From a virus: a stretch of 64,000 nt of DNA. This document shows, piece after piece, positions 1-64,000 of the stretch. A model generated the notes under the pieces. The model was not told the DNA's origin, searched no databases, and saw only the letters and a program-made list of their open reading frames with translations. The stretch covers positions 1-64,000 of IMG/VR virus record IMGVR_UViG_3300029893_000001, one strand, 5' to 3'. The first letter of the stretch is position 1. Each line of letters begins with the position of its first letter. A program made the translations under genes and the position numbers.

Positions 1-88
1 CCTCTTCTAGAGTATCAAACATTTCCTTGTCGTGAGTATCCAGTTCATCGCTTTCGGTATACTCATCTACTTCGTACCACGTGGGCAT
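1..88 (-). CDS. Partial hypothetical protein, cut by window edge
   Basis: The gene starts at position 88 (ATG, preceded by GAGGGAC as ribosome binding site) and runs off the left edge. Only 29 residues are visible, beginning MPTWYEVDEYTESDELDTHD; they are strongly acidic. Nothing in this fragment identifies a family. It is the gene downstream of the terminator at 116-149, so it probably has its own promoter or is served by read-through. Confidence 0.6.
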   Translation of the reverse strand, partial: MPTWYEVDEYTESDELDTHDKEMFDTLEE

Positions 89-115
89 ATGTCCCTCTGA
101 GCTTGGACGTTAAAC

Positions 116-149
116 GAAAGAAAGGGCCGGTGTTCCGGCCCTTTCTTTC
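116..149 (-). terminator. Rho-independent terminator-like hairpin
   Basis: A perfect 15-bp stem (116-130 against 135-149) with a TGTT loop. On the minus strand the stem ends in TTTCTTTC and is followed by GTTTAA, so it has a U-rich 3' side. It overlaps the stop codon of the gene at 148-372 and separates it from the next gene. Confidence 0.8.
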
Positions 150-372
150 AGTCCTTCGAGCTTTTTGCTCTCTCGTTCAAGAGATCCACGAGTTCGATGG
201 CCAGATTTTCCGCAGTCTGCCAATCTCCATCGATGATATAGAAATCGGCGATGCGCGTCTCGTCCAATCCGCCTTCATGTCGGAAGACAGCAACGTGCGG
301 GACCTCAGCGCACGTCGCCGTGTGCCAGTCGTACAGACCGGTCCAGTCCTCTTCCTCCTCGGGCCTCTCCAT
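148..372 (-). CDS. Hypothetical acidic protein, 74 aa
   Basis: A 74-residue acidic soluble protein with no signal peptide, membrane segment or cysteine motif that I recognise. It begins MERPEEEEDW and starts 5 bases after the stop codon of the 378-854 gene, so the two are one transcription unit closed by the hairpin at 116-149. Function unknown. Confidence 0.6.
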   Translation of the reverse strand: MERPEEEEDWTGLYDWHTATCAEVPHVAVFRHEGGLDETRIADFYIIDGDWQTAENLAIELVDLLNERAKSSKD

Positions 373-377
373 TGGAA

Positions 378-854
378 TCAGGCCTTCGCCTTCTTCTTGG
401 ACTTCTCGGACTTCGGCCGCGTCCAGCCCATCTCCTCGTAGAAGTCGAGTCCGTATCGGACGCAGAAGTCGCTGAGCGCGCTCCTCGCCTTCTCGAACTC
501 CGGGTTCGGTGAACCACCGGTTCCCGAAGGATCCGCGTCCACCGTCTCGGGAAGGGACTTGACCTTGTTCACGAGACGGCTCTTCTCGGTCGCGATGAAC
601 GTCTCCAGCATTTCCTTCCGGAACTGCTCGGGGCCCTTCGTGATGTTGTACTCGAACGTGGTGGTGATGAGCTTCTCGCTCGACTTCACGTAGATCGGGA
701 CGACGAGCTTCTTCTTCTTGGGATCGTAGCTCATCTCACCGGACAGCGAAAACTCGATGTACTCTCCGGTCTCGCCCTTGAAGATCATGAGCGTCCCACG
801 GCTGATGCGCAGGTGCTCTCCGTCCGTGGTCTCGAAACGTGCACGATTCGACAT
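378..854 (-). CDS. Hypothetical protein, 158 aa, with basic tail
   Basis: A 158-residue protein, apparently mixed beta at the N-terminus and helical towards the C-terminus, ending in a Lys/Ala tail (KSEKSKKKAKA). I do not recognise the family. The start at 854 is preceded by GGAGGTAAATC. It is the first gene after the motif at 924-944, which is built into a palindrome, so it is probably the head of a short operon with the 148-372 gene. Confidence 0.7.
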   Translation of the reverse strand: MSNRARFETTDGEHLRISRGTLMIFKGETGEYIEFSLSGEMSYDPKKKKLVVPIYVKSSEKLITTTFEYNITKGPEQFRKEMLETFIATEKSRLVNKVKSLPETVDADPSGTGGSPNPEFEKARSALSDFCVRYGLDFYEEMGWTRPKSEKSKKKAKA

Positions 855-904
855 GATTTACCTCCACACTTTCTTGTGCTTCACGGGTTGTTGGGACTAG
901 CAGG

Positions 905-944
905 GTCAACCCTGCCGACACCGTTTAGTATCGGCAGGGTTGAC
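905..944 (-). promoter_or_regulatory. Phage promoter-like motif inside a 14-bp inverted repeat
   Basis: The minus strand reads CAACCCTGCCGATACTAAA here, a variant of the motif found 14 times in the window (consensus YGAACCCWGCCGATANTAR). Unlike the other copies it is one arm of a perfect inverted repeat (905-918 against 931-944, 14 bp, 12-base loop), so it could also form a terminator-like hairpin or bind a dimeric regulator. It lies 70 bases before the start codon at 854. Confidence 0.6.
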
Positions 945-952
945 GTCCTTTA

Positions 953-1156
953 CTAGTCGAGCGGGGGATTCCCAATGAGGGCGTCGACCGTATCGACGAG
1001 ATCTGCCATCTCCTCAGGAGAGAGGCGAATCTCTTCTCCGGAGAGAATTGCTCGGTTCTTCGCGTCACGTAGCCAACGGAGAGCGGAATCCTTTCGGCCT
1101 CGACTGGCCTGATCCTTCGCGTTGAGCAACGCCCACTTCACAGAGCCGGGTGTCAT
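953..1156 (-). CDS. Hypothetical protein, 67 aa
   Basis: A 67-residue, probably all-helical protein. I chose the ATG at 1156 (MTPGSVKWALLNA) because its first base is shared with the last base of the upstream stop codon, the coupling style used throughout this window; an in-frame upstream start at 1183 would overlap more. No recognised domain. Confidence 0.6.
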   Translation of the reverse strand: MTPGSVKWALLNAKDQASRGRKDSALRWLRDAKNRAILSGEEIRLSPEEMADLVDTVDALIGNPPLD

Positions 1157-1446
1157 CAATCGTCTAGCGCCTGTTCGATCCACTGCTTCACCAGACCATA
1201 AGGTCGATTGATGAAGTAGGTGAACTTGTCGTCTCGCTGTCGCAGGACAGTCACGTTTGCTTCCTGACGATGGGCCGAGACACTGATGACCTCGTCGGGA
1301 TCGATCATCGCGCTCTCTCCGTTCGTGAGAGGCATCTCCAGAAGATGACCGACGAACTTCGGTGCCTCCCCTACCGGCTGCGCCGTGGCCGAAGGAGGAG
1401 CCGACGGAGGGACGAACTCATGGATTCGACGTGCAGGGATACTCAT
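1156..1446 (-). CDS. Hypothetical protein, 96 aa
   Basis: A 96-residue protein with a Pro/Ala-rich stretch near residues 10-30 and a C-terminal part that looks like a small beta-alpha domain (FTYFINRPYGLVKQWIEQAL). The start at 1446 follows GGAACCTGTCA. Stop is shared with the start of the next gene. Function unknown. Confidence 0.65.
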   Translation of the reverse strand: MSIPARRIHEFVPPSAPPSATAQPVGEAPKFVGHLLEMPLTNGESAMIDPDEVISVSAHRQEANVTVLRQRDDKFTYFINRPYGLVKQWIEQALDD

Positions 1447-1516
1447 GATTGACAGGTTCCTTTTCGAATTGACAGGTGGGGAAATTGGTTGGAGGTAGTT
1501 AGCCCCCGAACTCTGA

Positions 1517-1708
1517 TTACCAGGACCGAACGTAGCCGTAACCGGGGCAGCCGGTACGAGGGCACTTGACCCGTTCGTATCCGTCAGGACCTCCGCTGTA
1601 ATCCCTCCCGGAGTAACGTTCGACCTCTTCTGGAAGGTATTCTATGACTGCTTCACAGTCCCGGCAGGTTACGCGTTTCGGCTTCGGACCTTCAACGATC
1701 TTTGCCAT
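1517..1708 (-). CDS. Small zinc-ribbon protein, 63 aa
   Basis: The internal ATG at 1708 (MAKIVEGPKPKRVTCRDCEA) is preferred because the upstream gene ends at 1713. Two cysteine pairs, CRDC near the start and CPRTGC near the end, separated by about 30 residues, suggest one structural zinc site. Such zinc-ribbon proteins are common in large phages and may bind nucleic acid or proteins. The specific role is unknown. Confidence 0.65.
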   Translation of the reverse strand: MAKIVEGPKPKRVTCRDCEAVIEYLPEEVERYSGRDYSGGPDGYERVKCPRTGCPGYGYVRSW

Positions 1709-1712
1709 ATCA

Positions 1713-2012
1713 TTAACCCGGATAGACTCCGATGACGGCCGAGTTGACGTGTTCACAGAAATGGGTCTTGAGCTTGTCGCTCACTTCGAACCACATTTCC
1801 AGTTCCTTGGGGTTCCATGAGCCACTCGGGATTCCCGACTCACAGTGAATCACGACATCGGCGTTCGGCGCCCATTCCCCTGGATCGTCTTCACCGAGAA
1901 AGGTTGCTTCCTCGATGATCTTGCGACGACGAGCCGGGTCCGCCGAAATGTATCGACCGAAGACTTCGTCGATTGCCGAACGGACCCTCTCCAGGATATC
2001 CGGAGTACTCAT
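1713..2012 (-). CDS. Hypothetical protein, 99 aa
   Basis: A 99-residue soluble protein with an N-terminal amphipathic helix (MSTPDILERVRSAIDEVFGR) and no recognised domain. Its start codon overlaps the stop codon of the gene upstream by 4 bases (ATGA at 2009-2012), showing translational coupling. Confidence 0.65.
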   Translation of the reverse strand: MSTPDILERVRSAIDEVFGRYISADPARRRKIIEEATFLGEDDPGEWAPNADVVIHCESGIPSGSWNPKELEMWFEVSDKLKTHFCEHVNSAVIGVYPG

Positions 2013-2284
2013 CTCACGACCTCACGGAAGGGAAAATCCGTGGCCGCCATCAGGACACGACCGATGCGTTGGCCGAAATTGGCTCCGGCGTCGTAGCACT
2101 CGTTCGCGTTCTGGTTGTCGTCCCACGTCATCCCGATATAACTCTCATCCTGTTCGCGCTCTGCGACGAGGCCGTCGATGACTCCGATCTTGAATGCCTC
2201 ACGGGCTTCACTGTCCGCCAGAATGCCACGGACTGTGAACGAGATCGGAAGAGCCCAGATGAAAGACTCCAGCTTCTTGATCAT
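2009..2284 (-). CDS. Hypothetical protein, 91 aa
   Basis: A 91-residue helical protein (MIKKLESFIWALPISFTVRG) without a recognised domain. A moderately hydrophobic N-terminal stretch is present but it is too short and broken for a confident membrane segment. It touches its neighbours on both sides (stop at 2009, start at 2284). Confidence 0.6.
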   Translation of the reverse strand: MIKKLESFIWALPISFTVRGILADSEAREAFKIGVIDGLVAEREQDESYIGMTWDDNQNANECYDAGANFGQRIGRVLMAATDFPFREVVR

Positions 2285-2514
2285 TACTCCCTCACCTCGT
2301 GGTTGCTTTCAGGCACAAAGACCTGAGCGACTCCATTCGGAACGTACCTGTTGTCCCAATCCTTCATGTGGGGATCGGTGTCGAGTAGTACCGAAGTAGG
2401 TTGGCTGTCGGAAATCCCACTTCCTTCTAGGCACACGACGACCACGGTGTCCCCTTTCAGAGGGGATTCTTCCCTAACTCGCTTCAGCTCAGCGATCATT
2501 TCGTCGATGGTCAT
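2284..2514 (-). CDS. Hypothetical protein, 76 aa
   Basis: I chose the ATG at 2514 (MTIDEMIAELKRVREESPLK) because it overlaps the upstream stop by 4 bases. The protein has an N-terminal helix followed by a short beta pattern (GDTVVVVCLEGSG), reminiscent of small phage proteins of unknown role that begin with TIDEMI(A/E)EL. Function unknown. Confidence 0.6.
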   Translation of the reverse strand: MTIDEMIAELKRVREESPLKGDTVVVVCLEGSGISDSQPTSVLLDTDPHMKDWDNRYVPNGVAQVFVPESNHEVRE

Positions 2515-2966
2515 CCGTACACGACCTCGCCCAGAAGGCAGAGCTGAAGGAAAACATCTCCGGTACACGCGTCGTAGTTCGTGCTGAGGAAATCTCCCCA
2601 ATGGCGCGGGTACTTCTCTGCCATGAGAGTCAGTCCTCGCTGTACCGCATCGCGGTCGAGTACGAGAGGAGCGTACTTCTTGTCCGTGCCCTCGTCGAAG
2701 ACGCGACAGATCACCGCACCGCCATCCAGAAGCGGGTAATCGTTGTGCTTGAATACCTCGTCTTCGTCAATGACGGGGCGGACAACCTTCGGCTCTCGGT
2801 AGTCCATGATGCGACACCAGTAACTGACTCCGCCCTCGAAGCCAGAGCAGATCAGACTGGCAACATCTCGGGCAGAAACGTCGATCTGAACCTTGAACCC
2901 GTCCGGTGGGCCGCAGTCAACCTCGAACTTTGAAACCTCGTCGTTCTTACCATTGGACATCATCAT
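2511..2966 (-). CDS. Hypothetical protein, 151 aa
   Basis: A 151-residue protein starting with three tandem ATG codons after GGAAGGAG. It has a central pattern SYWCRIMDYREPK and scattered histidines and cysteines, but no recognised motif set. It is the first gene after the unusual 143-base gap that holds a 14-bp inverted repeat (2985-3099), so its expression may be influenced by that structure. Confidence 0.7.
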   Translation of the reverse strand: MMMSNGKNDEVSKFEVDCGPPDGFKVQIDVSARDVASLICSGFEGGVSYWCRIMDYREPKVVRPVIDEDEVFKHNDYPLLDGGAVICRVFDEGTDKKYAPLVLDRDAVQRGLTLMAEKYPRHWGDFLSTNYDACTGDVFLQLCLLGEVVYG

Positions 2967-2984
2967 TCTCCTTCCTTATTTTCG

Positions 2985-3099
2985 GCTCCTGCGTGCAACG
3001 AGAGCGATTTTCCCTAAAAGAGCAATCTGAGGGCGCGGAAGCGCTATGTTGTGGGTGTGGCTGGTGCCAGAGAAAACCGCACTCATTGCACGCAGGAGC
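2985..3099. ncRNA. Candidate structured RNA bounded by a 14-bp inverted repeat
   Basis: Perfect 14-bp arms GCTCCTGCGTGCAA (2985-2998) and its complement (3086-3099) enclose 87 bases in an otherwise tightly packed region. Inside are smaller self-complementary stretches, GCGC-TTCC-GCGC on the minus strand near 3033-3044 and CTGG-TG-CCAG near 3062. A 36-codon minus-strand frame also fits here but has no convincing ribosome binding site. A small RNA or a 5'-leader structure of the 2966 gene is the likeliest reading. Confidence 0.4.
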
Positions 3100-3109
3100 G
3101 TGCTTTATA

Positions 3110-3355
3110 CTAGGACGTGAGGTCGATGAAGGACCAAACCGTGTGGTCCTCCGAGAAGTGTGCCTTCAGAATCTTGACGATTCGAGACCGAGGTGAGAAG
3201 GCACACTTCTTTTTGTCATCGCCTACGGAGGCAATTGCACCAAGTAAGTAGGCGAGATCCGCTCCGACTCTACCGCGGAAAGTCTCGGTGCTGACCAGGA
3301 CTGCGGTGTATACATCCTTCATCAGAAGGAGACGCTTTCGGTCGTTCATTTTCAT
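3110..3355 (-). CDS. Hypothetical protein, 81 aa
   Basis: An 81-residue basic protein starting MKMNDRKRLLLMKDVYTAVL, overlapping the stop of the upstream gene by 4 bases. It is followed by the noncoding gap with the 14-bp inverted repeat, so it appears to end the operon that begins at the promoter motif near 5033. No recognised family. Confidence 0.6.
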   Translation of the reverse strand: MKMNDRKRLLLMKDVYTAVLVSTETFRGRVGADLAYLLGAIASVGDDKKKCAFSPRSRIVKILKAHFSEDHTVWSFIDLTS

Positions 3356-3696
3356 CCCTTCAACGAAGACGGGCCCGAAGATTTATGATCTCTTGGGCTG
3401 CAAGTTGTTGACCTGGCGACGAAGTCTCGAACGCTCTCGGGATCGAGAACACCAGGAATGCCAATCATCCACGGCTCTCCCGGTTCTTCCTTGTTCTCGA
3501 AATCGACGTACTCCTGGGCCTTCTCATGTGAGGGGAACACCGTTGCCTCACTAGGGTCCAGAGTGTCGATATGCATCTCTGATGGTTCGCTGCCCTGCGG
3601 GACTGGCCGATTGAAGACGATCAGGTATGCACCAGTGAACTTATTGAAGACCACACACTTTTCTTCTTCGGCGTCTTCACGGTCAGCTTCGGTCAT
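3352..3696 (-). CDS. Hypothetical protein, 114 aa
   Basis: A 114-residue protein with an acidic N-terminus (MTEADREDAEEEKC) and a Ser/Pro-rich C-terminus. It is coupled by 4-base overlaps to the genes on both sides. No domain recognised. Confidence 0.6.
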   Translation of the reverse strand: MTEADREDAEEEKCVVFNKFTGAYLIVFNRPVPQGSEPSEMHIDTLDPSEATVFPSHEKAQEYVDFENKEEPGEPWMIGIPGVLDPESVRDFVARSTTCSPRDHKSSGPSSLKG

Positions 3697-4991
3697 GCGC
3701 CCATCCTTCGTTCGGCCTCGGACTCACGGATGTAGTCGTAGTGGTCGTTGATGATCTCGTCAGCCGCCTTTAGGGCAACCTCGCTGGTTCGCTCGCGATT
3801 GATCACGAGTGACGTCGTACGGCCCCCACACTCGTAGCAGTTGACGTTGTACGATCCACGGAAGTACTCCTCAGCGAAATCAGGGTCCTCGCTGAATTCG
3901 TCCGCCGTGATTCCGTGAGCGTCGATGCTGGGGTTCACGTGCTCGCCCTTTCCGTCGCAGGTCCCGCAGACCTCCCACTTGAGGTGCAGCACGTGCTCGA
4001 CCATGCCGGGTTCCAGGAATCGAAGAACCCAATCTCCGAGTTCCTCTCGCGCCTTCTGAACGAGTTCCATCGAAGCGTTAGGCCACTGCTCCATGTCGTA
4101 GTCCTGGAGACCGAGCCAGGACCGGAGCGTCTCCTCGTACTGCTCCTTCGTGGTCTCTCCGTGGACCATCCTATTCAGCGCCCGGCCAAGGCTACCGAAC
4201 GAAATGCTTCCAGTCGAGAACATGTCCCAGCCCTTCGACGCACGGAGCTTGCACTTCTGGAAGAAGTTCAGGCCTTGCTCGTCCTCCTGGTCACGAATGA
4301 TCCATTCCATGGCACCGATTCCGAAGTGGAACGGAATCCTTGGTCCGGAGCCCTGCGTCATGTAGTATGGCAGGTTGTCTTGCTGGATCTCTCGAAGCGA
4401 GAAAACCTTACGTCCGTTCTTCTTGAACCACAGGCGAATGCTCGGACGAGTACGATTTTGCGAGTCGTCCTTATCTAGCTGAATCCAATCGCGGGGACCG
4501 AATTGCAGAGACAGAACGATCGTATGCGGAGCCTTGGGCCTTTCGGTGTCCCATTGGCTTTGCCAGCGGCTCGCAAGATCCACTGAGAGGTATCCCTTGA
4601 AGAAGTTGTAGAAGCTCTTCGTACGAAGGGCGTCCACCAACATCTCTCGAAGCGTGCCCTGAAACCAGGTACGCCGGGACTCCGGAAGGAAGTCCATGTA
4701 TCCCTCGGGTCGCTCGGGGAAATGGATGCTCCACCCGTAGCAGCTTCCCATGTACTTGGGCTCGATCTTCTTGCTATCGACGAGACGATCGATCACCTCA
4801 TCGATGAACTTCGAGATACTCTCGTCGAGTTGCTCCCCTCGAAGCTCCAACTCCGACTTCTCCCGCAGAGGAGCCGCGGGAAGATCGGGCTCGACGTAGA
4901 AAGTCGCGGTCATGGCATCCAGGTCGATCTCGACCTCGGGAAGCGACTTGAGGTCGGACCCATACATTGCCATCCTGTCTCGACGGTCCAT
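3693..4991 (-). CDS. Large hypothetical protein with C-terminal zinc motif, 432 aa
   Basis: First gene after the promoter motif at 5033-5051. The only clear signature is near the C-terminus: CGTCDGKG, then about 50 residues later CYECGG, which resembles the CxxCxGxG zinc fingers of DnaJ-like and other nucleic-acid or chaperone-related proteins. The central part (WIIRDQEDEQGLNFFQKC) is unfamiliar. Length and position at the head of an operon suggest a substantial early or middle function that I cannot name. Confidence 0.75.
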   Translation of the reverse strand: MDRRDRMAMYGSDLKSLPEVEIDLDAMTATFYVEPDLPAAPLREKSELELRGEQLDESISKFIDEVIDRLVDSKKIEPKYMGSCYGWSIHFPERPEGYMDFLPESRRTWFQGTLREMLVDALRTKSFYNFFKGYLSVDLASRWQSQWDTERPKAPHTIVLSLQFGPRDWIQLDKDDSQNRTRPSIRLWFKKNGRKVFSLREIQQDNLPYYMTQGSGPRIPFHFGIGAMEWIIRDQEDEQGLNFFQKCKLRASKGWDMFSTGSISFGSLGRALNRMVHGETTKEQYEETLRSWLGLQDYDMEQWPNASMELVQKAREELGDWVLRFLEPGMVEHVLHLKWEVCGTCDGKGEHVNPSIDAHGITADEFSEDPDFAEEYFRGSYNVNCYECGGRTTSLVINRERTSEVALKAADEIINDHYDYIRESEAERRMGA

Positions 4992-5032
4992 TATTCATTT
5001 TCCTTTCTGCGGTCGGTGGTCGACTGCCCTGG

Positions 5033-5051
5033 CTAGTATCGGCAGGGTTCG
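5033..5051 (-). promoter_or_regulatory. Phage promoter-like motif
   Basis: Minus strand CGAACCCTGCCGATACTAG, an exact match to the consensus of the 14-copy motif. It lies 42 bases upstream of the start codon at 4991 and points towards it. Confidence 0.75.
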
Positions 5052-5057
5052 GTCTAC

Positions 5058-5276
5058 CTAGACCGGCGCCCCGTCGCACAGTCGTTCTTCACCCACCAGA
5101 CATGCACTACACCAGCCGCAAGCAAGATGGGGATTTAGACGCTCGGAGTCGAAACGCGCAAGGCGTTTCTTGGCAGCGGAGAGCTTCTTTTCGGCGTCAG
5201 CTACAGCCTTTTCCAGTTGTGCACGGTCTGCTTGATACTTGTCGTACTTCTCTTTTGACTTGCGCCGCGACGTCAT
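5058..5276 (-). CDS. Small coiled-coil protein with CxxC motif, 72 aa
   Basis: Starts at the ATG at 5276 (MTSRRKSKEKYDKYQAD). Residues 5-45 are a charged helix of coiled-coil type; the C-terminus has CGWCSACLVGEERLC, four closely spaced cysteines that could hold a zinc ion. An in-frame TTG three codons upstream is a less likely start. The gene ends just before the promoter motif of the next operon. Confidence 0.6.
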   Translation of the reverse strand: MTSRRKSKEKYDKYQADRAQLEKAVADAEKKLSAAKKRLARFDSERLNPHLACGWCSACLVGEERLCDGAPV

Positions 5277-5306
5277 AGTTCTCAACGCTTTTCTCGACGA
5301 GAGAGT

Positions 5307-5363
5307 TCACGGTGAAACTCGACGTTCATCGCCGTCGACTACCAGATAGATCTCCTGCGACAT
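5307..5363 (-). CDS. Possible 18-aa mini-protein
   Basis: A 19-codon frame (MSQEIYLVVDGDERRVSP, then TGA) with a strong ribosome binding site, GGAGG, seven bases upstream of the ATG. It fills part of an otherwise empty 130-base gap before the 5276 start. It may be a real mini-gene or a leader peptide; the ribosome binding site is the only support. Confidence 0.35.
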   Translation of the reverse strand: MSQEIYLVVDGDERRVSP

Positions 5364-5391
5364 GACAGAGCCTCCGGCTTAAATGACGAAA

Positions 5392-5409
5392 AGCCTGCAT
5401 TAGCAGGCT
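5392..5409 (-). terminator. Terminator-like hairpin
   Basis: AGCCTGC-TAAT-GCAGGCT on the minus strand, 7-bp stem, followed by TTTTCGTC. It lies directly after the stop codon of the 5416-5619 gene and would end the operon that starts at the motif near 5991. Confidence 0.65.
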
Positions 5410-5415
5410 CTTCAG

Positions 5416-5619
5416 TCAGGCGACCTTGCGGTCTTGTTCCCGGGCCCTCTTCCACTCCATCGTGAAGAAGGTCACCAGATGAACCTTGTTTTTCTGCCAC
5501 ACGTCCCAAGATCGCTGTTTCGTCTTCACGTGTTCAACGATCGTCTTGAGAGGGATCTCTCGGTGTGCAGCTTCTTGTAGGACTTTGAATAGACTCCGAA
5601 GAATCTCCTCGTCCGTCAT
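5416..5619 (-). CDS. Hypothetical helical protein, 67 aa
   Basis: A 67-residue helical protein (MTDEEILRSLFKVLQEAAHR), basic towards its C-terminus. It starts directly after the upstream stop codon and is followed by the hairpin at 5392-5409. No family recognised. Confidence 0.6.
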   Translation of the reverse strand: MTDEEILRSLFKVLQEAAHREIPLKTIVEHVKTKQRSWDVWQKNKVHLVTFFTMEWKRAREQDRKVA

Positions 5620-5952
5620 TCAGTTCACCATCTTCTGTGCGGTGTTCTTCGCACCGAAGATTTGGTCCCAGCCGGTCTTGAATGCCTTGCTGTTGACCAT
5701 CGCGGGTCCCTGAGACGTGGCCCTTCCCACACGGCCGTGGTTTCGAAGGAGAGTGAAAGGACCGGCCTGCTGGATTTCCACCAGTTCCACGTTGGGATCG
5801 AGAGGCTTCCCTTCCTCGAAGGGGCGGAGGGTTCCTAGCGCTACCGCGCCATCGCGTTCGAAGAGAACGTGTTGACCTTCGTGGGTTTCACATTCGCCCA
5901 GAATGATTCCCACGTGTTCGGAAGGCTCTTTCTTGTCATCTTTATCAGTCAC
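5620..5952 (-). CDS. Hypothetical protein, 110 aa
   Basis: A 110-residue protein with an acidic start and a beta-rich middle (GQHVLFERDGAVALGTLRPF). The C-terminal third contains VNSKAFKTGWDQIFG. It reminds me of short proteins seen in many large phages and myxobacterial genomes, but no function is known to me. First gene after the motif at 5991-6008. Confidence 0.6.
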   Translation of the reverse strand: MTDKDDKKEPSEHVGIILGECETHEGQHVLFERDGAVALGTLRPFEEGKPLDPNVELVEIQQAGPFTLLRNHGRVGRATSQGPAMVNSKAFKTGWDQIFGAKNTAQKMVN

Positions 5953-5990
5953 AATTGACCTCCCGCTGCCCGATGTAGGCGGCTACGGCT

Positions 5991-6008
5991 TACTATCGGG
6001 AGGGTTCG
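5991..6008 (-). promoter_or_regulatory. Phage promoter-like motif
   Basis: Minus strand CGAACCCTCCCGATAGTA, one mismatch (G to C at position 9) from the consensus. It lies 39 bases before the start codon at 5952. Confidence 0.65.
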
Positions 6009-6013
6009 CTCTA

Positions 6014-6394
6014 CTAGAAGTCTTCTGACGCACCTTCCGGATCCTCGTCCCAATGTGCCGGCACCAAACGAAAATCCTGTTCTAACTCGTCCACGGAGAC
6101 ATAGATTACTGGACGACCGCGCCCTGGTCCAGCGAGTGCTACTGTACCATCTTCGCCGATCGCTGTCACCTCCCATGAGCATAGATCGAATCCGATGGGC
6201 TTTCCCTGCCATCGCTGACCCGTTGCAACTGTGGTTTGTGACATAGCTACTTCTTCCGTATCGCTGACATTTGGCGTAGGATGAGGTTCACGGTGAGGAC
6301 ACCGCAAGCATTGTTGAAGCTCGTTTCCTGCGCGTAGGATTCGCTCGGAGGGTTCTCGGGTACAACCACCACAATGTCGTCGAACCCCTTTCAC
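6014..6394 (-). CDS. Hypothetical protein, N-terminal cysteines, 126 aa
   Basis: Two starts are possible. The ATG at 6394 overlaps the upstream stop (ATGA) and gives a protein whose first 35 residues hold CGGC and CLRC, a possible zinc site. An internal ATG at 6244 (MSQTTVATGQRWQGKPIGFD) would give only the C-terminal domain, which has the look of a small SH3-like or DUF fold common in phages (WEVTAIGEDGTVAL). I favour the long form because of the coupling. Confidence 0.55.
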   Translation of the reverse strand: MKGVRRHCGGCTREPSERILRAGNELQQCLRCPHREPHPTPNVSDTEEVAMSQTTVATGQRWQGKPIGFDLCSWEVTAIGEDGTVALAGPGRGRPVIYVSVDELEQDFRLVPAHWDEDPEGASEDF

Positions 6395-6603
6395 CTCAAC
6401 AATTCGACTTCAGTCCCACAGGGCTTGACGACGCAAATCGAAGTTACTTCCTCTCCTTCTACAGAACGGCCGCCCCACTCTGTCATGAAGAGGTCGTACC
6501 AAAATTGCGCCCGAGCCATTGCGTCGTCATAACTATTTGCCACGAATTTGAAACGTCCGCCACGTGAGAAGTATGCGTACGCTACAAATTCGGGCTTTGT
6601 CAT
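6391..6603 (-). CDS. Hypothetical protein, 70 aa
   Basis: A 70-residue protein (MTKPEFVAYAYFSRGGRFKF) with a pattern of a short beta hairpin, a helix (DDAMARAQFWYDLFM) and a further strand, typical of small phage accessory proteins. No known function. It follows the terminator at 6642-6678. Confidence 0.6.
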   Translation of the reverse strand: MTKPEFVAYAYFSRGGRFKFVANSYDDAMARAQFWYDLFMTEWGGRSVEGEEVTSICVVKPCGTEVELLR

Positions 6604-6641
6604 AATGACGAGATAATATCGAGCGCGCCCGTGATTAAACG

Positions 6642-6678
6642 AAAACGGGCCCCGAGCACATTGCTCGGGGCCCGTTTT
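6642..6678 (-). terminator. Strong bidirectional terminator hairpin
   Basis: Perfect 17-bp arms (6642-6658 and 6662-6678) with a 3-base loop; AAAA on one side and TTTT on the other make it look functional in both directions. It follows the stop of the 6713-7438 gene. Confidence 0.85.
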
Positions 6679-6712
6679 ATCGGTTTATCGGTCCTGTCCT
6701 AGAGGAAGAGGA

Positions 6713-7438
6713 TCAGATGTCCAGGCTGTCCAGGAGCCCGTCGAGGTCTTCCGAAGAAAGGTCCTCGGACCCGTTCTCCTCCGAAGCCTCCTCCGTCTCC
6801 TCCTCGTCCGAGGTGAGCGCTGCGACCGCCGCCGCGACCTCGTCCTCGTCCTCCGAGGCCTCCTCGGTCTCTTCCTCCTCGGTCTCCTCCGAGGCCACCG
6901 CCTGAGCGGCCGGCTTCGAGGGGGCCGCCTTCGCCGGAGCGGCGGCGGGCGTCTCCTTCCGACGACCACGACGCTTCATCGGCGTGCCGTCCTGCTTCAC
7001 ACCGTAGGGCGCCAGCGGCCGACCATCGGCGTCCGTTCCGTACGGCGCGGTCTCCGAAACCGAACCCGGAACCTGAAGAGCCTCGATCTGCTCCTCCTTG
7101 ATCGTACGAACCTTCTTGGTGGGCCCCGCCGCCGGGGGCGTGGTCTTCGTCTTCGCGGGCGCCTGCCTGGCCTTCGCGGGGGCCGGAGCCGCGGGAGCGG
7201 CGGCGACCGGAGCCGCCCCGACCGGGATGCGCTCGAAGCTGAAGCCCTGCTCCTTCAGGGCGATGCGCAGGTTGCGGAGCGAAACCGCGAGCGGGTCGTT
7301 GGTCAGACGGCCCTCTCGGGCGAGCTGGTTGTTCAGCTCCGCGACGCGGTTCTCGATGACGGTGCTGAACGCACCCTCCAGCATCGCGGGAATCGGCTTC
7401 GGGGTGTGGGTGCGGGTCTGAGGCTTGGTCTTTGCCAT
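6713..7438 (-). CDS. Ala/Pro-rich protein with acidic C-terminal tail, 241 aa
   Basis: Single-gene operon between the motif at 7512-7530 and the terminator at 6642-6678. Residues 1-70 are a folded helical part (AELNNQLAREGRL), residues 75-115 an Ala/Pro/Lys linker, then a short region with APYG repeated (residues about 131 and 143), a basic KRRGRRK patch, and a long Glu/Asp/Ser tail. The isolated strong promoter and terminator suggest high expression. A DNA- or protein-binding role is plausible but not shown. Confidence 0.75.
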   Translation of the reverse strand: MAKTKPQTRTHTPKPIPAMLEGAFSTVIENRVAELNNQLAREGRLTNDPLAVSLRNLRIALKEQGFSFERIPVGAAPVAAAPAAPAPAKARQAPAKTKTTPPAAGPTKKVRTIKEEQIEALQVPGSVSETAPYGTDADGRPLAPYGVKQDGTPMKRRGRRKETPAAAPAKAAPSKPAAQAVASEETEEEETEEASEDEDEVAAAVAALTSDEEETEEASEENGSEDLSSEDLDGLLDSLDI

Positions 7439-7511
7439 GATGTATGTATCTCCTTAGGAACAGGTACCGTTGTTGTAGAACTCTCGGCGGCGAACTGCCG
7501 CCAGACGCTAT

Positions 7512-7530
7512 CTATTATCGGCAGGGTTCA
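7512..7530 (-). promoter_or_regulatory. Phage promoter-like motif
   Basis: Minus strand TGAACCCTGCCGATAATAG, an exact consensus match, about 74 bases upstream of the start codon at 7438. Confidence 0.75.
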
Positions 7531-7555
7531 TGTCCCCACCGATAGTGCGTGGGAT

Positions 7556-7858
7556 TTATGGAGTAGTCGCGAGTTCCTCGGGCGGAATTCGATGCTCGAC
7601 GATGTTGAATAGGAACACGCTTTCGATGTTGGGTTCTTCGTCGAGGTATTCACATCCGCTACGCTCTTGGTGTCCGATGTAGGGGCCCCACTTGTGCCAC
7701 CTCCACCCACCATTATGACCTTTCCGTACTTCGGTCAGGAACACCGTGAACTTTCGCGGTCCCATTAGGACCTCATGGTAGTCTGGATGCTGAAGTAGAT
7801 TCTCAATCCCGTCGCATACTCCATACGACAAAACCAGTCCAACATCACATCCAACCAA
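7556..7858 (-). CDS. Hypothetical protein, 100 aa
   Basis: A 100-residue protein with the recognisable core FTVFLTEVRKGHNGGWRWHKWGPYIG, a pattern I associate with small uncharacterised phage proteins. The open frame has no ATG near its beginning; TTG at 7858 is the likely start, with no clear ribosome binding site, so the N-terminus is uncertain. Confidence 0.5.
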   Translation of the reverse strand: MVGCDVGLVLSYGVCDGIENLLQHPDYHEVLMGPRKFTVFLTEVRKGHNGGWRWHKWGPYIGHQERSGCEYLDEEPNIESVFLFNIVEHRIPPEELATTP

Positions 7859-7930
7859 TAGGCCGACGGCAACGTGCAGTCAAGTCTATTGGGCGCGGAT
7901 TGCGACGATTTCTGGTGGCTTGGTGTTAGC

Positions 7931-8212
7931 TCACCACTTCTTGCGCGGTGGGTCCATGGGATCGAATGGATGACGCGGTGCGGCAGGAGGCTCGGGAGGA
8001 GGCAACGATGCCGCCCTTTCGAGCTGCCGACGAAGCTGCTGGATGATGCGTCCGCACTCTTCGGCGCGGATCATGAACGCCTCTCCGGCGGTCTCGTCCA
8101 GACTCTTGACCTCTCGGGCCATCCTGAGGTACGCCTCACGGTCGTTCGTGAGCTGCGACATCAGGAACCTGAGAGTGAATTCGTCAAGAGGGTTGCGCCA
8201 ATCCATATCCAT
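7931..8212 (-). CDS. Hypothetical helical protein, 93 aa
   Basis: A 93-residue protein, helical for about 65 residues (REVKSLDETAGEAFMIRAEE) and ending in a proline-rich tail (PPPEPPAAPRHPFDPMDPP). It starts one base after the upstream stop. No family recognised. Confidence 0.6.
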   Translation of the reverse strand: MDMDWRNPLDEFTLRFLMSQLTNDREAYLRMAREVKSLDETAGEAFMIRAEECGRIIQQLRRQLERAASLPPPEPPAAPRHPFDPMDPPRKKW

Positions 8213-8437
8213 TTAGTCACCCGGTGGGAGAATAATCTCCTCCTCAGAAGCGAAGAACCATTTTGGGCGTGTCCCTTGGGGCAGGATGACATAACCCCGG
8301 TTCATCACCCACCATATAACGAACGGGATGTTCTCGATTTTCACCCTGTCCGATGCAATGGCTCGGGCGTCGGACAGGGTGAGAAGTTTTTCTGGTTCCT
8401 CCGATTCTGTATGAATCGGTACAATATTCCTTGTCAT
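8213..8437 (-). CDS. Hypothetical protein, 74 aa
   Basis: A 74-residue protein (MTRNIVPIHTESEEPEKLLT) with a C-terminal beta pattern (GYVILPQGTRPKWFFASEEE). No domain recognised. Tightly packed between its neighbours in one operon. Confidence 0.55.
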   Translation of the reverse strand: MTRNIVPIHTESEEPEKLLTLSDARAIASDRVKIENIPFVIWWVMNRGYVILPQGTRPKWFFASEEEIILPPGD

Positions 8438-8444
8438 CCGTTAG

Positions 8445-8975
8445 TCAAGAGACGACGGTGACTAGAGAAGGATGTACTCGGAACTTGGCTCCTTTCACGT
8501 GCCTCGATCCGCGGTCTTCCAATGTTTCCACGAGCACGCTCTTCTTGTTGATCTTGAGAACTCGGCCCCTCGTCTTTTCCCCGTTTTCCCGACCAAACTC
8601 CACGGTCGCGCCTCTCTTAAGGCCTTGCGGAGCGGAAGTCGGGATCTTGTCCTTGCCTCGCGTAAACCGGTAAGTTTCGACGGCGTCGAAGACCAACGAG
8701 TCCAGAGCGGTACTGGCACTTCGGGAGTACAGATCGGCGAACTCGGGCTCTTTTGCCGAGGCAACCTTCACCGCGACGGGAAGCAGTTTCTTCTCAGCCC
8801 ACTGATGTGAGAAGGGCTCGATCCACTGATAGGAATTCGAACCACCGGTTCCTCGATTCTTGACGTACGCGACGTCACGCCCCTTGATTACCAAGATGGC
8901 CTCGAATTGAGGAGTTTCCTCTCCCCTACCCAACCAAACGTTCTTGAGCGTGAAGAACGAATCAATGGTCGTCAT
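8445..8975 (-). CDS. Protein with C-terminal SH3/KOW-like domain, 176 aa
   Basis: The C-terminal 60 residues, from GLKRGATVEFGRENGEKTRG through VLKINKKSVLVET, have the alternating pattern of an SH3-like or KOW-like barrel (G-V-F..G...G.V.K.N...V.V). Proteins with such a C-terminus occur in many bacteria and phages and are mostly uncharacterised; nucleic-acid binding is a common guess. The N-terminal half is not recognised. Confidence 0.65.
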   Translation of the reverse strand: MTTIDSFFTLKNVWLGRGEETPQFEAILVIKGRDVAYVKNRGTGGSNSYQWIEPFSHQWAEKKLLPVAVKVASAKEPEFADLYSRSASTALDSLVFDAVETYRFTRGKDKIPTSAPQGLKRGATVEFGRENGEKTRGRVLKINKKSVLVETLEDRGSRHVKGAKFRVHPSLVTVVS

Positions 8976-9295
8976 CGCTTAGCTCCAATCTGCTGGGTCA
9001 GTCGCGTGAGCGCCTCGATTGCTCCATCATCGTGGGGATTTCGCATGAGTGAAGCTTGCCTTTGGTAAAAGGCAAGTAGATTCAGAGCAAGCTCTTGGGG
9101 TGTTGATTGAACGAATGCCCCCTCGGCCATCCCCAGAAGTGCTTCCGCTGCGATCTCCCGGGCCTTCTTAGCCTCCGGAGAACTGTGATCCAGGGTTTCG
9201 TCTTCGCTGAATTCGGTATCGACGATCACCGCAGCCAGGTGACGAAGGTACTCCCTTACCTTCTGTTCACGAAGATTCTTATCGTACGACATCAC
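8972..9295 (-). CDS. Hypothetical helical protein, 107 aa
   Basis: A 107-residue all-helical protein (MMSYDKNLREQKVREYLRHL), coupled to both neighbours by start-stop overlaps. No recognised domain. Confidence 0.6.
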   Translation of the reverse strand: MMSYDKNLREQKVREYLRHLAAVIVDTEFSEDETLDHSSPEAKKAREIAAEALLGMAEGAFVQSTPQELALNLLAFYQRQASLMRNPHDDGAIEALTRLTQQIGAKR

Positions 9296-9561
9296 TATCG
9301 CTTTCTGGCGAGCAACTCGCCGGCCTTGTACGCGAGGAATACTTGTCCTGCGTCCATCCCCCGAAACGAATCGGACGTCAGGCAGTCCTCCAACGAGACA
9401 TACGAACAGACGTTGGCACAGGTCACAATCGCTCGATCGATTTGAGCGTGATCGTCACAGCATCCTGGTCTGGTGCATATCCGGCTGTCGCATATTCGAC
9501 AGCGAGGTCCGCTCATGAAAGCGTGGAACGCTTCCATCATTCTGAGAAATGCGTGGCTCAT
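9295..9561 (-). CDS. Cysteine-rich protein, 88 aa
   Basis: I chose the ATG at 9561 (MSHAFLRMMEAFHAFMSGPR) because the upstream lipoprotein gene ends at 9564. CRICDSRICTRPGCC is a dense cysteine cluster at residues 22-36, followed by another two cysteines (CANVC), enough to bind one or two zinc ions. Function unknown. Confidence 0.6.
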   Translation of the reverse strand: MSHAFLRMMEAFHAFMSGPRCRICDSRICTRPGCCDDHAQIDRAIVTCANVCSYVSLEDCLTSDSFRGMDAGQVFLAYKAGELLARKR

Positions 9562-9563
9562 GT

Positions 9564-10184
9564 TCAGGCAGACGGGGCGAAGAATGAACACGGATCAGTG
9601 GTGAGTGGCGACGTTCCCGACACAAATCGGCAGTCCACATTTAGACCACCAGATACGGGCACCAGAGTGCAACGATATCGCCATACACCATGCCTGATAT
9701 CGCATTCATAGGTGTACAACGACCCCAGGAGGATGACGTCACAAGGACCATCAAAGATGGGATTCGTAACCGTGCCATCATCGAATTCATACTCGCATGC
9801 ACTAAGACGAGTCAACGGAACGTATCCGTAATCCGTCTCTGTGCACCCCATCAGTCGATGGGTGATTCGGTAACTACCAGAAATATCTGGTACATCGGTG
9901 CAGGTTAGCGGAGGTCCGGAGTCCGGCCCGGCGTCAGCAAACATGCTCGCGTCAGAACCAGAATCGAACACCGCTGCGTCTGTTCCAACGTCCGAACCCG
10001 AATCGCTGCCTGAATCGATTTCTGTCGTGGCGTCGATTTCAGCGTCGCTTGCATCGACTAGGATTTGAGCATCGATTTGAGCGTCGGCCATTGAATCGCG
10101 GGGGCCTCCGTCCCGAGGACCGAGGGCGCTCAGGTCGAACGAGCACCCACAGAGAATGAGTGCGCAGAGGATATGCCTGGCCAT
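9564..10184 (-). CDS. Putative lipoprotein with Asp/Ser/Gly-rich linker, 206 aa
   Basis: The N-terminus MARHILCALILCGCSFDL is a short signal peptide ending in a lipobox-like LCGC. It is followed by a roughly 75-residue low-complexity linker rich in Asp, Ala, Ser and Gly and then a cysteine-containing beta domain (six or more cysteines). This layout is characteristic of lipoproteins of Myxococcota such as Sandaracinus-type bacteria, as I know them. In a phage it could be a captured host gene, displayed on the cell surface to block superinfection or modify the envelope. Base composition fits the neighbourhood, so the capture would be old. Confidence 0.7.
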   Translation of the reverse strand: MARHILCALILCGCSFDLSALGPRDGGPRDSMADAQIDAQILVDASDAEIDATTEIDSGSDSGSDVGTDAAVFDSGSDASMFADAGPDSGPPLTCTDVPDISGSYRITHRLMGCTETDYGYVPLTRLSACEYEFDDGTVTNPIFDGPCDVILLGSLYTYECDIRHGVWRYRCTLVPVSGGLNVDCRFVSGTSPLTTDPCSFFAPSA

Positions 10185-10771
10185 TAGTAGTAGCTCTTTT
10201 CGGCGGCGTTCCGCCCTTCCGTGGTGATGCTCGTCGCGCCTGCTTTGTTGCGGCTCAAGAAACCTCGTGCCACCAGCGAATCGATTTCCGATGCAGTCGC
10301 CCCCAGTCGCTCCAGGTATTCTTTCCTGTAGCTGCTCTTGATTCCCTTGAAGACGCCGAGAATCTTTGCTTCCTTTTCGCTGACGTTCGTCGTCGGCGGA
10401 AGGAGCTGGGGATTCATATTCTTCGGACTGATGTAGATGGTCGCCGAAGCCGGATATCCCGTGCCCCCACTCCCCATCCCAGAGATGAAGGCGATATCGC
10501 GCGGAATCTCGACACTCTCGTCAGAGTCATCGATCGTCTTCGTGAACATGTTCGAGCCCCCGAAGGAGCCCCACGTGATCTTACACTCTTCGGTATCGTC
10601 GAGACGACATGCCACGACGTACCCGCGACGGCCTCGTCCGCTGGGCGGTCGCGTGAAGAAAGTCTCTTGGACGCACACCTCGACGTCCTTTCGGCAATAG
10701 CCGGCCATCCCCAGCCCCTTCTGGATGGAGGGCGGAAGTTCGCTGACCTTCATGTAGTGACCCATGATCAT
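10184..10771 (-). CDS. Hypothetical protein, 195 aa
   Basis: A 195-residue protein (start possibly at the seventh residue, MKVSELPPSIQKGLGMAGYC). N-terminal part SELPPSIQ...YCRKDVEVCVQETF, a Gly-rich loop (GMGSGGTGYPAS) and a C-terminal region that could be a small helix-turn-helix (GATASEIDSLVARGFLSRNK). First gene after the motif at 10808-10826, and followed by the lipoprotein in the same operon. Function unknown. Confidence 0.65.
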   Translation of the reverse strand: MIMGHYMKVSELPPSIQKGLGMAGYCRKDVEVCVQETFFTRPPSGRGRRGYVVACRLDDTEECKITWGSFGGSNMFTKTIDDSDESVEIPRDIAFISGMGSGGTGYPASATIYISPKNMNPQLLPPTTNVSEKEAKILGVFKGIKSSYRKEYLERLGATASEIDSLVARGFLSRNKAGATSITTEGRNAAEKSYY

Positions 10772-10807
10772 TTCCTCCCTGCCGCTGACAAGCGGCGATC
10801 ACGGGCT

Positions 10808-10826
10808 TTATTATCGGCAGGGTTCA
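10808..10826 (-). promoter_or_regulatory. Phage promoter-like motif sharing bases with a stop codon
   Basis: Minus strand TGAACCCTGCCGATAATAA, exact consensus. The TGA that opens the motif is the stop codon of the 10824-11063 gene. The motif is 37 bases before the start at 10771. Confidence 0.75.
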
Positions 10827-11063
10827 GCGCTCTTCGTATGCACGCCGCAGCCGTCGTAAGGCGTTCGGAACAAGAGTGAGCACCACCCCACGAACGCTTT
10901 CGATCCCCTCGCAGATTCCCGTTTGAGGATCTACTAAGTAAGCCGCGCACCCGTCCGTAACCATGTAGGCCTGACCGTTACGCCATTCGCAGAACTGCAA
11001 AATGATTCGGCCACCAACAGCATTGGTGGCCGAATAGGACGGTGTATTACGTGGCTCGCTCAT
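10824..11063 (-). CDS. Hypothetical protein, 79 aa
   Basis: Start chosen at 11063 (MSEPRNTPSYSATNAVGGRI), which overlaps the upstream stop by 4 bases. It has a beta-rich middle (ILQFCEWRNGQAYMVTDGCAAYLV) and a basic C-terminal helix (ALRRLRRAYEER). Its stop codon TGA is also the first three bases of the promoter motif. Confidence 0.55.
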   Translation of the reverse strand: MSEPRNTPSYSATNAVGGRIILQFCEWRNGQAYMVTDGCAAYLVDPQTGICEGIESVRGVVLTLVPNALRRLRRAYEER

Positions 11064-11224
11064 CGGTCTTCGTTGATCTCGATGCCCTGCGATGCTGAGC
11101 AGCCGACATCGTAATGGGCTCCACCGAAGGAGACCCCAAACAAAAATACCCAGACGACGAGGAATACCACAAGGCACCCACCGCAACTTGCGTATCCATC
11201 AGAGCTTCCTTCATTGTCAGACAT
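11060..11224 (-). CDS. Small membrane protein, paralogue of the 14398-14556 product, 54 aa
   Basis: Start at 11224 (MSDNEGSSDGYASCGGCLVV). One hydrophobic segment at residues 17-34, then FLFGVSFGGAHYDVGCSASQ. The second half matches the product of 14398-14556 (FLFGISIDGEHYDVGCSCDG), so the two genes are paralogues, one with and one without the membrane segment. Role unknown. Confidence 0.65.
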   Translation of the reverse strand: MSDNEGSSDGYASCGGCLVVFLVVWVFLFGVSFGGAHYDVGCSASQGIEINEDR

Positions 11225-11234
11225 TGGTCTCCTC

Positions 11235-11519
11235 CTACGCAATGGGACGAATGTTCTCTAGCGCAATAGGCCCTACTTCAAGGACGCCGCACTTAGGACA
11301 CATCTTGCCGTCGTATTTTTCAGCGCCTTCGTCCGGTTCGACCCATAAACCAATCTTGGTGGGATTGACTGGATCGTCGCCTCGAACGTGACGAACAGTT
11401 CCTTCGAAGCTGTGAAGTTCTGCTCCGAACTTCATTTGGGCCCCTGCGAGTGCCGCCGGCCCCGTGACATGGAGTCTCTCAACGTGGACTCTGGTACCTT
11501 TTGTGATGTAGGCTTCCAC
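11235..11519 (-). CDS. Hypothetical protein with CxxC, 94 aa
   Basis: A 94-residue beta-rich protein (MEAYITKGTRVHVERLHVTG) that looks like an SH3-like barrel (GTRVHVERL...FEGTVRHVRGDD...IGLWVEP). It also carries a single CPKC pair near residue 74. Ribosome binding site GAAGGAG precedes the ATG. Function unknown. Confidence 0.65.
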   Translation of the reverse strand: MEAYITKGTRVHVERLHVTGPAALAGAQMKFGAELHSFEGTVRHVRGDDPVNPTKIGLWVEPDEGAEKYDGKMCPKCGVLEVGPIALENIRPIA

Positions 11520-11522
11520 TGG

Positions 11523-11609
11523 CTACTCCTTCTCGTCTGGCCACAGAAACTGCAAAAGCACGTAGCCTAAAGCTACCCACCCAGCCAAGTATAGTAGCCC
11601 CAGATCCAC
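11523..11609 (-). CDS. Tiny membrane protein, 28 aa
   Basis: GTG start at 11609, one base after the upstream TAA. The product VDLGLLYLAGWVALGYVLLQ followed by FLWPDEKE is almost entirely one membrane helix with an acidic end. Its final codons (GAC GAG AAG GAG TAG) also form the ribosome binding site of the next gene. Start-stop tiling is the main support. Confidence 0.5.
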   Translation of the reverse strand: MDLGLLYLAGWVALGYVLLQFLWPDEKE

Positions 11610-11610
11610 G

Positions 11611-11751
11611 TTACGGCCACGGTTCGTCGCCGTCGTCGTCTGAGCTGAATCCTGGGCCTGTCCAAAGCATGGCGGTCGTCATGACGAACGTTCCCAAGAC
11701 TAGGACCGCCAAGAAGATGTCTGCAAATTCAGCAAGGTTCCGTAGTTCCAT
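11611..11751 (-). CDS. Small membrane protein, 46 aa
   Basis: ATG at 11751 preceded by GAGGAAATAG. The product begins MELRNLAEFADIFLAVLVLG, continues with a membrane helix to about residue 30, and ends in an Asp-rich tail (SSDDDGDEPWP). The gene overlaps the end of the upstream gene by 52 bases in another frame, and the next gene starts immediately after it. Confidence 0.55.
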   Translation of the reverse strand: MELRNLAEFADIFLAVLVLGTFVMTTAMLWTGPGFSSDDDGDEPWP

Positions 11752-12209
11752 TCTATTTCCTCCTCTTCCGACAAACGCTCTCGCACCTTTTCAAGCTGAG
11801 CTACAACATGTTCGTTATGGTGCTCGGTATCCGAGTCGTCCAACACATATACTTGGCCATAATCGGGGTCGATCCACATCGTGTTAGGGTCCCCGTCAGC
11901 ACGAAAACAAAAACCGAGACACGAATCTTGGTGAGGACTAGGAGATGCAATAGATTCCATCTTACCACGGATTCTAAAGCCACCGACTACGATTTCGACC
12001 GGACTTCCAACTTTCAGAAGTGCCATCTCCTCGTCGTCCGGTTCATGTTCCGGCATTTCAAAATGACGGATCCTTCTTTGAAGATGTGCGACTTCGCTTT
12101 CGAGATCGGCTGTAAGGCGTCGAAAATGATTTGCGTCCTGACTGGTCATGGCCCATCGAACAACTGCGAAAAAGCAAAACAGGCCGAGAACGATGAAAGC
12201 TAGCGTCAT
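11700..12209 (-). CDS. Membrane-anchored coiled-coil protein, 169 aa
   Basis: The N-terminus (MTLAFIVLGLFCFFAVVRWA) is a membrane anchor; residues 25-52 are a predicted coiled coil (LTADLESEVAHLQRRIRHFE), and the rest is a soluble beta-rich part plus an acidic helix near the end. Together with the two small membrane proteins downstream it forms a membrane-protein cluster of unknown role, perhaps envelope-related. Confidence 0.65.
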   Translation of the reverse strand: MTLAFIVLGLFCFFAVVRWAMTSQDANHFRRLTADLESEVAHLQRRIRHFEMPEHEPDDEEMALLKVGSPVEIVVGGFRIRGKMESIASPSPHQDSCLGFCFRADGDPNTMWIDPDYGQVYVLDDSDTEHHNEHVVAQLEKVRERLSEEEEIEWNYGTLLNLQTSSWRS

Positions 12210-12226
12210 TTAGTTCCTCCAAAAAG

Positions 12227-12257
12227 AAAATGGGGGCCGCCGAAGCGACCCCCATTT
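12227..12257 (-). terminator. Terminator hairpin after the CCA enzyme gene
   Basis: On the minus strand TAAAATGGGGGTCGC-TTCG-GCGGCCCCCATTTTC: a long GC stem with a TTCG tetraloop and flanking A/T runs. It begins within the stop codon of the CCA-enzyme gene and is followed by TTTTCTTTTT, so it is a good intrinsic terminator. Confidence 0.85.
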
Positions 12258-13519
12258 TAGAGAAGAGTACGAGCTTTGGTGAGAAGAATCTGCTTCTCGT
12301 TTCGTGCCGGGTCGTCGAGCACGAACTCCAGGAGCTGCTTAAGCAACTCTCCTAGCTTGCGCGAGGGAGGGATGCCTAGGTGCTCTTGCAGTTCATCGCC
12401 GGAAACGGCAAGGCCTTTTAACTCCAGCGGCACGCCTGGGTCCAGAACCTTCCTGAGACGCTCCCGGAGGGCGATTCGATCGCTCTCCGAGCTGCCGTAG
12501 GGGTTCGACAGGTACACCAGCTCAGCGTCGCGTAGGTAACGAACACCGATATTGCTGGCCCACCTTCGAATTGCGGAATCTTCCCAGGCTAGCATCTCTG
12601 ACACTGAAGGTGCCTCACGAAGTCCAAGAGCTACCCGCTTGATAAGCTCTCGGTCCGCGTTGGACGTCTTCATTGCTCTAAGCCAGATTTCAATGGCTCG
12701 TTCACTGGCCCTGGCCTCCAGAAGAACAGCAGCCATTGCCAAAGGAAAGTTCCTGGGTGCCGAATCTAGCCGAGTCATCGCCCTAGAGAATCTGGCTGCC
12801 TCTAACTCAGCCAGGGGGCCTCCGATTGAGTCTAGAATCCCGGTTCGCTTCATGATGTAGAAAGCGGTAGAGGGCCAGCGTGCCTTTTCTACTGCCTTCA
12901 CCCACTCGGCTAGAATCCGTTCCGACGCCACCTTAGAGAAAGTCTCTAAGTTCGGACGAATTGCCTCTTCCGTGGAGCGCTCCAATTCACACTGGAGTGC
13001 CGCACAGAATCGAGCAGCCCTCAGAACTCGAAGGCCGTCCTCCTTGAACCTTTCCATCGGGTTGCCGACCGCCCGAATGACTTTGGCTTGGAGGTCCTTT
13101 CTTCCGCCCCATGGGTCTGTGATTTCCCCTGAAACAGGATCGGCTGCGATGGCGTTGACGGTGAAATCCCGACGTGCCAAGTCTTCTTCGACTGACTTCA
13201 CGAAGAAAACTTCGTCAGGTCGCCTACCGTCCGAATATGCACCTTCACCACGAAGAGTGGTGACCTCATATCCTTCACGGCCAATCATCACCGTTACGGT
13301 CCCGTGCTGGATTCCAGTTGGGATCGTGTGGGGAAATAGCGACTGGACGTCTCCGGGGAGAGCCTCGGTCGTCAAATCCCAATCTGCTATTTGATTTCCT
13401 GCGCCTCGAAGAAGGTCACGAACGCAACCACCTACAATCCAGGCCTGAAAGCCTGCGCTGCGGAGCGTTGCCGCGACCTGACGGACAGGCTCAGGGATTA
13501 GCGTAGGATCTATTTTCAT
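12257..13519 (-). CDS. CCA-adding enzyme / poly(A) polymerase family nucleotidyltransferase, 420 aa
   Basis: A class II template-independent RNA nucleotidyltransferase that adds nucleotides to RNA 3' ends, in this family usually CCA on tRNA. Visible motifs: GGCVRDLL at residues 30-37, the metal-binding DWD at 46-48, RRDFTVNAIA at 116-125 and EDGLRVLRAARF near 160-171. A helical C-terminal half is typical of the family, and 420 residues is a normal length. Whether it adds CCA or poly(A) cannot be told from the sequence. With Thg1 at 56.8-57.6 kb and the cREC protein next door it points to repair of damaged tRNA during infection. Confidence 0.92.
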   Translation of the reverse strand: MKIDPTLIPEPVRQVAATLRSAGFQAWIVGGCVRDLLRGAGNQIADWDLTTEALPGDVQSLFPHTIPTGIQHGTVTVMIGREGYEVTTLRGEGAYSDGRRPDEVFFVKSVEEDLARRDFTVNAIAADPVSGEITDPWGGRKDLQAKVIRAVGNPMERFKEDGLRVLRAARFCAALQCELERSTEEAIRPNLETFSKVASERILAEWVKAVEKARWPSTAFYIMKRTGILDSIGGPLAELEAARFSRAMTRLDSAPRNFPLAMAAVLLEARASERAIEIWLRAMKTSNADRELIKRVALGLREAPSVSEMLAWEDSAIRRWASNIGVRYLRDAELVYLSNPYGSSESDRIALRERLRKVLDPGVPLELKGLAVSGDELQEHLGIPPSRKLGELLKQLLEFVLDDPARNEKQILLTKARTLL

Positions 13520-13544
13520 TATGACCTCCCTCGTGAGCGTAGAC

Positions 13545-13742
13545 TTACGGCTCTCCGCAATCCAGTTGCTCGTCTGCGAGCTTAACTAGCTCGCTAGCCC
13601 TCTTGATGTCTCCAGACTCTAGAGCTTCTCGTGCTTCTCCAAGTGAATTGCCAGAGTCGATGATTGCATCGGTGTTCTCCGATGACACCGACATACTAGT
13701 AAGACGTTGACTCACTTGGTTGATTTTGTCTTTGATGTTCAT
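13545..13742 (-). CDS. Hypothetical helical protein, 65 aa
   Basis: Start at 13742 (MNIKDKINQVSQRLTSMSVS), overlapping the upstream cREC gene stop by 4 bases. Entirely helical and acidic at its C-terminus. It sits between the cREC gene and the CCA-enzyme gene. No family recognised. Confidence 0.55.
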   Translation of the reverse strand: MNIKDKINQVSQRLTSMSVSSENTDAIIDSGNSLGEAREALESGDIKRASELVKLADEQLDCGEP

Positions 13743-14095
13743 CGCTTCCCACCAAAAACAACAGCCTTCCATGACTCCATGAAGGACTGGATGTTTTCCT
13801 GTCCAACAGGGTTTGCGGAATGGATTCGGTAGTCAGGGCACGAGTCCGGATAGTTTCTTTCCAGCCAGCGAAGGAACTTCATGACCGTTTCGGGTGCTGC
13901 CCCAGGGCCAGAGATTGCATACCTGGGTACCGGCACGCCTAGATCGTGATCCAGTGCCATGAAGAACGGAGGACCCCACATCTTCACGTAATACATGGCT
14001 TGGTCGCAATCGCGACACCAAATGAAGTCGGTGATTTCCGGACACTCGACAGAAGGGTTACGCAGATCGTCCAGCCACAACTTCCATTTCATCAT
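13739..14095 (-). CDS. Cyclic-phosphate processing receiver-like (cREC) domain protein, 118 aa
   Basis: Matches the receiver-like family named for cyclic-phosphate processing: KLWLDDLRNP at residues 5-14 with the acidic pair Asp9/Asp10, ALDHDLG at 47-53, and IHSANPVG at 91-98. The family is thought, from comparative genomics, to process 2',3'-cyclic phosphate ends or linked nucleotides in RNA repair and conflict systems; the biochemistry is not settled as far as I know. Its nearness to the CCA enzyme (one small gene between) supports an RNA-repair theme. Confidence 0.75.
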   Translation of the reverse strand: MMKWKLWLDDLRNPSVECPEITDFIWCRDCDQAMYYVKMWGPPFFMALDHDLGVPVPRYAISGPGAAPETVMKFLRWLERNYPDSCPDYRIHSANPVGQENIQSFMESWKAVVFGGKR

Positions 14096-14394
14096 GTCTT
14101 CACCATTTTCAATGATTCACACACGGCGTCCCCAGCCGGAGTCAATATTACTGCTGCCGTGCGTGGAAGGATTTGTTTTTCACCCACCATCAGGGCTTGG
14201 CGTGGAAATAGCAGGGCTTGGCGTGGAAATAGTTCCACGTGAACAAGACCCTGCTGTTGCAGACGGACGGCCATCATGTAGTCTTCCGGATTTTGGTCCG
14301 GATAGAAATCAAGACTACCACCGCCAGTCTTTTGATGGCAGTGGTAGACTTTACCTAGGAAGAAGGCATCGCTGGCTGTGAGTTCAAAAGCCAT
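14092..14394 (-). CDS. Hypothetical protein with in-frame duplication, 100 aa
   Basis: A 100-residue protein (MAFELTASDAFFLGKVYHCH) with a possible winged-helix-like pattern. Residues 56-69 read LFPRQALLFPRQAL, the product of a perfect 21-base tandem duplication at 14191-14232. The duplication keeps the frame. Function unknown. Confidence 0.6.
   Translation of the reverse strand: MAFELTASDAFFLGKVYHCHQKTGGGSLDFYPDQNPEDYMMAVRLQQQGLVHVELFPRQALLFPRQALMVGEKQILPRTAAVILTPAGDAVCESLKMVKT
14191..14232. repeat. Tandem 21-bp duplication inside a gene
   Basis: Two perfect adjacent copies of cagggcttggcgtggaaata plus g (14191-14211 and 14212-14232). They lie in frame in the 14092-14394 gene and add seven residues. 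Perfect identity means the event is recent or an assembly artefact. Confidence 0.85.
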
Positions 14395-14397
14395 AAT

Positions 14398-14556
14398 TCA
14401 CCGAGAAGGTGTTACTTCGATGCCGTCGCACGAGCACCCTACGTCGTAGTGCTCACCATCGATGGAAATCCCGAACAGAAAGCACGATCCGTCCGAGCTT
14501 CCGCTATCCGACTTGTTCTTCGAGCAGGAGCAGTCTTCCTTGGTTTCCTGTGTCAT
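14398..14556 (-). CDS. Small Cys/Ser-rich protein, paralogue of the 11060-11224 product, 52 aa
   Basis: ATG at 14556 after AGGAGGGCCACG. The product begins MTQETKEDCSCSKNKSDSGS and ends with FLFGISIDGEHYDVGCSCDG and a short tail. The FLFGxSxxGxHYDVGCS block is shared with the 11060-11224 product. Four or more cysteines could bind metal. Too short to name. Confidence 0.6.
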   Translation of the reverse strand: MTQETKEDCSCSKNKSDSGSSDGSCFLFGISIDGEHYDVGCSCDGIEVTPSR

Positions 14557-14572
14557 GTCGTGGCCCTCCTGA

Positions 14573-14773
14573 TTACTTCTTTCCGAACGATGCGATCCGA
14601 TAATCGCATATGAACTCGCCCCAGGCTGTCTGCCTGGTCGAGTAGACTTCTACAGGGTCTCGGCTCTCTCGACGAATCGTCTTGGCTTCGTTGATCACCG
14701 ATTCCTTCGTACCGGTAAAGAAGTGTCGAATCTCTTGGCCGCTCTTCTTACTGCGAATCACGATGAAGAACAT
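14573..14773 (-). CDS. Hypothetical protein, 66 aa
   Basis: A 66-residue basic protein (MFFIVIRSKKSGQEIRHFFT) with a beta-alpha-beta pattern (FFIVIRSK.. / ESVINEAKTIRRE / VEVYST..). No known function. Confidence 0.55.
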   Translation of the reverse strand: MFFIVIRSKKSGQEIRHFFTGTKESVINEAKTIRRESRDPVEVYSTRQTAWGEFICDYRIASFGKK

Positions 14774-14782
14774 CTCAGTCTC

Positions 14783-15205
14783 CTAGGCCCACCGCGGTCC
14801 TTCTCGCCGCAGCCGACCAGATTCGAATTCCTCCCACTTCCAGGCAAGGTACTCTCTGAAGTCGTTTAGAGTATCGTCGGTCCCTCCGAGGGTTCGCATC
14901 GACCAGAAGAAAACCTCAGAGTAACTGCCCGAAGGCCGGGAGAACGCCATCTCCTGGCACCAGCCCCACCATGCATTGTTACGCTTGCGGTGCATGAGAG
15001 CAAAGAGCAGAACCAATTCGCAGGCGATCTTTACCTCTTGTTCATCTCGTTCTGGCTCCATCTCTCTAGGAGGCGGCGGTTCTGGGGTAGGCCTGGGCAC
15101 GAAGAACCATTCGTCAGAAGAGGAGAGGCGCAACGCGCCTTGATAGGTATCCCTGGCCTTCTGAAGCTTTTGCTTTTTCCGCTTTAGCTTCCTCTTCAGA
15201 GTCAT
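14783..15205 (-). CDS. Hypothetical protein, 140 aa
   Basis: A 140-residue protein with a very basic N-terminus (MTLKRKLKRKKQKLQKARDT), a proline-rich hinge (PRPTPEPPPPREMEPE) and a Trp-rich helical C-terminus (NNAWWGWCQEMAF). Start overlaps the upstream stop by 4 bases. The basic start suggests nucleic-acid contact; nothing more can be said. Confidence 0.6.
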   Translation of the reverse strand: MTLKRKLKRKKQKLQKARDTYQGALRLSSSDEWFFVPRPTPEPPPPREMEPERDEQEVKIACELVLLFALMHRKRNNAWWGWCQEMAFSRPSGSYSEVFFWSMRTLGGTDDTLNDFREYLAWKWEEFESGRLRREGPRWA

Positions 15206-15978
15206 GCTGCTCCTGACAGACTGGCGTTGGATTCTGCCTGTGCATCGAGAAGAGCCTTGATCAGGTCTCCCTTACGCACCTTTCCAGCATGCGTCTTGTT
15301 CCTGAACATTCCGAGGCTTACAGCGGTAGCCACCAATGCCTTCTTGTCCATCTTGGTGTAGTCCACCGTAACCGGAACGGCTGGAAGATCACACTTCTGG
15401 ACCTCGAATAGGGCGCAGAAGTTTTCCCACATCGTCCGGTCCTGGAAGATGAGGAAGTGGTTGTTCAGCTCGAACCATCCGAGCGTAGGCTCGCGAGCCT
15501 CATACTCCGACAACGGGTCAAGAGCACGAGTGAAATCGGTTCCGCGCTTGACATGGAATGAGTTGGAGTCGGAAAGAAGAAGACGAACTCTGTCTTGGAC
15601 TTCTTCGAGCATGTAGTCGACGGCGATGCCGTAGATTCCTACGTACTTGGCGGGAGGAAACGCCTGCCCCTTCTTAGGGTACTTCCGACTCCAATTCAGT
15701 TCGCGTTCATGCGGTCCAACCACGAATGCGAAGGATCGCAACTTCTGTTCTTGCGCATATTGCGCCAGTGTATTGAGACACTGAGGGAGCGTGCCGAATT
15801 CGTATTCGGCGGCCCCCATGTAGTCGATAGTACAGATGGGGTCGAGGACGCTCCACGCATCCTTAGATAACCCCAGCAGGCCTCCTCCGAATACGTGGTG
15901 CGGCTTGATGCCTTCCTCGTTGGCGTACGGTCGCGGACCCTTCAGCCGCTGAATGAGGTTCGTGCTTCTCAACGTCAT
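15202..15978 (-). CDS. Conserved phage protein with C-terminal SAP-like region, 258 aa
   Basis: The N-terminal region HHVFGGGLLGLSKDAWSVLD followed by IDYMGAAEYEFGTLP is a pattern I know from uncharacterised phage proteins. The last 45 residues (KKALVATAVSLGMFRNKTHA, then KVRKGDLIKALL) look like a SAP or helix-extension-helix DNA-binding motif. The protein may therefore act on DNA, but no catalytic site is evident. Confidence 0.65.
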   Translation of the reverse strand: MTLRSTNLIQRLKGPRPYANEEGIKPHHVFGGGLLGLSKDAWSVLDPICTIDYMGAAEYEFGTLPQCLNTLAQYAQEQKLRSFAFVVGPHERELNWSRKYPKKGQAFPPAKYVGIYGIAVDYMLEEVQDRVRLLLSDSNSFHVKRGTDFTRALDPLSEYEAREPTLGWFELNNHFLIFQDRTMWENFCALFEVQKCDLPAVPVTVDYTKMDKKALVATAVSLGMFRNKTHAGKVRKGDLIKALLDAQAESNASLSGAA

Positions 15979-16343
15979 GCGGCCTTTTCCTTCCTCTTCT
16001 TGGTGCCGGCGGTCCTAAGGAGCTTGACTGCGGCATCACGTCGCGCCTTGCGTGCCTTAAGAACCCGAATCATCTGGGGAATCGAAACCTTCCAGACCAG
16101 CTTCGCGCCCTTCTTCGCGTGGTAATTCCGGATGCCGTACCCGATGACGGTCGAATCCAGCTTACGATCCTTGAGGGTTTGAAGTGCGAGCTTCACGCAC
16201 AGCCGCTTCGCCTCTTCCTCAGATCGTGCGTGGCCGACTTGCATCTCTGCCACGCGCAGGAGTCCCTGTGCCATCAGGGTTGCTCCCTTCCTGTGACCCT
16301 GGACCGTGTTGACCTCCGGGTACATCATGAACACCAACCACAT
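15975..16343 (-). CDS. Hypothetical basic protein, 122 aa
   Basis: A 122-residue basic protein ending KLLRTAGTKKRKEKAA. Start at 16343 or at the internal ATG five codons later. Middle part helix-rich (RSEEEAKRLCVKLALQTLKD). Coupled to the 15202 gene by a 4-base overlap. Confidence 0.55.
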   Translation of the reverse strand: MWLVFMMYPEVNTVQGHRKGATLMAQGLLRVAEMQVGHARSEEEAKRLCVKLALQTLKDRKLDSTVIGYGIRNYHAKKGAKLVWKVSIPQMIRVLKARKARRDAAVKLLRTAGTKKRKEKAA

Positions 16344-16367
16344 GAGAACCTCCCTTGCCGACGTTGA

Positions 16368-16619
16368 CTATTCTGAGCGCAGGCTACGACGAATTGCGCG
16401 GTTACGGAGCGTGACGTCGTTCACGGCCTCGAAACCAGTCTTCTCCATGAAAGCAAATTCATCCTCGGCTGTCCTATGAGCAATAGCCTCGGAAATGCCG
16501 TCACGTTGAAGCTTGATGGCTTCGTATCGAATCCAGCCCTTCTTGAACTCAGCGAACTGTTCCGCACTCATTTCGCCGGTAGTCAGAAGAACCGAGCTGG
16601 GATTACCGACCAAACCCAT
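16368..16619 (-). CDS. Hypothetical protein, 83 aa
   Basis: An 83-residue helical protein (MGLVGNPSSVLLTTGEMSAE) beginning right after the motif at 16637-16656, with an AGGAGG ribosome binding site. The short distance fixes the likely transcript start to within about 20 bases of the ATG. Function unknown. Confidence 0.65.
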   Translation of the reverse strand: MGLVGNPSSVLLTTGEMSAEQFAEFKKGWIRYEAIKLQRDGISEAIAHRTAEDEFAFMEKTGFEAVNDVTLRNRAIRRSLRSE

Positions 16620-16636
16620 CCGGGCCTCCTTTTGCT

Positions 16637-16656
16637 CTTATTATCGGCAGGGTTCG
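16637..16656 (-). promoter_or_regulatory. Phage promoter-like motif close to a start codon
   Basis: Minus strand CGAACCCTGCCGATAATAAG, exact consensus. Only about 17 bases separate it from the ATG at 16619, with AGGAGG between, which places the transcription start just downstream of GATAATA and supports reading GATAAT as a -10 element. Confidence 0.8.
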
Positions 16657-16681
16657 AGCTTCTCTGGACTAGAGCCAATTG

Positions 16682-17257
16682 TTACGCTATTTCAGCCTTG
16701 GATTTCTCTTGGCGAGGGATTAGGCCCTTCAAGAAATCCCATCCAGTATGTCCGAGCTGGTTTACCTGGTCGTCAAGATACACCGGTAGATTTGCCATCG
16801 CCCCGGTGCTCTCGGCCATCGCAGCTAGCACAGCGGATCGTGGATTTTTGGAGAAGAATTCTGCCAGCGTGGCCGTAGCCCCATACCAAATCATTGCCTC
16901 AATCTTTGCCGCATTGCGGTCTTTGACGGGCAGTTGGTCAGGGTCCAGCACCGCAAGATCCAATGCTGCCTCCAGAACAGCGGGATCCGGAGCATCAGGA
17001 GCGACAGCATGTAGCGTTGCTCGCCACAAAGGCTTTACCCAGTCGGGATAAACTTCGTCAACTGAGATTGCGAAGAACACTTCGAAATCAAAATTGACTG
17101 TGGTCTCCGCGACCAAGATCGTACCAGGGTCATCCCAGTGGTCTGCCCACCCGCGGAACGTTCGGTATGCAGGCAGAGAATCTAGACGTGCTTCGAGGAG
17201 ATGAACCCGCCCACCTTCACGTCGAACCGTCTGGCCCTCGATTACCACAGTTTCCAT
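16682..17257 (-). CDS. Hypothetical protein, 191 aa
   Basis: A 191-residue acidic protein with mixed beta and helical parts (AETTVNFDFEVFFAISVDEV; PAVLEAALDLAVLDPDQLPV). No recognised motif. It overlaps the end of the upstream gene by 41 bases. Confidence 0.6.
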   Translation of the reverse strand: METVVIEGQTVRREGGRVHLLEARLDSLPAYRTFRGWADHWDDPGTILVAETTVNFDFEVFFAISVDEVYPDWVKPLWRATLHAVAPDAPDPAVLEAALDLAVLDPDQLPVKDRNAAKIEAMIWYGATATLAEFFSKNPRSAVLAAMAESTGAMANLPVYLDDQVNQLGHTGWDFLKGLIPRQEKSKAEIA

Positions 17258-17531
17258 CTTTCTTCCGTGTTGCGATTTGCGCCCACTGACTCAGTCTCGA
17301 CTGGACTTCTGGATCGTTCGGCGCAAAGCTTTGAAGGACGTCCTGAACGACACTGGCGTGGATTAGCTCGTCTTCGGTATGCCAGGTGTAATTCTTCTCC
17401 TCTGGGAGGCCCTTCCAGTTGACCCGGTATACGTTTCCAACACCAATTCGGACGGCCGTTTCAATGACGATTCCTTCCTCCTGATGTTGGTGGTTTCGGA
17501 CTCTATCCTTTAGCTGGAATTGCGAGGCCAT
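17217..17531 (-). CDS. SH3/Tudor-like small protein, 104 aa
   Basis: Residues 5-45 (FQLKDRVRNHQHQEEGIVIE ... VYRVNWKG) show the V-R..HQ.EEG.V.....VYRV.W pattern of an SH3-like, Tudor/chromo-type barrel, a fold used by many small phage proteins to contact proteins or nucleic acids. The C-terminal half is helical. Specific role unknown. Confidence 0.6.
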   Translation of the reverse strand: MASQFQLKDRVRNHQHQEEGIVIETAVRIGVGNVYRVNWKGLPEEKNYTWHTEDELIHASVVQDVLQSFAPNDPEVQSRLSQWAQIATRKKDGNCGNRGPDGST

Positions 17532-17533
17532 TT

Positions 17534-18094
17534 TTACTCCGGTAGCTTATCCGTTTTGCCCTGAAGGTAGCGAAGCAGGTCTACGCGACCAGAGTACAGT
17601 GCAGGAATCGTCTCGTTCCCGAGAAAGCGGTGAGCAAAGAAACGATGCCATCCATCCATGATCTCTGGAAGAGGATAGACGTTTCCGTAATGACAGTGGT
17701 TGTCGACCGAAATGGGATCTTCAAGAGACTCGGGGTTCTTGATGAGCCAAAGAATGCGGGCAGCGTGCCAAAAACGATCAGTGACTCGCGACGTTGCCAG
17801 GTCGTGTGATTCGTAGGCTCGAAGGTCTTCGATGTGGTCCTCGTCCACTTCTTCTACGTCCTGAAGAGTGAAGGGCGTATCACATCCCCATGGGTCGAGG
17901 TCCTCAGGAATGAATTCCAGTAGACGGGCCATCTTAAGGAGGTCTACCGTGTCGGCAAAACCTCTCTTAGCGTGCTCTTCTGAGAGGCCATGGTCTTGGA
18001 GAAAGCAGGCCAGGGCCAATTCATCAGTCTTCGCGTTCCGGTATCCCCATATAGGTCGACCGTCGACTACGACCTTGCAGTAGAATTTCGGCAT
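17534..18094 (-). CDS. ParB-like nuclease/sulfiredoxin-fold protein, 186 aa
   Basis: The segment IMDGWHRFFAHRFLGNETIP near residues 147-166 resembles the DGxHRxxAxxxLG motif of the ParB N-terminal domain superfamily, which includes CTP-binding switches, nucleases and kinases. The rest of the protein lacks the usual ParB helix-turn-helix. The family assignment rests on this one motif, so the activity is open. Confidence 0.55.
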   Translation of the reverse strand: MPKFYCKVVVDGRPIWGYRNAKTDELALACFLQDHGLSEEHAKRGFADTVDLLKMARLLEFIPEDLDPWGCDTPFTLQDVEEVDEDHIEDLRAYESHDLATSRVTDRFWHAARILWLIKNPESLEDPISVDNHCHYGNVYPLPEIMDGWHRFFAHRFLGNETIPALYSGRVDLLRYLQGKTDKLPE

Positions 18095-18432
18095 TCGGCC
18101 TCCAACATGTCGAGAAGGTATTCGTCGAAGCTTGCACGCCGGGCGATTTCTTCCCAGAGGGCCTCAAGAACCTTCTCGTTGGCTAGAATATCGTCTGCGA
18201 ATTTCTCGTTGAGGATGACTTCTCGATTCTTTTCGTCGTCCTTCCAGAGGAGTACGCGATCCTCGTCAAAGCGCTGAATTCTGGAGGGATTCTCACGGAA
18301 ATAGTTCCGTAGGAACTCGCATCGCTCCTGTCGTTGCTTCGCTCTCTTCTCCTGGTACTGTCGGCCCGACTGTTCGATGGCCTCCGCCCAGCCTTCAAGG
18401 CTTGACTTTTCTCGCTTAGGTGTGACGCTCAT
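18067..18432 (-). CDS. Hypothetical helical protein, 121 aa
   Basis: Start at 18432 (MSVTPKREKSSLEGWAEAIE), directly after the upstream gene. A charged, helix-rich protein (QEKRAKQRQERCEFLRNYFR) whose end overlaps the next gene by 28 bases. No family recognised. Confidence 0.6.
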   Translation of the reverse strand: MSVTPKREKSSLEGWAEAIEQSGRQYQEKRAKQRQERCEFLRNYFRENPSRIQRFDEDRVLLWKDDEKNREVILNEKFADDILANEKVLEALWEEIARRASFDEYLLDMLEAECRNSTARS

Positions 18433-18433
18433 G

Positions 18434-18649
18434 TCAGTCCTCCGAAAGTTCGGCGATGATCGTCCGTTCGGCCGAAAGGATGATCTCGACAAATCGATAG
18501 TCTTTGCCTCGCAGTTTCCACGTATAGGGAATGAACGTTTCGTAGTCTCTTCCCTCGAATTCAAAAGTGACACGACCGTCACCAGCCAGGCGAATGTCTG
18601 GCTCGATAGGCCGGCATGGAACATGGGTAGGAGGGTAGGAGTAATCCAT
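18434..18649 (-). CDS. Hypothetical protein, 71 aa
   Basis: Start at 18649 (MDYSYPPTHVPCRPIEPDIR), one base shared with the upstream stop. Beta-rich C-terminal part (RVTFEFEGRDYETFIPYTWK). No family recognised. Confidence 0.55.
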   Translation of the reverse strand: MDYSYPPTHVPCRPIEPDIRLAGDGRVTFEFEGRDYETFIPYTWKLRGKDYRFVEIILSAERTIIAELSED

Positions 18650-18921
18650 CACTTTTCCTCTGGAAAGGCAGAACGAAGACACCTCATGATGAGCTTCCAG
18701 ACGTTTGCTGATTTGCGTGGATAGTTCTCGACGTGACCTTCTCGAACAGCCCTCACACGACCACGTAGTGGATTCTCAGTCGTCCCCCGCCGACAAACTA
18801 CAGCCTTGTAGTTGCCTCTGACTTGTGTTCCTGATCCGTCGTTAGCGATGTACATTCGCCCGATCTCACGACGGCGTTCCTCGGACCCCAAAGGCCACAA
18901 TTCGATCTTGACAACAATCAT
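18649..18921 (-). CDS. Hypothetical basic protein, 90 aa
   Basis: A 90-residue basic beta-rich protein (MIVVKIELWPLGSEERRREI, then RMYIANDGSGT). The start shares its first base with the upstream stop. The IGxxxIANDGSGT pattern is one I have seen in small proteins of phages and bacteria without known role. Confidence 0.6.
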   Translation of the reverse strand: MIVVKIELWPLGSEERRREIGRMYIANDGSGTQVRGNYKAVVCRRGTTENPLRGRVRAVREGHVENYPRKSANVWKLIMRCLRSAFPEEK

Positions 18922-19253
18922 CAGTACATGCGTTTTAGATCGAACTCGATGTCCCAGTCTTCAGTGCTGGCCCAGCTTTCTTTCAGGAACTCTAGAAGGA
19001 CGCAGCGGGTGCAGCCCCGTCGGGAGTTGTTCGGATTCTCATCCGAACAAGATGTTCTCGTATGCGGAGTGATGGCCAGGAAAGCGTCAGATCGCTCCCG
19101 GATGACGGCAAACATGGCTTCCTTTGCCTCCCGTTCGCGCCGTTCGCGCTCTAGACGTTCGGCTTCTGCTTGCGCCTTCCGGGCCTGTTCACGCCGGTTT
19201 AGTTCGGCGTAAAGCTCTTCGTCAGATAGATCCTTGGGGTCCACCATGCTCAT
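18921..19253 (-). CDS. Coiled-coil protein with cysteine cluster, 110 aa
   Basis: Start at 19253 (MSMVDPKDLSDEELYAELNR). Residues 20-45 are a highly charged coiled coil (QARKAQAEAERLERERRERE); near residue 69 begins CSDENPNNSRRGCTRC, a possible zinc site. The gene begins inside the end of the DUF2829 gene. Confidence 0.6.
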   Translation of the reverse strand: MSMVDPKDLSDEELYAELNRREQARKAQAEAERLERERREREAKEAMFAVIRERSDAFLAITPHTRTSCSDENPNNSRRGCTRCVLLEFLKESWASTEDWDIEFDLKRMY

Positions 19254-19470
19254 CCTCCACAACTTCCCAGTCAGTCGCAAGAATCTGACACTGACTGGGC
19301 CGCCATTCCACATCCGGCCACTTGTCCGTGGGATCGCTAACTACAATCTGAGTAAACGGCCGACCCATTGGTGTTCGGAACTCGTGCATCACCAGGTACG
19401 ATGGTGCATGCTCGGGCCGGCGCACTCGCTTACCTTCCCGCATGTTCTGCAGCGCCTCGCTGAAATCCAC
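19222..19470 (-). CDS. DUF2829 (Tad2-like) protein, 82 aa
   Basis: GTG start at 19470 with ribosome binding site GGGAGGAA, three bases after the upstream stop. VDFSEALQNMREGKRVRRPE at the N-terminus and ILATDWEVVED at the C-terminus match the DUF2829 pattern (FSEAL..L..GK.V.R ... L..DWE). The DUF2829 family includes Tad2, a phage protein that binds the signalling nucleotide of the Thoeris defence system. Some members have no known anti-Thoeris activity, so this is a candidate only. It lies directly downstream of the AcrVA2-like gene, which supports a counter-defence island. Confidence 0.75.
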   Translation of the reverse strand: MDFSEALQNMREGKRVRRPEHAPSYLVMHEFRTPMGRPFTQIVVSDPTDKWPDVEWRPSQCQILATDWEVVEDEHGGPQGSI

Positions 19471-19472
19471 GG

Positions 19473-20555
19473 TTATTCCTCCCGATCCTTCGAAAGGACA
19501 TACGTGTGACCGTGAAGCGCCGTATCGAGATCCTTGTGCCTCACATGAGGCGCAATCCAAATGATTTTCCGTAACTCGCGCCCAGGTCCGTAGGCTTGCC
19601 GTCGCCAATGTCCACGCACCAGGCTCTTATAGGCAACCGAACGAGTGTCTCCGGTCCGCAGAGCTTCTCGCTCTTCGCGGCTCATCTTTTGGCGGCTACC
19701 AACGACGTGCAAACGAGTGGCTTGTAGCTTACGACGCCTCTCCTGTGCCTTCCTGCCCTTCTTTCCCTTCAGCTTGTTGATCTGAAGAATCGCAGGCTGG
19801 ATAACATCAGGGTCCGGGCTGGATAGATAGAGGCAAAGATTTGCCACGAACTGAGCAAAAAACAGCGACGTTTCCGTCCACGTCAACTCAGTCCCGTCCG
19901 GCCTACGTGCTTGAACCTTGGACGGGTAACGGTTAAGCAGCGCCGCTTCTGCGAGGTCGAGCCCAGGGACAAGCGGAAGAGAGAATGTTAGCGCAGCGTC
20001 ATCGGACGCCGTTTTGCTGGCTCGGTTCGGTTCGCCATACACCGCCATAGCAAGACGTGGGAATTGCTTTTCCCAGACGCCGCGTGCCACGAGGATCATC
20101 GTACAGTCATGCCATCCGGTGTCGTCGCTCCAAATCTCGATGATACCACGAGGAATGGTAACGACGAAAGCTTCGAACGGCAGATGAAGGTCTTCGACTG
20201 TAAGACCACGAAGATCTGTAGCAGCGAGTCGAAGTGCTAGCGGTTCGGAAACCTCGAAGATGTTGGGGCTCGAAGAGACTGCGAGAATCTTACGAGCAAT
20301 CCATCGCATGATAACGGTGACGACACCGCTACGGATTCCGATTTCTCGTTCGATAGCGTGAGGACCTTCAGCCTGTAGCATCTCGACAGGACTCGGATAA
20401 TCAAGGGCACCTCCTCCCTTGATTTCAGCCTCCGCTGCCGCCGTGCTAAGCTGAACGTCAAGCACAGTGCGGGCTAGGGGTTTACCAGCGCGAAAGCGCC
20501 GCTCGGCCTCTTCGAGCCGAGCAAGCGCTTTTTCCATGTCGAATTTGTCAGGCAC
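19473..20555 (-). CDS. AcrVA2-like family protein, 360 aa
   Basis: The C-terminal part has an alpha-helical segment FVANLCLYLSSPDPDV followed by a basic linker and VRGHWRRQAYGPGRELRKII, then WIAPHVR. This order (LC.Y..S.(N/D)PD, basic linker, GHWR...G.....(R/W)W..P) resembles what I remember of AcrVA2, an anti-CRISPR that lowers Cas12a levels, and of its widespread phage and plasmid homologues. Most homologues are untested. The similarity is from memory and unquantified. If correct, the phage would carry both a Cas12-like effector and an anti-Cas12-type protein. Confidence 0.55.
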   Translation of the reverse strand: MPDKFDMEKALARLEEAERRFRAGKPLARTVLDVQLSTAAAEAEIKGGGALDYPSPVEMLQAEGPHAIEREIGIRSGVVTVIMRWIARKILAVSSSPNIFEVSEPLALRLAATDLRGLTVEDLHLPFEAFVVTIPRGIIEIWSDDTGWHDCTMILVARGVWEKQFPRLAMAVYGEPNRASKTASDDAALTFSLPLVPGLDLAEAALLNRYPSKVQARRPDGTELTWTETSLFFAQFVANLCLYLSSPDPDVIQPAILQINKLKGKKGRKAQERRRKLQATRLHVVGSRQKMSREEREALRTGDTRSVAYKSLVRGHWRRQAYGPGRELRKIIWIAPHVRHKDLDTALHGHTYVLSKDREE

Positions 20556-20972
20556 TCAGTCGTCCCATTCAACCCTGGGGGTGACTTCCTTGACCTGGCC
20601 GTTCTTGAAAACCCAGCGCCAGAAGGCGCCGTCTTCGCCCTGCATCTCGATGTAACTTCCCTCTTCGACGAATGGTGCGATGGTCTTGAACATCTCCATC
20701 TCGTCACCGATCTTCTCGCCCTCGAAGGAGATATCGACGATGTTGCCCTCGTCATCCATCTCGGGAACGTAGCGCCATTCAGTCATGGCATCTTCGAGAG
20801 TGGGCGCCTTGTTGACGATTTCCTGGTCGACCCAGGCCCACTGTGGCTTGTCCTGCCAGTAGCCGGATCCCTTCTTGGAAGGATTCATTCGCTTCATGGC
20901 AGCAAGCGCCTGTTCTTTCACAGAGGCAGGAATTCTAAACTTCGAATCCATCATGCTGATGTGATAGCCCAT
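20556..20972 (-). CDS. Conserved hypothetical protein, 138 aa
   Basis: MGYHISMMDSKFRIPASVKE at the N-terminus and SYIEMQGEDGAFWRWVF near the C-terminus are recognisable from a family of small bacterial and phage proteins, some found among immunity or contact-dependent gene neighbourhoods. Acidic, soluble. Role unknown. It directly precedes the AcrVA2-like gene. Confidence 0.65.
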   Translation of the reverse strand: MGYHISMMDSKFRIPASVKEQALAAMKRMNPSKKGSGYWQDKPQWAWVDQEIVNKAPTLEDAMTEWRYVPEMDDEGNIVDISFEGEKIGDEMEMFKTIAPFVEEGSYIEMQGEDGAFWRWVFKNGQVKEVTPRVEWDD

Positions 20973-20975
20973 TTT

Positions 20976-21392
20976 CTAACACTCCTCCTTACCGATGAAC
21001 AATGCGTTTAGCTCTTGGTCGATTTGTGCTCGGGTCTTAGCAGCCTTCTCTCTGGCAAGGTCTACTTCGACCACCAAGCGCTTCCTGTATTCATCGCTGA
21101 TGGGCCGAGTATTCGCGTGGAAAGCGACAGACTCTTGCCTCTCAGACTCGCGAGCAGCGCACCAGTACTCATCGAGCAATCGACCAAGATACTTTCGGTT
21201 TGCGGCCGAAAGTCTCGTACGAAGCTCCTTCAACTCGTCTAGTACAGCAATGAGGTCCCGAGGCGAAACTTGTGCTGGGTAGTCGTAGTTCGCGATGACC
21301 GGGTCTTCGTGGTCTGGCTCAGCCAACTGCGCCTCGGCCTCCTCCCGCAAGCTTCGAAGCACGTCATCGTCAACTCTTCGTACGGTCATCAT
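20976..21392 (-). CDS. Hypothetical helical protein, 138 aa
   Basis: Start at 21392, whose ATGATGA overlaps the upstream stop. All-helical and charged (VDDDVLRSLREEAEAQLAEP; REKAAKTRAQIDQELNALFI). No family recognised. Confidence 0.6.
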   Translation of the reverse strand: MMTVRRVDDDVLRSLREEAEAQLAEPDHEDPVIANYDYPAQVSPRDLIAVLDELKELRTRLSAANRKYLGRLLDEYWCAARESERQESVAFHANTRPISDEYRKRLVVEVDLAREKAAKTRAQIDQELNALFIGKEEC

Positions 21393-22099
21393 GCTGCCCA
21401 TTCGTCAAGGCCTGACTCATCCAGGTACACGCTGACCCGTCCCTTTCGAACATCGAGACGAATTACCATCTCGCAGTAAGACGACATGTCGTCTCGAAGT
21501 AGTTTGTCTGCCTTTTGCTCGATCTCGGCGAACATGGTCGCAAGCCTGTATGGGCTGATTCCGTAGTAGCGCCGGGCCGCAAGTCGATACCCACGACGCA
21601 ACCACCCAACGACCCGACGAAGAAAAAGCTCTACGACATGGCCCCATCGCCCCGCGTCTTGTGAAGACGTGTCCTTGCAGTCTTCGCAGTCCTCGCAATC
21701 CTCTCGGATTGCCTTTCGCGCTTCTCGGACTGCCGTCTCGATCCATTCTTCGACATGACCGTCCAGTCGGGTGGTCCGTCCGGGGTCATCGATTCCATTC
21801 TCGATGCCCCCATACTTCAGACCCAGATCGCGTCCGATCTCCTCACCGACGTGAGTACCGGGGCAGAGGCCACTTGCCTTACGATTCCAATAGCCGCCCT
21901 CTCCACGGACGTAGAGGGCGGCCCCGAAAGCCAGCAGCTCTTCCTCGACGGTGCCTGTGTCATTCCGTCGATGTTCGAGAAGATCGTGCGCGACGCCCAT
22001 CCCCCAGAGCGGGACGTACGTCGACGGTGCTCCTACAAGGAGCCAGCCATCCTCCCCATAGTCTTCGTGCTCCTCGCGTCGAAAACGCTGGATTAGCAT
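21389..22099 (-). CDS. Hypothetical protein with Cys/Asp repeats, 236 aa
   Basis: First gene after the motif at 22141-22159. The segment GMGVAHDLLEHRRNDTGTVE followed by ELLAFGAALYVRGEGG is a pattern found in uncharacterised phage and plasmid proteins and recalls an HD-like metal site (HD plus E/H), unproven. Residues 135-144 read EDCEDCEDCK, a triple Glu-Asp-Cys repeat. C-terminal half basic and helical. Confidence 0.65.
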   Translation of the reverse strand: MLIQRFRREEHEDYGEDGWLLVGAPSTYVPLWGMGVAHDLLEHRRNDTGTVEEELLAFGAALYVRGEGGYWNRKASGLCPGTHVGEEIGRDLGLKYGGIENGIDDPGRTTRLDGHVEEWIETAVREARKAIREDCEDCEDCKDTSSQDAGRWGHVVELFLRRVVGWLRRGYRLAARRYYGISPYRLATMFAEIEQKADKLLRDDMSSYCEMVIRLDVRKGRVSVYLDESGLDEWAA

Positions 22100-22140
22100 T
22101 GAATTTTCGCCTTTCTGCCGGGACTCCGGCGGTCAAGGCT

Positions 22141-22159
22141 TTAATATCGGCAGGGTTCA
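22141..22159 (-). promoter_or_regulatory. Phage promoter-like motif sharing bases with a stop codon
   Basis: Minus strand TGAACCCTGCCGATATTAA, exact consensus; its TGA is the stop codon of the 22157-22306 gene. It is about 41 bases before the start at 22099. Confidence 0.75.
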
Positions 22160-22306
22160 GTCTTCGTCGGGCTCTGCTACGTGATCTTGATCCTGAGCTT
22201 CGGTTTCTTCGGTGGTCGTTCCGTCTTCGAGACAGTGTCGCCACCGCCCGTCTCCGTCACAATAGACGGTGCACCCACATGCCACACAGGCGAATAAGTC
22301 GCTCAT
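22157..22306 (-). CDS. Small zinc-finger-like protein, 49 aa
   Basis: ATG at 22306 overlaps the upstream stop by 4 bases. The product MSDLFACVACGCTVYCDGDG continues to an acidic tail ending AEPDED. CVACGC plus two further cysteines could bind one zinc. The stop codon is the first three bases of the promoter motif. Confidence 0.6.
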   Translation of the reverse strand: MSDLFACVACGCTVYCDGDGRWRHCLEDGTTTEETEAQDQDHVAEPDED

Positions 22307-22650
22307 GAGCGAAACGGCCGCGTGAATCTTTCGCCAGTCAGTAAGTCGAGGACGTCCCAGCCCTTCCGGGTCTCCGCCCTCACCTCGACGATCCCAAGCG
22401 TTCCCAACTTCTGGGCGATTTCCTGGTACTTAGCACCATAGCGACCGACGTGGGCATGCTGATACCCGCCTTCCTCGTCGGAGGCTACACGCAAGGCAGT
22501 GTCCATGTCCACAGGGGCAGGACTCCCCGGGGTGTAGCGCGGTGCCACGTTGAAATGGACTGCTCGCCTCCGGTGCATGTGGAGGAAATCGTCCAGTTGG
22601 TCAGCAATGTGCTCCTTCACAAACGTATTTCCCAAAACGTGTTCCGTCAT
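22303..22650 (-). CDS. Hypothetical protein, 115 aa
   Basis: A 115-residue protein (MTEHVLGNTFVKEHIADQLD) with a helical start and mixed C-terminus. Coupled to both neighbours by 4-base overlaps. No family recognised. Confidence 0.6.
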   Translation of the reverse strand: MTEHVLGNTFVKEHIADQLDDFLHMHRRRAVHFNVAPRYTPGSPAPVDMDTALRVASDEEGGYQHAHVGRYGAKYQEIAQKLGTLGIVEVRAETRKGWDVLDLLTGERFTRPFRS

Positions 22651-22931
22651 GAAAGGACTCCCACTGTGATTTCGTCGAATTCGATGTTCGTTACCCCGAC
22701 CGCAGAAAGCAGCTCGACCTTCTGAACAAGAGCCGAAGTGATTTCATAAGCCAGCTCTTCGTCCGAAGGATTTTCAAGCTCGATGGGTAGTGTACCAGAG
22801 AAATGGCCCTGCTTGGCTCCACCCACTGCGGTAAGCTTAAGAAAGGGATCGATGTTCTTCCGGAGCTTCCTCCAGAAGTCACGAGTTATGCGATCGGTGA
22901 ATTCTGTGCGGGCTTTGAAGAAGACGATCAT
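22647..22931 (-). CDS. Hypothetical protein, 94 aa
   Basis: A 94-residue protein (MIVFFKARTEFTDRITRDFW) with a beta-alpha-beta pattern. Coupled to both neighbours. No family recognised. Confidence 0.55.
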   Translation of the reverse strand: MIVFFKARTEFTDRITRDFWRKLRKNIDPFLKLTAVGGAKQGHFSGTLPIELENPSDEELAYEITSALVQKVELLSAVGVTNIEFDEITVGVLS

Positions 22932-23092
22932 CGTTTCTTTTCCTCACGTTCGCGGATATCTTTAGCTATCCGTTCCACGTGAGCCGCAGCAACTTTCTTT
23001 CCGATCCCAGTATGCTCGGAGAAATTGTGAATCACCCGCTCAAGGGCGACTTGCAGGTGCTTCAGGCTGGCTTTCCACTGAACCTCGGCCAC
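22928..23092 (-). CDS. Small basic helical protein, 54 aa (start uncertain)
   Basis: No ATG is available. A GTG at 23092 gives VAEVQWKASLKHLQVALERV and so on; a second GTG at 23035 starts just after the upstream stop at 23040 and would give 35 residues. The end (IAKDIREREEKKR) overlaps the next start by 4 bases. The coupling supports a real gene, the N-terminus is open. Confidence 0.45.
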   Translation of the reverse strand: MAEVQWKASLKHLQVALERVIHNFSEHTGIGKKVAAAHVERIAKDIREREEKKR

Positions 23093-23285
23093 TTTCCTGT
23101 ACCTCAACTGCGCGTTCTGCTAGGGAGAGTCCCCAGTAGATAGCGTAGCCGATACCAGAAATCATAGCACCGCTCAGCACACAGCACAACAGCATCCAGG
23201 CGAGCCAAGCCCCGCCGAATAGCTTCAGGAGGCTGCGCAGTGACGAATGCACGGCTCGGTCAGTGGTATGCATCGAGCGTTTCAT
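23040..23285 (-). CDS. Small membrane protein, 81 aa
   Basis: MKRSMHTTDRAVHSSLRSLL followed by a long hydrophobic region at residues 22-52, probably one or two membrane helices, and a short polar tail. It overlaps the start of the upstream gene's stop by 4 bases. A possible membrane or lysis accessory protein; nothing specific. Confidence 0.6.
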   Translation of the reverse strand: MKRSMHTTDRAVHSSLRSLLKLFGGAWLAWMLLCCVLSGAMISGIGYAIYWGLSLAERAVEVQESGRGSVESQPEAPASRP

Positions 23286-23923
23286 ACTGCTTCCTCCGTC
23301 TGACTAACTTCCCAGCGGCCCACTTCACGGTAGTAGTGCCCTTCAATCTCTAGGGAAATATCCCTAAAGTTCAGACGAACAACAAGGTTGTCCCTCATGT
23401 CGTTGTACCCGTATTCTTGGGTCATGAAGTTGAGTAGCGCGTGCTCTGCGAATGTTACGCAAAATGGGCGCTTCGAAGATTTCAACTCGTCGAGTCGGTC
23501 AAGATACTGCGAAGGGACTCGTATTTCCTCCCCACCGTCAGAATAAAAATCCCAGTAGACAGCAACGAGCTTTCTTTTGGAGCCGCGATCGGTTCGTTCT
23601 GTTCCGTAGCCGATCTGGTAGATTTGTCCGCTCTTTCGGCAGATCGCAATAGTCCACCCGGGAGATCTGTACGAAATGCCACCAAAGATTCTTGTGCTAA
23701 CTTCTTCTGTCAGAAGCTCGTTTCCGTACGGATCGAGGACAAGAAGCGTCTGATCTCCGAATTTCAAGTTGAAATTCGTGAGCTTCGAAAGCGGAGGAAT
23801 TTTGGTGCGACAAGCCGTGCTTTTCCACCCTGAGTCTGATTTGTAGACTCGACGAATGGTCTTTCCCTCTACACCACGTATCGGAACAGACTTGTAGTCA
23901 ACTTCCTTGAGCTTTTTGGCCAT
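23282..23923 (-). CDS. Hypothetical protein, 213 aa
   Basis: A 213-residue beta-rich basic protein (MAKKLKEVDYKSVPIRGVEG; VAVYWDFYSDGGEEIRVPSQ). No catalytic motif recognised. It is preceded by a good GGAG site (CGGAGCCTCC). Confidence 0.6.
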   Translation of the reverse strand: MAKKLKEVDYKSVPIRGVEGKTIRRVYKSDSGWKSTACRTKIPPLSKLTNFNLKFGDQTLLVLDPYGNELLTEEVSTRIFGGISYRSPGWTIAICRKSGQIYQIGYGTERTDRGSKRKLVAVYWDFYSDGGEEIRVPSQYLDRLDELKSSKRPFCVTFAEHALLNFMTQEYGYNDMRDNLVVRLNFRDISLEIEGHYYREVGRWEVSQTEEAV

Positions 23924-23953
23924 GGAGGCTCCGATGTTAAAAGGCTTTGACGC

Positions 23954-24412
23954 TCACCCGCCTTCAGGATCAAACTGATCGGGTTCGGAGTCCGCCTTAG
24001 GGTAGTACTTGCGGTTGGACCGGGCCTCCCACCCATCCCTGCTGTCGCTCTCTAGATCCCAGTTCGGTTCAATGAGATTCAGCGGCTCATGTTCCCAGCC
24101 CAATACATCTGCCACCTCTTTGAGCTTTGCATTTAGAGGCTTGTAATGCGGTCTCACCCCGCCCTTGCGATAGATTCCGGAGTGGAATACCCGAGTGACT
24201 ACTTGTCCGTGTCCTTCCGCTTCCATCAGCGCAAGGTTTACGTCTAGCCGGTGGTCACCGAACGGATTCTGTTCAGGGTATACTACCACCGAAATGCCAG
24301 CTCGGTCGAAAGAGTAGAAATGAAGGTCCTGGACTGCGTCTTCCCAGGTCTCGGCTTCCACTTCAAACCACGCAGTTTGGTTCGGCTTCACCATTCGACA
24401 TCGAAACTTCAT
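23954..24412 (-). CDS. Hypothetical protein, 152 aa
   Basis: A 152-residue acidic protein (MKFRCRMVKPNQTAWFEVEA). Its N-terminal half has a beta-alpha-beta pattern, with EAETWEDAVQDLHFYSFDRA as the helix. No family recognised. Confidence 0.6.
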   Translation of the reverse strand: MKFRCRMVKPNQTAWFEVEAETWEDAVQDLHFYSFDRAGISVVVYPEQNPFGDHRLDVNLALMEAEGHGQVVTRVFHSGIYRKGGVRPHYKPLNAKLKEVADVLGWEHEPLNLIEPNWDLESDSRDGWEARSNRKYYPKADSEPDQFDPEGG

Positions 24413-24421
24413 GTAGATCCC

Positions 24422-24802
24422 TCAGGCGTTCTTTAGGCTAACGATTCGCACGTTTCGGCCTATGCCCTTGAGCCCTTCGTTGCCCCCACCCCTCGCACGG
24501 GCCCCCGTGGACGTGAAGTACGCAGAGTTTTGAGCTACACGTGCGGGAAATCTTGCGTCTGCGATGTACACGTTGTCCCAAGTGTTCGCAGTGGCTTCTC
24601 GGATCACTCTGCACTTGAAACCAGCACAGACAAGACCAGTAACAGTATCCATCACGCAAGCATCTAGATTGATGCCGCAGACAGTAACGATGTTACCGTG
24701 CCGCTTCCGGTGAAGGGCCTCACGAACTTCGACTGCACCATTATCTTGGCGCTTCTTCACCAGCGATAGTTTGGCGTATCGTCCGATTGCTTTTTGCAGC
24801 AA
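24422..24802 (-). pseudogene. Isochorismatase-like hydrolase, N-terminus missing
   Basis: The segment VTVCGINLDACVMDTVTGLV matches the C-terminal half of cysteine hydrolases of the isochorismatase family (V.G...D.CV..T...A), with the cysteine as nucleophile; LVKKRQD just before it fits the conserved lysine region. The normal first 80-100 residues with the catalytic Asp are absent. An in-frame TAG lies just upstream of the only possible (TTG) start. The break coincides with the left edge of the GC-rich foreign patch, so the gene was probably truncated by that rearrangement. Confidence 0.5.
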
Positions 24803-24943
24803 TGGTGATGTCGGCTACTTGCCGTTCGACAGCGAAGCGCGGACTTAATGTCCGCCTTTCGCATCATTCTGGCAAGTGGGCTCGCATCTCGACTTGCCAA
24901 TCGCGGTCGTTACGCGTACCTTTGATCCGCGTACCGCTTCGAG

Positions 24944-25516
24944 ATGGCAACCATGCGATCCGCCGAGTTCTTCGCCACCCACCCCGTGTTCACGCACGAG
25001 GAGTACCTCGCGGCACGCGGAGGGCGTGGGGACCGGAGCCCTCGGACGGCCGACAGCCTGCTCACCCGCCATGCCGCCGCCGGAAGGATCCTACGCGTCC
25101 GCCGGGGGCTGTACGCGTCCGTACCGGCCGGCGCGACGCCGGACACGTTCCAGGTGGATCCGTTCCTGCTGGCGACCAAGCTCGCCCCCGATGCGGCCGT
25201 CGCCTACCACGCCGCGCTGCAGTTCCGGGGCAAGACGTACTCGGTGTGGCACCGCTTCACCGTCCTCACTCGCAGCCACGTGCGTCCGCTGACCTTCCAG
25301 GGGAGCGAGTTCGTGGCGGTCCGGCCGCCGCGCGCCCTCAAAGGGCTTCCAGATCTCGGCGGCGGCATCACCTCGGAGCCGCACGCCGGCGGGACCGTCC
25401 GCGTGACGACGTTCGAGCGTACCCGAGCGGCCAGGCCCACGCGCTGTGCGGTTCGAGCACGCCCGGGATGCACACGCGCACGCGGCCGAGGCCCTCGGGG
25501 TCCTTCCGGTGGGTGA
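24944..25516 (+). pseudogene. AbiEi-type antitoxin/regulator, C-terminus missing
   Basis: A winged-helix start ([20 protein letters not shown] followed by RGLYASVP) and [20 protein letters not shown] are typical of AbiEi-family type IV antitoxins, which repress and neutralise AbiEii nucleotidyltransferase toxins. The family homology ends at VRVTTFERT (about 25,423), exactly where members normally continue with L-V-D; the remaining frame is Arg/Pro-rich nonsense. No AbiEii partner follows. GC content is far above the surrounding phage. A fragment of host or other mobile DNA. Confidence 0.7.
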
Positions 25517-25595
25517 CGTAGCCGACGTACATCCCGAACCGCCGGGTGTCGTGGGCCTCGATGTCGTCGTCGAACTGGCTGAAGGACATGCTCAC
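25368..25595 (-). pseudogene. Baseplate gpV/gp5-like OB-fold protein, truncated
   Basis: After [20 protein letters not shown] the frame reads [20 protein letters not shown] followed by [18 protein letters not shown], the N-terminal OB-fold pattern of phage baseplate or VgrG-like hub proteins (G.V....DP.G.GRVRV..PG......WA.P). It breaks off after about 58 residues at the junction near 25,423. Just upstream (25596-25655) is the C-terminal end of another gene ([15 protein letters not shown]...SVAR, stop TGA), so the piece comes from a tail operon. Confidence 0.65.
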
Positions 25596-25605
25596 CTCGC
25601 AACGC

Positions 25606-25968
25606 TCATCCCGGCCTCCGGGTCCTCGGCGCCGATGGGCCGGCCGTCGCGCCGGTACTCGGAGTCAAGAATCCTTTGCCTCGGCCGTTTTCGTACGGCA
25701 CTGGAGTCTTGAATTGGCCTGCCGTCGCGTCGAGAACTCTATCGGTACGGCGGTGTTTCAAGAACCAGTGAGGCTCCCCTTCATGCCATATGAAGCACGG
25801 TTTCCATTCGTCTCCGAGGAGGTGGAATAACACCTCACTCGCAACATAACAGTGCCCAGCTAGCGGGTTGGGGTTTCCTCTGTATGGGGGTTGACGCAGG
25901 TCATCGGTCAGGAAGGTTTGAACCTTCCTGACCAATGCCTCTGTTGTCAGCCTATGCAGATGCGGCAA
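25606..25968 (-). pseudogene. Conserved phage protein with altered C-terminus
   Basis: The first 103 residues, with PLAGHCYVASEVLFHLLG, PHWFLKHR and VLDATAGQF...[12 protein letters not shown], match a family I recognise from phages and bacteria (a small protein with conserved Cys-Tyr and His, possibly a papain-like fold). After GFLTP the usual end is lost and 17 residues of GC-rich frame follow. The last phage-derived codon is near 25,659. The core may still fold. Confidence 0.55.
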
Positions 25969-25980
25969 GGAGCGCTCCGC

Positions 25981-26391
25981 TCAGGATTCGAGAGCGGCGA
26001 TCCGCTTCTGAAGTTCCTTCTCCGAGAGTGCGGAAAGCTTGCCGTCCTGCTTCTCGGCGAGAATCTGGAGCAGCTTCTCCCTCTCCTTCTTGTTCTCTGC
26101 GCGACGCTTTGCGTTCTCCTCGTCGGCGAGCTTGACCGCGATAACGCGCTTGACGACTTCGAGCGTCATCTCCAGCCGGGTGTGAGCCGGGGTCTTGGCA
26201 GTCGACACGAAGCTCTCCTCGGTCGCGTCCTTGAATGCCTTGTTGACAGCACGAGCAATGGCGTCGAGGTTGAAGCCGTCGGTCGAGCGCAGCGGGACAT
26301 CCCAGAGCGCCTCAACTGACAGCTCACCACGCGTAGACGTGAAGCGGAGCTTGTTGCGGGTGGCGTACTCGAAGAGATCGTTGCTGTTCAT
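25981..26391 (-). CDS. Conserved phage protein of unknown function, 136 aa
   Basis: MNSNDLFEYATRNKLRFTST followed by GELSVEALWDVPL and GFNLDAIARAVNKAFKDATE is a strong family pattern seen across many unrelated phages (LFE.A.R.KLRF....G.L.VEDLWDLPL). The C-terminal half is a long charged helix. It is usually annotated as hypothetical. It sits in tandem with the large 26418-28490 gene. Confidence 0.75.
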   Translation of the reverse strand: MNSNDLFEYATRNKLRFTSTRGELSVEALWDVPLRSTDGFNLDAIARAVNKAFKDATEESFVSTAKTPAHTRLEMTLEVVKRVIAVKLADEENAKRRAENKKEREKLLQILAEKQDGKLSALSEKELQKRIAALES

Positions 26392-26417
26392 GTTCTCTAT
26401 CTCCTGTCTGTTGTGGT

Positions 26418-28490
26418 TCAGATACCGACGTGGATGTTAAAGATGCGCTGCTTCTTGCCCTGCTGGGCGCGGACGAGGAACGTGTCCTTCTTAGTGGAAG
26501 AAAAGCCAAGACCAGCCAGGTGCCCATCCGTGGGGCGGCACTTGGTCTTGTCGCCGATGACCTCGAACACCTTCCGGTGCTCTTCAAGACGCGGGTGGAG
26601 GAACTCGTTGTAGAACCCGCGCATGTCCTCGTCGCTCTTCGCGCCCTCCAGGACAAAGAAGGTGTGCTTGTTCCCCACGGCGTTGTCACCCCAGTAGTTC
26701 GGGCTGAGCATCACCATGTTAACCTTGACGTACTGCTCGGTCGTCAGGCCCCACTTCTCCTGAGAGATGTTCGAGGCCGTGATGCCGGAGTCGCCCGGCT
26801 CGATGCGCTCGATGACGCCGTTCCTCATGTGCAGCGTCACCACCGTGACATTCTGATGGTTGCGGACCGGCTTGTTGTACGAGTAGTGCGTGAGCTTGCC
26901 CTCGCTCTCCACCTCGATGACGAACCCGGGGTTGCTGCTCTCGCGGAAGGTGTAGTTATTCACGACGACTCGGTACGGCCCATCCGGCGGCTGGGTCGCC
27001 CATACCACGTTCTCGACGGGCTCGCGCGTCGTGCCGCGGCCGGCGTTCATGTCGACGTCGAGGGTGCCGCCTGTCCAGCCACGCTTGTTCCCGAAGTAGA
27101 TGTGGTCACTCAGGCCCCGCATTCCGCGCCCCGAGGGCTCGTGGATGTGGAGGTCGAGATCATCGTAGTTGAACCACGACAGCGAGACCCGGAGGATCGC
27201 ACCATCCACCTTGCCGCCGGCCTTCTTCACGCGCTCCTTGATCGAGTCGGCGACGTTGCCACCATAGGACCACGCGAAGTCGTTGGTCCAGCGGAAGAGC
27301 TGCTTCGGTTCCGGATACACTGGCGCCGTCAGGGCCATCAGGTTCCCGAGGTGCTTCCCGGTGAAGAAGACTTCCATGGCCTGCGTCTTGGGAAGCACGC
27401 TGGTCATGAAGTCTTCGAGCGAGATGTCCTCTGCGCGCTCTTCGTCCTTTGTGTGGCTTTGGGCCGTTGCCCTGGCGTGCTTCATGAGCACGTCGCCGAT
27501 GCCGCCCTTCATCAGGGGGCGAGCAGCACCATCGACCCATTTCACGTCGTTCACCGACACATCGCCGATGACAGCGAACCGACGCTCCAGAGCCTGTTCA
27601 AGGCCTAGTGCTTCGATGGTTTCCATCGCCTTCTTAACCATTCCAGGCGTGATGAGGGCCGTCGTCCGCTTATAATTCTGTGGAGCGACCTTCGTCTCGA
27701 AGCTACGCACCGCACGTTCAAGCTCCTGACCATCAGAGAGATCCTGAACTAGAGTGCCGATGACAGTATTACGAAACCTGGCAGCAGGACTGCCAGCATT
27801 CGCCCACGTGAAGAGCAAACGCTCTGCAGCCTTCTTCGATAGGAAATCGCGCTGCATCTTCTGGAATTCGACAACGGCACGCTTGTGTTCCTCGCCGCGA
27901 TACAAGCTGTTGCTCTCGATAAGAGAGAGGACGGTGCTGACGGCATCGGGCGTGAGTTCGAGAAGACCACGCTCGAAGACATGGACCGTGGTCCGGTAAT
28001 TTCCGCGATCGGCGTCCGGAGTAGCGGAACGGAAGCCATGCGGGATCACCTCCGTATAGAAGTGCTCCCAGGTCAGGGCCTTATGCGACTCCTTGTCGAG
28101 CGAGTGCGACTGCTGCGCGCCGAACTGCGTCTCATTCTTCCCGACACGGAAGATGTCGCGAATGCCCACCGAATTTACGGCGTTCCGAAGCGCCGCAGCG
28201 ACTGTGGCATAGTGCTCAGGGGCACGCTCTGCTGCGTGATCCCAGATAGTACGCACCTTTCCATTCGAGAGGGTAACCACACAGCCGGCACGGCGGATGA
28301 AATTTCGACAGCACGAGCAGTCATGCTCGGTGCGCACCTTGAAAATGGGGTCGGTCCCCTCCGGGAAGGACGCCAGGTATGTCGACCAGAGGGCGTCACC
28401 GTCCAAATCTGCGACGAAGACGGCGTTGTTCTTCACGATGTCCTGGAAAGAGGCGGCGACTATGCGAGCGAACGCAGAGAAAAGAGTCAT
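26418..28490 (-). CDS. Large protein with Cys motif and DUF2135-like domain, 691 aa
   Basis: Start at 28490 (MTLFSAFARIVAASFQDIVK) with AGGAAACG upstream; the earlier in-frame ATG overlaps the small upstream gene. Residues 56-64 read HDCSCCRNF, a possible metal site. The middle is helical. Residues 438-550 (SWFNYDDLDLH, GGTLDVDMNAG, ENVVWATQPPDGPYRVVVNN) look like a DUF2135-type beta sandwich. Proteins with this layout occur in phages and bacteria beside the 25981-type gene. No activity is known to me. Confidence 0.75.
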   Translation of the reverse strand: MTLFSAFARIVAASFQDIVKNNAVFVADLDGDALWSTYLASFPEGTDPIFKVRTEHDCSCCRNFIRRAGCVVTLSNGKVRTIWDHAAERAPEHYATVAAALRNAVNSVGIRDIFRVGKNETQFGAQQSHSLDKESHKALTWEHFYTEVIPHGFRSATPDADRGNYRTTVHVFERGLLELTPDAVSTVLSLIESNSLYRGEEHKRAVVEFQKMQRDFLSKKAAERLLFTWANAGSPAARFRNTVIGTLVQDLSDGQELERAVRSFETKVAPQNYKRTTALITPGMVKKAMETIEALGLEQALERRFAVIGDVSVNDVKWVDGAARPLMKGGIGDVLMKHARATAQSHTKDEERAEDISLEDFMTSVLPKTQAMEVFFTGKHLGNLMALTAPVYPEPKQLFRWTNDFAWSYGGNVADSIKERVKKAGGKVDGAILRVSLSWFNYDDLDLHIHEPSGRGMRGLSDHIYFGNKRGWTGGTLDVDMNAGRGTTREPVENVVWATQPPDGPYRVVVNNYTFRESSNPGFVIEVESEGKLTHYSYNKPVRNHQNVTVVTLHMRNGVIERIEPGDSGITASNISQEKWGLTTEQYVKVNMVMLSPNYWGDNAVGNKHTFFVLEGAKSDEDMRGFYNEFLHPRLEEHRKVFEVIGDKTKCRPTDGHLAGLGFSSTKKDTFLVRAQQGKKQRIFNIHVGI

Positions 28491-28501
28491 GGTTTCGTTT
28501 C

Positions 28502-28609
28502 CTATTCGCACATTTCGGGCGTGAGCTTCACGAGTTTGTTTACGGAGCGGTGAGTTGCCACCCATTCATCGTCGACCGTGTATAGGTAGGCATATTCCCC
28601 GAATTCCAT
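28502..28609 (-). CDS. Small hypothetical protein, 35 aa
   Basis: ATG at 28609 after GGAGACAGACAC. Product MEFGEYAYLYTVDDEWVATH plus a short tail ending LTPEMCE. It fills the gap between the terminator at 28627-28679 and the large gene; composition and spacing fit a real gene, but it is short. Confidence 0.5.
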   Translation of the reverse strand: MEFGEYAYLYTVDDEWVATHRSVNKLVKLTPEMCE

Positions 28610-28626
28610 GTGTCTGTCTCCGTACT

Positions 28627-28679
28627 CAAAACCAAACGGCGGAGGATACCTGATTGGCACCCTCCGCCGTTTGGTTTTG
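28627..28679 (-). terminator. Long terminator hairpin
   Basis: Perfect 19-bp arms (28627-28645 and 28661-28679) with a 15-base loop; the arms begin CAAAACC and end GGTTTTG, giving A and T runs on both outer sides. It follows the stop of the 28685-29461 gene by five bases. Confidence 0.85.
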
Positions 28680-28684
28680 TTGTT

Positions 28685-29461
28685 TCAGAGCTTGTCGAGA
28701 CCTTCGTCTCGGATGGTCTTCTTCGAGAGCTGCCTCTTCTCGACGGCGAGACGAACACAGCCGGGAACGATCTCTCCGGCGTGAGTGGCGTTACCGTGGG
28801 CTCCGGAAAGCTCCATGCATCCGTAGGGGCCCACCTTGAACTCCTTCCGGAGAACCACGTCGTAGCCGCTGTGGCCAAAACGAAGATGGGTGTAACGGAC
28901 CCAGAACCAAACACCCAGGATCTGGCGGTATTCCTCGAAGTCGTTGATGACCTTTCGGGGATCATGAGCGGAGGGACGACGCCGGAACCTCCTACCTCGA
29001 TAACCCTTCTTCGGCTTGAACGCCTTCAACAGACCGTGCGGATCCACGTAGAATTCGCCGGGCGAGAGCGGCATGAATTCGCCACCGTAACCGAGGTCGG
29101 AGCGATGGGGAACCCCATCGATCCACATGGGCGTCAGCTCCACAAAATCCCGATACAGGTGGTCAAGGACGTGCTTCTGGGTGGTGCTGCTCGGGCGAAG
29201 GTGCTCCCGGATTTCCGAATTCACCTTGTTCCAGGGCCGCCCCACATTCTTTCGAAGGAAACCCTTCAAGGGCGGAAAATACTCGTTGAGATACTTTCCG
29301 CTGTAGTACCGGATGTTGGGGAACTTCATCGACTCCTTCTTCGGGAGATCGTCCCACTTCTCCGGGTTCTTGCCCTTACGTCGGTCGGAACGAAGGTTCG
29401 CCTTACCGTCTCCGCCGAAGCGGGGCCTTTCCACGAGCTTCTTAGCGATATCGTTACGCAT
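28685..29461 (-). CDS. Conserved basic protein, 258 aa
   Basis: A Lys/Arg-rich protein with GRPWNKVNSEIREHLRPSST near residue 74, HVLDHLYRDFVEL, and GHSGYDVVLRKEF near the C-terminus. I recognise the RPWNKV.SE....L.......H......V pattern from uncharacterised proteins of Planctomycetes, myxobacteria and phages, where it tends to accompany the DUF2135-like protein. Nucleic-acid binding is suggested by charge only. Confidence 0.65.
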   Translation of the reverse strand: MRNDIAKKLVERPRFGGDGKANLRSDRRKGKNPEKWDDLPKKESMKFPNIRYYSGKYLNEYFPPLKGFLRKNVGRPWNKVNSEIREHLRPSSTTQKHVLDHLYRDFVELTPMWIDGVPHRSDLGYGGEFMPLSPGEFYVDPHGLLKAFKPKKGYRGRRFRRRPSAHDPRKVINDFEEYRQILGVWFWVRYTHLRFGHSGYDVVLRKEFKVGPYGCMELSGAHGNATHAGEIVPGCVRLAVEKRQLSKKTIRDEGLDKL

Positions 29462-29485
29462 TTCATTCCTTTCGGTTGGGGTAAC

Positions 29486-29530
29486 CTAAAGTTCTGAAAC
29501 GCGAACAATCCTTTCCGTGCTGAAGATCAT
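29486..29530 (-). CDS. Possible 14-aa leader peptide
   Basis: ATG at 29530 with GGAGAAGAAA upstream opens a 14-codon frame (MIFSTERIVRVSEL, TAG) ahead of the 28685-29461 gene in a 140-base gap. The ribosome binding site is good but nothing else supports it. Confidence 0.25.
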   Translation of the reverse strand: MIFSTERIVRVSEL

Positions 29531-29601
29531 TTTCTTCTCCGTTAGTGGTTGAATGTTAGTGGCTCAAAGGCCGCCGGTCCAGGTCTTTTCCACGTTGCCT
29601 C

Positions 29602-29769
29602 CTACGACGCCTGTGAAAAGTACCACAGAATTGCCGCAAGGATAGCGGCGTCGACCAGAAAGAAGATCACGCAGCCAAGCTTGTCCTTCTTCGATCGGGG
29701 CGAGTCTCCTGCTGACGCAACGAGAAACCCTGCGAGGAAGTCATCGGCGTCGAAATCGTCATCAGACAT
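29602..29769 (-). CDS. Small membrane protein, 55 aa
   Basis: ATG at 29769. Acidic start (MSDDDFDADDFLAGFLVASA), a Lys-rich stretch (RSKKDKLG) and a C-terminal membrane helix (CVIFFLVDAAILAAILWYFS). The charge pattern suggests a tail-anchored protein. Start codon lies 10 bases after the end of the frameshifted gene upstream. Confidence 0.55.
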   Translation of the reverse strand: MSDDDFDADDFLAGFLVASAGDSPRSKKDKLGCVIFFLVDAAILAAILWYFSQAS

Positions 29770-29779
29770 GTGGTCCCTT

Positions 29780-29940
29780 TTACAAGTCGATGATCACTAT
29801 TCCACGTTCTGGGGCGGGCTCAGGACGCGGAAATTCAGATAGCGGGGGTTGAGGTAGTTCAACAGTTGGTGTGGGCGCTGTTCTTTCTGGCGCCTGGCTT
29901 CACGTTCACGTATTTCAGTGATGATGTGAGCAGGAAGCAT
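29780..29940 (-). pseudogene. Short conserved protein with apparent frameshift
   Basis: From the ATG at 29940 the frame reads MLPAHIITEIREREARRQKE and stops at 29797 after 47 residues. The expected family ending is in the -1 frame: PTPTVELPQPPLSE, then ERGIVIIDL and TAA at 29780. Small proteins of the form EI.ERE.RR..E...(P-rich)...RGVVIIDL are common in myxobacteria as I remember them. A -1 shift around codons 20-22 would restore it. Either a mutation, a sequencing error or programmed shifting. Confidence 0.45.
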
Positions 29941-29987
29941 CTACCTCGTCTCCTTCTATCGAAGGATAACACCAAGTTAGACGCTAA

Positions 29988-30230
29988 TTACCGATTTTCC
30001 TCTTCATCCAAGATTCGCTGCGCGGCCTGTGTCAACTCCCTCGCATACTCCAAAACTCGGTCTGCCGGAATTGATTCGTCTTGCCCCAGAACTACGAGCA
30101 AGATATTTCGCATTACAAGCCCCTGTCGAAGGCTGGCGCTGATATGATTCCATCCCGCTCCAAGCTCCGCTTTTGCGAGCTTGATCTCGCGCTCTGCGAT
30201 CTGCTCGGCTTGCGTCTTCCTGCGTGGCAT
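29988..30230 (-). CDS. Hypothetical protein under a palindromic operator region, 80 aa
   Basis: MPRRKTQAEQIAEREIKLAK begins an all-helical protein of 80 residues, reminiscent of ribbon-helix-helix or small helical regulators but without a clear motif. It is the only gene here preceded by an AT-rich, palindrome-bearing promoter (30247-30323) rather than by the GAACCC motif, so autoregulation is a reasonable thought. Confidence 0.6.
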   Translation of the reverse strand: MPRRKTQAEQIAEREIKLAKAELGAGWNHISASLRQGLVMRNILLVVLGQDESIPADRVLEYARELTQAAQRILDEEENR

Positions 30231-30246
30231 ATCCGCCTTCCCTCCG

Positions 30247-30323
30247 TATCAATTGATATTCACTTATATCGGCTGGTAGAAACGGTCCAAACCGCTCGTT
30301 ATAAACGAATATCAATTGATATT
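30247..30323 (-). promoter_or_regulatory. Two matching palindromes around a sigma70-like promoter
   Basis: TATCAATTGATA at 30247-30258 and AATATCAATTGATATT at 30308-30323 share a 12-bp palindromic core and are 61 bases apart. Between them, on the minus strand, TTGGAC is followed after 16 bases by TATAAG, a fair -35/-10 pair. A GGAGGG site precedes the ATG at 30230. The arrangement looks like a repressor with two operators that could loop. Confidence 0.6.
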
Positions 30324-30331
30324 GCTGATAA

Positions 30332-30553
30332 TCAATCTCGAAGCCTGAGGGCTGATTCCGCAGTGCCCGTTGCCCGACAAGCGTCACAGGCGTACTGATC
30401 CACTACAACCTCAGGACTCTGACGAGACGGGTTCCAAACGGTTCGCACTATATCCCTGTATCCTAGACCTCCACACCATTCGCACACCTTCTTATCTGTG
30501 GTGTAGAGCGTCCAGAGAATCTCCTCCAGGCTCATCTCTGTCCAGTGCTTCAT
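30332..30553 (-). CDS. DnaJ-type zinc-finger protein, 73 aa
   Basis: MKHWTEMSLEEILWTLYTTD, then CEWCGGLGYRD and CDACRATGT: two CxxCxGxG-type halves about 33 residues apart, a typical single zinc-binding unit related to DnaJ zinc fingers. It starts about 11 bases after the promoter motif at 30564-30582 with AGAGGCGG as ribosome binding site. Function unknown. Confidence 0.65.
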   Translation of the reverse strand: MKHWTEMSLEEILWTLYTTDKKVCEWCGGLGYRDIVRTVWNPSRQSPEVVVDQYACDACRATGTAESALRLRD

Positions 30554-30563
30554 GCCGCCTCTG

Positions 30564-30582
30564 CTAGTATCAGCAGGGTTCA
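30564..30582 (-). promoter_or_regulatory. Phage promoter-like motif sharing bases with a stop codon
   Basis: Minus strand TGAACCCTGCTGATACTAG, one mismatch from consensus. Its TGA is the stop codon of the 30580-30885 gene, and the next ATG is only 11 bases downstream of the motif. Confidence 0.7.
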
Positions 30583-30885
30583 GTCGTCCAGAGAGATTCC
30601 GAATGCTGCTGCAAGCTTCCTGTTTAGCTCCTGCCTGCGCTTAATTGCAGCACGAAGTCCAGCGTGGACTTCGGCATTCGACTTAGCGACCATTTGGATG
30701 GTCTCTCTGAGCGATTGAATTGCATCGGTCGCTTCGATGATGGTCTCAACGACCTCTTTCGCGCTGTCGACTCGTTCCTTGTGACTACTTGTCCGCTTTT
30801 TGGGCAACCCGAGTAGCAGACGAGCCTTATCGATTTGATCCATTAGTTCCGCGATACAGATGCCGTCTTCCATTTCAGGCGACAT
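30580..30885 (-). CDS. Hypothetical helical protein, 101 aa
   Basis: A 101-residue helical protein (MSPEMEDGICIAELMDQIDK; GLRAAIKRRQELNRKLAAAF). Its end is shared with the promoter motif. No family recognised. Confidence 0.6.
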   Translation of the reverse strand: MSPEMEDGICIAELMDQIDKARLLLGLPKKRTSSHKERVDSAKEVVETIIEATDAIQSLRETIQMVAKSNAEVHAGLRAAIKRRQELNRKLAAAFGISLDD

Positions 30886-31171
30886 TTTGCTCCTCGGTTT
30901 TCAGGTAACGCATGTATGCGGCTGTGCCCAGGAGATACCACGGCTCCTGTTGATCAAAACCCCACACCTCGACGAATTGCTCTCCCTGTTGCGCACGAGG
31001 AAAATGCTTCTTGATTTCCTGAATCGTGCAAAGTTCTAGCTCTCCAGTCTTGTCTTTCTGGATAGCACGGAAACGCTCTCGCGTTAGAACCAACTTAACG
31101 CCATCGCCGAACCTTGCGGTGGCATTGGTATACCTACCGAGGCCCTTGATCAAATGCCATCCGCTTTTCAT
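30875..31171 (-). CDS. Hypothetical protein, 98 aa
   Basis: A 98-residue basic protein (MKSGWHLIKGLGRYTNATAR) with a beta-alpha pattern. It overlaps the next gene by 11 bases. No family recognised. Confidence 0.55.
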   Translation of the reverse strand: MKSGWHLIKGLGRYTNATARFGDGVKLVLTRERFRAIQKDKTGELELCTIQEIKKHFPRAQQGEQFVEVWGFDQQEPWYLLGTAAYMRYLKTEEQNVA

Positions 31172-31172
31172 G

Positions 31173-31364
31173 TCATCTTTTCCGTGAAAAGTAGATATCT
31201 GCGCCCACGTGCATCATAACACCAAAGCTGACACAGTGAGCTAGGATGAATAACCACGTTACGACTGTCATGTCGTGAGACGCAGCGACCAATACCCCTA
31301 CGAGGGCGATAAGGGTAGCAAACCCTGACACGAAATAGACAGCGTATTTACGCGTGAGGCTCAT
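31173..31364 (-). CDS. Small two-helix membrane protein, 63 aa
   Basis: Two hydrophobic segments, residues about 8-27 (VYFVSGFATLIALVGVLVAA) and 33-54, with a basic end (YFSRKR). Coupled to the phosphatase gene by a 4-base overlap. Could be an envelope or lysis-related protein; unproven. Confidence 0.6.
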   Translation of the reverse strand: MSLTRKYAVYFVSGFATLIALVGVLVAASHDMTVVTWLFILAHCVSFGVMMHVGADIYFSRKR

Positions 31365-32038
31365 CTAAATCCCTCGAAAATGTACCCGTGGTCTTCCCCG
31401 TCCACGATCATTCGAATCGAGCAGTTAGCGGGATTTGGTTCAGACTCGAACCAGTCGACGCTCTTATGACACCACATCATCACGAATGCACGAATGGTGA
31501 CCCCGTGAGCAACGATGATAAGGTCATCAATTCCATGTCGCTCTGCGTCTCGATGGAACGTACCGAAGGCCTGGTGAACACGCTGCGCAACATCGAATCG
31601 AGATTCCCCGAGCGGCATCCTAGCCCAGAAGCGACCCTCGAATGCTTCGCACTTAGCGTAATGCGCGTGCTCTGCTGGGTAGAGTCGAGGAAGCTCTTCG
31701 TCCGGAACTCCGTCAAACAGTCCGAATTGCTGCTCGCAGAGAAGTACGTGCTCTCGAACGGTTCCGATGTATCGGTTTCGGTTCACTATCTCATGAGCGG
31801 TTTCACGCGCGCGAAGGTACGGGCTCATCCAGAGCCGAACATTTGCGCACTGCTTGTTCATTTCGTATGGAGTGAGTCCAAGCCGTTCCATGCGCCGCAT
31901 GCGAAGGAATTCACCCGCCTTCCGAGCCTGCTCGACACCTTCGGGGCTGAGTCCAATGGCGTGGTCTGGCGTCTCGCGGTGGACAGTCGGATCGATATTC
32001 GCCACGGATTGGCCGTGCCGCACAAGATAGATTCTCAT
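31361..32038 (-). CDS. Histidine phosphatase (phosphoglycerate mutase-like), 225 aa
   Basis: MRIYLVRHGQSVANID carries the catalytic RHG motif (Arg7, His8, Gly9); SPYLRARETAHEI and IIVAHGVTIRAF provide the second arginine, the acid region and the second catalytic histidine. Full-length member of the histidine phosphatase superfamily, which hydrolyses phosphate esters. In phages such enzymes may act on nucleotides, sugars or proteins; the substrate cannot be deduced. Confidence 0.88.
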   Translation of the reverse strand: MRIYLVRHGQSVANIDPTVHRETPDHAIGLSPEGVEQARKAGEFLRMRRMERLGLTPYEMNKQCANVRLWMSPYLRARETAHEIVNRNRYIGTVREHVLLCEQQFGLFDGVPDEELPRLYPAEHAHYAKCEAFEGRFWARMPLGESRFDVAQRVHQAFGTFHRDAERHGIDDLIIVAHGVTIRAFVMMWCHKSVDWFESEPNPANCSIRMIVDGEDHGYIFEGFR

Positions 32039-32382
32039 TGGGCCTTCTCCTTCGGGAGCGCAGTCATCGGTCGACCACCAAATCTCTTGTCCTTCGTCTG
32101 GTCGATCTTTTCCTTCTGGAGCCGCTGCTCCACGAATTTTTCCGCCTTCTTCAGGGCATCCATCATACTATTGCCGTAGAAGAAGGTCTTTGCGGTCGTC
32201 AGCCCACCAATGCCAAGACACCACGCGAGAACCTCTTTCCTACCACGAGGAAGTTTGATGTCGTGCAGCCTTGCTAGCTTCTCTTCGATAAGGACTCGCG
32301 AAAACACGGTTCCAGCAACGGAGTGCGACATTCCTAAATCGTAGAGCGCCCGTTCTAGCTTTTCAATTCGAGCGTTGTTCAT
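32035..32382 (-). CDS. Hypothetical protein, 115 aa
   Basis: Start at 32382 (MNNARIEKLERALYDLGMSH) with 4-base overlaps to both neighbours. Helical, basic C-terminus. No family recognised; it precedes the phosphatase in the same unit. Confidence 0.6.
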   Translation of the reverse strand: MNNARIEKLERALYDLGMSHSVAGTVFSRVLIEEKLARLHDIKLPRGRKEVLAWCLGIGGLTTAKTFFYGNSMMDALKKAEKFVEQRLQKEKIDQTKDKRFGGRPMTALPKEKAQ

Positions 32383-32924
32383 CCTAGCTCCTGAAGGCGA
32401 GCTGCAATTTTCTCCAGCCATTCCTTCTGTTGCGCGATTTCACGGTCAAGGAATCGTTCGACGTCTTCCCTAATCTCCAGCCGGTGTTCTGAAAGCACCT
32501 CTAGAAGAACCTCAGTCGGTTGACTCCAGAACTCTACGGTCTTGCTGTAGATTTCCCTAGCTGCGGCCAGCCAGTCCGGTCGCACGTTGTTCGGAATCGT
32601 AACGATCTTCGAGAACTTACAGATCGAATACGGGACCCAGGGGTGATCTGACCTCTGGTCAATCTCGGTTGTGACGCCACCCCACTCGTGGGGCTGTAGC
32701 ATAGGTCGTGTGAAAAAGTCCTCCTCGAACTCTAGGAGGTCCGACGCCGGGTCCGATTCCTCGTAGTGCGCAACCATTGTACCATCCTCAGCCCACTCGT
32801 AACCGTTCCCGATCGTGAGGAAAAGATGGTCCAGCACCTTCGTCCGACTCTTCTCATAATCAACGTCCCGGAACAAGAGAGGCCACTGACGAATTTGTTG
32901 GGAAATGTAGCGGTCGAGGTTCAC
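32379..32924 (-). CDS. Conserved phage protein, 181 aa (start uncertain)
   Basis: The core FPLLFRD-like segment (QWPLLFRDVDYEKSRTKVLD followed by HLFLTIGNGYEWAEDG) is a pattern I know from uncharacterised phage proteins. Start could be GTG at 32924 (VNLDRYISQQIRQ) or ATG at 32966; the latter would overlap the divergent gene at 32941. A helical C-terminus ends the protein. Role unknown. Confidence 0.6.
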   Translation of the reverse strand: MNLDRYISQQIRQWPLLFRDVDYEKSRTKVLDHLFLTIGNGYEWAEDGTMVAHYEESDPASDLLEFEEDFFTRPMLQPHEWGGVTTEIDQRSDHPWVPYSICKFSKIVTIPNNVRPDWLAAAREIYSKTVEFWSQPTEVLLEVLSEHRLEIREDVERFLDREIAQQKEWLEKIAARLQELG

Positions 32925-32940
32925 TGTAAATCTCTGAAAG

Positions 32941-33309
32941 ATGTTCGGCGGGATGATTCCAGCCACCGTGGAGTGGGTTGTAGAAAGGGCGGGGCTTCAG
33001 CTCTACAGCGCCCGTATCACACCTGCGAAGGGCGGTCCTCTTTTACACGTGGGAGCGAACTATCCCTATACGCGCGAACGAGTGGAACCCCTGACAGACG
33101 AGGAGAGCAACGCTCTTCGCAAGAGAATTAAGAAGGAATTGCTGAAGAGTGGGTACAAGTCTAAGGTCCGACCGTTCATTCATGACGACGACGTTGACTA
33201 CAACGACTTTCGTCTCAAGGTGATTCTCAAAGCTAAAGATGTCGACCCAGAATGGTACGCCAGGCTCTGTCGTCTATGGAAGGCGCGTAAGAACCTAAAC
33301 CGCCTCTAA
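32941..33309 (+). CDS. Hypothetical plus-strand protein, 122 aa
   Basis: One of the few plus-strand genes. Start at 32941 (MFGGMIPATVEWVVERAGLQ) or at the internal ATG at 32953. Basic, with a C-terminal helix (RLCRLWKARKNLNRL). Protein-like composition throughout and exact convergence with the 33306-33803 gene (stop codons overlap) support it. No family recognised. Confidence 0.6.
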   Translation: MFGGMIPATVEWVVERAGLQLYSARITPAKGGPLLHVGANYPYTRERVEPLTDEESNALRKRIKKELLKSGYKSKVRPFIHDDDVDYNDFRLKVILKAKDVDPEWYARLCRLWKARKNLNRL

Positions 33310-33803
33310 TCGGTGTCGTCGGGTCCGTGACAGTTGCTTCTCGGATGCAGGAAATCCGAAAAGCAAAACCACTGTCCCCGACGAAGTCTCCTGTATTCGT
33401 CCTCCGAGACGCTCCACGTTGCCGTCTGCCCACGATAAGCGATGTCCACTGTCCAGTTTTCTGGAATGTGGGTGCAACCGTCATCGTTACAAATAGTTCG
33501 TGCTGGATGGTGCTCCTTGCTTGTGACAACGCCTTCCTGGATATCGTGGAAGTAGTGGTACACACCCCAGACGATCATGCACAGGGCAAGAACGAAGCCT
33601 ATCACGTGTAGCATGTGTAGGTCCGTAGGCAGTCGCCACTTGAAGCGCCTTTTCTTCTGGGCCTTCTCCTTGGCAAGGCGAGCCTCCGCCTCTTGGAGCT
33701 TCCGCAACTTCTCCTCATCGTCGCTCTTGACGCGACGAAGCTCCTCTCGAAGCCGGGCAAGTTCCTTTTCTTGAGAAGCAATGTGTGGATCGCGAAACAT
33801 CAT
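33306..33803 (-). CDS. Membrane protein with coiled coil and exported domain, 165 aa
   Basis: Residues 10-52 are a charged coiled coil (KELARLREELRRVKSDDEEK), residues 63-84 one membrane helix (MLHVIGFVLALCMIVWGVYH), and the rest a beta-rich domain with four cysteines (CNDDGC; CFSDFLHPRSNC). Coiled coil inside, cysteine domain outside would be the usual topology. It resembles spanin-like or envelope-spanning proteins in layout only. The 41179-41805 product has a similar plan. Confidence 0.65.
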   Translation of the reverse strand: MMFRDPHIASQEKELARLREELRRVKSDDEEKLRKLQEAEARLAKEKAQKKRRFKWRLPTDLHMLHVIGFVLALCMIVWGVYHYFHDIQEGVVTSKEHHPARTICNDDGCTHIPENWTVDIAYRGQTATWSVSEDEYRRLRRGQWFCFSDFLHPRSNCHGPDDTD

Positions 33804-33872
33804 TGCTTTCCTTTACGGTTCTGCTTTACGGTTTGGGCCGTCGGTTTACGATTAGCCTTGACACTTAAAGGG

Positions 33873-33910
33873 AAATGCCTCCGTTAGGACCATTCCTAAC
33901 GGAGGCATTT
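33873..33910 (-). terminator. Bidirectional terminator hairpin
   Basis: Perfect 17-bp arms (33873-33889, 33894-33910) with a CCAT loop and AAA/TTT ends. It lies downstream of the rIIB-like gene. Confidence 0.85.
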
Positions 33911-33942
33911 CGGGAGGAGGCTAATGAGTCGAGCGAAAAGGA

Positions 33943-35151
33943 TCAGCTATCGCTGTTAGGCTCCTGGCCGAGCAACTCCGCCTTGCGGACCGAATTGTCC
34001 TGACGGATATCGTTCACCAGGGTGTCGCGGCCCGCCTTCAAGGCGGTACGCACCGAGCTGTAGAGGTGGCGCCGAACGGCCAGCTCCGCGATCTGGTTGC
34101 GGGTCATCTTGTCGAAAGGCACGTCTCCGACCATCATCGCTTCGACGACGAGGTCCTTTCCGAGCCAGCGAGCCTCGTTGGTCGAAGCGAAGATACCCTG
34201 ACGGGCCGCCTCACGACAGATATCGTCACGGCCCATCGCCGCGAAGCTCGCTCGGCGCTCCTCTTCGGAGGGCTCGCGAAGCTGATATTCCTGCTCCTCC
34301 GACTCCTCGAAATCCTCGTTCTCGATCTCGTCGTCGGAATAGACAGGCTTGATCAGTTCACGAGCCGTGTCCTTGTCCTGGTAGACGTTGACGACTTCAT
34401 ACCGGCAGCAGCGAAGCTTCTGGGTCTCGTACAGCGGGACGCTCACGCAGTCCTTCGGGTTCACCTTCACCACGATCATGGTGTTTCCATACCCACGAGC
34501 GTAGGAAAGCGTTCCGACGTGGAATCCGGCACCGCAAGCTACGCCGCGATTGTCATCCACCCTGTCCCACGGCATCTCGTGCACCTTGCCTGGGGACATG
34601 TCGAAGGACCTGGAATGGCAATCGACGAGCGTCTCGTAGTACTCCCCGGTATCCGGATTTCGAAGCTTGCCGGTCGTGACTCCCTTGTACCCGAGGAAAC
34701 ACCCATCCTCGGTGAGCGGGAACTTGCCCTGCTCCAGGAAATCGAAGAGCGCCTCGCGGCTCTCCTGTCGGGGGTTCTGCTCCAGATTCACGAGGAATCG
34801 GACGAACGACGTGTACGGAAGGCCCGCCTCCTTCAGCTCCAGGATTCGCTTCGTGAGCGAATTGTGGAGCGGCTTTCCCTTCACGGTAACCACTCCGTGC
34901 TCGACCTCAACGTCATTGACGCCGACAGCCAGGAGTTCCTGGCGAAGATCGAGGCGATCCTGACGAATGAGACGGAGCAGAGTCTCGCAGCGTGCTCCCT
35001 CTTCCTCAGGGGTCTCGCCTTCCGGACGCGTGATCCGCGAGACGATTTCCTTGTAGTTGGGGTGACCCGGATCGACCTCGTACGGATGCCCGTCGAGGAC
35101 CAGCGTGAGCTGCTTGTCTAGGAACAAAGAACCAATTCGCTTAGCCATCAT
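33943..35151 (-). CDS. rIIB: rIIB-like protein, 402 aa
   Basis: A long protein with F-V-R-F-L-V-N-L-E-Q-N-P near residue 120, LFDFLEQGKFPLTEDGCFLG and then YKGV, and a later HSRSFDMSPGKV, which match what I know of the T4 rIIB family (N.. L..FL......L..DG..L.YK). The C-terminal third is extra, with an acidic stretch and a helical tail. It follows the rIIA-like gene in the same operon, the T4 gene order. In T4 the rII proteins protect against Rex-type exclusion and affect membrane function; the role here is unknown. Confidence 0.75.
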   Translation of the reverse strand: MMAKRIGSLFLDKQLTLVLDGHPYEVDPGHPNYKEIVSRITRPEGETPEEEGARCETLLRLIRQDRLDLRQELLAVGVNDVEVEHGVVTVKGKPLHNSLTKRILELKEAGLPYTSFVRFLVNLEQNPRQESREALFDFLEQGKFPLTEDGCFLGYKGVTTGKLRNPDTGEYYETLVDCHSRSFDMSPGKVHEMPWDRVDDNRGVACGAGFHVGTLSYARGYGNTMIVVKVNPKDCVSVPLYETQKLRCCRYEVVNVYQDKDTARELIKPVYSDDEIENEDFEESEEQEYQLREPSEEERRASFAAMGRDDICREAARQGIFASTNEARWLGKDLVVEAMMVGDVPFDKMTRNQIAELAVRRHLYSSVRTALKAGRDTLVNDIRQDNSVRKAELLGQEPNSDS

Positions 35152-35187
35152 CAGCCTCCCTTAACAACCTGACTAGGTACGAGTCTC

Positions 35188-37446
35188 TCACTCGTTCTCG
35201 TCATCATCTTCTTCGTCTTCGACTTCCTTCACGTCGTCCGTAGGAGCGCCCGTCGTTGCGACGGGACTTGCACGACGCTTTTCATCCATCATGGAGATGT
35301 ACTCTGCCACTGCCACGTACGTAGCATTCTTGTTCGTCCCATAGTCGTCGTACCCATAGCCGTAACCGTGATCGATGTGCCGGAGAATCACGTTGAAGAG
35401 AGGGTAACGAACCAGGAGCCTCTGGGAGTACACCACCTTTTCTGCCTTGCTTCCATGAGGGAGCACCAGACCCAACGCCCCATCCGTATGGTCCGGGCTC
35501 TCCAGGGCTGGCTGAAGCCGAACAAACGGAGGGACCTTTCTCTCCCACGTATAGATTCGATCGAACGTCTTCGAAAAGCGAACGATGTAGCTATCATCAG
35601 CGATGAGCGACTTCTCTTGCAGAGTCGCCGCAAGCTTCCGAGTGCGTTCGATCCTGTTCCGTTCTCTCGACTCCACGTGAGAGAAGAACTCGTAAGCGTA
35701 GCGGAAATCCGAATTGGACAACCAGAATTCGGTGAGCTTCGCCCGAACATAGGCGTCTAGCGTCATCCAGTTTTCCTGATTCTCAAACTTGGACTTGTAC
35801 GCCGTTCGAACCCCCACCAGACCTCCGTCAGGCACATCGATTCCAAGGGCCTTAAGGTTCTGCAGGGCGGCCCGAAGCTGAACCGGCTTCGATGCGAGCG
35901 TGCAGCCGTCTGGATTCCAACGAGTGATCTCAACGTAGACACCCAGGTCCGGCTCGTCGAGATCGATTTCAGCCTCCTTCCAGAAGCAATCGCTGTATCC
36001 GGCGCCATCCATATCGAACTGGAAAGCTCTGGCCTTCGAGCCAGCAAGGCGACTACGACGCCCACCGACCCCACCACCGCCAGTTCGAGCGCGCTTCGGA
36101 ACGGTGGAGGTGAGGACCAGGCTCTTTTCAGGAACGCCGACCGTGTTGCAGAATGCCTTGAGAGCCGCCTTGTTGACCACCGACACGAGGTACGTGTGTT
36201 GACCTCGGTCAAAATGATCCCTGACGTAGTTGCCTAGCCGATACTCGGCACCGCCGAAATCGGCGAGGTAAAACGTCGTCTCGACGGGGTCAATACGCGT
36301 CGTCTTGTTAATCGAAGCGCTGTTAGGAGCGGACGACCGACCACCACGGGGCTCGACAGCCGTGAACTTCAGGACGGAGATTCCCTTGTCGGACGGGATG
36401 TCGATCGTATTCTTGACGATCCTTCCCCTCCACTTCGGCTGAATGTTGAGCTTCTTGAGCCCGGTCCCGTCGAGGAACTTGAACGCACTGACCGTCGCTT
36501 CCCAGAACGTGTGCGACTCTTCGATCTTCCTGGACGCCAGCTCCACGATTTCATCGTAAATCTGTTCCAGTCGATCGTTGATGTTCTGGACAGAGAACTC
36601 CGTCCACTGAATCGATTCGCGGCTGGGAGTCATCTCGAACGAGCCGAGGGGGAAATCCACGACGATGGACAGCCCCAGAACCTTCTTGGCGTTCGAGCTA
36701 AACCCGCTACGGGTGGCCTCGATAGGATACTCGACATTTCCCATCGTGCAGATGTTGCCACCTTCAAGACGCTGGAAAAGCTTCCAGCCATCTCCCTCCA
36801 AGACCGGGTCTTCGGGGTACGAATCCGGCTCGAAGCCTGCGACTCCCTTCACGATGGGCTTGACGACGAAGGGCCGAAGCGCAATCTTCGCCGCCCTCTT
36901 GAAGTCGTAGAAGTCATTCTCATCCACCGAGAACGAAACCTCCAAGCCATTCGGCTCGTCGGTCGGCTGCTCCGCCATCTTGAGGATCTGCGGGAAGCCA
37001 TGTTCGTTGATGATGGCGTTGTAGTGGTACTTGATCCCGTTGTAATAAGAAATCACCGTGAACTTACGGGTGTAAGCGTACGGGCTCTTGGAACCAAGAC
37101 CAAAGCACCCCGTCATCGCGTCCGAGTGCTGCTTCGTGCTCTTGAAGTACGTGGTGTAAACCTGTCGAATACCCATCTCCGACAGGCCAACTCCGTAGTC
37201 CCGAATCTTGAAGACCGGAGCCAATGAATTCGGGAGGTACAACTCGAACGGACGGTCGGTCGTGCCGGCTTCGACATGGGCATCCCACGCGTTGCAGCAC
37301 AGCTCACGAACGATCGCACGGAACGGATCCGAATAGAGGCCCTTCGAGAGAACGCTGAACGCATGAGCGCTAATCTCGATGGAGAAATCACTGGGCCCGA
37401 AATCGCCGTCCATCTGGACAGCCGCGCCCTGAGAAGGTAGACGCAT
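35188..37446 (-). CDS. rIIA: rIIA-like GHKL ATPase, 752 aa
   Basis: The N-terminal 130 residues carry a GHKL ATP-binding fold: RELCCNAWDAH with Glu48, Asn52 and Asp55, DYGVGL (Asp83, Gly85, Gly87) and the GLGSKS lid at 116-121. The order AFSVLSKGLYSDPFRAIVREL...NA.DA matches T4 rIIA and its relatives. The remaining 600 residues are unassigned, with a DE-rich end (EDEEDDDENE). First gene of the operon with the rIIB-like gene, under the motif at 37497-37513. Confidence 0.8.
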   Translation of the reverse strand: MRLPSQGAAVQMDGDFGPSDFSIEISAHAFSVLSKGLYSDPFRAIVRELCCNAWDAHVEAGTTDRPFELYLPNSLAPVFKIRDYGVGLSEMGIRQVYTTYFKSTKQHSDAMTGCFGLGSKSPYAYTRKFTVISYYNGIKYHYNAIINEHGFPQILKMAEQPTDEPNGLEVSFSVDENDFYDFKRAAKIALRPFVVKPIVKGVAGFEPDSYPEDPVLEGDGWKLFQRLEGGNICTMGNVEYPIEATRSGFSSNAKKVLGLSIVVDFPLGSFEMTPSRESIQWTEFSVQNINDRLEQIYDEIVELASRKIEESHTFWEATVSAFKFLDGTGLKKLNIQPKWRGRIVKNTIDIPSDKGISVLKFTAVEPRGGRSSAPNSASINKTTRIDPVETTFYLADFGGAEYRLGNYVRDHFDRGQHTYLVSVVNKAALKAFCNTVGVPEKSLVLTSTVPKRARTGGGGVGGRRSRLAGSKARAFQFDMDGAGYSDCFWKEAEIDLDEPDLGVYVEITRWNPDGCTLASKPVQLRAALQNLKALGIDVPDGGLVGVRTAYKSKFENQENWMTLDAYVRAKLTEFWLSNSDFRYAYEFFSHVESRERNRIERTRKLAATLQEKSLIADDSYIVRFSKTFDRIYTWERKVPPFVRLQPALESPDHTDGALGLVLPHGSKAEKVVYSQRLLVRYPLFNVILRHIDHGYGYGYDDYGTNKNATYVAVAEYISMMDEKRRASPVATTGAPTDDVKEVEDEEDDDENE

Positions 37447-37496
37447 TTTTGTTAGTAGCCTTTCTGGAGCTGAGGAGCCCCGTCCTCGCCCTACTT

Positions 37497-37514
37497 ACTA
37501 TCGGCAGGGTTCAG
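37497..37514 (-). promoter_or_regulatory. Phage promoter-like motif before rIIA
   Basis: Minus strand TGAACCCTGCCGATAGTA, exact consensus. About 50 bases upstream of the rIIA-like start at 37446. Confidence 0.75.
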
Positions 37515-37543
37515 CCCATTCTAGAAGTGGAATGTGACGGTAG

Positions 37544-38461
37544 TCAAACAAAATGGCGTGCCTCATCTTCGTCGAGGAGCAACCGCCATGGCTTTTGGCT
37601 TACTCCCGCCGGAAGGCGTAGCGCGAGAAGCACCTTACCGAGCACATATGCAGCAACGTAGGCCGCGCACTCTTCGTTTGTTGCGGGCTCTCGTCCTTTC
37701 TTAAGCGCGTACTCGCTAGGCCGAACGCGATAATGGAAAAGTCTCTGATGACCGAAAGCCTCCTCCATTCCTGCTCGAAATGCTTGATGTTGGGGATTCT
37801 CGACGTCTTCTCCAGACTTTCGCTCTCGCCGCCAAGAGAGATCCCGCTCGAAATAATCGACCCAATTCAAGCACCCCATTTTGTGGGGGTCGCTTTCCCA
37901 TGGGTCTTCGATTGGAATAGCCCCACTGACACTGACCAGACGAGTACCATACGTGCTCTTCAGGTACTCTCGCTTTTTCGTCTTTTTGTCTCTCGTGTAA
38001 GACCAACGAAGTGTTACCGGCTCGTCGTAAATTGCTCTCATTTCGGCGTTGATACGAGGAATCAACGCTGAGAGGTCATCCTGCGTCCGGCGAATCACGA
38101 AGTACAAAGAACCGTCTGGCCATGAATAAGCGTGGCAATGTTCCACACCCAGCTTCATAAGCGCACACTCGACGATCATCCCTGCCTCACTCACGGCAGC
38201 ACTTGCCTGACGGCTCGCTTCGTCGTCGCCGAGGTTGCCGATATAGGGGCCCGGCGCGTAGCTGAAGCTCAGGTGCCAGTAGAGGTACTGGCCCCTGTCA
38301 ATCAGGGGCTGCCCAAACGGGCGCACCGAAAAGACCTTGTGCCTCGGATGGATAGCACGAAGAGCCAACGAAGGGAAGCGGTCGGGAAGAGGAAAGTGCT
38401 CTACGACCTCAGCGGACTCCTCCCCCTTCTTCGGAAGGTACACAATTTCGTGGAGTTGCAT
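37544..38461 (-). CDS. Hypothetical protein, 305 aa
   Basis: Start at 38461 (MQLHEIVYLPKKGEESAEVV), one base after the upstream stop at 38463. A 305-residue protein with a Tyr/Trp-rich middle (GQYLYWHLSFSYAPGPYIGN) and a C-terminal helix (AAYVAAYVLGKVLLALRLPA). Earlier in-frame ATGs would overlap the zinc-protein gene heavily. No family recognised. Confidence 0.65.
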   Translation of the reverse strand: MQLHEIVYLPKKGEESAEVVEHFPLPDRFPSLALRAIHPRHKVFSVRPFGQPLIDRGQYLYWHLSFSYAPGPYIGNLGDDEASRQASAAVSEAGMIVECALMKLGVEHCHAYSWPDGSLYFVIRRTQDDLSALIPRINAEMRAIYDEPVTLRWSYTRDKKTKKREYLKSTYGTRLVSVSGAIPIEDPWESDPHKMGCLNWVDYFERDLSWRRERKSGEDVENPQHQAFRAGMEEAFGHQRLFHYRVRPSEYALKKGREPATNEECAAYVAAYVLGKVLLALRLPAGVSQKPWRLLLDEDEARHFV

Positions 38462-38462
38462 A

Positions 38463-39248
38463 TTACGTTTCCGGGTTCTTTGGTTCGTGACGAGCGCAGT
38501 AAAACCTATCAGCGAACACTCGGTGCGATCGTTCTTGGGCACTCCATTCGCGAAGTGGCTGGTCGCATACAAAGCACACGCCGCCTTTTGCCTTGACCAC
38601 TTTGAATCCCTTGGGCTGGTCAAACATGCCCATCCCGAGGGGCTTTTGCTCAACACCGCACTTCGGGCATTTCCCTCGAAAATACCCTGATATAAAGGCA
38701 GCTACGTGTCCGAGCTTGCCTTCGTGTCCCTCCCACCCACAAGACTTGCAGCGTTTCAAGTCCCACTTTTTCCACAGTGGACGACCAGGTTCCGCAAGTA
38801 TTCTAGGAACTTCCGCTCGTACCGTGGCAAGTTCTGCGCGCAGTGCGGGCAGTAGTTGCGTGACACATTCACGACACGCACCGATGGACACGTGATTTTG
38901 CACGCGCACAAAAGATTCTCGGAATTCCACAGCCGCTATCGTGCCCCAGGCCTTGATCATCCCGCGATTGCGACCGGAACGATACCGTATGGGCTCAGCC
39001 TTCTTGCCGCAGACCCGACAAGAGGAACTCATACTCGTTCTCAGGAATATCAGCTCGCCGTTTCGTTGCGCTTCTGAGATTACGTCAGCAACAAATGCGG
39101 CACCCTCAGGAGCTAGTTCTGAAAGTCTCTGTATTGCTGCGAGACGGGCTTTGGCTAGCTTTACCTCGTGCCGCAGCTTTTCGCTTAAATCATCTCGCGC
39201 GTCTAGATAGACGAGCTGTTCGTCTGTAAGTTCGACGCTGGTTCCCAT
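38463..39248 (-). CDS. Multi zinc-ribbon protein, 261 aa
   Basis: An N-terminal helical part of about 70 residues is followed by five CxxC pairs: CRVCGKK, CRECV, CKSCGWEG, CPKCG and CFVCDQ, plus a late CARH. These would form two or three zinc ribbons. Such arrays usually bind nucleic acids. The exact role is unknown. Confidence 0.65.
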   Translation of the reverse strand: MGTSVELTDEQLVYLDARDDLSEKLRHEVKLAKARLAAIQRLSELAPEGAAFVADVISEAQRNGELIFLRTSMSSSCRVCGKKAEPIRYRSGRNRGMIKAWGTIAAVEFRESFVRVQNHVSIGACRECVTQLLPALRAELATVRAEVPRILAEPGRPLWKKWDLKRCKSCGWEGHEGKLGHVAAFISGYFRGKCPKCGVEQKPLGMGMFDQPKGFKVVKAKGGVCFVCDQPLREWSAQERSHRVFADRFYCARHEPKNPET

Positions 39249-39784
39249 TGCCTTGCCTCCCTTTTCTGGAGTTCGATCTCTTCGTAGATTACGAACGCTA
39301 GCCCCTTGGCCAGCTCGGTTGGTTCGGCTGCTTCACGAAGAGCCTGTACCAACCGAACGATAGAACGAGGAGCTAAATCGAGATCGAAATTAGAGGGGAG
39401 GATTCGAGAAAGGCCCTTACGCGTCAGCGGGATGTAAAGCCACCAAAGAGCATCCGCTTCAATCGCAATGGCATCGATTTCATTCCCCGCTCGCTGGGCC
39501 GGGAGCAGCGCCTCAATAGCTCTGGATATGCTCAAGGCCCGTTCCGATTCGAACTCCACGTTACCAGTGAGTGCAACGTGATGGGCCATCTCATGAACGA
39601 GGTCTTCTGCTACATCCAGAAGCTCTTCGGCTGAGCGCTTTTCGAGGTCTTCCTCTGTGAATCCTCGATGGTATTCTCCAATATTCTCTAGAAGTTGTTG
39701 ACAAGCCAGAATGATTTGAGCCTTAGTCGGCTTTGCTCCAAAGAGCCTCCTCCGTTCTTCACGGAGTCGCTGCCTAAACTTCAC
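39203..39784 (-). CDS. HExxH-motif protein, 193 aa
   Basis: VHEMAHHVALTG at residues 63-74 contains His64-Glu65-x-x-His68, the zinc-metallopeptidase signature, placed in a helix as expected. A third ligand is not obvious. It overlaps the 38463 gene by 46 bases and is separated by one small gene from the SprT-like protein, so two putative zinc proteases stand close together. Peptidase activity is an inference from one motif. Confidence 0.5.
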   Translation of the reverse strand: MKFRQRLREERRRLFGAKPTKAQIILACQQLLENIGEYHRGFTEEDLEKRSAEELLDVAEDLVHEMAHHVALTGNVEFESERALSISRAIEALLPAQRAGNEIDAIAIEADALWWLYIPLTRKGLSRILPSNFDLDLAPRSIVRLVQALREAAEPTELAKGLAFVIYEEIELQKREARQWEPASNLQTNSSSI

Positions 39785-39954
39785 AGCTCCTGGATTTCAT
39801 AGAAAGCCAGACTCGATTCCGGCGAATCATACTGGCAGATATAGCTCTCAACGGCCTCGGCCGCTTCTTCCTCAGTCTCAAACGACTCGACATAGTCCCA
39901 CTCAACGGGATCCCCGTTGATGGGACTTGAGAATCCGAAGAATCGAACCTTCAT
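39781..39954 (-). CDS. Hypothetical protein, 57 aa
   Basis: Start at 39954 (MKVRFFGFSSPINGDPVEWD), followed by an acidic helix (ETEEEAAEAVESYICQYD). 4-base overlap with the next gene. The beta-helix-beta plan is shared by the 40973-41182 product (FETEEDARAAAEF), so these may be related small proteins. Confidence 0.55.
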   Translation of the reverse strand: MKVRFFGFSSPINGDPVEWDYVESFETEEEAAEAVESYICQYDSPESSLAFYEIQEL

Positions 39955-39961
39955 GTCGACC

Positions 39962-40636
39962 TCACTTTTTCTTTTGCGTGTACGTCGTATATGCACGGGG
40001 GTCGATGCGGTCCCCGAGAAGAAGCTCAAAGATCTCATTGAGACTGTCGATCGCTGCCTGCCCGGCCGGGGTGGTGGGTGTTGTCTGCAATAGAGCTAAG
40101 CATTTTCTACATCTATGACCCCTAGCCCGTTCGGCACGTGCGGGAGTTGTCCAGACCACAGGCTCTGACTTGCACTGGCAATAGAGCGGAACGTTACCTT
40201 GGGCTCTTTCGTACTCTTCATTGAAGAGATCGTGGCACCGTCGAGGATTAGGGTAGCCAAGAGCGGTCATTACTCGAACCCATTCCGGTCCATGATGAGC
40301 ATTACGCCTTCCACGGAACTTAGCACGCACAGGGTCATGGGCTCGCATGGCGTCCACCATGATATGCGCTAATTCATGGAAGACAGTCTCTCGCTTTTCT
40401 GTCTCGGGCGCCACCTTCCACAGCACCGTTGAAAGCCTAATAATGGCAGTGCTTGTCTTCTTGGAGTAGAGAGCAAGACCTACTGTCCTACTCATTCTAT
40501 CACTCCACTCCAACACCAAAATCGAACGAATATGTTCGAGTAGTTCTGGGGTCAGAATGCTTTCATCCTTGGCCCGGAGGAAAGCCTCCTGGAGCCACAG
40601 CATTGCCCTTTTTCGGTCCTTGTAAGGAAGCAGCAT
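39962..40636 (-). CDS. SprT-like zinc metalloprotease, 224 aa
   Basis: ETVFHELAHIMVDAM gives His87-Glu88-x-x-His91, followed by HHGPEWVRVMTALGYP with the third histidine (about 115), then CQCKS and CRKC as the zinc ribbon that typically ends SprT-like proteins. The order fits the SprT/Spartan family, proteases linked to removal of DNA-protein crosslinks in eukaryotes and of unknown role in bacteria and phages. The length is normal. Confidence 0.8.
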   Translation of the reverse strand: MLLPYKDRKRAMLWLQEAFLRAKDESILTPELLEHIRSILVLEWSDRMSRTVGLALYSKKTSTAIIRLSTVLWKVAPETEKRETVFHELAHIMVDAMRAHDPVRAKFRGRRNAHHGPEWVRVMTALGYPNPRRCHDLFNEEYERAQGNVPLYCQCKSEPVVWTTPARAERARGHRCRKCLALLQTTPTTPAGQAAIDSLNEIFELLLGDRIDPRAYTTYTQKKK

Positions 40637-40675
40637 GACGGTATTTTACAGTAGTCGAATGACTTGTTCGTCCAC

Positions 40676-40966
40676 TTACCACCACCAGCGCTTGTCTAGG
40701 TCGTGACTCTGCTCAGTTGTGAGAGCGTGGATGCTCCCCGACCATTCCACGCGAAAAGGTTGCAATACCTTCCCCACCGCCACCATGGAACCGTAGACTT
40801 TCTGTCCATCGACCGCTACTAGCGCGGGAAGGCCACAATCTCCAGTGCACCAAGAGTGGCCGCAACCCTCCACCCCATCCACTGTGACTGTGGGATGCCA
40901 CCTACCATCCGGATACTTCTTGTTATCCGAGCTAATCTTCACTGATCCTTTGGGCAATGAAGGCAT
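40676..40966 (-). CDS. Hypothetical protein, 96 aa
   Basis: A 96-residue beta-rich protein (MPSLPKGSVKISSDNKKYPD) with CGHSWCTGDC in its middle, a possible metal-binding cluster. No family recognised. Confidence 0.55.
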   Translation of the reverse strand: MPSLPKGSVKISSDNKKYPDGRWHPTVTVDGVEGCGHSWCTGDCGLPALVAVDGQKVYGSMVAVGKVLQPFRVEWSGSIHALTTEQSHDLDKRWWW

Positions 40967-40972
40967 GTTACT

Positions 40973-41182
40973 TCACCCCAAATCAACTAGAGCCCCTACT
41001 TCTATTTCTGAAGTTTCATATCCGTCTAGCGAGTCAGGACGGTTATACCTATTTTGCTCATCATTGAAATGAAACTCTGCGGCGGCGCGCGCATCCTCCT
41101 CCGTCTCGAATACCCCCAAGAAAGTCATGGCTGAGAAGGTATACCCATCACTCCAGGTCCAGTGCAGAACTACTAGTTTCAC
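40973..41182 (-). CDS. Hypothetical protein, 69 aa
   Basis: A 69-residue acidic protein (MKLVVLHWTWSDGYTFSAMT) with a helix EDARAAAEFHFNDEQNR. 4-base overlap with the upstream gene. Similar in plan to the 39781-39954 product. Function unknown. Confidence 0.55.
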   Translation of the reverse strand: MKLVVLHWTWSDGYTFSAMTFLGVFETEEDARAAAEFHFNDEQNRYNRPDSLDGYETSEIEVGALVDLG

Positions 41183-41805
41183 AACCCCTCCGGATGCAGC
41201 CGCCTAAACGTATAGTCGGTGTACTTGCCACGAATTTCAGTAATTCGCACAACGTCACCCACAGCGAACCGAGCACCAGGCGGATCGACGTCGGCGGCTT
41301 CTAAACTATGGCTCACGCGACTCTTAGCTTGAGCGTCCAACCAAGGACCAGAAATGGTCACGAGTTGTGCAGGAGGATCTTGTCGGTAATCTAAGAACGT
41401 GTCAATGACCACTCCTTCCGAATATGGGTGACTCGATCCGTGGCGACCAAACCGCGCACAGTGGTCAACACACCAGAGCCACGTCCGCTCTGGGACGTCA
41501 GAAGGAATATTCTGGCGCATCGTTTGAAGTAGATGGCGGTGCGCATCGCGCCGAGCCTGCTGCTCTTGAACTTTCTGTTCATCCAGTAAGAGCCAACTCC
41601 GGTAGGCCCCAAAAATGGCACCTGCTACCGCAGTAGTTATGAAGAGGGCTTCAAGAACAGACTTTGTCCTCCTCCAGAACGTAGCCCAAAACTTCTTCCG
41701 ACGTGCACGACGTTCCTCGGAGGCCCGCTGTCGTTCTTCTTCAAGCTGGCGCTCCAGCAACATAGCCTTGTGCTGAAGGTGTTCTTTTTGGTCTCGAAAA
41801 CTCAT
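41179..41805 (-). CDS. Membrane protein with N-terminal coiled coil, 208 aa
   Basis: Residues 3-40 are a basic coiled coil (ERQLEEERQRASEERRARRK), residues 49-68 a membrane helix (VLEALFITTAVAGAIFGAYR), then a soluble domain with CVDHC and a beta-rich end. The topology is like the 33306-33803 product, so the phage has at least two envelope proteins of this design. Confidence 0.65.
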   Translation of the reverse strand: MSFRDQKEHLQHKAMLLERQLEEERQRASEERRARRKKFWATFWRRTKSVLEALFITTAVAGAIFGAYRSWLLLDEQKVQEQQARRDAHRHLLQTMRQNIPSDVPERTWLWCVDHCARFGRHGSSHPYSEGVVIDTFLDYRQDPPAQLVTISGPWLDAQAKSRVSHSLEAADVDPPGARFAVGDVVRITEIRGKYTDYTFRRLHPEGL

Positions 41806-42527
41806 GCAACCACCGCGAGGTGCTTCTTTACCCTCTCCGCCGCTCCGTGTGCTTCGAACGCGATCCCCCTATTCGTCTTGCGCAGCCACTTCGACTTCAT
41901 ACAAAGTCGACAATCCGAACACGGAATTCCTCGCGTCTGCTGCGGACAGGGGAGCCATTCCACGTCCGACCCAGGAAGCCTGTAGGCCTTATCGGAGGTA
42001 TGCTTCGGCACGACAACCGCGGGGGCGTATCCCCGCCTGCGCGCCTTCTTCGCCAACTTCGGATCTTCCATAGAGGCGAGAACAGAAATAGGACCCCAGT
42101 CACGTGCCGGTACGGTCTCCCAGCCGTGAGTGTACGTCCATACTTCTCCGCCGCCTCGGGCCTTCCATTCTCGCGCAGCATCTGCCAAAATCTGGGCAGC
42201 TCGTCGAGTACGAGCGTCGCCAGACACGTGCATCCGCAAATCGCGACCCCCACGAGCCCCATCCTGGGGAATAGGACCTCCACGAAATGCTGCACGAATT
42301 GCACGTCGCTCTGCGCGGGCTGCGGCTTCAGGTCGCATTCCTGGCGTAGCCTGCTTATTAAGGCGCTGAACGTGAAGACCCACGCGTCCGTATTCTGCGT
42401 AACAGCCTTCGCCACGAAGGGCGCACGAAGTAGGACACGAAACACTGGTGGCCACATACGTGGCTGAAATCTGACCCTTGCCCGCGATCTTTTTATTCGC
42501 CGAGCTTTCTGCAAGAATTGCAACCAT
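41802..42527 (-). CDS. GP88-like cysteine-cluster phage protein, 241 aa
   Basis: ATSVSCPTSCALRGEGCYAE near residues 27-46 is the hallmark CPxxCxLRxxGCYA of a family found in many mycobacteriophages and other phages (gp88-like, a DUF). A second cysteine group, CPQQTRGIPCSDCRLC, lies near residue 193. The cysteines may hold an iron-sulfur cluster or zinc; the family has no established activity that I know. First gene after the motif at 42566-42584. Confidence 0.75.
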   Translation of the reverse strand: MVAILAESSANKKIAGKGQISATYVATSVSCPTSCALRGEGCYAEYGRVGLHVQRLNKQATPGMRPEAAARAERRAIRAAFRGGPIPQDGARGGRDLRMHVSGDARTRRAAQILADAAREWKARGGGEVWTYTHGWETVPARDWGPISVLASMEDPKLAKKARRRGYAPAVVVPKHTSDKAYRLPGSDVEWLPCPQQTRGIPCSDCRLCMKSKWLRKTNRGIAFEAHGAAERVKKHLAVVA

Positions 42528-42565
42528 GAATAGCTCCCTGCAATTCGCCGTACTGGCGACAACGA

Positions 42566-42584
42566 CTAGTATCGGCAGGGTTCA
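42566..42584 (-). promoter_or_regulatory. Phage promoter-like motif
   Basis: Minus strand TGAACCCTGCCGATACTAG, exact consensus, about 38 bases upstream of the start at 42527. Confidence 0.75.
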
Positions 42585-42599
42585 GCCCTAAACGGGGAC

Positions 42600-42630
42600 A
42601 CCCGCTGGGGACGCAAGGTCCCCAGCGGGT
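42600..42630 (-). terminator. Terminator-like hairpin
   Basis: A 12-bp GC-rich stem (42600-42611 and 42619-42630) with a 7-base loop, directly after the stop codon of the 42631-42888 gene. The U-run on the minus-strand side is weak, so this may be a stabilising hairpin rather than a strong terminator. Confidence 0.65.
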
Positions 42631-42888
42631 TTACAGGGCTTCTTCTGGATCCTGATTTCGGTCTCGCTTAGCTGCTATTTCGTCCTCTACAGCAAGCTCA
42701 TGAAGCCGGAGCCTATGCCATTCATCGAAGTGCGCGTAGTATTCTTGCTCCCCAGCAAGGCCACGTTTGTACGCGTCGTTGGTCTTCTTTGCCCAATGGG
42801 CCGTTGCAAGACTTAGAACCTTGCGGACCAACTTTTCCAAGAAGTCGGCATCCTTCTTGGCGATGGCCTTAATCACCTCTTCTGACAT
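42631..42888 (-). CDS. Hypothetical helical protein, 85 aa
   Basis: An 85-residue helical protein (MSEEVIKAIAKKDADFLEKL; HWAKKTNDAYKRGLAGEQEY). It resembles in length and composition the 43687-43992 product (both have a helix, N-x-KA/KK-N motif and charged C-terminus), so they may be distant paralogues. Confidence 0.6.
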   Translation of the reverse strand: MSEEVIKAIAKKDADFLEKLVRKVLSLATAHWAKKTNDAYKRGLAGEQEYYAHFDEWHRLRLHELAVEDEIAAKRDRNQDPEEAL

Positions 42889-42920
42889 AGGACCCCTTTA
42901 CAGGACCTCGACAGACGCGG

Positions 42921-43682
42921 TCATTCAGCGGCCTGAAGCGGAGCGGACTCGATATCTCTGTACATCGTGCCCCCGGAGAGCACAGCGGAGGGAACCCACC
43001 CCGACCCCTTCACAAAGGCCGTAGCCTCCTCACGGGTCGGAAGACGATCCTTCCACCCCCTGGCAATCGATTCCTGATCCCAGGTTGTTCCCGTCGTACA
43101 GAGGTACTCAATCAGCTCCTCCGGAGTAGCAAAGACCGGCGTAATCGGAGAGCCGCCCGAAACAGTCTCCCAGACCTGCCAGCCCTTTCCCTTCGGCGGG
43201 GCCTTCCTTCGCCAGCGCCTTCGTGCCTGGTGCTGCGTCTCGTCTGCCACGACACGGCACTCCCCCTTACAGACAGGGCACATGAATGTCTTCGTCAGAG
43301 AAACACGAAGGGTCTTAGCTAGATGGCGCATGATGTCATATGCAACCATGCGAGGATCCGTGACTGTCGATCCTCCGTACGTGTACGGAATCTTGTTGTG
43401 ACGCCGGTATTCAGGGGCCACACTTCTCTGAAGGGCAATCAAGAAGCGAAGCTCTTCAGGAGTCAGGTCCTCTGCCTCTGAAGGCAGAAGGCCCTTCTTC
43501 GCATTGAACTCAGCCGACGCATAGATTGCGTTTCCCAATCGGCTGTACCCTGTAGGACGTCCTTCCAATCCACGGCAGGAATGGCATTCGACGCATCCAT
43601 CCGGCGGAGGCACGTAGCCTTCCCAGGGATGGCCGAGAGGCCAATCGAAGTCGAGAGGAACTCGCTTGATTTCACAACCCAT
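42921..43682 (-). CDS. Conserved phage zinc protein, 253 aa
   Basis: MGCEIKRVPLDFDWPLGHPW followed by EGYVPP is a sequence start I recognise from many phage proteins (M..EI.RVP.DFDWP....W.G......). It continues with CVECHSC, CPVCKGEC and WQVWETVSGGSPITPVFATP, typical of the family. Cysteine pairs imply zinc. Commonly annotated as hypothetical. Confidence 0.75.
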   Translation of the reverse strand: MGCEIKRVPLDFDWPLGHPWEGYVPPPDGCVECHSCRGLEGRPTGYSRLGNAIYASAEFNAKKGLLPSEAEDLTPEELRFLIALQRSVAPEYRRHNKIPYTYGGSTVTDPRMVAYDIMRHLAKTLRVSLTKTFMCPVCKGECRVVADETQHQARRRWRRKAPPKGKGWQVWETVSGGSPITPVFATPEELIEYLCTTGTTWDQESIARGWKDRLPTREEATAFVKGSGWVPSAVLSGGTMYRDIESAPLQAAE

Positions 43683-43686
43683 TTGA

Positions 43687-43992
43687 TTACGCTTCCTTCT
43701 TTCCTACGATTCCGCCAAGAGGTCTCTTGGGCTTGGCGATGCCATAGCGCATCCGAGAAATTCGGTGCGCCTGTTCGAGCGCGTGCTTGTAGTTTTCCTG
43801 GAGCTGCTGAAGCGCTTCCGGATCGAGGTCCTTATCCTTCAGTTGGCGAAGGTACTCATTCGCCTTCTTGTTCCACCGGTTCCTCGACGTGTCGAGGATA
43901 TGAAGCAGTACCTTCTCGATGTCCTCAGAGGATCTCGTGCAGAGGCCCCGTACAAGGGCCTGCAAGGCGTCCTTGGTGACTTCTGCCATCAA
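43687..43992 (-). CDS. Hypothetical helical protein, 101 aa
   Basis: Starts ATGATGGCAGAAG at 43992; the second ATG (43989) is equally possible. A helical protein (NRWNKKANEYLRQLKDKDLD). 4-base overlap with the upstream gene. No family recognised. Confidence 0.6.
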   Translation of the reverse strand: MMAEVTKDALQALVRGLCTRSSEDIEKVLLHILDTSRNRWNKKANEYLRQLKDKDLDPEALQQLQENYKHALEQAHRISRMRYGIAKPKRPLGGIVGKKEA

Positions 43993-44792
43993 TCATCCTC
44001 TTCTACGTCATACGGTAGAGGAATGTCAGGGAATTCGTCGTTCGACAGTGGTACCGAGGCCATGTGATAGTGTGCGTAGCAAACCCCAGATTCCGGACGG
44101 GACTCAAGTTCTTGCGCAGGACCCACCTGGCGAAGATCTTCGCGCTGCTCTCCAACCCGCGCATTGGCCAGAACGTGTAGCAAGCCTGCTTCGATGTCGA
44201 TGATGTATACCCACTCGATGAAGAGCTTGTCGCTCGTCTTCTCGGTCATGAAGGAATCCTTCACCGGACTCTCGACGTGCGAGTGGTGCTTCATCTCGGG
44301 ATCGGGGTAGCCGGTCTTCTTGAAGGCCGCGATTACCTCCAGGCCGGCGTCGGTCTCGTGCTTGTAGCCCGAGTCGTACTCGCCGTAGGCGCCCATCTTC
44401 TTGATGGTCTTGTCCCAGAGATCCCCACGGATCTTCTTCTGGTGAGCGAGCCACACGTCCTCATTCGTGTGCCGAATGAAGCTCTCTCGCTGGTACTCCG
44501 GGATTCCCTCGATGCCCTTCTTCTGGAAGTCGAAGATGTGGTCGAAGGGAGTGACGAGGAGATTGGCCCCTCCGGGAGTTGCCTTCTGCCCGCAGTAGGG
44601 GCAGCGGCCTCCACGAAGACTGTCCTCCCAGGACCGAGACTTGGTCAGCACCTTGACGAGCTGAGCTGCACCGACTTCCTTGATCCTATCCCAGACGTCC
44701 TTGCCCAGACCGCCGGGGTACGAATCGAAGTGGTTGTAGATGCCCTTCCAGTGCTCCAGGTTGCCCCAGGCAACCGCTCCACGGGTACTCAT
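43989..44792 (-). CDS. Conserved phage protein, 267 aa
   Basis: MSTRGAVAWGNLEHWKGIYN followed by HFDSYPGGLGKDVWD is an N-terminus typical of a family of phage proteins (MSTRG..A...P..W.G.Y...D..P..LG). One CPYC pair (residue about 64). A C-terminal acidic tail (DVEEDD). Activity unknown; a similar N-terminus occurs in proteins resembling class II glutamine amidotransferases, which I mention only as a possibility. Confidence 0.7.
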   Translation of the reverse strand: MSTRGAVAWGNLEHWKGIYNHFDSYPGGLGKDVWDRIKEVGAAQLVKVLTKSRSWEDSLRGGRCPYCGQKATPGGANLLVTPFDHIFDFQKKGIEGIPEYQRESFIRHTNEDVWLAHQKKIRGDLWDKTIKKMGAYGEYDSGYKHETDAGLEVIAAFKKTGYPDPEMKHHSHVESPVKDSFMTEKTSDKLFIEWVYIIDIEAGLLHVLANARVGEQREDLRQVGPAQELESRPESGVCYAHYHMASVPLSNDEFPDIPLPYDVEEDD

Positions 44793-44813
44793 TTCATCAA
44801 TCCTTTCTGTGGT

Positions 44814-45659
44814 TTACTTGATGACCACGTTGACCGAATACCAGCCCTTCTCTCCGTAGTCGCAATCGATGCGAGCTACGCTCTCAGCAAGGGCTCCGAG
44901 ATCTGCCTTGAGGGAGGCCCTCACCTTGTCTCGCATGACGTCGCACTCCCCGTCTCGATCTCGCTCAGATAAGCTTTCGAGTCGGTTTGCACGAAAGCCG
45001 CAGGAGACATTCATGGTCTGCACTTCGACAGGGTCCACTTCACTTCTGGACCAGGCGAATTGCCGGCACACGCTCAGGAGAATCGGGGAGATCTTGTTGA
45101 GCAGCTTGCTGCGCTCGGCGTTCTTGTCGGATTCCCCTCGAAGGCCAGACCACCCGCTCAACCGGCTGATGACCTGTTGAGCGAGATACGTGGCGAAGTC
45201 TTCTCCCTTCGGAGCGCTGCTGAACAGAGAGTAGGCCGTGAGTTGACCATCGCGGCCCATCTGAATGTCGCAGCGAATCCTTTCGTCCTGGTCATCCTTG
45301 ATTCGGATGATGTAGGAGTAGGCAGGAACCTCTTGCGATTCCCACCCAGGCGACGCCCATGCGAAGCACACGATGGTGCTGGGATCTACGAGCCTCTCCT
45401 TGATGAGGCTCGTGATCTTCTCTCCGGCCTCACGCAGCTTCGAAGGGATCTGCGTCTCAGCGAACTTGATGACCTCTGCACGGGCCTCGGTCTGGAGGCG
45501 CACGTAGTGCTCGCGCACTCGCTTCACCGCCGCCAGGAGCTTCGTCGAGGTTTCGTCCTGGCACGTGACCTGATGCAGTTGCTCAGCGCCGCCGACCACC
45601 GCCGTCATGCGGTCAAGAGCCATCGTCGCCGTCTTCCACTTGCTGTATCCAGGGATCAT
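44814..45659 (-). CDS. Hypothetical protein, 281 aa
   Basis: Start at 45659 (MIPGYSKWKTATMALDRMTA), 4-base overlap with the upstream gene. Helical N-terminal half (QTEARAEVIKFAETQIPSKL) and a mixed C-terminal half. No recognisable domain. Confidence 0.65.
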   Translation of the reverse strand: MIPGYSKWKTATMALDRMTAVVGGAEQLHQVTCQDETSTKLLAAVKRVREHYVRLQTEARAEVIKFAETQIPSKLREAGEKITSLIKERLVDPSTIVCFAWASPGWESQEVPAYSYIIRIKDDQDERIRCDIQMGRDGQLTAYSLFSSAPKGEDFATYLAQQVISRLSGWSGLRGESDKNAERSKLLNKISPILLSVCRQFAWSRSEVDPVEVQTMNVSCGFRANRLESLSERDRDGECDVMRDKVRASLKADLGALAESVARIDCDYGEKGWYSVNVVIK

Positions 45660-45859
45660 CGCTGCCCCTCGACCGCAGTGGCCGCCTTGACTCGACCGCC
45701 TTCCATCATGATCGACTCCTCGTGGACGAGGAAGCTGTTCATCATGCAGCTCGCATCCCATCCTCTGTCGATCTTCTGTTCGCCGTACTTATCCTTACTG
45801 CGCTTACCGCATGCTGCGCATACGAAGACCTGCCCGGCAGGAGCAACATGATTTCCCAT
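45656..45859 (-). CDS. Small zinc-finger-like protein, 67 aa
   Basis: MGNHVAPAGQVFVCAACGKR continues to SKDKYG...GWDASCMMNSFL, a pattern shared with small phage proteins (CACGK.S.D.YG......W..SC...). Three cysteines plus a later cysteine or histidine may bind zinc. First gene after the motif at 45897-45915. Confidence 0.65.
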   Translation of the reverse strand: MGNHVAPAGQVFVCAACGKRSKDKYGEQKIDRGWDASCMMNSFLVHEESIMMEGGRVKAATAVEGQR

Positions 45860-45896
45860 GGATTTCCTTTCTGGGCTTTGTTTTGCCCCTCGTCCT

Positions 45897-45915
45897 CTAT
45901 TATCGCCAGGGTTCG
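45897..45915 (-). promoter_or_regulatory. Phage promoter-like motif at a divergent region
   Basis: Minus strand CGAACCCTGGCGATAATAG, one mismatch. It drives the 45656-45859 gene and lies only about 30 bases from the plus-strand start at 45946. The plus-strand side has TTATAT near 45934 as a possible -10. Confidence 0.65.
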
Positions 45916-45945
45916 CTGCATTCGAAACTGTGGTTATATCCTGGC

Positions 45946-46554
45946 ATGACAGAAAAAGAACTGAACCCCGCCACCGTATTTCCGGTGCAGGTAACAGCGA
46001 GCTTTAAACCAGCAGCAACCGATTCAATTCGCTGGGACGGGAAACCCTGCCCGTGCCAGGAGCCTCCCTACGCCCCCAAATGGGGAGGCGGCTTTAGGGA
46101 TAAGCGTGGAAAGTACGACCACGCGGCTGTCGATATTATGGCAGCCGAGGGCACTCCTATCCTTGCCCCATGCGATGGAGAGATCCCAGAATCCTACCGA
46201 ATGAAGCTCGACGGTGTCAACAAGAAACACCCAGGCTCAGGCGAAGGAAAGAAAGCAGGACACTACTTCATCCTAGTTTCTGAGGATGGCCATTGGGCGT
46301 GGTACGGCAGCCATATGATGGAGCCATGCTTGTTCGCCCCTGGCGATAAGGTGAAGGCCGGAGACTTACTTGGCTATGTAGGAAAGACGGGTAATGCAAT
46401 GTCTGCTAACGGACGTGGCTGCCCACATCTTCACCTTGCCCTAACTGCACTTACGAAAGAAGCAAAAAGAAGTGCACGCAAGGCCGGAGTAGATTCAAAC
46501 AGGGCAGGCAAGGTAGACCCTATTCCCTATCTGAAACCGTTAGAGCCTAAGTAA
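45946..46554 (+). CDS. M23 family peptidase, putative endolysin, 202 aa
   Basis: The conserved zinc-site motifs of M23/LytM endopeptidases are present: HAAVD (His59, Asp63) and HLHLAL (His161, His163), with GDKVKAGDLLGYVGKTGNA between. No signal peptide is seen, so export would need a holin or SAR-type route, or it acts from the tail. It would cut peptidoglycan crosslinks. Plus-strand gene with noticeably lower GC than the neighbours; no clear ribosome binding site ahead of the ATG. Confidence 0.85.
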   Translation: MTEKELNPATVFPVQVTASFKPAATDSIRWDGKPCPCQEPPYAPKWGGGFRDKRGKYDHAAVDIMAAEGTPILAPCDGEIPESYRMKLDGVNKKHPGSGEGKKAGHYFILVSEDGHWAWYGSHMMEPCLFAPGDKVKAGDLLGYVGKTGNAMSANGRGCPHLHLALTALTKEAKRSARKAGVDSNRAGKVDPIPYLKPLEPK

Positions 46555-46557
46555 CAC

Positions 46558-46944
46558 TCAGTCAAATACCGGCGGTCCTTTCCACGAAGGCTGCGCTACC
46601 GGATTGACGTAGTTGAATCGGCTACCACCAAAATCTATTTCACCAGTTTCCTCTGGCTTACGGCCAGGCAGCTGATTGAGGTCGGTGCGGCTGAGCACAA
46701 TTGCGCCCTTCTTGTGACCCAACAGCATCAGCTTAGCGAAGTACTCCCAACTAGAACGAGGAAGAAACTTTTCCTTGACCTGCTTGAGGGTCATAGGCTT
46801 ACGGGCCTTTACCACCGCCTCCGAAATGGCCTTCGCAGCGTCTACCATTAGCTGCTCTCTTGAGCGATCCGCCTTCTGGTCCTCGTCATCCTCCAGTTCG
46901 GCAATTAGTCGGCGTCTGGCTTCGCGGGTCATGGGATTTTTCAT
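46558..46944 (-). CDS. Hypothetical protein, 128 aa
   Basis: Start at 46944 (MKNPMTREARRRLIAELEDD). Helical N-terminus; a possible winged-helix-like middle (MTLKQVKEKFLPRSSWEYFA) and a beta-rich end. Convergent with the M23 gene, four bases apart. No family recognised. Confidence 0.6.
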   Translation of the reverse strand: MKNPMTREARRRLIAELEDDEDQKADRSREQLMVDAAKAISEAVVKARKPMTLKQVKEKFLPRSSWEYFAKLMLLGHKKGAIVLSRTDLNQLPGRKPEETGEIDFGGSRFNYVNPVAQPSWKGPPVFD

Positions 46945-46948
46945 ATTA

Positions 46949-47242
46949 TTACTCCCAAATTCTATCAAAGGTGGCTATAAGCCATTCAATCCAGTCCTGT
47001 GTCCGGTCATTGATAGTCCAACTGTATAGGACGGCGACAGGAAGCCAAACCGGACAGAGGCCTACTAGTAAAGCAGTTGTCAATAACCTGAACGGCAGTG
47101 ACAATAGTCTAAACAGGACCCTGTAAGTCCTCGATTTAGTAGAATTGCCGACATCAGGCGGTGCTGCATCCCTGTAAGACACGTGAACCTCAGGTGTTAA
47201 AAGACATTCTAACTGGGGCTGCAGCCGGCGACCGACGAACAA
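46949..47242 (-). CDS. Possible membrane protein (start uncertain)
   Basis: The C-terminal 55 residues contain a strong hydrophobic segment (LLTTALLVGLCPVWLPVAVL) and end WIEWLIATFDRIWE. The N-terminal part overlaps the divergent beta-helix gene by 82 bases, so the true start is probably internal at a non-ATG codon. Kept because the region is otherwise empty and the product looks membrane-like. Confidence 0.35.
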   Translation of the reverse strand: MFVGRRLQPQLECLLTPEVHVSYRDAAPPDVGNSTKSRTYRVLFRLLSLPFRLLTTALLVGLCPVWLPVAVLYSWTINDRTQDWIEWLIATFDRIWE

Positions 47243-48258
47243 TTAGAGACAATACAGCGACAGATATCACTCCTGTTAGGAGATTCACAGCCGCAGTAGC
47301 GGATGGAGATCTATACCGAATTGTTGAGCCGGCTGTAACAATCAACTTGCCTCCTAGCGCCTATGTCTGTGATGGCCTTGGAGGCACATACAACGTCAAT
47401 CAATTCAGAGCGGGGGATTCTGGGATTCCTCCCGCACTAGTTTTTGCTAACTTCAAGTTCGTCCAGAACTCTAATTCGCTAACTAACAACTATTTCACTA
47501 GATCACATGTACAGCTGTTTGGTTGCGAGCTTACCGTTGACGGCGGAGCCCTGCCGTTCAGAACTGTAGGTGAGTCAATATTCAGTGGCGGAGATTCCAA
47601 CGTCTTCTCAGAGTCGGAGATTGGCGCAACTTTGTCTGGACTCACTAAATCGTCTTGGGCAGGTTGGGGTTCATACGTACACTCTGCTGGCGGATTTCAG
47701 CCACGAGATTCCTTCACAGGATATGCTGTATGTGTCGGAGGGAATTTGTCCGTACCAGATCGCTGTAGAGTATTCTTAGTGAGTGGAGCCGTTGAGCACA
47801 GTCATGCTACAACAGCAGCAGTGGACATTAACAGTGGAAATGAACAATCAATTCAGATAGGGACCTTCTCAGCCTTAGTAGGAATTACTCCACTAATCAC
47901 GAACCTAGCCGCCGGTCCTGCTCTTCGTATTGACGTTGGAAGCCTAGCAGGCGGAGGTAAATCCTTTGCACTAATTCAAAAGGCTACGCTAACCTCAACA
48001 GGAGGTCGAGTAGTACAAGTTCGCGGTGGGGGTCAAGTTAACATCGACGATGCAACCACAGGGACCGGCACTATAGGTATTGACGCAAGCTACGGTGCAC
48101 GTGTGTTTATCCACGGAGCATGTGGCATTTTGGGCAATGCTGGTAATGACTTAACAGTCGATGCAGGTAGCACCTTTGGGACAGCAGCTTCATTGGCTGC
48201 TGCAGGGGATGCTAGATTCAACGCTACAAATGGTAGTGCAATCGTACGTCAGGGCTAA
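47161..48258 (+). CDS. Beta-helix structural protein, putative spike or fibre, 365 aa
   Basis: GTG start at 47161 (or at an internal GTG 11 codons later). Long runs of Gly/Ser/Thr/Asn with repeated short strands (ALRIDVGSLAGGGKSFALIQ; VQVRGGGQVNIDDATTGTGT; GTIGIDASYGARVFIHGACG) are typical of right-handed beta-helix proteins such as tail spikes. No catalytic motif seen. It is AT-richer than the minus-strand genes, like the M23 gene upstream, so the two may have been acquired together. Confidence 0.65.
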   Translation: MLHPCKTREPQVLKDILTGAAAGDRRTIRDNTATDITPVRRFTAAVADGDLYRIVEPAVTINLPPSAYVCDGLGGTYNVNQFRAGDSGIPPALVFANFKFVQNSNSLTNNYFTRSHVQLFGCELTVDGGALPFRTVGESIFSGGDSNVFSESEIGATLSGLTKSSWAGWGSYVHSAGGFQPRDSFTGYAVCVGGNLSVPDRCRVFLVSGAVEHSHATTAAVDINSGNEQSIQIGTFSALVGITPLITNLAAGPALRIDVGSLAGGGKSFALIQKATLTSTGGRVVQVRGGGQVNIDDATTGTGTIGIDASYGARVFIHGACGILGNAGNDLTVDAGSTFGTAASLAAAGDARFNATNGSAIVRQG

Positions 48259-48259
48259 T

Positions 48260-48589
48260 TCACACTAGCCTAGGTAGGCCATGAACTAGATCTGGCTCTG
48301 CCTCGTCGTCCAACAAAACCCGAATCACGTGCTCCGTCCTGACCTGTATAGGGTGCTCCAACCAACGGAAACTCACCCAATACATGTTGTGGATACTCAC
48401 ATCCACAACAGTCCCAAGAACAAATCCACTCACCTTGAAACGGTTCTCCGCTACTTCGACTGCGTGATCTCTGAGGTCCTCTCTGACCTGTTCAATATGC
48501 TCGACTACCATATGGGTGGCCACCACAACGGTCTTGCCTCGGTAATCGAATCCCCAGGAGTCTCGAATATTCTGCTGCGACATCTGCAT
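48260..48589 (-). CDS. Hypothetical protein, 109 aa
   Basis: A 109-residue protein (MQMSQQNIRDSWGFDYRGKT) with a beta-rich SH3-like middle (GFVLGTVVDVSIHNMYWVSF). Convergent with the beta-helix gene. No family recognised. Confidence 0.6.
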   Translation of the reverse strand: MQMSQQNIRDSWGFDYRGKTVVVATHMVVEHIEQVREDLRDHAVEVAENRFKVSGFVLGTVVDVSIHNMYWVSFRWLEHPIQVRTEHVIRVLLDDEAEPDLVHGLPRLV

Positions 48590-48593
48590 GTTC

Positions 48594-49364
48594 TCAGGCT
48601 CCTATTCCCACCATCTGCTTCCAGCGATCCTCGATCATCTGAGAATAGAGGTGAGACGGTAATCCGTATGCCCCCAACGAGTGGGCATCGTTTGCCTCCA
48701 CCATCAGTGTTGGAGTGCGAATTAGCTCAGGGCGTTCTGGAAAGTTAGCAACCCCTATATCAATAGAAAAAGCGATCTGCGGGATTGCTTTTGCAGTTCT
48801 AAGTATTTTCCGAACCACTGCGGCGTCTGGAAACACGAGCGGGTCGCCTTTATAGTGCCTCAGCCCAACCATCTCTCCATGATGGATGAAAGCCCTGTAT
48901 TCAGAGAGCCATTCAATCACGTGGAGCTTCCACACGCGGAAGTTATCCGGAACATGAGCAATACTAATCAAGTCGGAGAACTTTGAGACGACGAGCCCAG
49001 TGAACGCCTTATGTTCTTGACTCGGCTTAATGAAGCACGGCTTGAAGCCAGGCGATTGAACCGCCTCTTTGACTTTCGATAGTGAAACCTCAACCGGAGG
49101 CCTGTCCATGAACTTCCGAAGGACGTGTGGATACGTCTCGTAACGCGGCGGAGCTACTCCAATTTGCTTCAGGGCAGCCCTTACGTCATTAATGCTTCCG
49201 TGTACGATAGTCTCTGCTGTCAAGCTGAGAGTCTGACCGTGCAACTGTTCAGCGGTGTACGGACGAACTTCGTATCCACGATTGTAGAATCCCTTGAACG
49301 CAAGGTAGGCATTCTCATTAATCCATTCGCCTGCGTCGTCCTTGGGGAGGTAAACGACTGTCAC
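48594..49364 (-). CDS. ATP-grasp (DUF4343-like) protein, 256 aa
   Basis: GTG start at 49364 with GGAGATCCG, overlapping the upstream TGA (GTGA). The segments FIKPSQEHKAFTGLVVSKFS, EWLSEYRAFIHHGEMVGLRH and LMVEANDAHSLGAYGL match the DUF4343 type of ATP-grasp fold: a conserved lysine, an Arg/His binding strand and a final Glu-x-Asn-Asp that binds Mg-ATP. Such enzymes ligate a carboxylate to an amine or thiol. The substrate is unknown. Confidence 0.75.
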   Translation of the reverse strand: MTVVYLPKDDAGEWINENAYLAFKGFYNRGYEVRPYTAEQLHGQTLSLTAETIVHGSINDVRAALKQIGVAPPRYETYPHVLRKFMDRPPVEVSLSKVKEAVQSPGFKPCFIKPSQEHKAFTGLVVSKFSDLISIAHVPDNFRVWKLHVIEWLSEYRAFIHHGEMVGLRHYKGDPLVFPDAAVVRKILRTAKAIPQIAFSIDIGVANFPERPELIRTPTLMVEANDAHSLGAYGLPSHLYSQMIEDRWKQMVGIGA

Positions 49365-49720
49365 CGGATCTCCACGTGAATTCCTGTTTCGTGTTCGAGT
49401 TCGAAAAACCGCTTCATGCAACGCTGTTCGGCCCGTTCCATGGATCTAAAGGCGGTGATAATCTCTTGGAGGTGATCTTTCGCGTACTGCTTTGCAGAAC
49501 GTGCAGACCAGAAAATGTCAAATGTGAGAGTCCTGTTGTGCCTGGTTACACACAAAGACCACTCTTTTCTGCCTCTGTACACAGACGAGGGAGTTCCCTC
49601 AATAGAGAACTCGTACGAATCCCAACCTCCGTCCGGTCCCTCGTGAGTCCAGCGGTACTGAGTCTCTCTTTGAAGAGACCAGACGGGGTTGGAGTGCTTC
49701 TTGGCTTTCTTGCTGCTCAT
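49361..49720 (-). CDS. Hypothetical protein, 119 aa
   Basis: A 119-residue basic protein (MSSKKAKKHSNPVWSLQRET) coupled to the RNase HI gene upstream and the ATP-grasp gene downstream by 4-base overlaps. Beta-rich middle, helical end. No family recognised. Confidence 0.6.
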   Translation of the reverse strand: MSSKKAKKHSNPVWSLQRETQYRWTHEGPDGGWDSYEFSIEGTPSSVYRGRKEWSLCVTRHNRTLTFDIFWSARSAKQYAKDHLQEIITAFRSMERAEQRCMKRFFELEHETGIHVEIR

Positions 49721-50220
49721 TCTGTTGCGATTTCCAGTGCCTCTCGAACTCGCAAATACCCAGAACCTGTCATCGACTTCCGACCACGAGTGGCCATCTT
49801 ATCGACCCTGTTGTTCATAGCAAATGCGTAGCCGAGAGACGGGTCTTGGTGACCCTTTACATGCTCGGTGAGCACTTGGACGCCGCACTTTTGATACAAG
49901 TCTTGGATCCAACCACGAATCCGAATCATCTCTCGATCACGAACTCTGGACCTGAGCGGCCCCTTCCGTGCGTGACGGAGAGCACACTCAGAGTCCGAGC
50001 GTATTCGAAAGGCGTGAATCTCCTCTCCCCATTCACGAACGGCCAAGGATAGACCCATGTGAATGGCGAACAGCTCGGCGTGGTTGGAGCAAGTCACAAG
50101 ATCGCTGGGGCAGGAACCGTAGTGGACGAGGCGGCCTTTGTCGCTCTCAATGTACACAGCCCATCCACCAGACTGATTGTGGTGGTTGTACGAGCCGTCG
50201 GTGTAGAGCGTTACCAACAT
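49717..50220 (-). CDS. rnhA: Ribonuclease HI, 167 aa
   Basis: The catalytic acidic residues of RNase H are visible in order: Asp8 (TDGSYN), Glu49 (NHAELFAIHMGL), Asp76 (RSDSEC) and Asp140 (NNRVDKMA), with His124 in VKGHQD on the loop. The enzyme degrades RNA in RNA:DNA hybrids; in phages it removes primers or R-loops. Length is normal for an RNase HI without extra domains. It lies next to the CRISPR array, and RNA:DNA hybrids are what a Cas12-like binder forms, but any link is speculative. Confidence 0.88.
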   Translation of the reverse strand: MLVTLYTDGSYNHHNQSGGWAVYIESDKGRLVHYGSCPSDLVTCSNHAELFAIHMGLSLAVREWGEEIHAFRIRSDSECALRHARKGPLRSRVRDREMIRIRGWIQDLYQKCGVQVLTEHVKGHQDPSLGYAFAMNNRVDKMATRGRKSMTGSGYLRVREALEIATE

Positions 50221-50290
50221 GGTCGCCTCCCTTCGCTTTCCTTCTACATAACAACTTCTCCCTTTAGAATCGCGGAGGACACGATATGTA

Positions 50291-50322
50291 CCCGCTACGA
50301 TTCAGTATCCATCACGTTCCAC
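50291..50322. repeat. Degenerate CRISPR repeat outside the array
   Basis: CCCGCTACGATTCAGTATCC followed by ATCACGTTCCAC resembles the array repeat with one deleted base, three substitutions near the middle and a damaged 3' end. It has the same orientation as the array repeats and lies 86 bases from the first full repeat, a distance that does not fit one spacer. It may be a decayed terminal repeat or an alternative anti-repeat when read from the minus strand. Confidence 0.7.
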
Positions 50323-50408
50323 AAAAAGAAAAGTCGCATCACAGACATAGCAGCAAGTTACTTTTGGTCAAACCGCAGGGCCTCTGTCGAGGCGAGTTCT
50401 ACTATTCC

Positions 50409-50740
50409 CCCGCTACCGATTCAGCATCCATCGCGGGTTACGACCGTGCTCGCCCGAGCGTCTCGCTGGCACGCCCACTATCCCGCTACCGATTCAGCAT
50501 CCATCGCGGGTTACGACTTCCCAGCGATCGGCCCTCGCTGGGCTCGTTTCGAGCAACCCCGCTACCGATTCAGCATCCATCGCGGGTTACGACCTTGGGC
50601 GAGCGTTACCTACATCGCATGAGGCCCAGCCCCCGCTACCGATTCAGCATCCATCGCGGGTTACGACGACCAACTGAAGAACCTTGTCCCCCATGGAGTT
50701 ACGGCCCGCTACCGATTCAGCATCCATCGCGGGTTACGAC
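50409..50740 (+). CRISPR. CRISPR array, 5 repeats and 4 spacers
   Basis: Five identical 36-base repeats start at 50409, 50482, 50558, 50632 and 50705. Each begins CCCGCTACCGATTCAGCATC and ends GCGGGTTACGAC; CCCGC at its start can pair with GCGGG near its end, leaving a 7-base 3' tail TTACGAC. Spacers: 50445-50481 (37), 50518-50557 (40), 50594-50631 (38), 50668-50704 (37), all different and mostly GC-rich. Plus-strand transcription is favoured because a terminator with T-run lies on the plus strand downstream (50959-50982); the direction is not proven. No cas1 or cas2 is nearby. Confidence 0.95.
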
Positions 50741-50813
50741 GGGTCCCTCAACTCTGCTGTATTTTCAAGGACCTACAGACTGCTTTGCGAGAGGGTCTTG
50801 CAACGTCCTTATT

Positions 50814-50982
50814 TTCGCGACCCGGGATGGAGACTGAAACGATACCGAGACGCCTACTCAGCCTACGTTCTCGGATGGAATTCCCCTTGATTTTCAAGGG
50901 TCTGAGTACCTTCGCGAGCGGTGCCCAGTGTCTAGCGATCACTGGACCCCTCGCGCTCGGGCCTAAGCGGGAGGCCCTTTAT
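50814..50982 (+). ncRNA. Predicted tracrRNA-like RNA with anti-repeat
   Basis: Bases 50814-50849 match the reverse complement of the CRISPR repeat at 26 of 36 positions without gaps, the hallmark of a tracrRNA anti-repeat. Downstream follow three self-complementary elements: CCCTTGA-TTT-TCAAGGG (50884-50900), CCAGTG-9 nt-CACTGG (50925-50945) and GGGCCT-7 nt-AGGCCC with TTTAT (50959-50982). A plus-strand transcript could pair with plus-strand crRNA and end just before the convergent effector gene. The 5' end and promoter are not visible. Confidence 0.6.
50959..50982 (+). terminator. Intrinsic terminator of the tracrRNA/array transcript
   Basis: GGGCCT-AAGCGGG-AGGCCC followed by TTTAT. The T-run is only on the plus-strand side, so it serves plus-strand transcription from the array side. 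A second hairpin, CAGACGT-T-ACGTCTG (50985-50999), overlaps the end of the effector gene. Confidence 0.65.
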
Positions 50983-50990
50983 CACAGACG

Positions 50991-52385
50991 TTACGTCTGA
51001 GAAGACTTACCTCGAAGTCTGCCCGCCGAACGCTTAGCGCTGGTTTTGGCATCGGGTAGTGCAGACGGCTTCCCGTCACGGAGAAGCATGTTCCAGACGT
51101 AGATCACGTCTACAGAACGTTCGAGAAGACACTTAGAACACCTGAATGTGGTACCATTTACGTCTTCGTTTACAGTACCGCAATTAGGGCAAGTTCTCGA
51201 ATTGTAGTCAGAAGGGACTACTTCTACCTCCCACCCCTTCTTCTTTGCGGCCCACAAAATGGCTTCCCTAAGCTGCGCCAATGGAAAACTACGAACGATC
51301 TGTTCGACGTGTTTTCCTAGTTCGGGAGCACCATCTTTTGCCGGGTTAGTCCAATCCTCGATGAGGATTCTGGTCACACCGCGGCGTTCACCCAAACGAA
51401 TGGCGTGAGCTGCGACTTCCTGGCATTTGGTTCGAACCCATCGTTCTTCTGCACCTTTGAGCTTGGTGACACGTTCGTAATGGCGTGCGTGACCGTGGCC
51501 TTTGGCTCCTGTGCCTAGCTGCCGGCGATGACTACTCAAAGATCGTAGTCTGGCTTTGTACACATCCTTGTACCGACGGATGTCTTCTCCCGTTTCAAGG
51601 ATCGTAGTGTAAGCTTCCTGTGACCCTTCCCTAGAAATAGCAACAGACAGGAAGTTTCGGACTCCACGATGAAGTGCCATCGTGCGGCCCTTCGAAACCT
51701 CTTCTACCTCAAAGGAATAGGCAACAAAAGCCTGCCACTTTTGCTTTCCATCGTGAGTCTCACGCACCAATCGAAGGTCCCCCATAGAATCTGGATTCTG
51801 AAGGATCCTCTTAATGGCAGCAAATCCACTGGTGTGGTAGGGCCGAACAACAATACGCGTCCACGGGCCCTTCAGAAGCTGTACGCTGAGAACGGCGCTG
51901 CCGTTCTCAGAGGTCAGCTTAACGCCTTGTCCAACGACGTAAATGGGTGACGGCGACTTGAACGAGGGAAGCGACATCGTCCCTTTCCACGCTTCCTTCT
52001 TCCATTTCTGCCAACGAGCGAATGCCGCGTTAGAAAGTCCAAGAACAGGGGAGCTTGATGGCTGAAGCTGACTGAGTTGGTCGTCTCCTGCATAACTCTT
52101 CTTACGGGCCACTCTGTCGGCTGCCTGCCGACGTTCATTCTCCCAGGAGTCTCTAGTTAAACGATAGGAATCGGTGCGTGGATGTAGATCTTTGCCTCCA
52201 GGGCCCAGGCCGTTTCCCTTCTTGTACTTTCCTGCTCGGTCATTCACCTCTAGGTCGGTGATGACCGAATTCAGTACGCGGTGAAGAGGAAGCTGAATAG
52301 TTCTGAGCTGGGATCCCAAGGTATCCCAGTCACAGTCTAACGGCTTAACGACCTCAAGCCGCAGTGTTGCGATGAGCGTTGCCAT
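50991..52385 (-). CDS. Miniature Cas12/TnpB-like effector with substituted RuvC site, 464 aa
   Basis: The C-terminal half is a TnpB/Cas12 RuvC domain. RuvC-I reads TMALHRGVRNFLSVAIS: at the place of the usual Asp (G-I-D-x-G-x-x-N) stands His239 (codon CAT at 51669-51671, one base from GAT). RuvC-II keeps Glu343 (ILIEDWTN). The zinc ribbon is CPNC (399, 402) and CSKC (416, 419), and RuvC-III keeps Asp426 (SVDVIYVWN). The N-terminal 230 residues resemble the wedge and REC-like part of small type V-U proteins, with KGTMSLPSFKSPSPIYVVG at 134-152. At 464 residues it is TnpB-sized. Loss of a catalytic Asp suggests binding without cutting, as in Cas12k, Cas12c, Cas12m or TldR proteins. Subtype not assignable by eye. 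Confidence 0.85.
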   Translation of the reverse strand: MATLIATLRLEVVKPLDCDWDTLGSQLRTIQLPLHRVLNSVITDLEVNDRAGKYKKGNGLGPGGKDLHPRTDSYRLTRDSWENERRQAADRVARKKSYAGDDQLSQLQPSSSPVLGLSNAAFARWQKWKKEAWKGTMSLPSFKSPSPIYVVGQGVKLTSENGSAVLSVQLLKGPWTRIVVRPYHTSGFAAIKRILQNPDSMGDLRLVRETHDGKQKWQAFVAYSFEVEEVSKGRTMALHRGVRNFLSVAISREGSQEAYTTILETGEDIRRYKDVYKARLRSLSSHRRQLGTGAKGHGHARHYERVTKLKGAEERWVRTKCQEVAAHAIRLGERRGVTRILIEDWTNPAKDGAPELGKHVEQIVRSFPLAQLREAILWAAKKKGWEVEVVPSDYNSRTCPNCGTVNEDVNGTTFRCSKCLLERSVDVIYVWNMLLRDGKPSALPDAKTSAKRSAGRLRGKSSQT

Positions 52386-52962
52386 GCTTAGTCTTGCTCT
52401 TCTTTGCCAACTTCTTTTCAGCTCGAAACTTTTTGACTTCTTCCTTCAACAACGCAACCTGTTGACGGAGTCTTTCGTTCTCTTCTCGGAGCTTTTCGTT
52501 TTCCTTTACGAGGACCGAGTACGATTTATTCCCAGACTTCTGTGCAGCACGCACTGTCTGCTGCTCCTTGACAATGCGCTGCGCCTGCGAATCAGTTAGA
52601 TGCCCATTGCTTTTTTGCGCAATTAGGGCTCTATCGATGGCTTCCTTCATTTCGGGAGCGCCCCTAAGACGTCCAACGTGGGCCAAAATCTTGACAGGTG
52701 CCTTTTCAACCACTTCAGGCGGCAGTGTCTTCACGGCACGGCGATAAGATGAAAACCGAGACACGTCTTGTCGATCGCGAAGAAGACCCTGAGTTTCGCA
52801 AAACTTCAGAAAATCCTGTCCGGATCCCTGCCAGAGATGGGTGTGCTCCTCAGCACTTGCCAAGAAATTGTACCACGCCTTTTCAGAATCCAAATACGCC
52901 TGTCTCAGGCGCTTAGCTTCTGTGATGAACTGTTCTGGGGTCATGGAACTAAAATCGTACAT
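52354..52962 (-). CDS. Coiled-coil protein co-transcribed with the Cas12-like effector, 202 aa
   Basis: The gene starts at 52962 (MYDFSSMTPEQFITEAKRLR) and its last 32 bases overlap the start of the effector gene, so the two are translationally linked. Residues 60-130 form a helical domain (RFSSYRRAVKTLPPEVVEKA; GHLTDSQAQRIVKEQQ) that may be a helix-turn-helix DNA-binding unit; residues 145-185 are a strong coiled coil (LVKENEKLREENERLRQQVA) ending in a Lys-rich tail. A partner or regulator of the effector is the natural guess. I know no homologue. Confidence 0.75.
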   Translation of the reverse strand: MYDFSSMTPEQFITEAKRLRQAYLDSEKAWYNFLASAEEHTHLWQGSGQDFLKFCETQGLLRDRQDVSRFSSYRRAVKTLPPEVVEKAPVKILAHVGRLRGAPEMKEAIDRALIAQKSNGHLTDSQAQRIVKEQQTVRAAQKSGNKSYSVLVKENEKLREENERLRQQVALLKEEVKKFRAEKKLAKKSKTKHGNAHRNTAA

Positions 52963-53197
52963 GGGTCACCTCGTATACTACAGTATCGGCAGGGTTCGAG
53001 TCCTGAAAGAGGATCAATTCTGCTTCCGTCAGAATCATTTCGTCTTCGATTTCTTCGAAGTCTGGGTACGCTTCTTTCGGAAGAGATTGGACGAAGGGAC
53101 GTACATTTTGATTTGGCCGGTCTTCATTCGGCGCTTGCATTCTGGACACGTCTCTGTAGACGTAACAATCCCCGTCACTCCATCGGCAGTAAGACAT
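52949..53197 (-). CDS. Conserved small phage protein, 82 aa
   Basis: MSYCRWSDGDCYVYRDVSRM is a start I recognise from many phage proteins (MSYCRWSS.DCDVYVY). The rest is acidic. Its coding end contains the promoter motif and it overlaps the coiled-coil gene by 14 bases. Function unknown. Confidence 0.7.
   Translation of the reverse strand: MSYCRWSDGDCYVYRDVSRMQAPNEDRPNQNVRPFVQSLPKEAYPDFEEIEDEMILTEAELILFQDSNPADTVVYEVTHVRF
52980..52998 (-). promoter_or_regulatory. Phage promoter-like motif before the effector operon
   Basis: Minus strand CGAACCCTGCCGATACTGT, matching the consensus except in the last two bases. It lies inside the coding end of the 52949-53197 gene, where it encodes Asn-Pro-Ala-Asp-Thr, and 18 bases before the start codon at 52962. 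This ties the Cas12-like operon to the phage's own transcription programme. Confidence 0.7.
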
Positions 53198-53199
53198 GA

Positions 53200-55479
53200 C
53201 TACTTCTTCCTGGTGCTCTTCTTACCGCTCTTCTTCGCCGCTGTCTTTTTCGCCCTTTTCTTAGGGGCCTTCTTGGCGGTCCTCTTAGCGGATTTCTTAT
53301 TGGCCACCTTGAAGAACAGTTCTGCCCTAGGAAGTAATTTCTCGTACTCTTCCTTGGTGAGTACTCGAATTCCATCCTTTTCTGTTCTTTCACGCACTGC
53401 CTTGCGCTTCGTTGGATCTGTCATCCATTCAGTGCCGTAGTCGAAGGCCAACTCCACGAGTGTTTCGCCCATGTGAGAAACCTCCCCGACCTTCACCACT
53501 CTAGCTACGGAGTAAAGAGGGATCACGGTATCCCCAGCGTGACATGTCCAGAAACAGTTATGCTCTGGAGGCTGCCCATTATCCTGCCAATGATTGATGG
53601 CATATCGCTCAGCGTCTTCTTTCTTCGCCCAGTACCCCTTGGCCCAAGCAAAATGACCGTCGGTCAACTTTCTGGCGTCGAATTCAATCGCATAGGCGTC
53701 CTCAGGAACCCAACGCTGGGCCTCAATGTGCTTCTTGTGCTTTTCGGTAAAGGTCGGACCGAGGTCAAATCGCTCCACCCAGGCTTCGGCACGACCGGGC
53801 TGTTCTAGCCACCACACGTAATCAGGATCTGCAAAGTCTGCATAGACCTTTGCCAACTCTCGATACCGCTTGACAGCCAACATCATGCGATCTCGAACGT
53901 GGTGGACACCCCTACAACGCGAATCGTCGTGAACATTGGTCCCGAACGAAATAACGGACTCCAACACACGGAGGGCCAGCTTCGCGAACGAGGGAGCGAG
54001 AGGCTCAGACCTAAACAATCCGCTGTAGTTCTCCGAGAACGGGCGCCAGCCACACTGGCGACGAAAAGTAGGAGGATCGATGTCAGGTACAGAAGGGTCT
54101 ACGCAGGACTGCGGAAATCCCTTTTCGTGCCATTTTACCCCGTTTCCAATACTGCAGAGCGTGTGGTCGGCTACTCGCTGCCACGATGAATTTCGCTGGT
54201 CCTCGGTCATTTCTGACCAAGGAATCACCTTTTCGTTGTCACGATAGGCGTTCCTCACGACACCGAACAGGGTGGGCCACCTCCTCACCTGAGCTTGAAC
54301 AAAGGCGTGGGCATTCACCTCCACCTCATCCCAAGACTTCAGAAGATCCTTCACGGGGTCAGGCTCACGCACCCATTCAAATTCAGCGTATACCGTCCCG
54401 TCGTCCAAGTCTCTATCTACGTCGTCGTGATGTTTGAACTTGTAGACTCCGGGCGTTACGTCAATGACTTCAGCGCGCGCAGTTTCCAGCGACCCACCGA
54501 ACTTCTTGGCTCTTCGATGGAACTCGTCGAAGTCGCACAACGAGTACCACCACAAATCAGTACAGATCCCGGCGACACGCTCGCCTTCGAAATTAGGGTC
54601 TTCTTCACGAGCGACCCAATCCGTACCGTCCCAATACTCCTCTGCCGGTTCACTCGCGATCTTGAACTTCTCGTCGGAAATCTTGAAGACTCCGGGGCAA
54701 GTGTTCCCCACGAAGGCGTGAGCCATTCCAACAGCGGCATACGCCTGGGCAGTCTGTCGACAGCCTAGAACAGTGTTCACGCTTTCGATCTCGCCATCGC
54801 CCTCCGGAAGAGGGAACCACTCGCGGAGGTCGTTCGCGACGACAATCTTACCGCTGGGAACGTTTAGCTCCCACTCATTGGGCTCGAACCCGTTAGGCAA
54901 CGCACAAGGCTCGCCGGCAATCCTGATTACCAGACCGTCAGTTTCTAGCGACAATCGCTTAGCGCCACAGTAAGAGCAGCCGTCATGACCAAGGACTCCT
55001 CCGCCGGAACCGAGAGGGATCCAGCGGTTCAACGCCTTCTTGGCCCTAATAGCTTCCTGCAGGTCTGTAGCGTCTTCGTCGGACTTAAATCCGAACAGCC
55101 ACAACTCAGACAGAATGCGCTTCTTGAAGCCAGCGAAATCGTATATGGCAGCACCACTCTTCCAGTGCCCCCTTACATCTACGTCGAGAGATGCGCTCTT
55201 GAGCAAGACCGAGACCTTCAAATGAAGGTCGCGATTTATCTTAGGCAGGCTCTTCTCATCAGGGTCATCCGAATCCTTGAAGAATTCGTGAAGATGACTC
55301 TCTGCGTTGGCAGTGGACAATACAGAAGGATGGGCCTGACGTAGCTCCGATTCGTCATAGATGCCGTCTTCGGTTTCCACGGGCCACTGCGTGGATCCTC
55401 GTGATCCACGAGGCACTGCCACGACCGTGGTCTGCTTCCCGGTCCCCACTACAAGGGCCGTATCTCCAGGCTTAAACAT
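53200..55479 (-). CDS. Large protein with histone-H1-like tail, 759 aa
   Basis: N-terminus MFKPGDTALVVGTGKQTTVV looks like a small SH3/KOW barrel. A CSYCGAKRLSLET zinc-like pair follows near residue 168, and the middle is unassigned. The last 35 residues are a Lys/Ala repeat (KKSAKRTAKKAPKKRAKKTA) like the C-terminal tails of histone H1 and some bacterial nucleoid proteins, so DNA binding or compaction is plausible. One of the largest proteins in the window. Confidence 0.7.
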   Translation of the reverse strand: MFKPGDTALVVGTGKQTTVVAVPRGSRGSTQWPVETEDGIYDESELRQAHPSVLSTANAESHLHEFFKDSDDPDEKSLPKINRDLHLKVSVLLKSASLDVDVRGHWKSGAAIYDFAGFKKRILSELWLFGFKSDEDATDLQEAIRAKKALNRWIPLGSGGGVLGHDGCSYCGAKRLSLETDGLVIRIAGEPCALPNGFEPNEWELNVPSGKIVVANDLREWFPLPEGDGEIESVNTVLGCRQTAQAYAAVGMAHAFVGNTCPGVFKISDEKFKIASEPAEEYWDGTDWVAREEDPNFEGERVAGICTDLWWYSLCDFDEFHRRAKKFGGSLETARAEVIDVTPGVYKFKHHDDVDRDLDDGTVYAEFEWVREPDPVKDLLKSWDEVEVNAHAFVQAQVRRWPTLFGVVRNAYRDNEKVIPWSEMTEDQRNSSWQRVADHTLCSIGNGVKWHEKGFPQSCVDPSVPDIDPPTFRRQCGWRPFSENYSGLFRSEPLAPSFAKLALRVLESVISFGTNVHDDSRCRGVHHVRDRMMLAVKRYRELAKVYADFADPDYVWWLEQPGRAEAWVERFDLGPTFTEKHKKHIEAQRWVPEDAYAIEFDARKLTDGHFAWAKGYWAKKEDAERYAINHWQDNGQPPEHNCFWTCHAGDTVIPLYSVARVVKVGEVSHMGETLVELAFDYGTEWMTDPTKRKAVRERTEKDGIRVLTKEEYEKLLPRAELFFKVANKKSAKRTAKKAPKKRAKKTAAKKSGKKSTRKK

Positions 55480-55515
55480 AGCTTACTCAACTTCGCTCTA
55501 CGTAAAGCGTAGGTT

Positions 55516-56091
55516 TCAATGTTGCTCCGGCTTCGGACGACGAAGAAGCGCCGGAAGGCGCTCACCATCCAAATCCCATCCGTGGAAGGCAGCAAGAGAT
55601 ACGAGTCTGTCAACGATGTCTCTTGTATCAGCCTCCTGTTCGAAAAGCTCTGCCACCTTTTCGATGAGTCCCTCTTCTGCCAATTCTACGCAGACGCCTG
55701 GCGTGTGAGCCCTAAGCTTGTCGATCAGGTCCTTCATGTACGCGCGACGAAGACCTGAATCAATCCAGCTATCGCTCTCGTCGTCCTGGGCAGCCCTGAT
55801 CATGCGCTCCCTGAGCGATTCAGGAATCTCTGCGCCGCACTTCAGAACGATATACGCGAAGACCTGCCACCCAACATTTATGTACTGGGTGTTGTCGGGC
55901 CTACGATCATGCACCTCTCGGATGTATTTGACCATCTTGTCAAGGTTTTGCTCTACAACGTCACGCGTAAAGGCGTGCGCCTCGTCGTTCGTCTCAGCTT
56001 CTGCGTGGTACACCCCAAGAAGCTTAGCGAAGTCATATCGCCAATCTAGAGGCGGATCACCACCCATCACTGTTTCAGACCACCATCCCAT
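55516..56091 (-). CDS. Conserved MGWWSETVMGGD family protein, 191 aa
   Basis: MGWWSETVMGGDPPLDWRYD and then VGWQVFAYIVLKCGAEIPES are recognisable from a family of bacterial and phage proteins, some of which are annotated near immunity genes. Mostly helical (LRERMIRAAQDDESDSWIDS). No catalytic motif known to me. Start overlaps the upstream stop by one base. Confidence 0.65.
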   Translation of the reverse strand: MGWWSETVMGGDPPLDWRYDFAKLLGVYHAEAETNDEAHAFTRDVVEQNLDKMVKYIREVHDRRPDNTQYINVGWQVFAYIVLKCGAEIPESLRERMIRAAQDDESDSWIDSGLRRAYMKDLIDKLRAHTPGVCVELAEEGLIEKVAELFEQEADTRDIVDRLVSLAAFHGWDLDGERLPALLRRPKPEQH

Positions 56092-56462
56092 TAGTCCTCC
56101 CTCCGGTCAAAAGTCTTGAAGAATTCCTTCGCGAGTAGGTCCTCTCTTGGACCTTCGGGGACAGGCCGACCCGCTCTTTTGTCAATACGGTCTGCTATCG
56201 CAAGTATCTCGTAGGCGAAGTCTCGAAGATTGTTTGCGTCAATCTGCTTCGCCACAGCCTTATCGCCTGCGTTCCACTGGATAGTCGCATCCAGCTCGTC
56301 TCCAGTGTCCTCAACGCGAACGTAGTTTGTCTGGTGAGACTTCCCTAGAGGCCCGTGAATCTCGACCCGTTTCAGGTCAGAACCTTCGTCCCAAGAAGTC
56401 CAGACTGCCCCGACTGCGTGACAGCAACGTCTTCGTTCTTCCTGCTTGGGCTTCGATCTCAC
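56091..56462 (-). CDS. Hypothetical protein, 123 aa
   Basis: A 123-residue protein beginning MRSKPKQEERRRCCHAVGAV, basic at the start, beta-rich in the middle and helical at the end. 4-base overlap with the upstream gene. No family recognised. Confidence 0.6.
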   Translation of the reverse strand: MRSKPKQEERRRCCHAVGAVWTSWDEGSDLKRVEIHGPLGKSHQTNYVRVEDTGDELDATIQWNAGDKAVAKQIDANNLRDFAYEILAIADRIDKRAGRPVPEGPREDLLAKEFFKTFDRRED

Positions 56463-56806
56463 GACAGCTTTTCCTTAGGAATGTTAGGCTGTGACAGTTC
56501 GATGATTTTAGCCAGGCTTTTACCGGCTAGGGCCGTGTGGGCTCGGCATTCGTGGAGACTGGCGAGAAGGTTCGAGACGTGCTCCTCAAAGTCCTGCCTG
56601 GCCATCTCCAACTCCGCCATTTCGTTCATGACACTCTCGACGGGCATCCCCTCGGAGTGAGAGGCATCAGGAAGAATGTCTTCGCGACGAGGGTATTTCA
56701 CAACCCTACGTAGCTTGGTCATCGTCTCAACAAGAGAGACCAAATCCTTTCGGATGGTTTCAAGAGGCTTTGAGAGATCCTCAATCAGCTTCGATTGTTC
56801 TGTCAC
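56459..56806 (-). CDS. Coiled-coil protein, 115 aa
   Basis: Start at the GTG at 56806 (VTEQSKLIEDLSKPLETIRK), which overlaps the Thg1 gene end by 26 bases; an earlier in-frame start would overlap far more. Helical throughout with heptad patterns (ETMTKLRRVVKYPRRE; ESVMNEMAELEMARQDFEEH). Function unknown. Confidence 0.55.
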   Translation of the reverse strand: MTEQSKLIEDLSKPLETIRKDLVSLVETMTKLRRVVKYPRREDILPDASHSEGMPVESVMNEMAELEMARQDFEEHVSNLLASLHECRAHTALAGKSLAKIIELSQPNIPKEKLS

Positions 56807-57593
56807 TCTTTTCCTCTGTGGCGAGGTACTTGTTGATGTATTCGCGGTCCTGAGAGAAGATAGGGATCTCGTTGTCCACATCCCATCGGGATCGATTTAC
56901 CGTCACAATATCCCCAACAGCGATAGCGGCCGGCGCTGTATACGTAACCCGAACAACGCAGCGGCCACGCTTGTGCCTCGTGGGCAGATCGTTCCAATTC
57001 TGCCCCTTCTGAAAGCACATTTCCTGTAGCAGCTTCGTGTTCTTATTGTGGCACTCTTTGTGGGAGTACATCGAGCGAGCCAGCATCTGAATGCTATTTC
57101 GGCTAGCGTCCTGCTGTCTCCACAAGAAGTAGTTGCAGACGTCGGCCTCAGGGACATTGTACGCCCTGCAATCGAACACGGCAGGACGAATCAAGCTCGC
57201 CTTGTTCAGCACGTCTGGCTGATCAAAGATCTTCCAAGACCACGCAGTAAACGTAGCAGCGGCAATTGCAGCCGGAACCGAACAGATCTTCTGCAGGCGC
57301 CCATCGAAGTACGCTTGTGACGTCAGGGTTTTGTACCCATGGACGAGAATGGAAATCTCGTCACTTTGCACATAGGCAATTTGAGCACCCTGAATCTGTT
57401 CACAGAGCGCTTGCGCAGTGATATCCATGACATCGTTGAGGCGCTCGTCCCACGGCCGCCTGAGCCCCTTGGTGTAAGTATGGAACGCCTTTCCGTCGAT
57501 ACGGAGGATGATCGGCATGCGCGGTACGAGAATGCCATCAGCAGCCTTCTCATATGCCTTCATTCGATCGCCAAGAGTAGTCTTGTCACTCAT
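56781..57593 (-). CDS. Thg1-like 3'-5' polymerase (tRNA-His guanylyltransferase family), 270 aa
   Basis: Core family motifs are clear: RIDGKAFHTYTKG at 31-43 with the metal-binding Asp, QSDEIS at 76-81 with the second Asp, then FDCRAYNVP, NYFLWRQQDASRNSI and WNDLPTRHKRGR. Thg1 adds guanosine to the 5' end of tRNA-His in eukaryotes; bacterial and phage Thg1-like proteins repair 5'-truncated tRNAs in the 3'-5' direction. Length is typical. With the CCA enzyme it would cover both tRNA ends. Confidence 0.92.
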   Translation of the reverse strand: MSDKTTLGDRMKAYEKAADGILVPRMPIILRIDGKAFHTYTKGLRRPWDERLNDVMDITAQALCEQIQGAQIAYVQSDEISILVHGYKTLTSQAYFDGRLQKICSVPAAIAAATFTAWSWKIFDQPDVLNKASLIRPAVFDCRAYNVPEADVCNYFLWRQQDASRNSIQMLARSMYSHKECHNKNTKLLQEMCFQKGQNWNDLPTRHKRGRCVVRVTYTAPAAIAVGDIVTVNRSRWDVDNEIPIFSQDREYINKYLATEEKSDRTIEAD

Positions 57594-57605
57594 TCTTGAA
57601 TTCCC

Positions 57606-57857
57606 TCACCTAAACGTTAGACGCCGCTGCATGACAGGAGTCATATTGCTTACACAATCAGGACAGTATGCTGTCATCGTGTAGCTGTGCTTATCTTGCC
57701 CCCAGTTGTCTGGAATTGAGATTGAGAGTTCTGGGGTAGAACGGGTGCCGAATGTATCCGAGTCGTCCACCATATCGACACTGATCTCAGCCCAGTATTC
57801 TTCGGTAGACTGGCAACCCGGCGTAGAGCAGCTCACTCTGGCTCGAATTTCAATCAT
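57606..57857 (-). CDS. Small cysteine-containing protein, 83 aa
   Basis: MIEIRARVSCSTPGCQSTEE with CSTPGC and a later CPDC form a possible zinc site; the rest is beta-rich. It lies between the Thg1 gene and the hairpin at 57889-57907. Function unknown. Confidence 0.6.
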   Translation of the reverse strand: MIEIRARVSCSTPGCQSTEEYWAEISVDMVDDSDTFGTRSTPELSISIPDNWGQDKHSYTMTAYCPDCVSNMTPVMQRRLTFR

Positions 57858-57888
57858 GACTTCTTCTCAGCGGCGCTTAAACAGAGAA

Positions 57889-57907
57889 GGCCCGGAAGAT
57901 CCGGGCC
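57889..57907. terminator. Terminator-like hairpin
   Basis: GGCCCGGA-AGA-TCCGGGCC, an 8-bp GC stem after the stop of the 57931-58509 gene. The following U-run is short on both sides, so strength is uncertain. Confidence 0.6.
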
Positions 57908-57930
57908 GTTGGTCGAAGAGTCCCCTGCTG

Positions 57931-58509
57931 TCAGAGAAAATCTCGAACCGACTCCAACAAAATCCTGATCTGTGACGCAGATAGCTTGTCGTCTACATCC
58001 ACACCTTCAGGAGTCACCCGAGTGACACGAATTGGAAGATCGAATGTCTTCGCTTGCAGCTTGCGAACGGCAGCAAGTAAGTCTTCGTCCGATGCACCTG
58101 AGTCAAGTTCCGGAAGAATGTCCAATAGCTTGTCTCGAAGGGCAGGAGCGGAAAACGTATTGACTGCTCCAGAAGGCCACCCGCCACTGAAGCCTTCTTG
58201 GAACCCATTAGGGTCAGCCGAGACCGGACCCGCTTCTGGAAGATCGTCAACAACGCCTTTACGCTTCCAAAACTTGGCCACCATCACTGGATTTGCTGTG
58301 AGCAAATCTGCCAGTGCGTCTATCGCACGGGAATTCTTTGACAAACGCTCTGTTACGGAAGGGATCGTTCGATCATTGCCAAAGAGAGCATTGATTTCAG
58401 CACGAACATCGGTGGCCGTCCACTGCGGGAAGTTGACTGCAGCGAGGAAGATAAGAGTCATCTCCTCCTTCTCAGTCCACTTAGGATACTTGTCGTTCCC
58501 GAAGTGCAT
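57931..58509 (-). CDS. Hypothetical protein, 192 aa
   Basis: MHFGNDKYPKWTEKEEMTLI continues with a helical, possibly HTH-like start (FPQWTATDVRAEINALFG ... PSVTERLSKNSRAI) that recalls SANT or Myb-like DNA-binding units, and a longer C-terminal part with GASDEDLLAAVRKLQ. The Trp-Thr-x-x-E-E-x-x-L pattern at the N-terminus is the main hint. Function unknown. Confidence 0.6.
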   Translation of the reverse strand: MHFGNDKYPKWTEKEEMTLIFLAAVNFPQWTATDVRAEINALFGNDRTIPSVTERLSKNSRAIDALADLLTANPVMVAKFWKRKGVVDDLPEAGPVSADPNGFQEGFSGGWPSGAVNTFSAPALRDKLLDILPELDSGASDEDLLAAVRKLQAKTFDLPIRVTRVTPEGVDVDDKLSASQIRILLESVRDFL

Positions 58510-58510
58510 C

Positions 58511-58747
58511 TCAAGCGCTCCGACCGGACAGCAGGTTCAGCTTTCCGTACTTGATGGTGATCTTGTTGCTTCTCTCGTTGTAGGAGAGAAACAACGTGCC
58601 TCCACGCGGTCCGACCGAATAGTACTGTCGCTTGCTACGTCGACGCCACTTGAGATCGTCCTTCGGGTACCTGTTGTTAAGACTCTTCGACTCCCTAGCC
58701 TGGGGAAAGTCTGCGAAGAGCTTGTCGAAAACAGCGTTCGTATCCAT
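58511..58747 (-). CDS. Hypothetical basic protein, 78 aa
   Basis: A 78-residue basic beta-rich protein (MDTNAVFDKLFADFPQARES; RRRSKRQYYSVGPRGGTLFL). One base separates it from the next gene. No family recognised. Confidence 0.6.
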   Translation of the reverse strand: MDTNAVFDKLFADFPQARESKSLNNRYPKDDLKWRRRSKRQYYSVGPRGGTLFLSYNERSNKITIKYGKLNLLSGRSA

Positions 58748-58752
58748 GTTCC

Positions 58753-59118
58753 CTACTCCAACAAAGCGAATGCACCCTGCGGACCCAAGAATACCATCTT
58801 GGCGCTGTACACCGGAACCAGGCTTTCTTTTACAACAAAGGTCTCGGTGCTATACGGGTTGTAGTAGATTTCGGTCCAACCTTTACGGTTGTTGTACTCG
58901 CAGAGTGCGCTAAATCCAACGGAGTGTAGGGTTCCTCGGACCCCTGCATGGACGTTCTTCTGCTTCGTAGCGAGTACTCGCGCTCTACCCCTCGCTCCAA
59001 CAACTAGTCGTGCGTCCTGAATGCAGACACACGTGTTCCGAACAGCCACACGACCCGTAGACTCATCCCTCACAGAGTAGCATTTCTTGTGAAGGTTGCG
59101 GTAAGAGAACGCCTTCAT
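58753..59118 (-). CDS. Conserved phage protein, 121 aa
   Basis: MKAFSYRNLHKKCYSVRDES, then GRARVLATKQKNVHAGVRGT and YYNPYSTETFVV, match a family I recognise from phages and plasmids (SYRNLHK..YSVR....GRV..H...V...D..F.V...GR.RVL....KNVHA.V.G). No activity is known. First gene after the motif at 59137-59155. Confidence 0.75.
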   Translation of the reverse strand: MKAFSYRNLHKKCYSVRDESTGRVAVRNTCVCIQDARLVVGARGRARVLATKQKNVHAGVRGTLHSVGFSALCEYNNRKGWTEIYYNPYSTETFVVKESLVPVYSAKMVFLGPQGAFALLE

Positions 59119-59136
59119 GGCGTCTCTTTACACTGC

Positions 59137-59155
59137 TACTATCGGCTGGGTTCGC
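59137..59155 (-). promoter_or_regulatory. Phage promoter-like motif sharing a stop codon
   Basis: Minus strand CGAACCCAGCCGATAGTAG, exact consensus (A at the W position). The TAG inside GATAG is the stop codon of the 59139-59471 gene. About 19 bases upstream of the start at 59118. Confidence 0.75.
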
Positions 59156-59471
59156 GAGGACCCATCCATCTCCAGACGGATGCGCCCTTGTCGAAGCGAA
59201 GGTTTCCTGCGAGGACCTGGGCTGTGAGGTAATCGTGTGTCAGCCTTTCAGCATACTGCGCTGCAGCCTGGGGCGATGGCGGTATCACCCCCACCATCTT
59301 CGCGGTCAGTTCAGCTTGCAAAAGAGGAAGAACCTCTACAGGAGCAGTATCAGTTACGGAGATGACGAGTTTCATGCTTCGACCGAAGCTGACTCCGTAA
59401 GAGGGTATCCTCTTTTGCAGGGCTGGAACATACTGCTGGACAACATGAACGCAAAACTTCGGAGCGTCCAT
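59139..59471 (-). CDS. Hypothetical protein, 110 aa
   Basis: Start at 59471 with GAGGGG six bases upstream; an internal ATG (MKLVISVTDTAPVEVLPLLQ) is possible. It begins MDAPKFCVHVVQQYVPALQK. Its coding end runs into the promoter motif. No family recognised. Confidence 0.6.
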   Translation of the reverse strand: MDAPKFCVHVVQQYVPALQKRIPSYGVSFGRSMKLVISVTDTAPVEVLPLLQAELTAKMVGVIPPSPQAAAQYAERLTHDYLTAQVLAGNLRFDKGASVWRWMGPREPSR

Positions 59472-59480
59472 GTCATCCCC

Positions 59481-59918
59481 TCAGTTGAAGTCGGTCAGAT
59501 AACCCGACCGATGGTAATCCCCCTCTTTGACCCCATTAAGACGCCCGAGTGCATTCGAGAGAATACGGCAGAGAACATGCGTGGTATCGCTGTACTCATC
59601 CCCGTAGATGACGTATACCCCATCGTCCTTTGGATCGATAACCTTCGATGCTTCGGAGCAGTAGTCCGAATACTTGTCGTCGTCATCGTAAGGGTTTCGG
59701 AGAATGGATTTGGCTTCAGCCTTCTGCTCCTTGGTCACAAGGAACGAAGAGCACGATTCCCGGCTCCAGAGGTGAGAACCCAAATAACCGTCACCCAGTT
59801 CGTGAGCTTCGATGAAAGCTTTGACCTGTGGGTCGTCCAGAACCTCCTTGGGGAAGTAGTAGACGCACGAACTAGAATTGGTGATGAAACCAACGTTCAC
59901 TGTGACACGTCGTGTCAT
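59481..59918 (-). CDS. Conserved NVGFITNSSS family phage protein, 145 aa
   Basis: TVNVGFITNSSSCVYYFPKE at the N-terminus is a strong family pattern found in small proteins of unrelated phages ((K/N)(I/V)GF.TNSSS). Acidic, with DDDDKYSDYCSEASK in the middle. The function is unknown to me. Confidence 0.75.
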   Translation of the reverse strand: MTRRVTVNVGFITNSSSCVYYFPKEVLDDPQVKAFIEAHELGDGYLGSHLWSRESCSSFLVTKEQKAEAKSILRNPYDDDDKYSDYCSEASKVIDPKDDGVYVIYGDEYSDTTHVLCRILSNALGRLNGVKEGDYHRSGYLTDFN

Positions 59919-59964
59919 AAATCCTCCTGTTACCAGGCTTTTCGAAGACTAAAACGACCGCAAC

Positions 59965-60177
59965 CTATGCTGCCAGGCTGGTGAGCACGTACATGAAAGT
60001 GACCTTCATGCATGAACGTTGCTCTGGGGTGACACAATTGTACGGCACCCCTAATCTATGAGCGGCGCCCAGAGTGAACACATCCTGGCACGTCTTCCGG
60101 GCTTCCGTACACAGGGTGTCATACTCCTCTTTGGAAGCAAACAGTACGAGCCTCGGTGTCATGTCGCCGGATGTCAT
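59965..60177 (-). CDS. Hypothetical protein, 70 aa
   Basis: A 70-residue helical protein (MTSGDMTPRLVLFASKEEYD) with three cysteines spread along it. Ends near a 46-base gap without a feature. No family recognised. Confidence 0.5.
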   Translation of the reverse strand: MTSGDMTPRLVLFASKEEYDTLCTEARKTCQDVFTLGAAHRLGVPYNCVTPEQRSCMKVTFMYVLTSLAA

Positions 60178-60181
60178 GATG

Positions 60182-60451
60182 TCAACTCCGATTGGAATCT
60201 CGATAGTATGCCGACGCTGCCTCAGGCCCCACTAGGAACAGGGTCAACAAAGCAGCGAGGAAAATGCCAGTTTTAGCTGCGCACCCGAAGCACTGGAGGG
60301 AGGTGTCGAACGTCCCGTCCGACGTACAGACCAAATGAGCACCGTGCTCCTTCTTGTTCCAGTACTTCGTCGTAATACCATTCGAAACGGTCATTCGAAG
60401 AATGACCTCTTCTCCGGGCTCGGGCTGCCAAAACTTGAGCGGTTCCTTCAC
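60182..60451 (-). CDS. Small membrane protein, 89 aa
   Basis: MKEPLKFWQPEPGEEVILRM begins a beta-rich domain, with CFGC near residue 54, followed by a hydrophobic segment (TGIFLAALLTLFLVGPEAAS) near the C-terminus. It overlaps the kinase gene by 4 bases, so it may be a membrane component linked to it. Confidence 0.55.
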   Translation of the reverse strand: MKEPLKFWQPEPGEEVILRMTVSNGITTKYWNKKEHGAHLVCTSDGTFDTSLQCFGCAAKTGIFLAALLTLFLVGPEAASAYYRDSNRS

Positions 60452-62160
60452 TTCATCCTCATCTCAAAAAGCGTCTCACCGCGGGTGAAGCCAAGACGAC
60501 CGCCTCTCTTTACGAGGTGCATATCGCCTCCCAGTGCTTTGTCCTCGACTACCTTCACTGACGACGAGCCCTTCTTGGAGCTGAAGAGTTCGAGATTTTC
60601 ATCTTCAGTCAAGCAGGCGCAAACCCCGGTGTCCAGTACAACGAAATTTAAGCCAGTAGGTGTGATATCTTCCACCTCGCGTACATCGTACGACGTGAAG
60701 TCGTCCGTAAATCTGAAGATAAATCGATTGTACTTGCCGTTTTTCGTCGTGATAGCCATCAAGACGCCCCCGTCGAACTTGATGTCTACGACCTTGACCG
60801 GATCTAGCTCCGGAATTCGAATCTGATAGCTCGCCTTGGACCGAGGGAACAGCGAGACGAAGGTTGAGCCTAGCATGTCCTGAAGCACGCCGCCCTGAAA
60901 GAGTCGGCTCGCCCTCTCCATGACCGTGGCCAGCTCTCGCGTGGACGCGATGATCTTCGGCCGCCCGTCGGCGTGCTGAGTCTCGGTGAGCACCACCTCC
61001 AAGACACGGTCTCGGTTCCGAATGTACAGGCGCCCGTCGTACGACGCCAGCTCGTCAGCACGTGACACGAAGGGAATCGCGTCACCACTGACACCGCACA
61101 GCATCACCTGCGACGTACTCTGGTCGATACGAGCCACTACGGGATACTGTCCAACCGGGGTAAATCCTACCTCGATAGGGTCGGGGGAATAGAAGGCAGT
61201 TCGAGGCCCAACCCAAACAGACCCGTCTTGGGTTTGAGTAATTCCTGTACTCGCGTTTCCGAAGTAAAAGAATCGCCTAATTGTGTGCGGGTACTCCTGG
61301 AGCTTCTTGATGTCCAGGTGGCCCGATGAAACGATCGTCCGGATCTGCTGAACAGCCCACGCAACAGCCTGCAAATCTGTCGGGGGCGGCAAGCGCTTCT
61401 TGTCCTGAAAGACCGCCTTGAACCAAGAACGGTATGCTTCAGGAATGACATCCAATGGGTAACAGACCCGAGGCACCGAAACAGCCGGATCAAATACGGA
61501 GGCGCACGCCTTCATGCGGTCTTCGAGCGCCTTGATAGACGGGTGCTTTCCTTTGTACGGATGAATCCCAATGAAGAGCTGGAACGCCAGAATCCCAAAG
61601 CTGAACCAGTCGCTTAGCTCGGTGAAATCACCATGAAGCGTGAGAGGATCGCGGACGGACGGCATAATCGCCGTGGCCGGATAATGCTTCGTCTGGTAGC
61701 TGTCGACGTCGATCCAAAACGCTTGGCCAAAATCCTTCGATACGAGGACGTTCATCTCGTTCAGGTCTACAACAAGCACCCCTGCCTTGTGAATTTCGAC
61801 CACGTTCTTCTGCATCGTTTGAACGAGCGAAAGAACCTTCTGGTGGTCCAGTCCCTCACGCTCCCGGAAGGAGCGAGGGAAAAGCTGGCATAAGGCGAGG
61901 GTATCCGAAATGAATCGCATCGTATACCCAAGCGACCTCCCCCGCTCATCACAGATGATGTCCTTGGGACGAATCACGTTCGGGTCGGAGATTCCAGAAA
62001 GCTCCGATATCTTCCCCTCGGGGATCATCTTTTTCGGGTCAGTGTACAACTTGTAGGCTACCTGGCCCTTTACGTACACTGAGCCTTCCCCACCGGAAGC
62101 AAGGAAGTCATTCTTCGACAGATTCACGGCAGTGGAGCTGCCTTTGACGTAGACCTTCAT
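60448..62160 (-). CDS. Ser/Thr-type protein kinase with C-terminal beta-propeller, 570 aa
   Basis: N-terminal kinase fold: glycine loop ASGGEGSVYV (21-30), Lys37 in VAYKLYT, catalytic loop VDLNEMN with Asp132 and Asn137, and the metal Asp in IDVDSYQ (Asp151). The layout follows the divergent kinases of the YegI/TerY-P type, where the usual HRD becomes V-V-D. The C-terminal 280 residues have repeated strands like a propeller. A PP2C-like gene lies at the window's right edge, matching the kinase-phosphatase pairing of that system. Probably active as a kinase; targets unknown. Confidence 0.8.
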   Translation of the reverse strand: MKVYVKGSSTAVNLSKNDFLASGGEGSVYVKGQVAYKLYTDPKKMIPEGKISELSGISDPNVIRPKDIICDERGRSLGYTMRFISDTLALCQLFPRSFREREGLDHQKVLSLVQTMQKNVVEIHKAGVLVVDLNEMNVLVSKDFGQAFWIDVDSYQTKHYPATAIMPSVRDPLTLHGDFTELSDWFSFGILAFQLFIGIHPYKGKHPSIKALEDRMKACASVFDPAVSVPRVCYPLDVIPEAYRSWFKAVFQDKKRLPPPTDLQAVAWAVQQIRTIVSSGHLDIKKLQEYPHTIRRFFYFGNASTGITQTQDGSVWVGPRTAFYSPDPIEVGFTPVGQYPVVARIDQSTSQVMLCGVSGDAIPFVSRADELASYDGRLYIRNRDRVLEVVLTETQHADGRPKIIASTRELATVMERASRLFQGGVLQDMLGSTFVSLFPRSKASYQIRIPELDPVKVVDIKFDGGVLMAITTKNGKYNRFIFRFTDDFTSYDVREVEDITPTGLNFVVLDTGVCACLTEDENLELFSSKKGSSSVKVVEDKALGGDMHLVKRGGRLGFTRGETLFEMRMK

Positions 62161-62471
62161 GTATCTCGCCCGAATATCTCGTGGAGTGCTGAGCGCACGG
62201 ATTCAGCGCTGCCGTCTAGCCTGAGAACAGAAAAACCGCTCATGATTGGAGTCGTAACCCGCGACTTGTGGAAGGCAGAGGCTAATTGGCCCATGAATTC
62301 CGTCTCTTCAGCCGCCTTTTCCGCTTCCTCGAAATCAGAGTAGCGTACGTCCCACGCCGCTTCCGCATCCTGAGCCATCGGGCCCGATGCTCCGCAACCC
62401 AAACACACGACTCGAATGAGGGCTATCTGAAGGGCTGGTTCGATAGCCCCACAAAAGGGGCATTCTCTCAT
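62157..62471 (-). CDS. Lar-like zinc protein, 104 aa
   Basis: Start at 62471 (MRECPFCGAIEPALQIALIR), 4-base overlap with the upstream gene. CPFCG, then CLGCGASGP and AEAAWDVRYSD, match the small zinc-finger family that includes restriction-alleviation (Lar) proteins (CPFCG....... V.C..CG..GP......A...WN.R). Some members relieve host restriction; many are untested. The C-terminal half is extra. Confidence 0.65.
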   Translation of the reverse strand: MRECPFCGAIEPALQIALIRVVCLGCGASGPMAQDAEAAWDVRYSDFEEAEKAAEETEFMGQLASAFHKSRVTTPIMSGFSVLRLDGSAESVRSALHEIFGRDT

Positions 62472-62683
62472 CGCTGTACTCGCTTCATTTTTCGGGTTGG
62501 CCTGTCCCACCTCCAGAGCATTTTAGAGATGGCGTCAACTGCAACCTGTCCTACGATTTCAGCCGCCTCGCGAAGGAGTTTTTCCTCTCGAACACGCTCT
62601 TCCCATTCTGCAGCACTCATCAACTCGCGCTGCTGAAGAAGAGCGTCCTCATACAGAAGTTGTCTCGCCGCTTTGAGGTCCAT
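62468..62683 (-). CDS. Hypothetical helical protein, 71 aa
   Basis: MDLKAARQLLYEDALLQQRE begins a fully helical protein with a basic end (RKMKRVQR). It overlaps the previous gene by 35 bases and the next by 4. Function unknown. Confidence 0.55.
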   Translation of the reverse strand: MDLKAARQLLYEDALLQQRELMSAAEWEERVREEKLLREAAEIVGQVAVDAISKMLWRWDRPTRKMKRVQR

Positions 62684-62984
62684 GATGACGTAGGTAGTTA
62701 GTAGCTCTCTGGGTGAGGCGGTAGTTTGTTACGGCAAATTTGGTCCCGTCTTGGGACGACTTCCCGCGAGAACGCCCCCTACGAAGATAGCCATTCAGGG
62801 CCAAAGATTCCATTTGATCTTTTGCTTCCCTGAACCTGAAATTATCTCGAATGAAATCGCGAGCGCCGTAGTAATCCCGAGCAACTTCAGCACAAAAAAC
62901 AGGCTTGCTCCGACGTTGGATCCAGTGAAGGAGTAGCACGTCCCGCGTCTGCAGACCGGTTTCGGACCGGATGGCCTCTGCCAT
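62649..62984 (-). CDS. Winged-helix-like protein, 111 aa
   Basis: RDVLLLHWIQRRSKPVFCAE through MESLALNGYLRRGRSRGKSS and FAVTNYRLTQRATNYL have the spacing of a winged helix-turn-helix (helix, helix, recognition helix, wing, then a Y-x-L-T strand). A DNA-binding regulator is a fair guess. The start at 62984 lies inside a 32-base tandem duplication that doubles its upstream region. Confidence 0.55.
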   Translation of the reverse strand: MAEAIRSETGLQTRDVLLLHWIQRRSKPVFCAEVARDYYGARDFIRDNFRFREAKDQMESLALNGYLRRGRSRGKSSQDGTKFAVTNYRLTQRATNYLRHHGPQSGETTSV

Positions 62985-63046
62985 CGCAAAACTTCTGCTC
63001 GTGATATTCTTATGATCGCAAAACTTCTGCTCGTGATATTCTTATG
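62983..63046. repeat. Tandem 32-bp duplication upstream of a gene
   Basis: Two perfect adjacent copies of a 32-base unit (62983-63014 and 63015-63046), beginning atcgcaaaacttctgctcgt. On the minus strand the copy nearer the gene supplies the start codon context of the 62649-62984 gene. Perfect identity points to a recent event. Confidence 0.9.
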
Positions 63047-63060
63047 CTGCCAATGTACCT

Positions 63061-63309
63061 TCATCGGTATTTCCACCGTCTTTTCTTGGCGCGCTTTTCT
63101 GTGCCTGGCATACCCTTCGGGATGCCCTGTGGCCCAGGCACTGGCAAGCCGTTCAACTTGGCAAAGAAAATGACAAGGCTCTCTCCGATGAGCTGACGGA
63201 TGCGCAGAGATTCGTCCATCGTAAAGACGAACGGGTCTAGCGAAGTGTGCTTGCTATGCTGCTCGACGATGCGAGCCAGCTTTTTCACATTCGCAATGGG
63301 TCTTGCCAT
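63061..63309 (-). CDS. Hypothetical basic protein, 82 aa
   Basis: MARPIANVKKLARIVEQHSK starts an 82-residue protein with a helical first half and a Pro/Gly/Lys-rich end (GTEKRAKKRRWKYR). The start codon follows the promoter motif by only two bases, so it may be translated from a leaderless transcript. No family recognised. Confidence 0.6.
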   Translation of the reverse strand: MARPIANVKKLARIVEQHSKHTSLDPFVFTMDESLRIRQLIGESLVIFFAKLNGLPVPGPQGIPKGMPGTEKRAKKRRWKYR

Positions 63310-63311
63310 GA

Positions 63312-63330
63312 CTATTATCGGCTGGGTTCA
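63312..63330 (-). promoter_or_regulatory. Phage promoter-like motif abutting a start codon
   Basis: Minus strand TGAACCCAGCCGATAATAG, exact consensus. Its TGA is the stop codon of the 63328-63615 gene, and the ATG of the next gene begins two bases after the motif. Confidence 0.75.
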
Positions 63331-63615
63331 GACCACTATCTCCGGCCGAAGCCACCTTGGATTCAGGGCTTCCTCGGTCCCTCGAATCTCATTAGCACAG
63401 GTATCGCAGAGGGGAGAATGCACGTCGTCGGCGCCAAAGCAATAAGGGTAGCGCTTGCGACAGCGTAGGCACACGTACGTTTTGCACGTACGCCCGTTGT
63501 CGCTCAAGTACCGTGAACAGGGTCCCCCATCGCACGGACAATATGCATCGACCGGCCAATGACGTGCTCTGGTCTTCGTGATGTGGTCAATGGCCTCTGA
63601 CGGAAGGCGCTTCAT
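63328..63615 (-). CDS. Multi-cysteine zinc protein, 95 aa
   Basis: Start at 63615 (MKRLPSEAIDHITKTRARHW), 4-base overlap with the PP2C-like gene. Cysteines in CPCDGGPC, CLRCRKRYPYC and CDTC would bind two zinc ions. It has the look of a small RING- or B-box-like cluster but the spacing fits no family I know. Confidence 0.6.
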   Translation of the reverse strand: MKRLPSEAIDHITKTRARHWPVDAYCPCDGGPCSRYLSDNGRTCKTYVCLRCRKRYPYCFGADDVHSPLCDTCANEIRGTEEALNPRWLRPEIVV

Positions 63616-64000
63616 GCGTCGTCCATTGCAATGGCGGCTACAGAGAGATCGTCGTAGTGAACCCACCCCTTTTCCTGACAGGTCTTCGTCAGGAACTTTC
63701 GGACTCTACGAACAACGAATTCGCCCTTCATGTTCTTGAATTGGGTCAGCTCGTTGAGAATCGCATCAAGCGCTACTGGTGTGGCCCTTTTGCTGGTCTC
63801 ACTCGCCTCGATTCCCTGAAAGGACAACACCCCATCCGATAGAAGCATCACCAAGTCGTACTTTTTAGAGTCGAAGAACATGTGATAGGGACGAAACCAG
63901 TCTCCCTCCGTAGAGTAAAACTGGTGCGAAGACCGTAACAGAGTTCCAAATTCACCATACTCGATCCGAATAGATGCTGCACCACCTTGCGTATGTTCAA
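63612..64000 (-). CDS. PP2C-like phosphatase, C-terminal part (gene runs off the window)
   Basis: The open frame continues past position 63998 without a stop, so the ATG at 63881 is not the start. Visible: EHTQGGAASIRIEYG, FRPYHMFFDSKKYD, then LVMLLSDGVLSF and HYDDLSVAAIAM. The SDGV (metal-binding Asp) and the final DDLS..AI match the C-terminal part of PP2C-type Ser/Thr phosphatases. The kinase 1.5 kb away makes a kinase-phosphatase pair likely, as in YegI/YegK. Confidence 0.65.
   Translation of the reverse strand, partial: EHTQGGAASIRIEYGEFGTLLRSSHQFYSTEGDWFRPYHMFFDSKKYDLVMLLSDGVLSFQGIEASETSKRATPVALDAILNELTQFKNMKGEFVVRRVRKFLTKTCQEKGWVHYDDLSVAAIAMDDA

Follow-up and report, generated by a model that had tools for sequence, protein, structure and literature searches.

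How did a short GC-rich stretch that joins part of an antitoxin gene to part of a phage tail operon come to lie among the genes of a jumbo phage, and could it still serve a function there? The window analysed here covers the first 64 kb of a virus record of 392,328 bp; the record was read as stretches over its first 196 kb. The preliminary description of this locus had offered two alternatives, non-homologous recombination with host or prophage DNA and an artefact of library or assembly, and both survive the analysis presented below. What is new relative to that description is that, by sequence comparison, both halves of the patch are traced to a single prophage locus, from which they were joined in inverted orientation.

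The abrupt GC shift reported at this position was evident again, since only two segments of the 64-kb window are strongly GC-shifted, 6,760-7,424 and 24,973-25,655. The second of these, with a GC of 0.728, is the log-odds core of a patch of 865 bp (24,797-25,661) that is foreign to the record, as its core GC is 0.73 versus 0.55 and its tetranucleotide signature also differs. The segment at 6,760-7,424 was rejected as a further patch because it falls within one complete ORF (6,713-7,438) that has an RBS-like sequence upstream and a terminator-like hairpin of its own downstream; its matches to PRO4, the donor genome described below, were only short and at chance level. This GC-rich ORF encodes a protein of 241 aa, rich in Ala, Pro and Glu, for which no Pfam or PHROGs family match was found. 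Another stretch, near 27 kb, was rejected because it is part of a conserved phage gene of 715 aa (phrog_1735; window 26,418-28,565). Relatives of the phrog_1735 protein occur in 57 viral contigs at 27-83% identity, and in most of these contigs the next gene is phrog_2018.

Origin and structure of the patch

Comparison of the AbiEi fragment with the genome collection identified contig CAADGB010000249.1, from the metagenome-assembled genome (MAG) of the uncultured delta proteobacterium PRO4, at 100% protein identity over residues 1-160. When this MAG was searched with the whole patch, both halves matched the same 54,389-bp contig, and the patch could be resolved into two donor fragments of 628 and 240 bp. 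The donor and its homologues fit the earlier guess of a Myxococcota source. A direct DNA search of public phages gave short chance-level matches only, and a literature search on the PRO4 sample found no paper.

The exact donor match begins at 24,797, and the sequence upstream is unrelated to the donor. The first piece (24,797-25,424, plus strand) corresponds to contig positions 19552 to 18925, read on the contig's minus strand, and comprises 147 bp upstream of AbiEi followed by AbiEi codons 1-160 of 270. The left edge previously placed at 24,803, with a junction at 24,930, therefore had to be moved to 24,797, with the 147 bp of lower-GC donor DNA belonging to the patch; the patch begins well before the visible GC shift because the region upstream of AbiEi is less GC-rich. 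The tail-to-tail fusion with microhomology described at about 25,423 was recovered at 25,422-25,424, where the two pieces are joined inverted and the donor stretches of both match through a shared 3-bp CCC. Since 8% of random joins of such GC-rich DNA reach an overlap of at least 3 bp (chance 0.08), this overlap alone is not evidence and does not discriminate between the readings considered below. The second piece (25,422-25,661, minus strand) corresponds to contig positions 11451 to 11690 on the plus strand, and carries codons 1-58 of 196 of a gpV-like baseplate spike gene (25,422-25,595, minus strand; Phage_base_V/phrog_430) and the last 22 codons plus stop of a gpD-like gene (25,592-25,661, minus strand; Phage_GPD in the donor). 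The two reading frames overlap by 4 bp in the patch, as they do in the donor. Alignment to the donor also sharpened the right junction, formerly put at 25,657, to 25,661/25,662, where the donor match ends and the reading of a YunG-like phage gene stops directly after a conserved GFLT. In a base-level comparison with the PRO4 contig, no donor match continued beyond 24,797-25,661 at either outer breakpoint, and nothing more of the 20-kb donor stretch was found in the virus record.

Differences from PRO4 are few. The first piece has 2 mismatches in 628 bp, both upstream of the AbiEi ORF, so that AbiEi codons 1-160 are unchanged, and the second has 5 in 240 bp, four synonymous and one missense. 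This distribution, free of decay, points to strain polymorphism and a recent capture, and it resembles what purifying selection leaves among strains of the donor. The earlier proposal that the patch, if real, is recent gains support from the approximately 99% identity to the PRO4 prophage and from the lack of any frameshift or stop inside either fragment.

Judging by its genes, the PRO4 contig carries a myophage-like prophage, with terminase, portal, prohead protease, tube (gp19), sheath, T4-type baseplate, tape-measure, gpD, gpV, baseplate J and tail-I proteins, an amidase and an integrase-family gene. In this donor the two captured pieces lie approximately 7.2 kb apart, with AbiEi and gpV on the same strand. 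AbiEi (18593-19405) is followed by AbiEii (17604-18593), both inside the tail module. Together with a neighbouring XRE-type gene, the pair has the tube gene on one side and the T4-type baseplate gene on the other, and is a candidate defence cassette. PRO4 is a metagenome bin, and the two pieces could in principle be adjacent in the true donor if its contig were misassembled. However, neither gene is interrupted at the junction points in PRO4 (AbiEi has 270 aa and is followed by AbiEii; gpV has 196 aa and overlaps gpD), and homologues of AbiEi from other MAGs run past the breakpoint, which makes misassembly of the donor hardly credible. Moreover, the co-occurrence of the ends of the 7.2-kb stretch in the phage record is independent support for their natural linkage.

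Coding capacity of the patch

The assignment of the first piece to AbiEi, and its truncation, were borne out by a PADLOC AbiEi match (E=1.2e-44) that covers profile positions 1-155 of 265. The ORF stays open for 190 aa, of which the 160 AbiEi codons are followed by approximately 30 out-of-frame residues that replace the C-terminal part, and an intact antitoxin with both wHTH and C-terminal domain is not present. Across all 392 kb of the record, no match to the AbiEii toxin (PF08843) reached E<=1. The tail piece is truncated and bears the end of the preceding gene, as had been described; a complete gpV/gpD operon is absent, with gpV codons 1-58 and the last 22 codons of gpD being all that is present.

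The unchanged AbiEi codons 1-160 and the open 190-aa frame could suggest functional cargo, in the form of an AbiEi-derived DNA-binding protein, an antitoxin without toxin, that acts as an anti-AbiE counter-defence gene. We regard this as very improbable, as the C-terminal part of AbiEi is gone and replaced by out-of-frame residues, no AbiEii is found in the record, and neither the attached tail fragment nor the flanking genes are whole; a recent capture accounts for the unchanged sequence. From its reading frames, the patch is likely a non-functional composite scar. However the patch arose, AbiEi at this locus should not enter counts of phage defence or counter-defence genes, nor be annotated as a phage AbiE system.

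Phage flanks and routes of formation

Truncated phage genes had been noted on both sides of the patch, and both truncations were corroborated. To the left, an isochorismatase-like (cysteine hydrolase) gene retains only its C-terminal part (24,422-24,796, minus strand; Pfam PF00857, E=1.9e-5, profile 107-150 of 175 only). To the right, the YunG-like gene (25,662-25,968, minus strand; phrog_12251, E=9.7e-14) is cut after GKGFLT and lacks the conserved C-terminal tail of PSKRAKEL type, where its relatives run on with EPSKRAKELLRR-type tails. The missing N-terminal half of the isochorismatase-like gene was not found elsewhere in the record. A nicotinamidase-like match at about 74 kb was considered as this half, displaced by a scrambled assembly, and rejected, being a separate and complete nicotinamidase/cysteine-hydrolase-like gene (record about 73.5-74.3 kb) with a possible role in NAD metabolism. 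As both edge genes are cut, the locus has lost phage DNA in addition to gaining donor DNA. The two flanks appear to belong to a single phage. Their tetranucleotide correlation with each other is 0.91, against 0.42-0.43 with the patch, and two 195-kb relatives (L070 and L071) hold homologues of genes from both flanks in the same order.

We give an even chance, by judgement and not by computation, to the reading that the patch arose in vivo by illegitimate recombination, when a broken phage genome was patched with prophage fragments. In the most likely course of such an event, the phage, which would infect a PRO4-like host, suffered a genome break or a fork collapse inside an infected lysogen. 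The gap would then have been closed by homology-independent joining or template switching, with linear pieces of the host/prophage chromosome as partners; virulent phages generate such pieces by degrading host DNA. Two prophage fragments would thereby have been joined inverted to each other and to the broken jumbo-phage ends, with loss of the phage DNA between the isochorismatase-like and YunG-like genes. In agreement with illegitimate recombination, the donor is non-homologous, 3 bp are shared at the middle junction and the outer junctions show no donor match past the breakpoint. In addition, the sequence exits the phage, crosses two donor pieces and re-enters the same genome, and sequence is missing locally on either side, the outcome expected of a two-ended break repair. 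Virulent phages have been proposed to take up prophage DNA during degradation of the host chromosome (PMC8136500), and microhomology-mediated template switching yields multi-piece, inverted arrangements with junctions of 2-5 bp (PMC2621351). The record encodes an ATP-dependent DNA ligase, which speaks for an in vivo event; it encodes no recognisable Ku homologue, which counts against one, as does the expectation that functionless captured fragments should rarely become consensus. No second copy of the middle junction, other copy of the left flank or empty site was found in the viral_contigs collection, outside which the record and its near copies may lie.

The same middle junction is what an in vitro chimera would produce, if template switching during multiple displacement amplification (MDA) or low-input library PCR had linked strands in the order phage, donor, inverted donor, phage, and the chimera had then been retained as the consensus by the assembler at a place of poor true coverage. 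We place this, again as judgement and not as a computed figure, a little below even. Of 475 MDA junctions, 406 had an inverted arrangement, and in 337 of these the segments lay less than 10 kb apart, usually with at least 2 bp of complementarity (PMC1855051). The middle junction has this commonest form (PMC1855051), as it joins contig positions 18925 and 11451, which are 7.2 kb from each other, on opposite strands through a 3-bp CCC overlap, and the intervening sequence is missing. Every junction truncates genes, and coherent cargo is absent. However, for a chimera of this kind the strand would have to switch between phage and donor twice and come back to the phage genome it had left, nearby and in the same direction, and three independent chimeras would rarely leave and rejoin the same phage locus. 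Furthermore, there are no phage-phage inverted repeats of at least 45 bp in the window, and a k-mer misjoin would need real chimeric molecules, as the 3-bp junctions are too short.

A second GC-rich patch also enters this comparison. In the first 196 kb of the record, positions 118,073-118,441 have a GC of 0.68 and an ORF of their own of 105 aa, and are flanked by a truncated HNH endonuclease gene (phrog_2255, profile 143-176 of 211) and another apparently cut ORF. The GC and the truncated neighbour point to foreign DNA, although no convincing donor was found in PRO4, four other MAGs, 284 genomes of its phylum, phages, plasmids or viral contigs. This patch suggests that the scar-forming process is not unique; by the same token, a second patch so similar to the first could mean that the library was chimera-prone. 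The surrounding part of the record (84-164 kb) contains about 36 tRNAs, one of them with anticodon CTA (a possible amber suppressor), and a tmRNA; despite the CTA-anticodon tRNA, TAG still serves as stop in 24 of 120 long ORFs of the jumbo phage. Overall, the return to the same locus favours the in vivo event, and with no second observation of the junction and with the 118-kb patch an artefact is nearly as likely.

Significance and comparison with known systems

A wider proposal, that the jumbo phage heals genome breaks by capturing scraps of degraded host/prophage chromosome and so accumulates multi-piece filler scars, is conceivable but unlikely. The examined half of the record has one candidate at 25 kb and another at 118 kb, so that such scars could record host and breakage history. 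If the patch formed in vivo, it documents at base level how prophage fragments closed a break in a large phage genome, and it points to PRO4-like Myxococcota as a probable host group. If it formed in vitro, public jumbo-phage records can contain host/prophage chimeras, in which gene-calling programs would see a phage-borne AbiEi and a tail gene. As biology the patch is ordinary; its use lies in the clue to donor and host and in the warning about assembly.

The first piece corresponds to the N-terminal part of an antitoxin of the AbiEi/AbiEii type IV toxin-antitoxin kind, but it is cut at codon 160 and the toxin gene is absent, leaving a remnant and not a system. As in the mosaicism between virulent phages and prophages (PMC8136500), non-homologous temperate-phage DNA of different GC and high identity would recently have been joined into a large phage genome. 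Whole genes moved in those cases, whereas here two broken, inverted fragments replace phage DNA. Microhomology-mediated break-induced replication (MMBIR) and template-switch insertions (PMC2621351) likewise combine short overlaps, inversion and pieces from elsewhere at a repaired break, but they are known from cellular chromosomes, and here an overlap can be measured at the middle junction only. MDA chimeras (PMC1855051) share with the patch the inverted segments less than 10 kb apart, the overlap of a few bases and the missing intervening sequence, and they differ in that the molecule carrying the patch also exits and re-enters a second genome at one locus.
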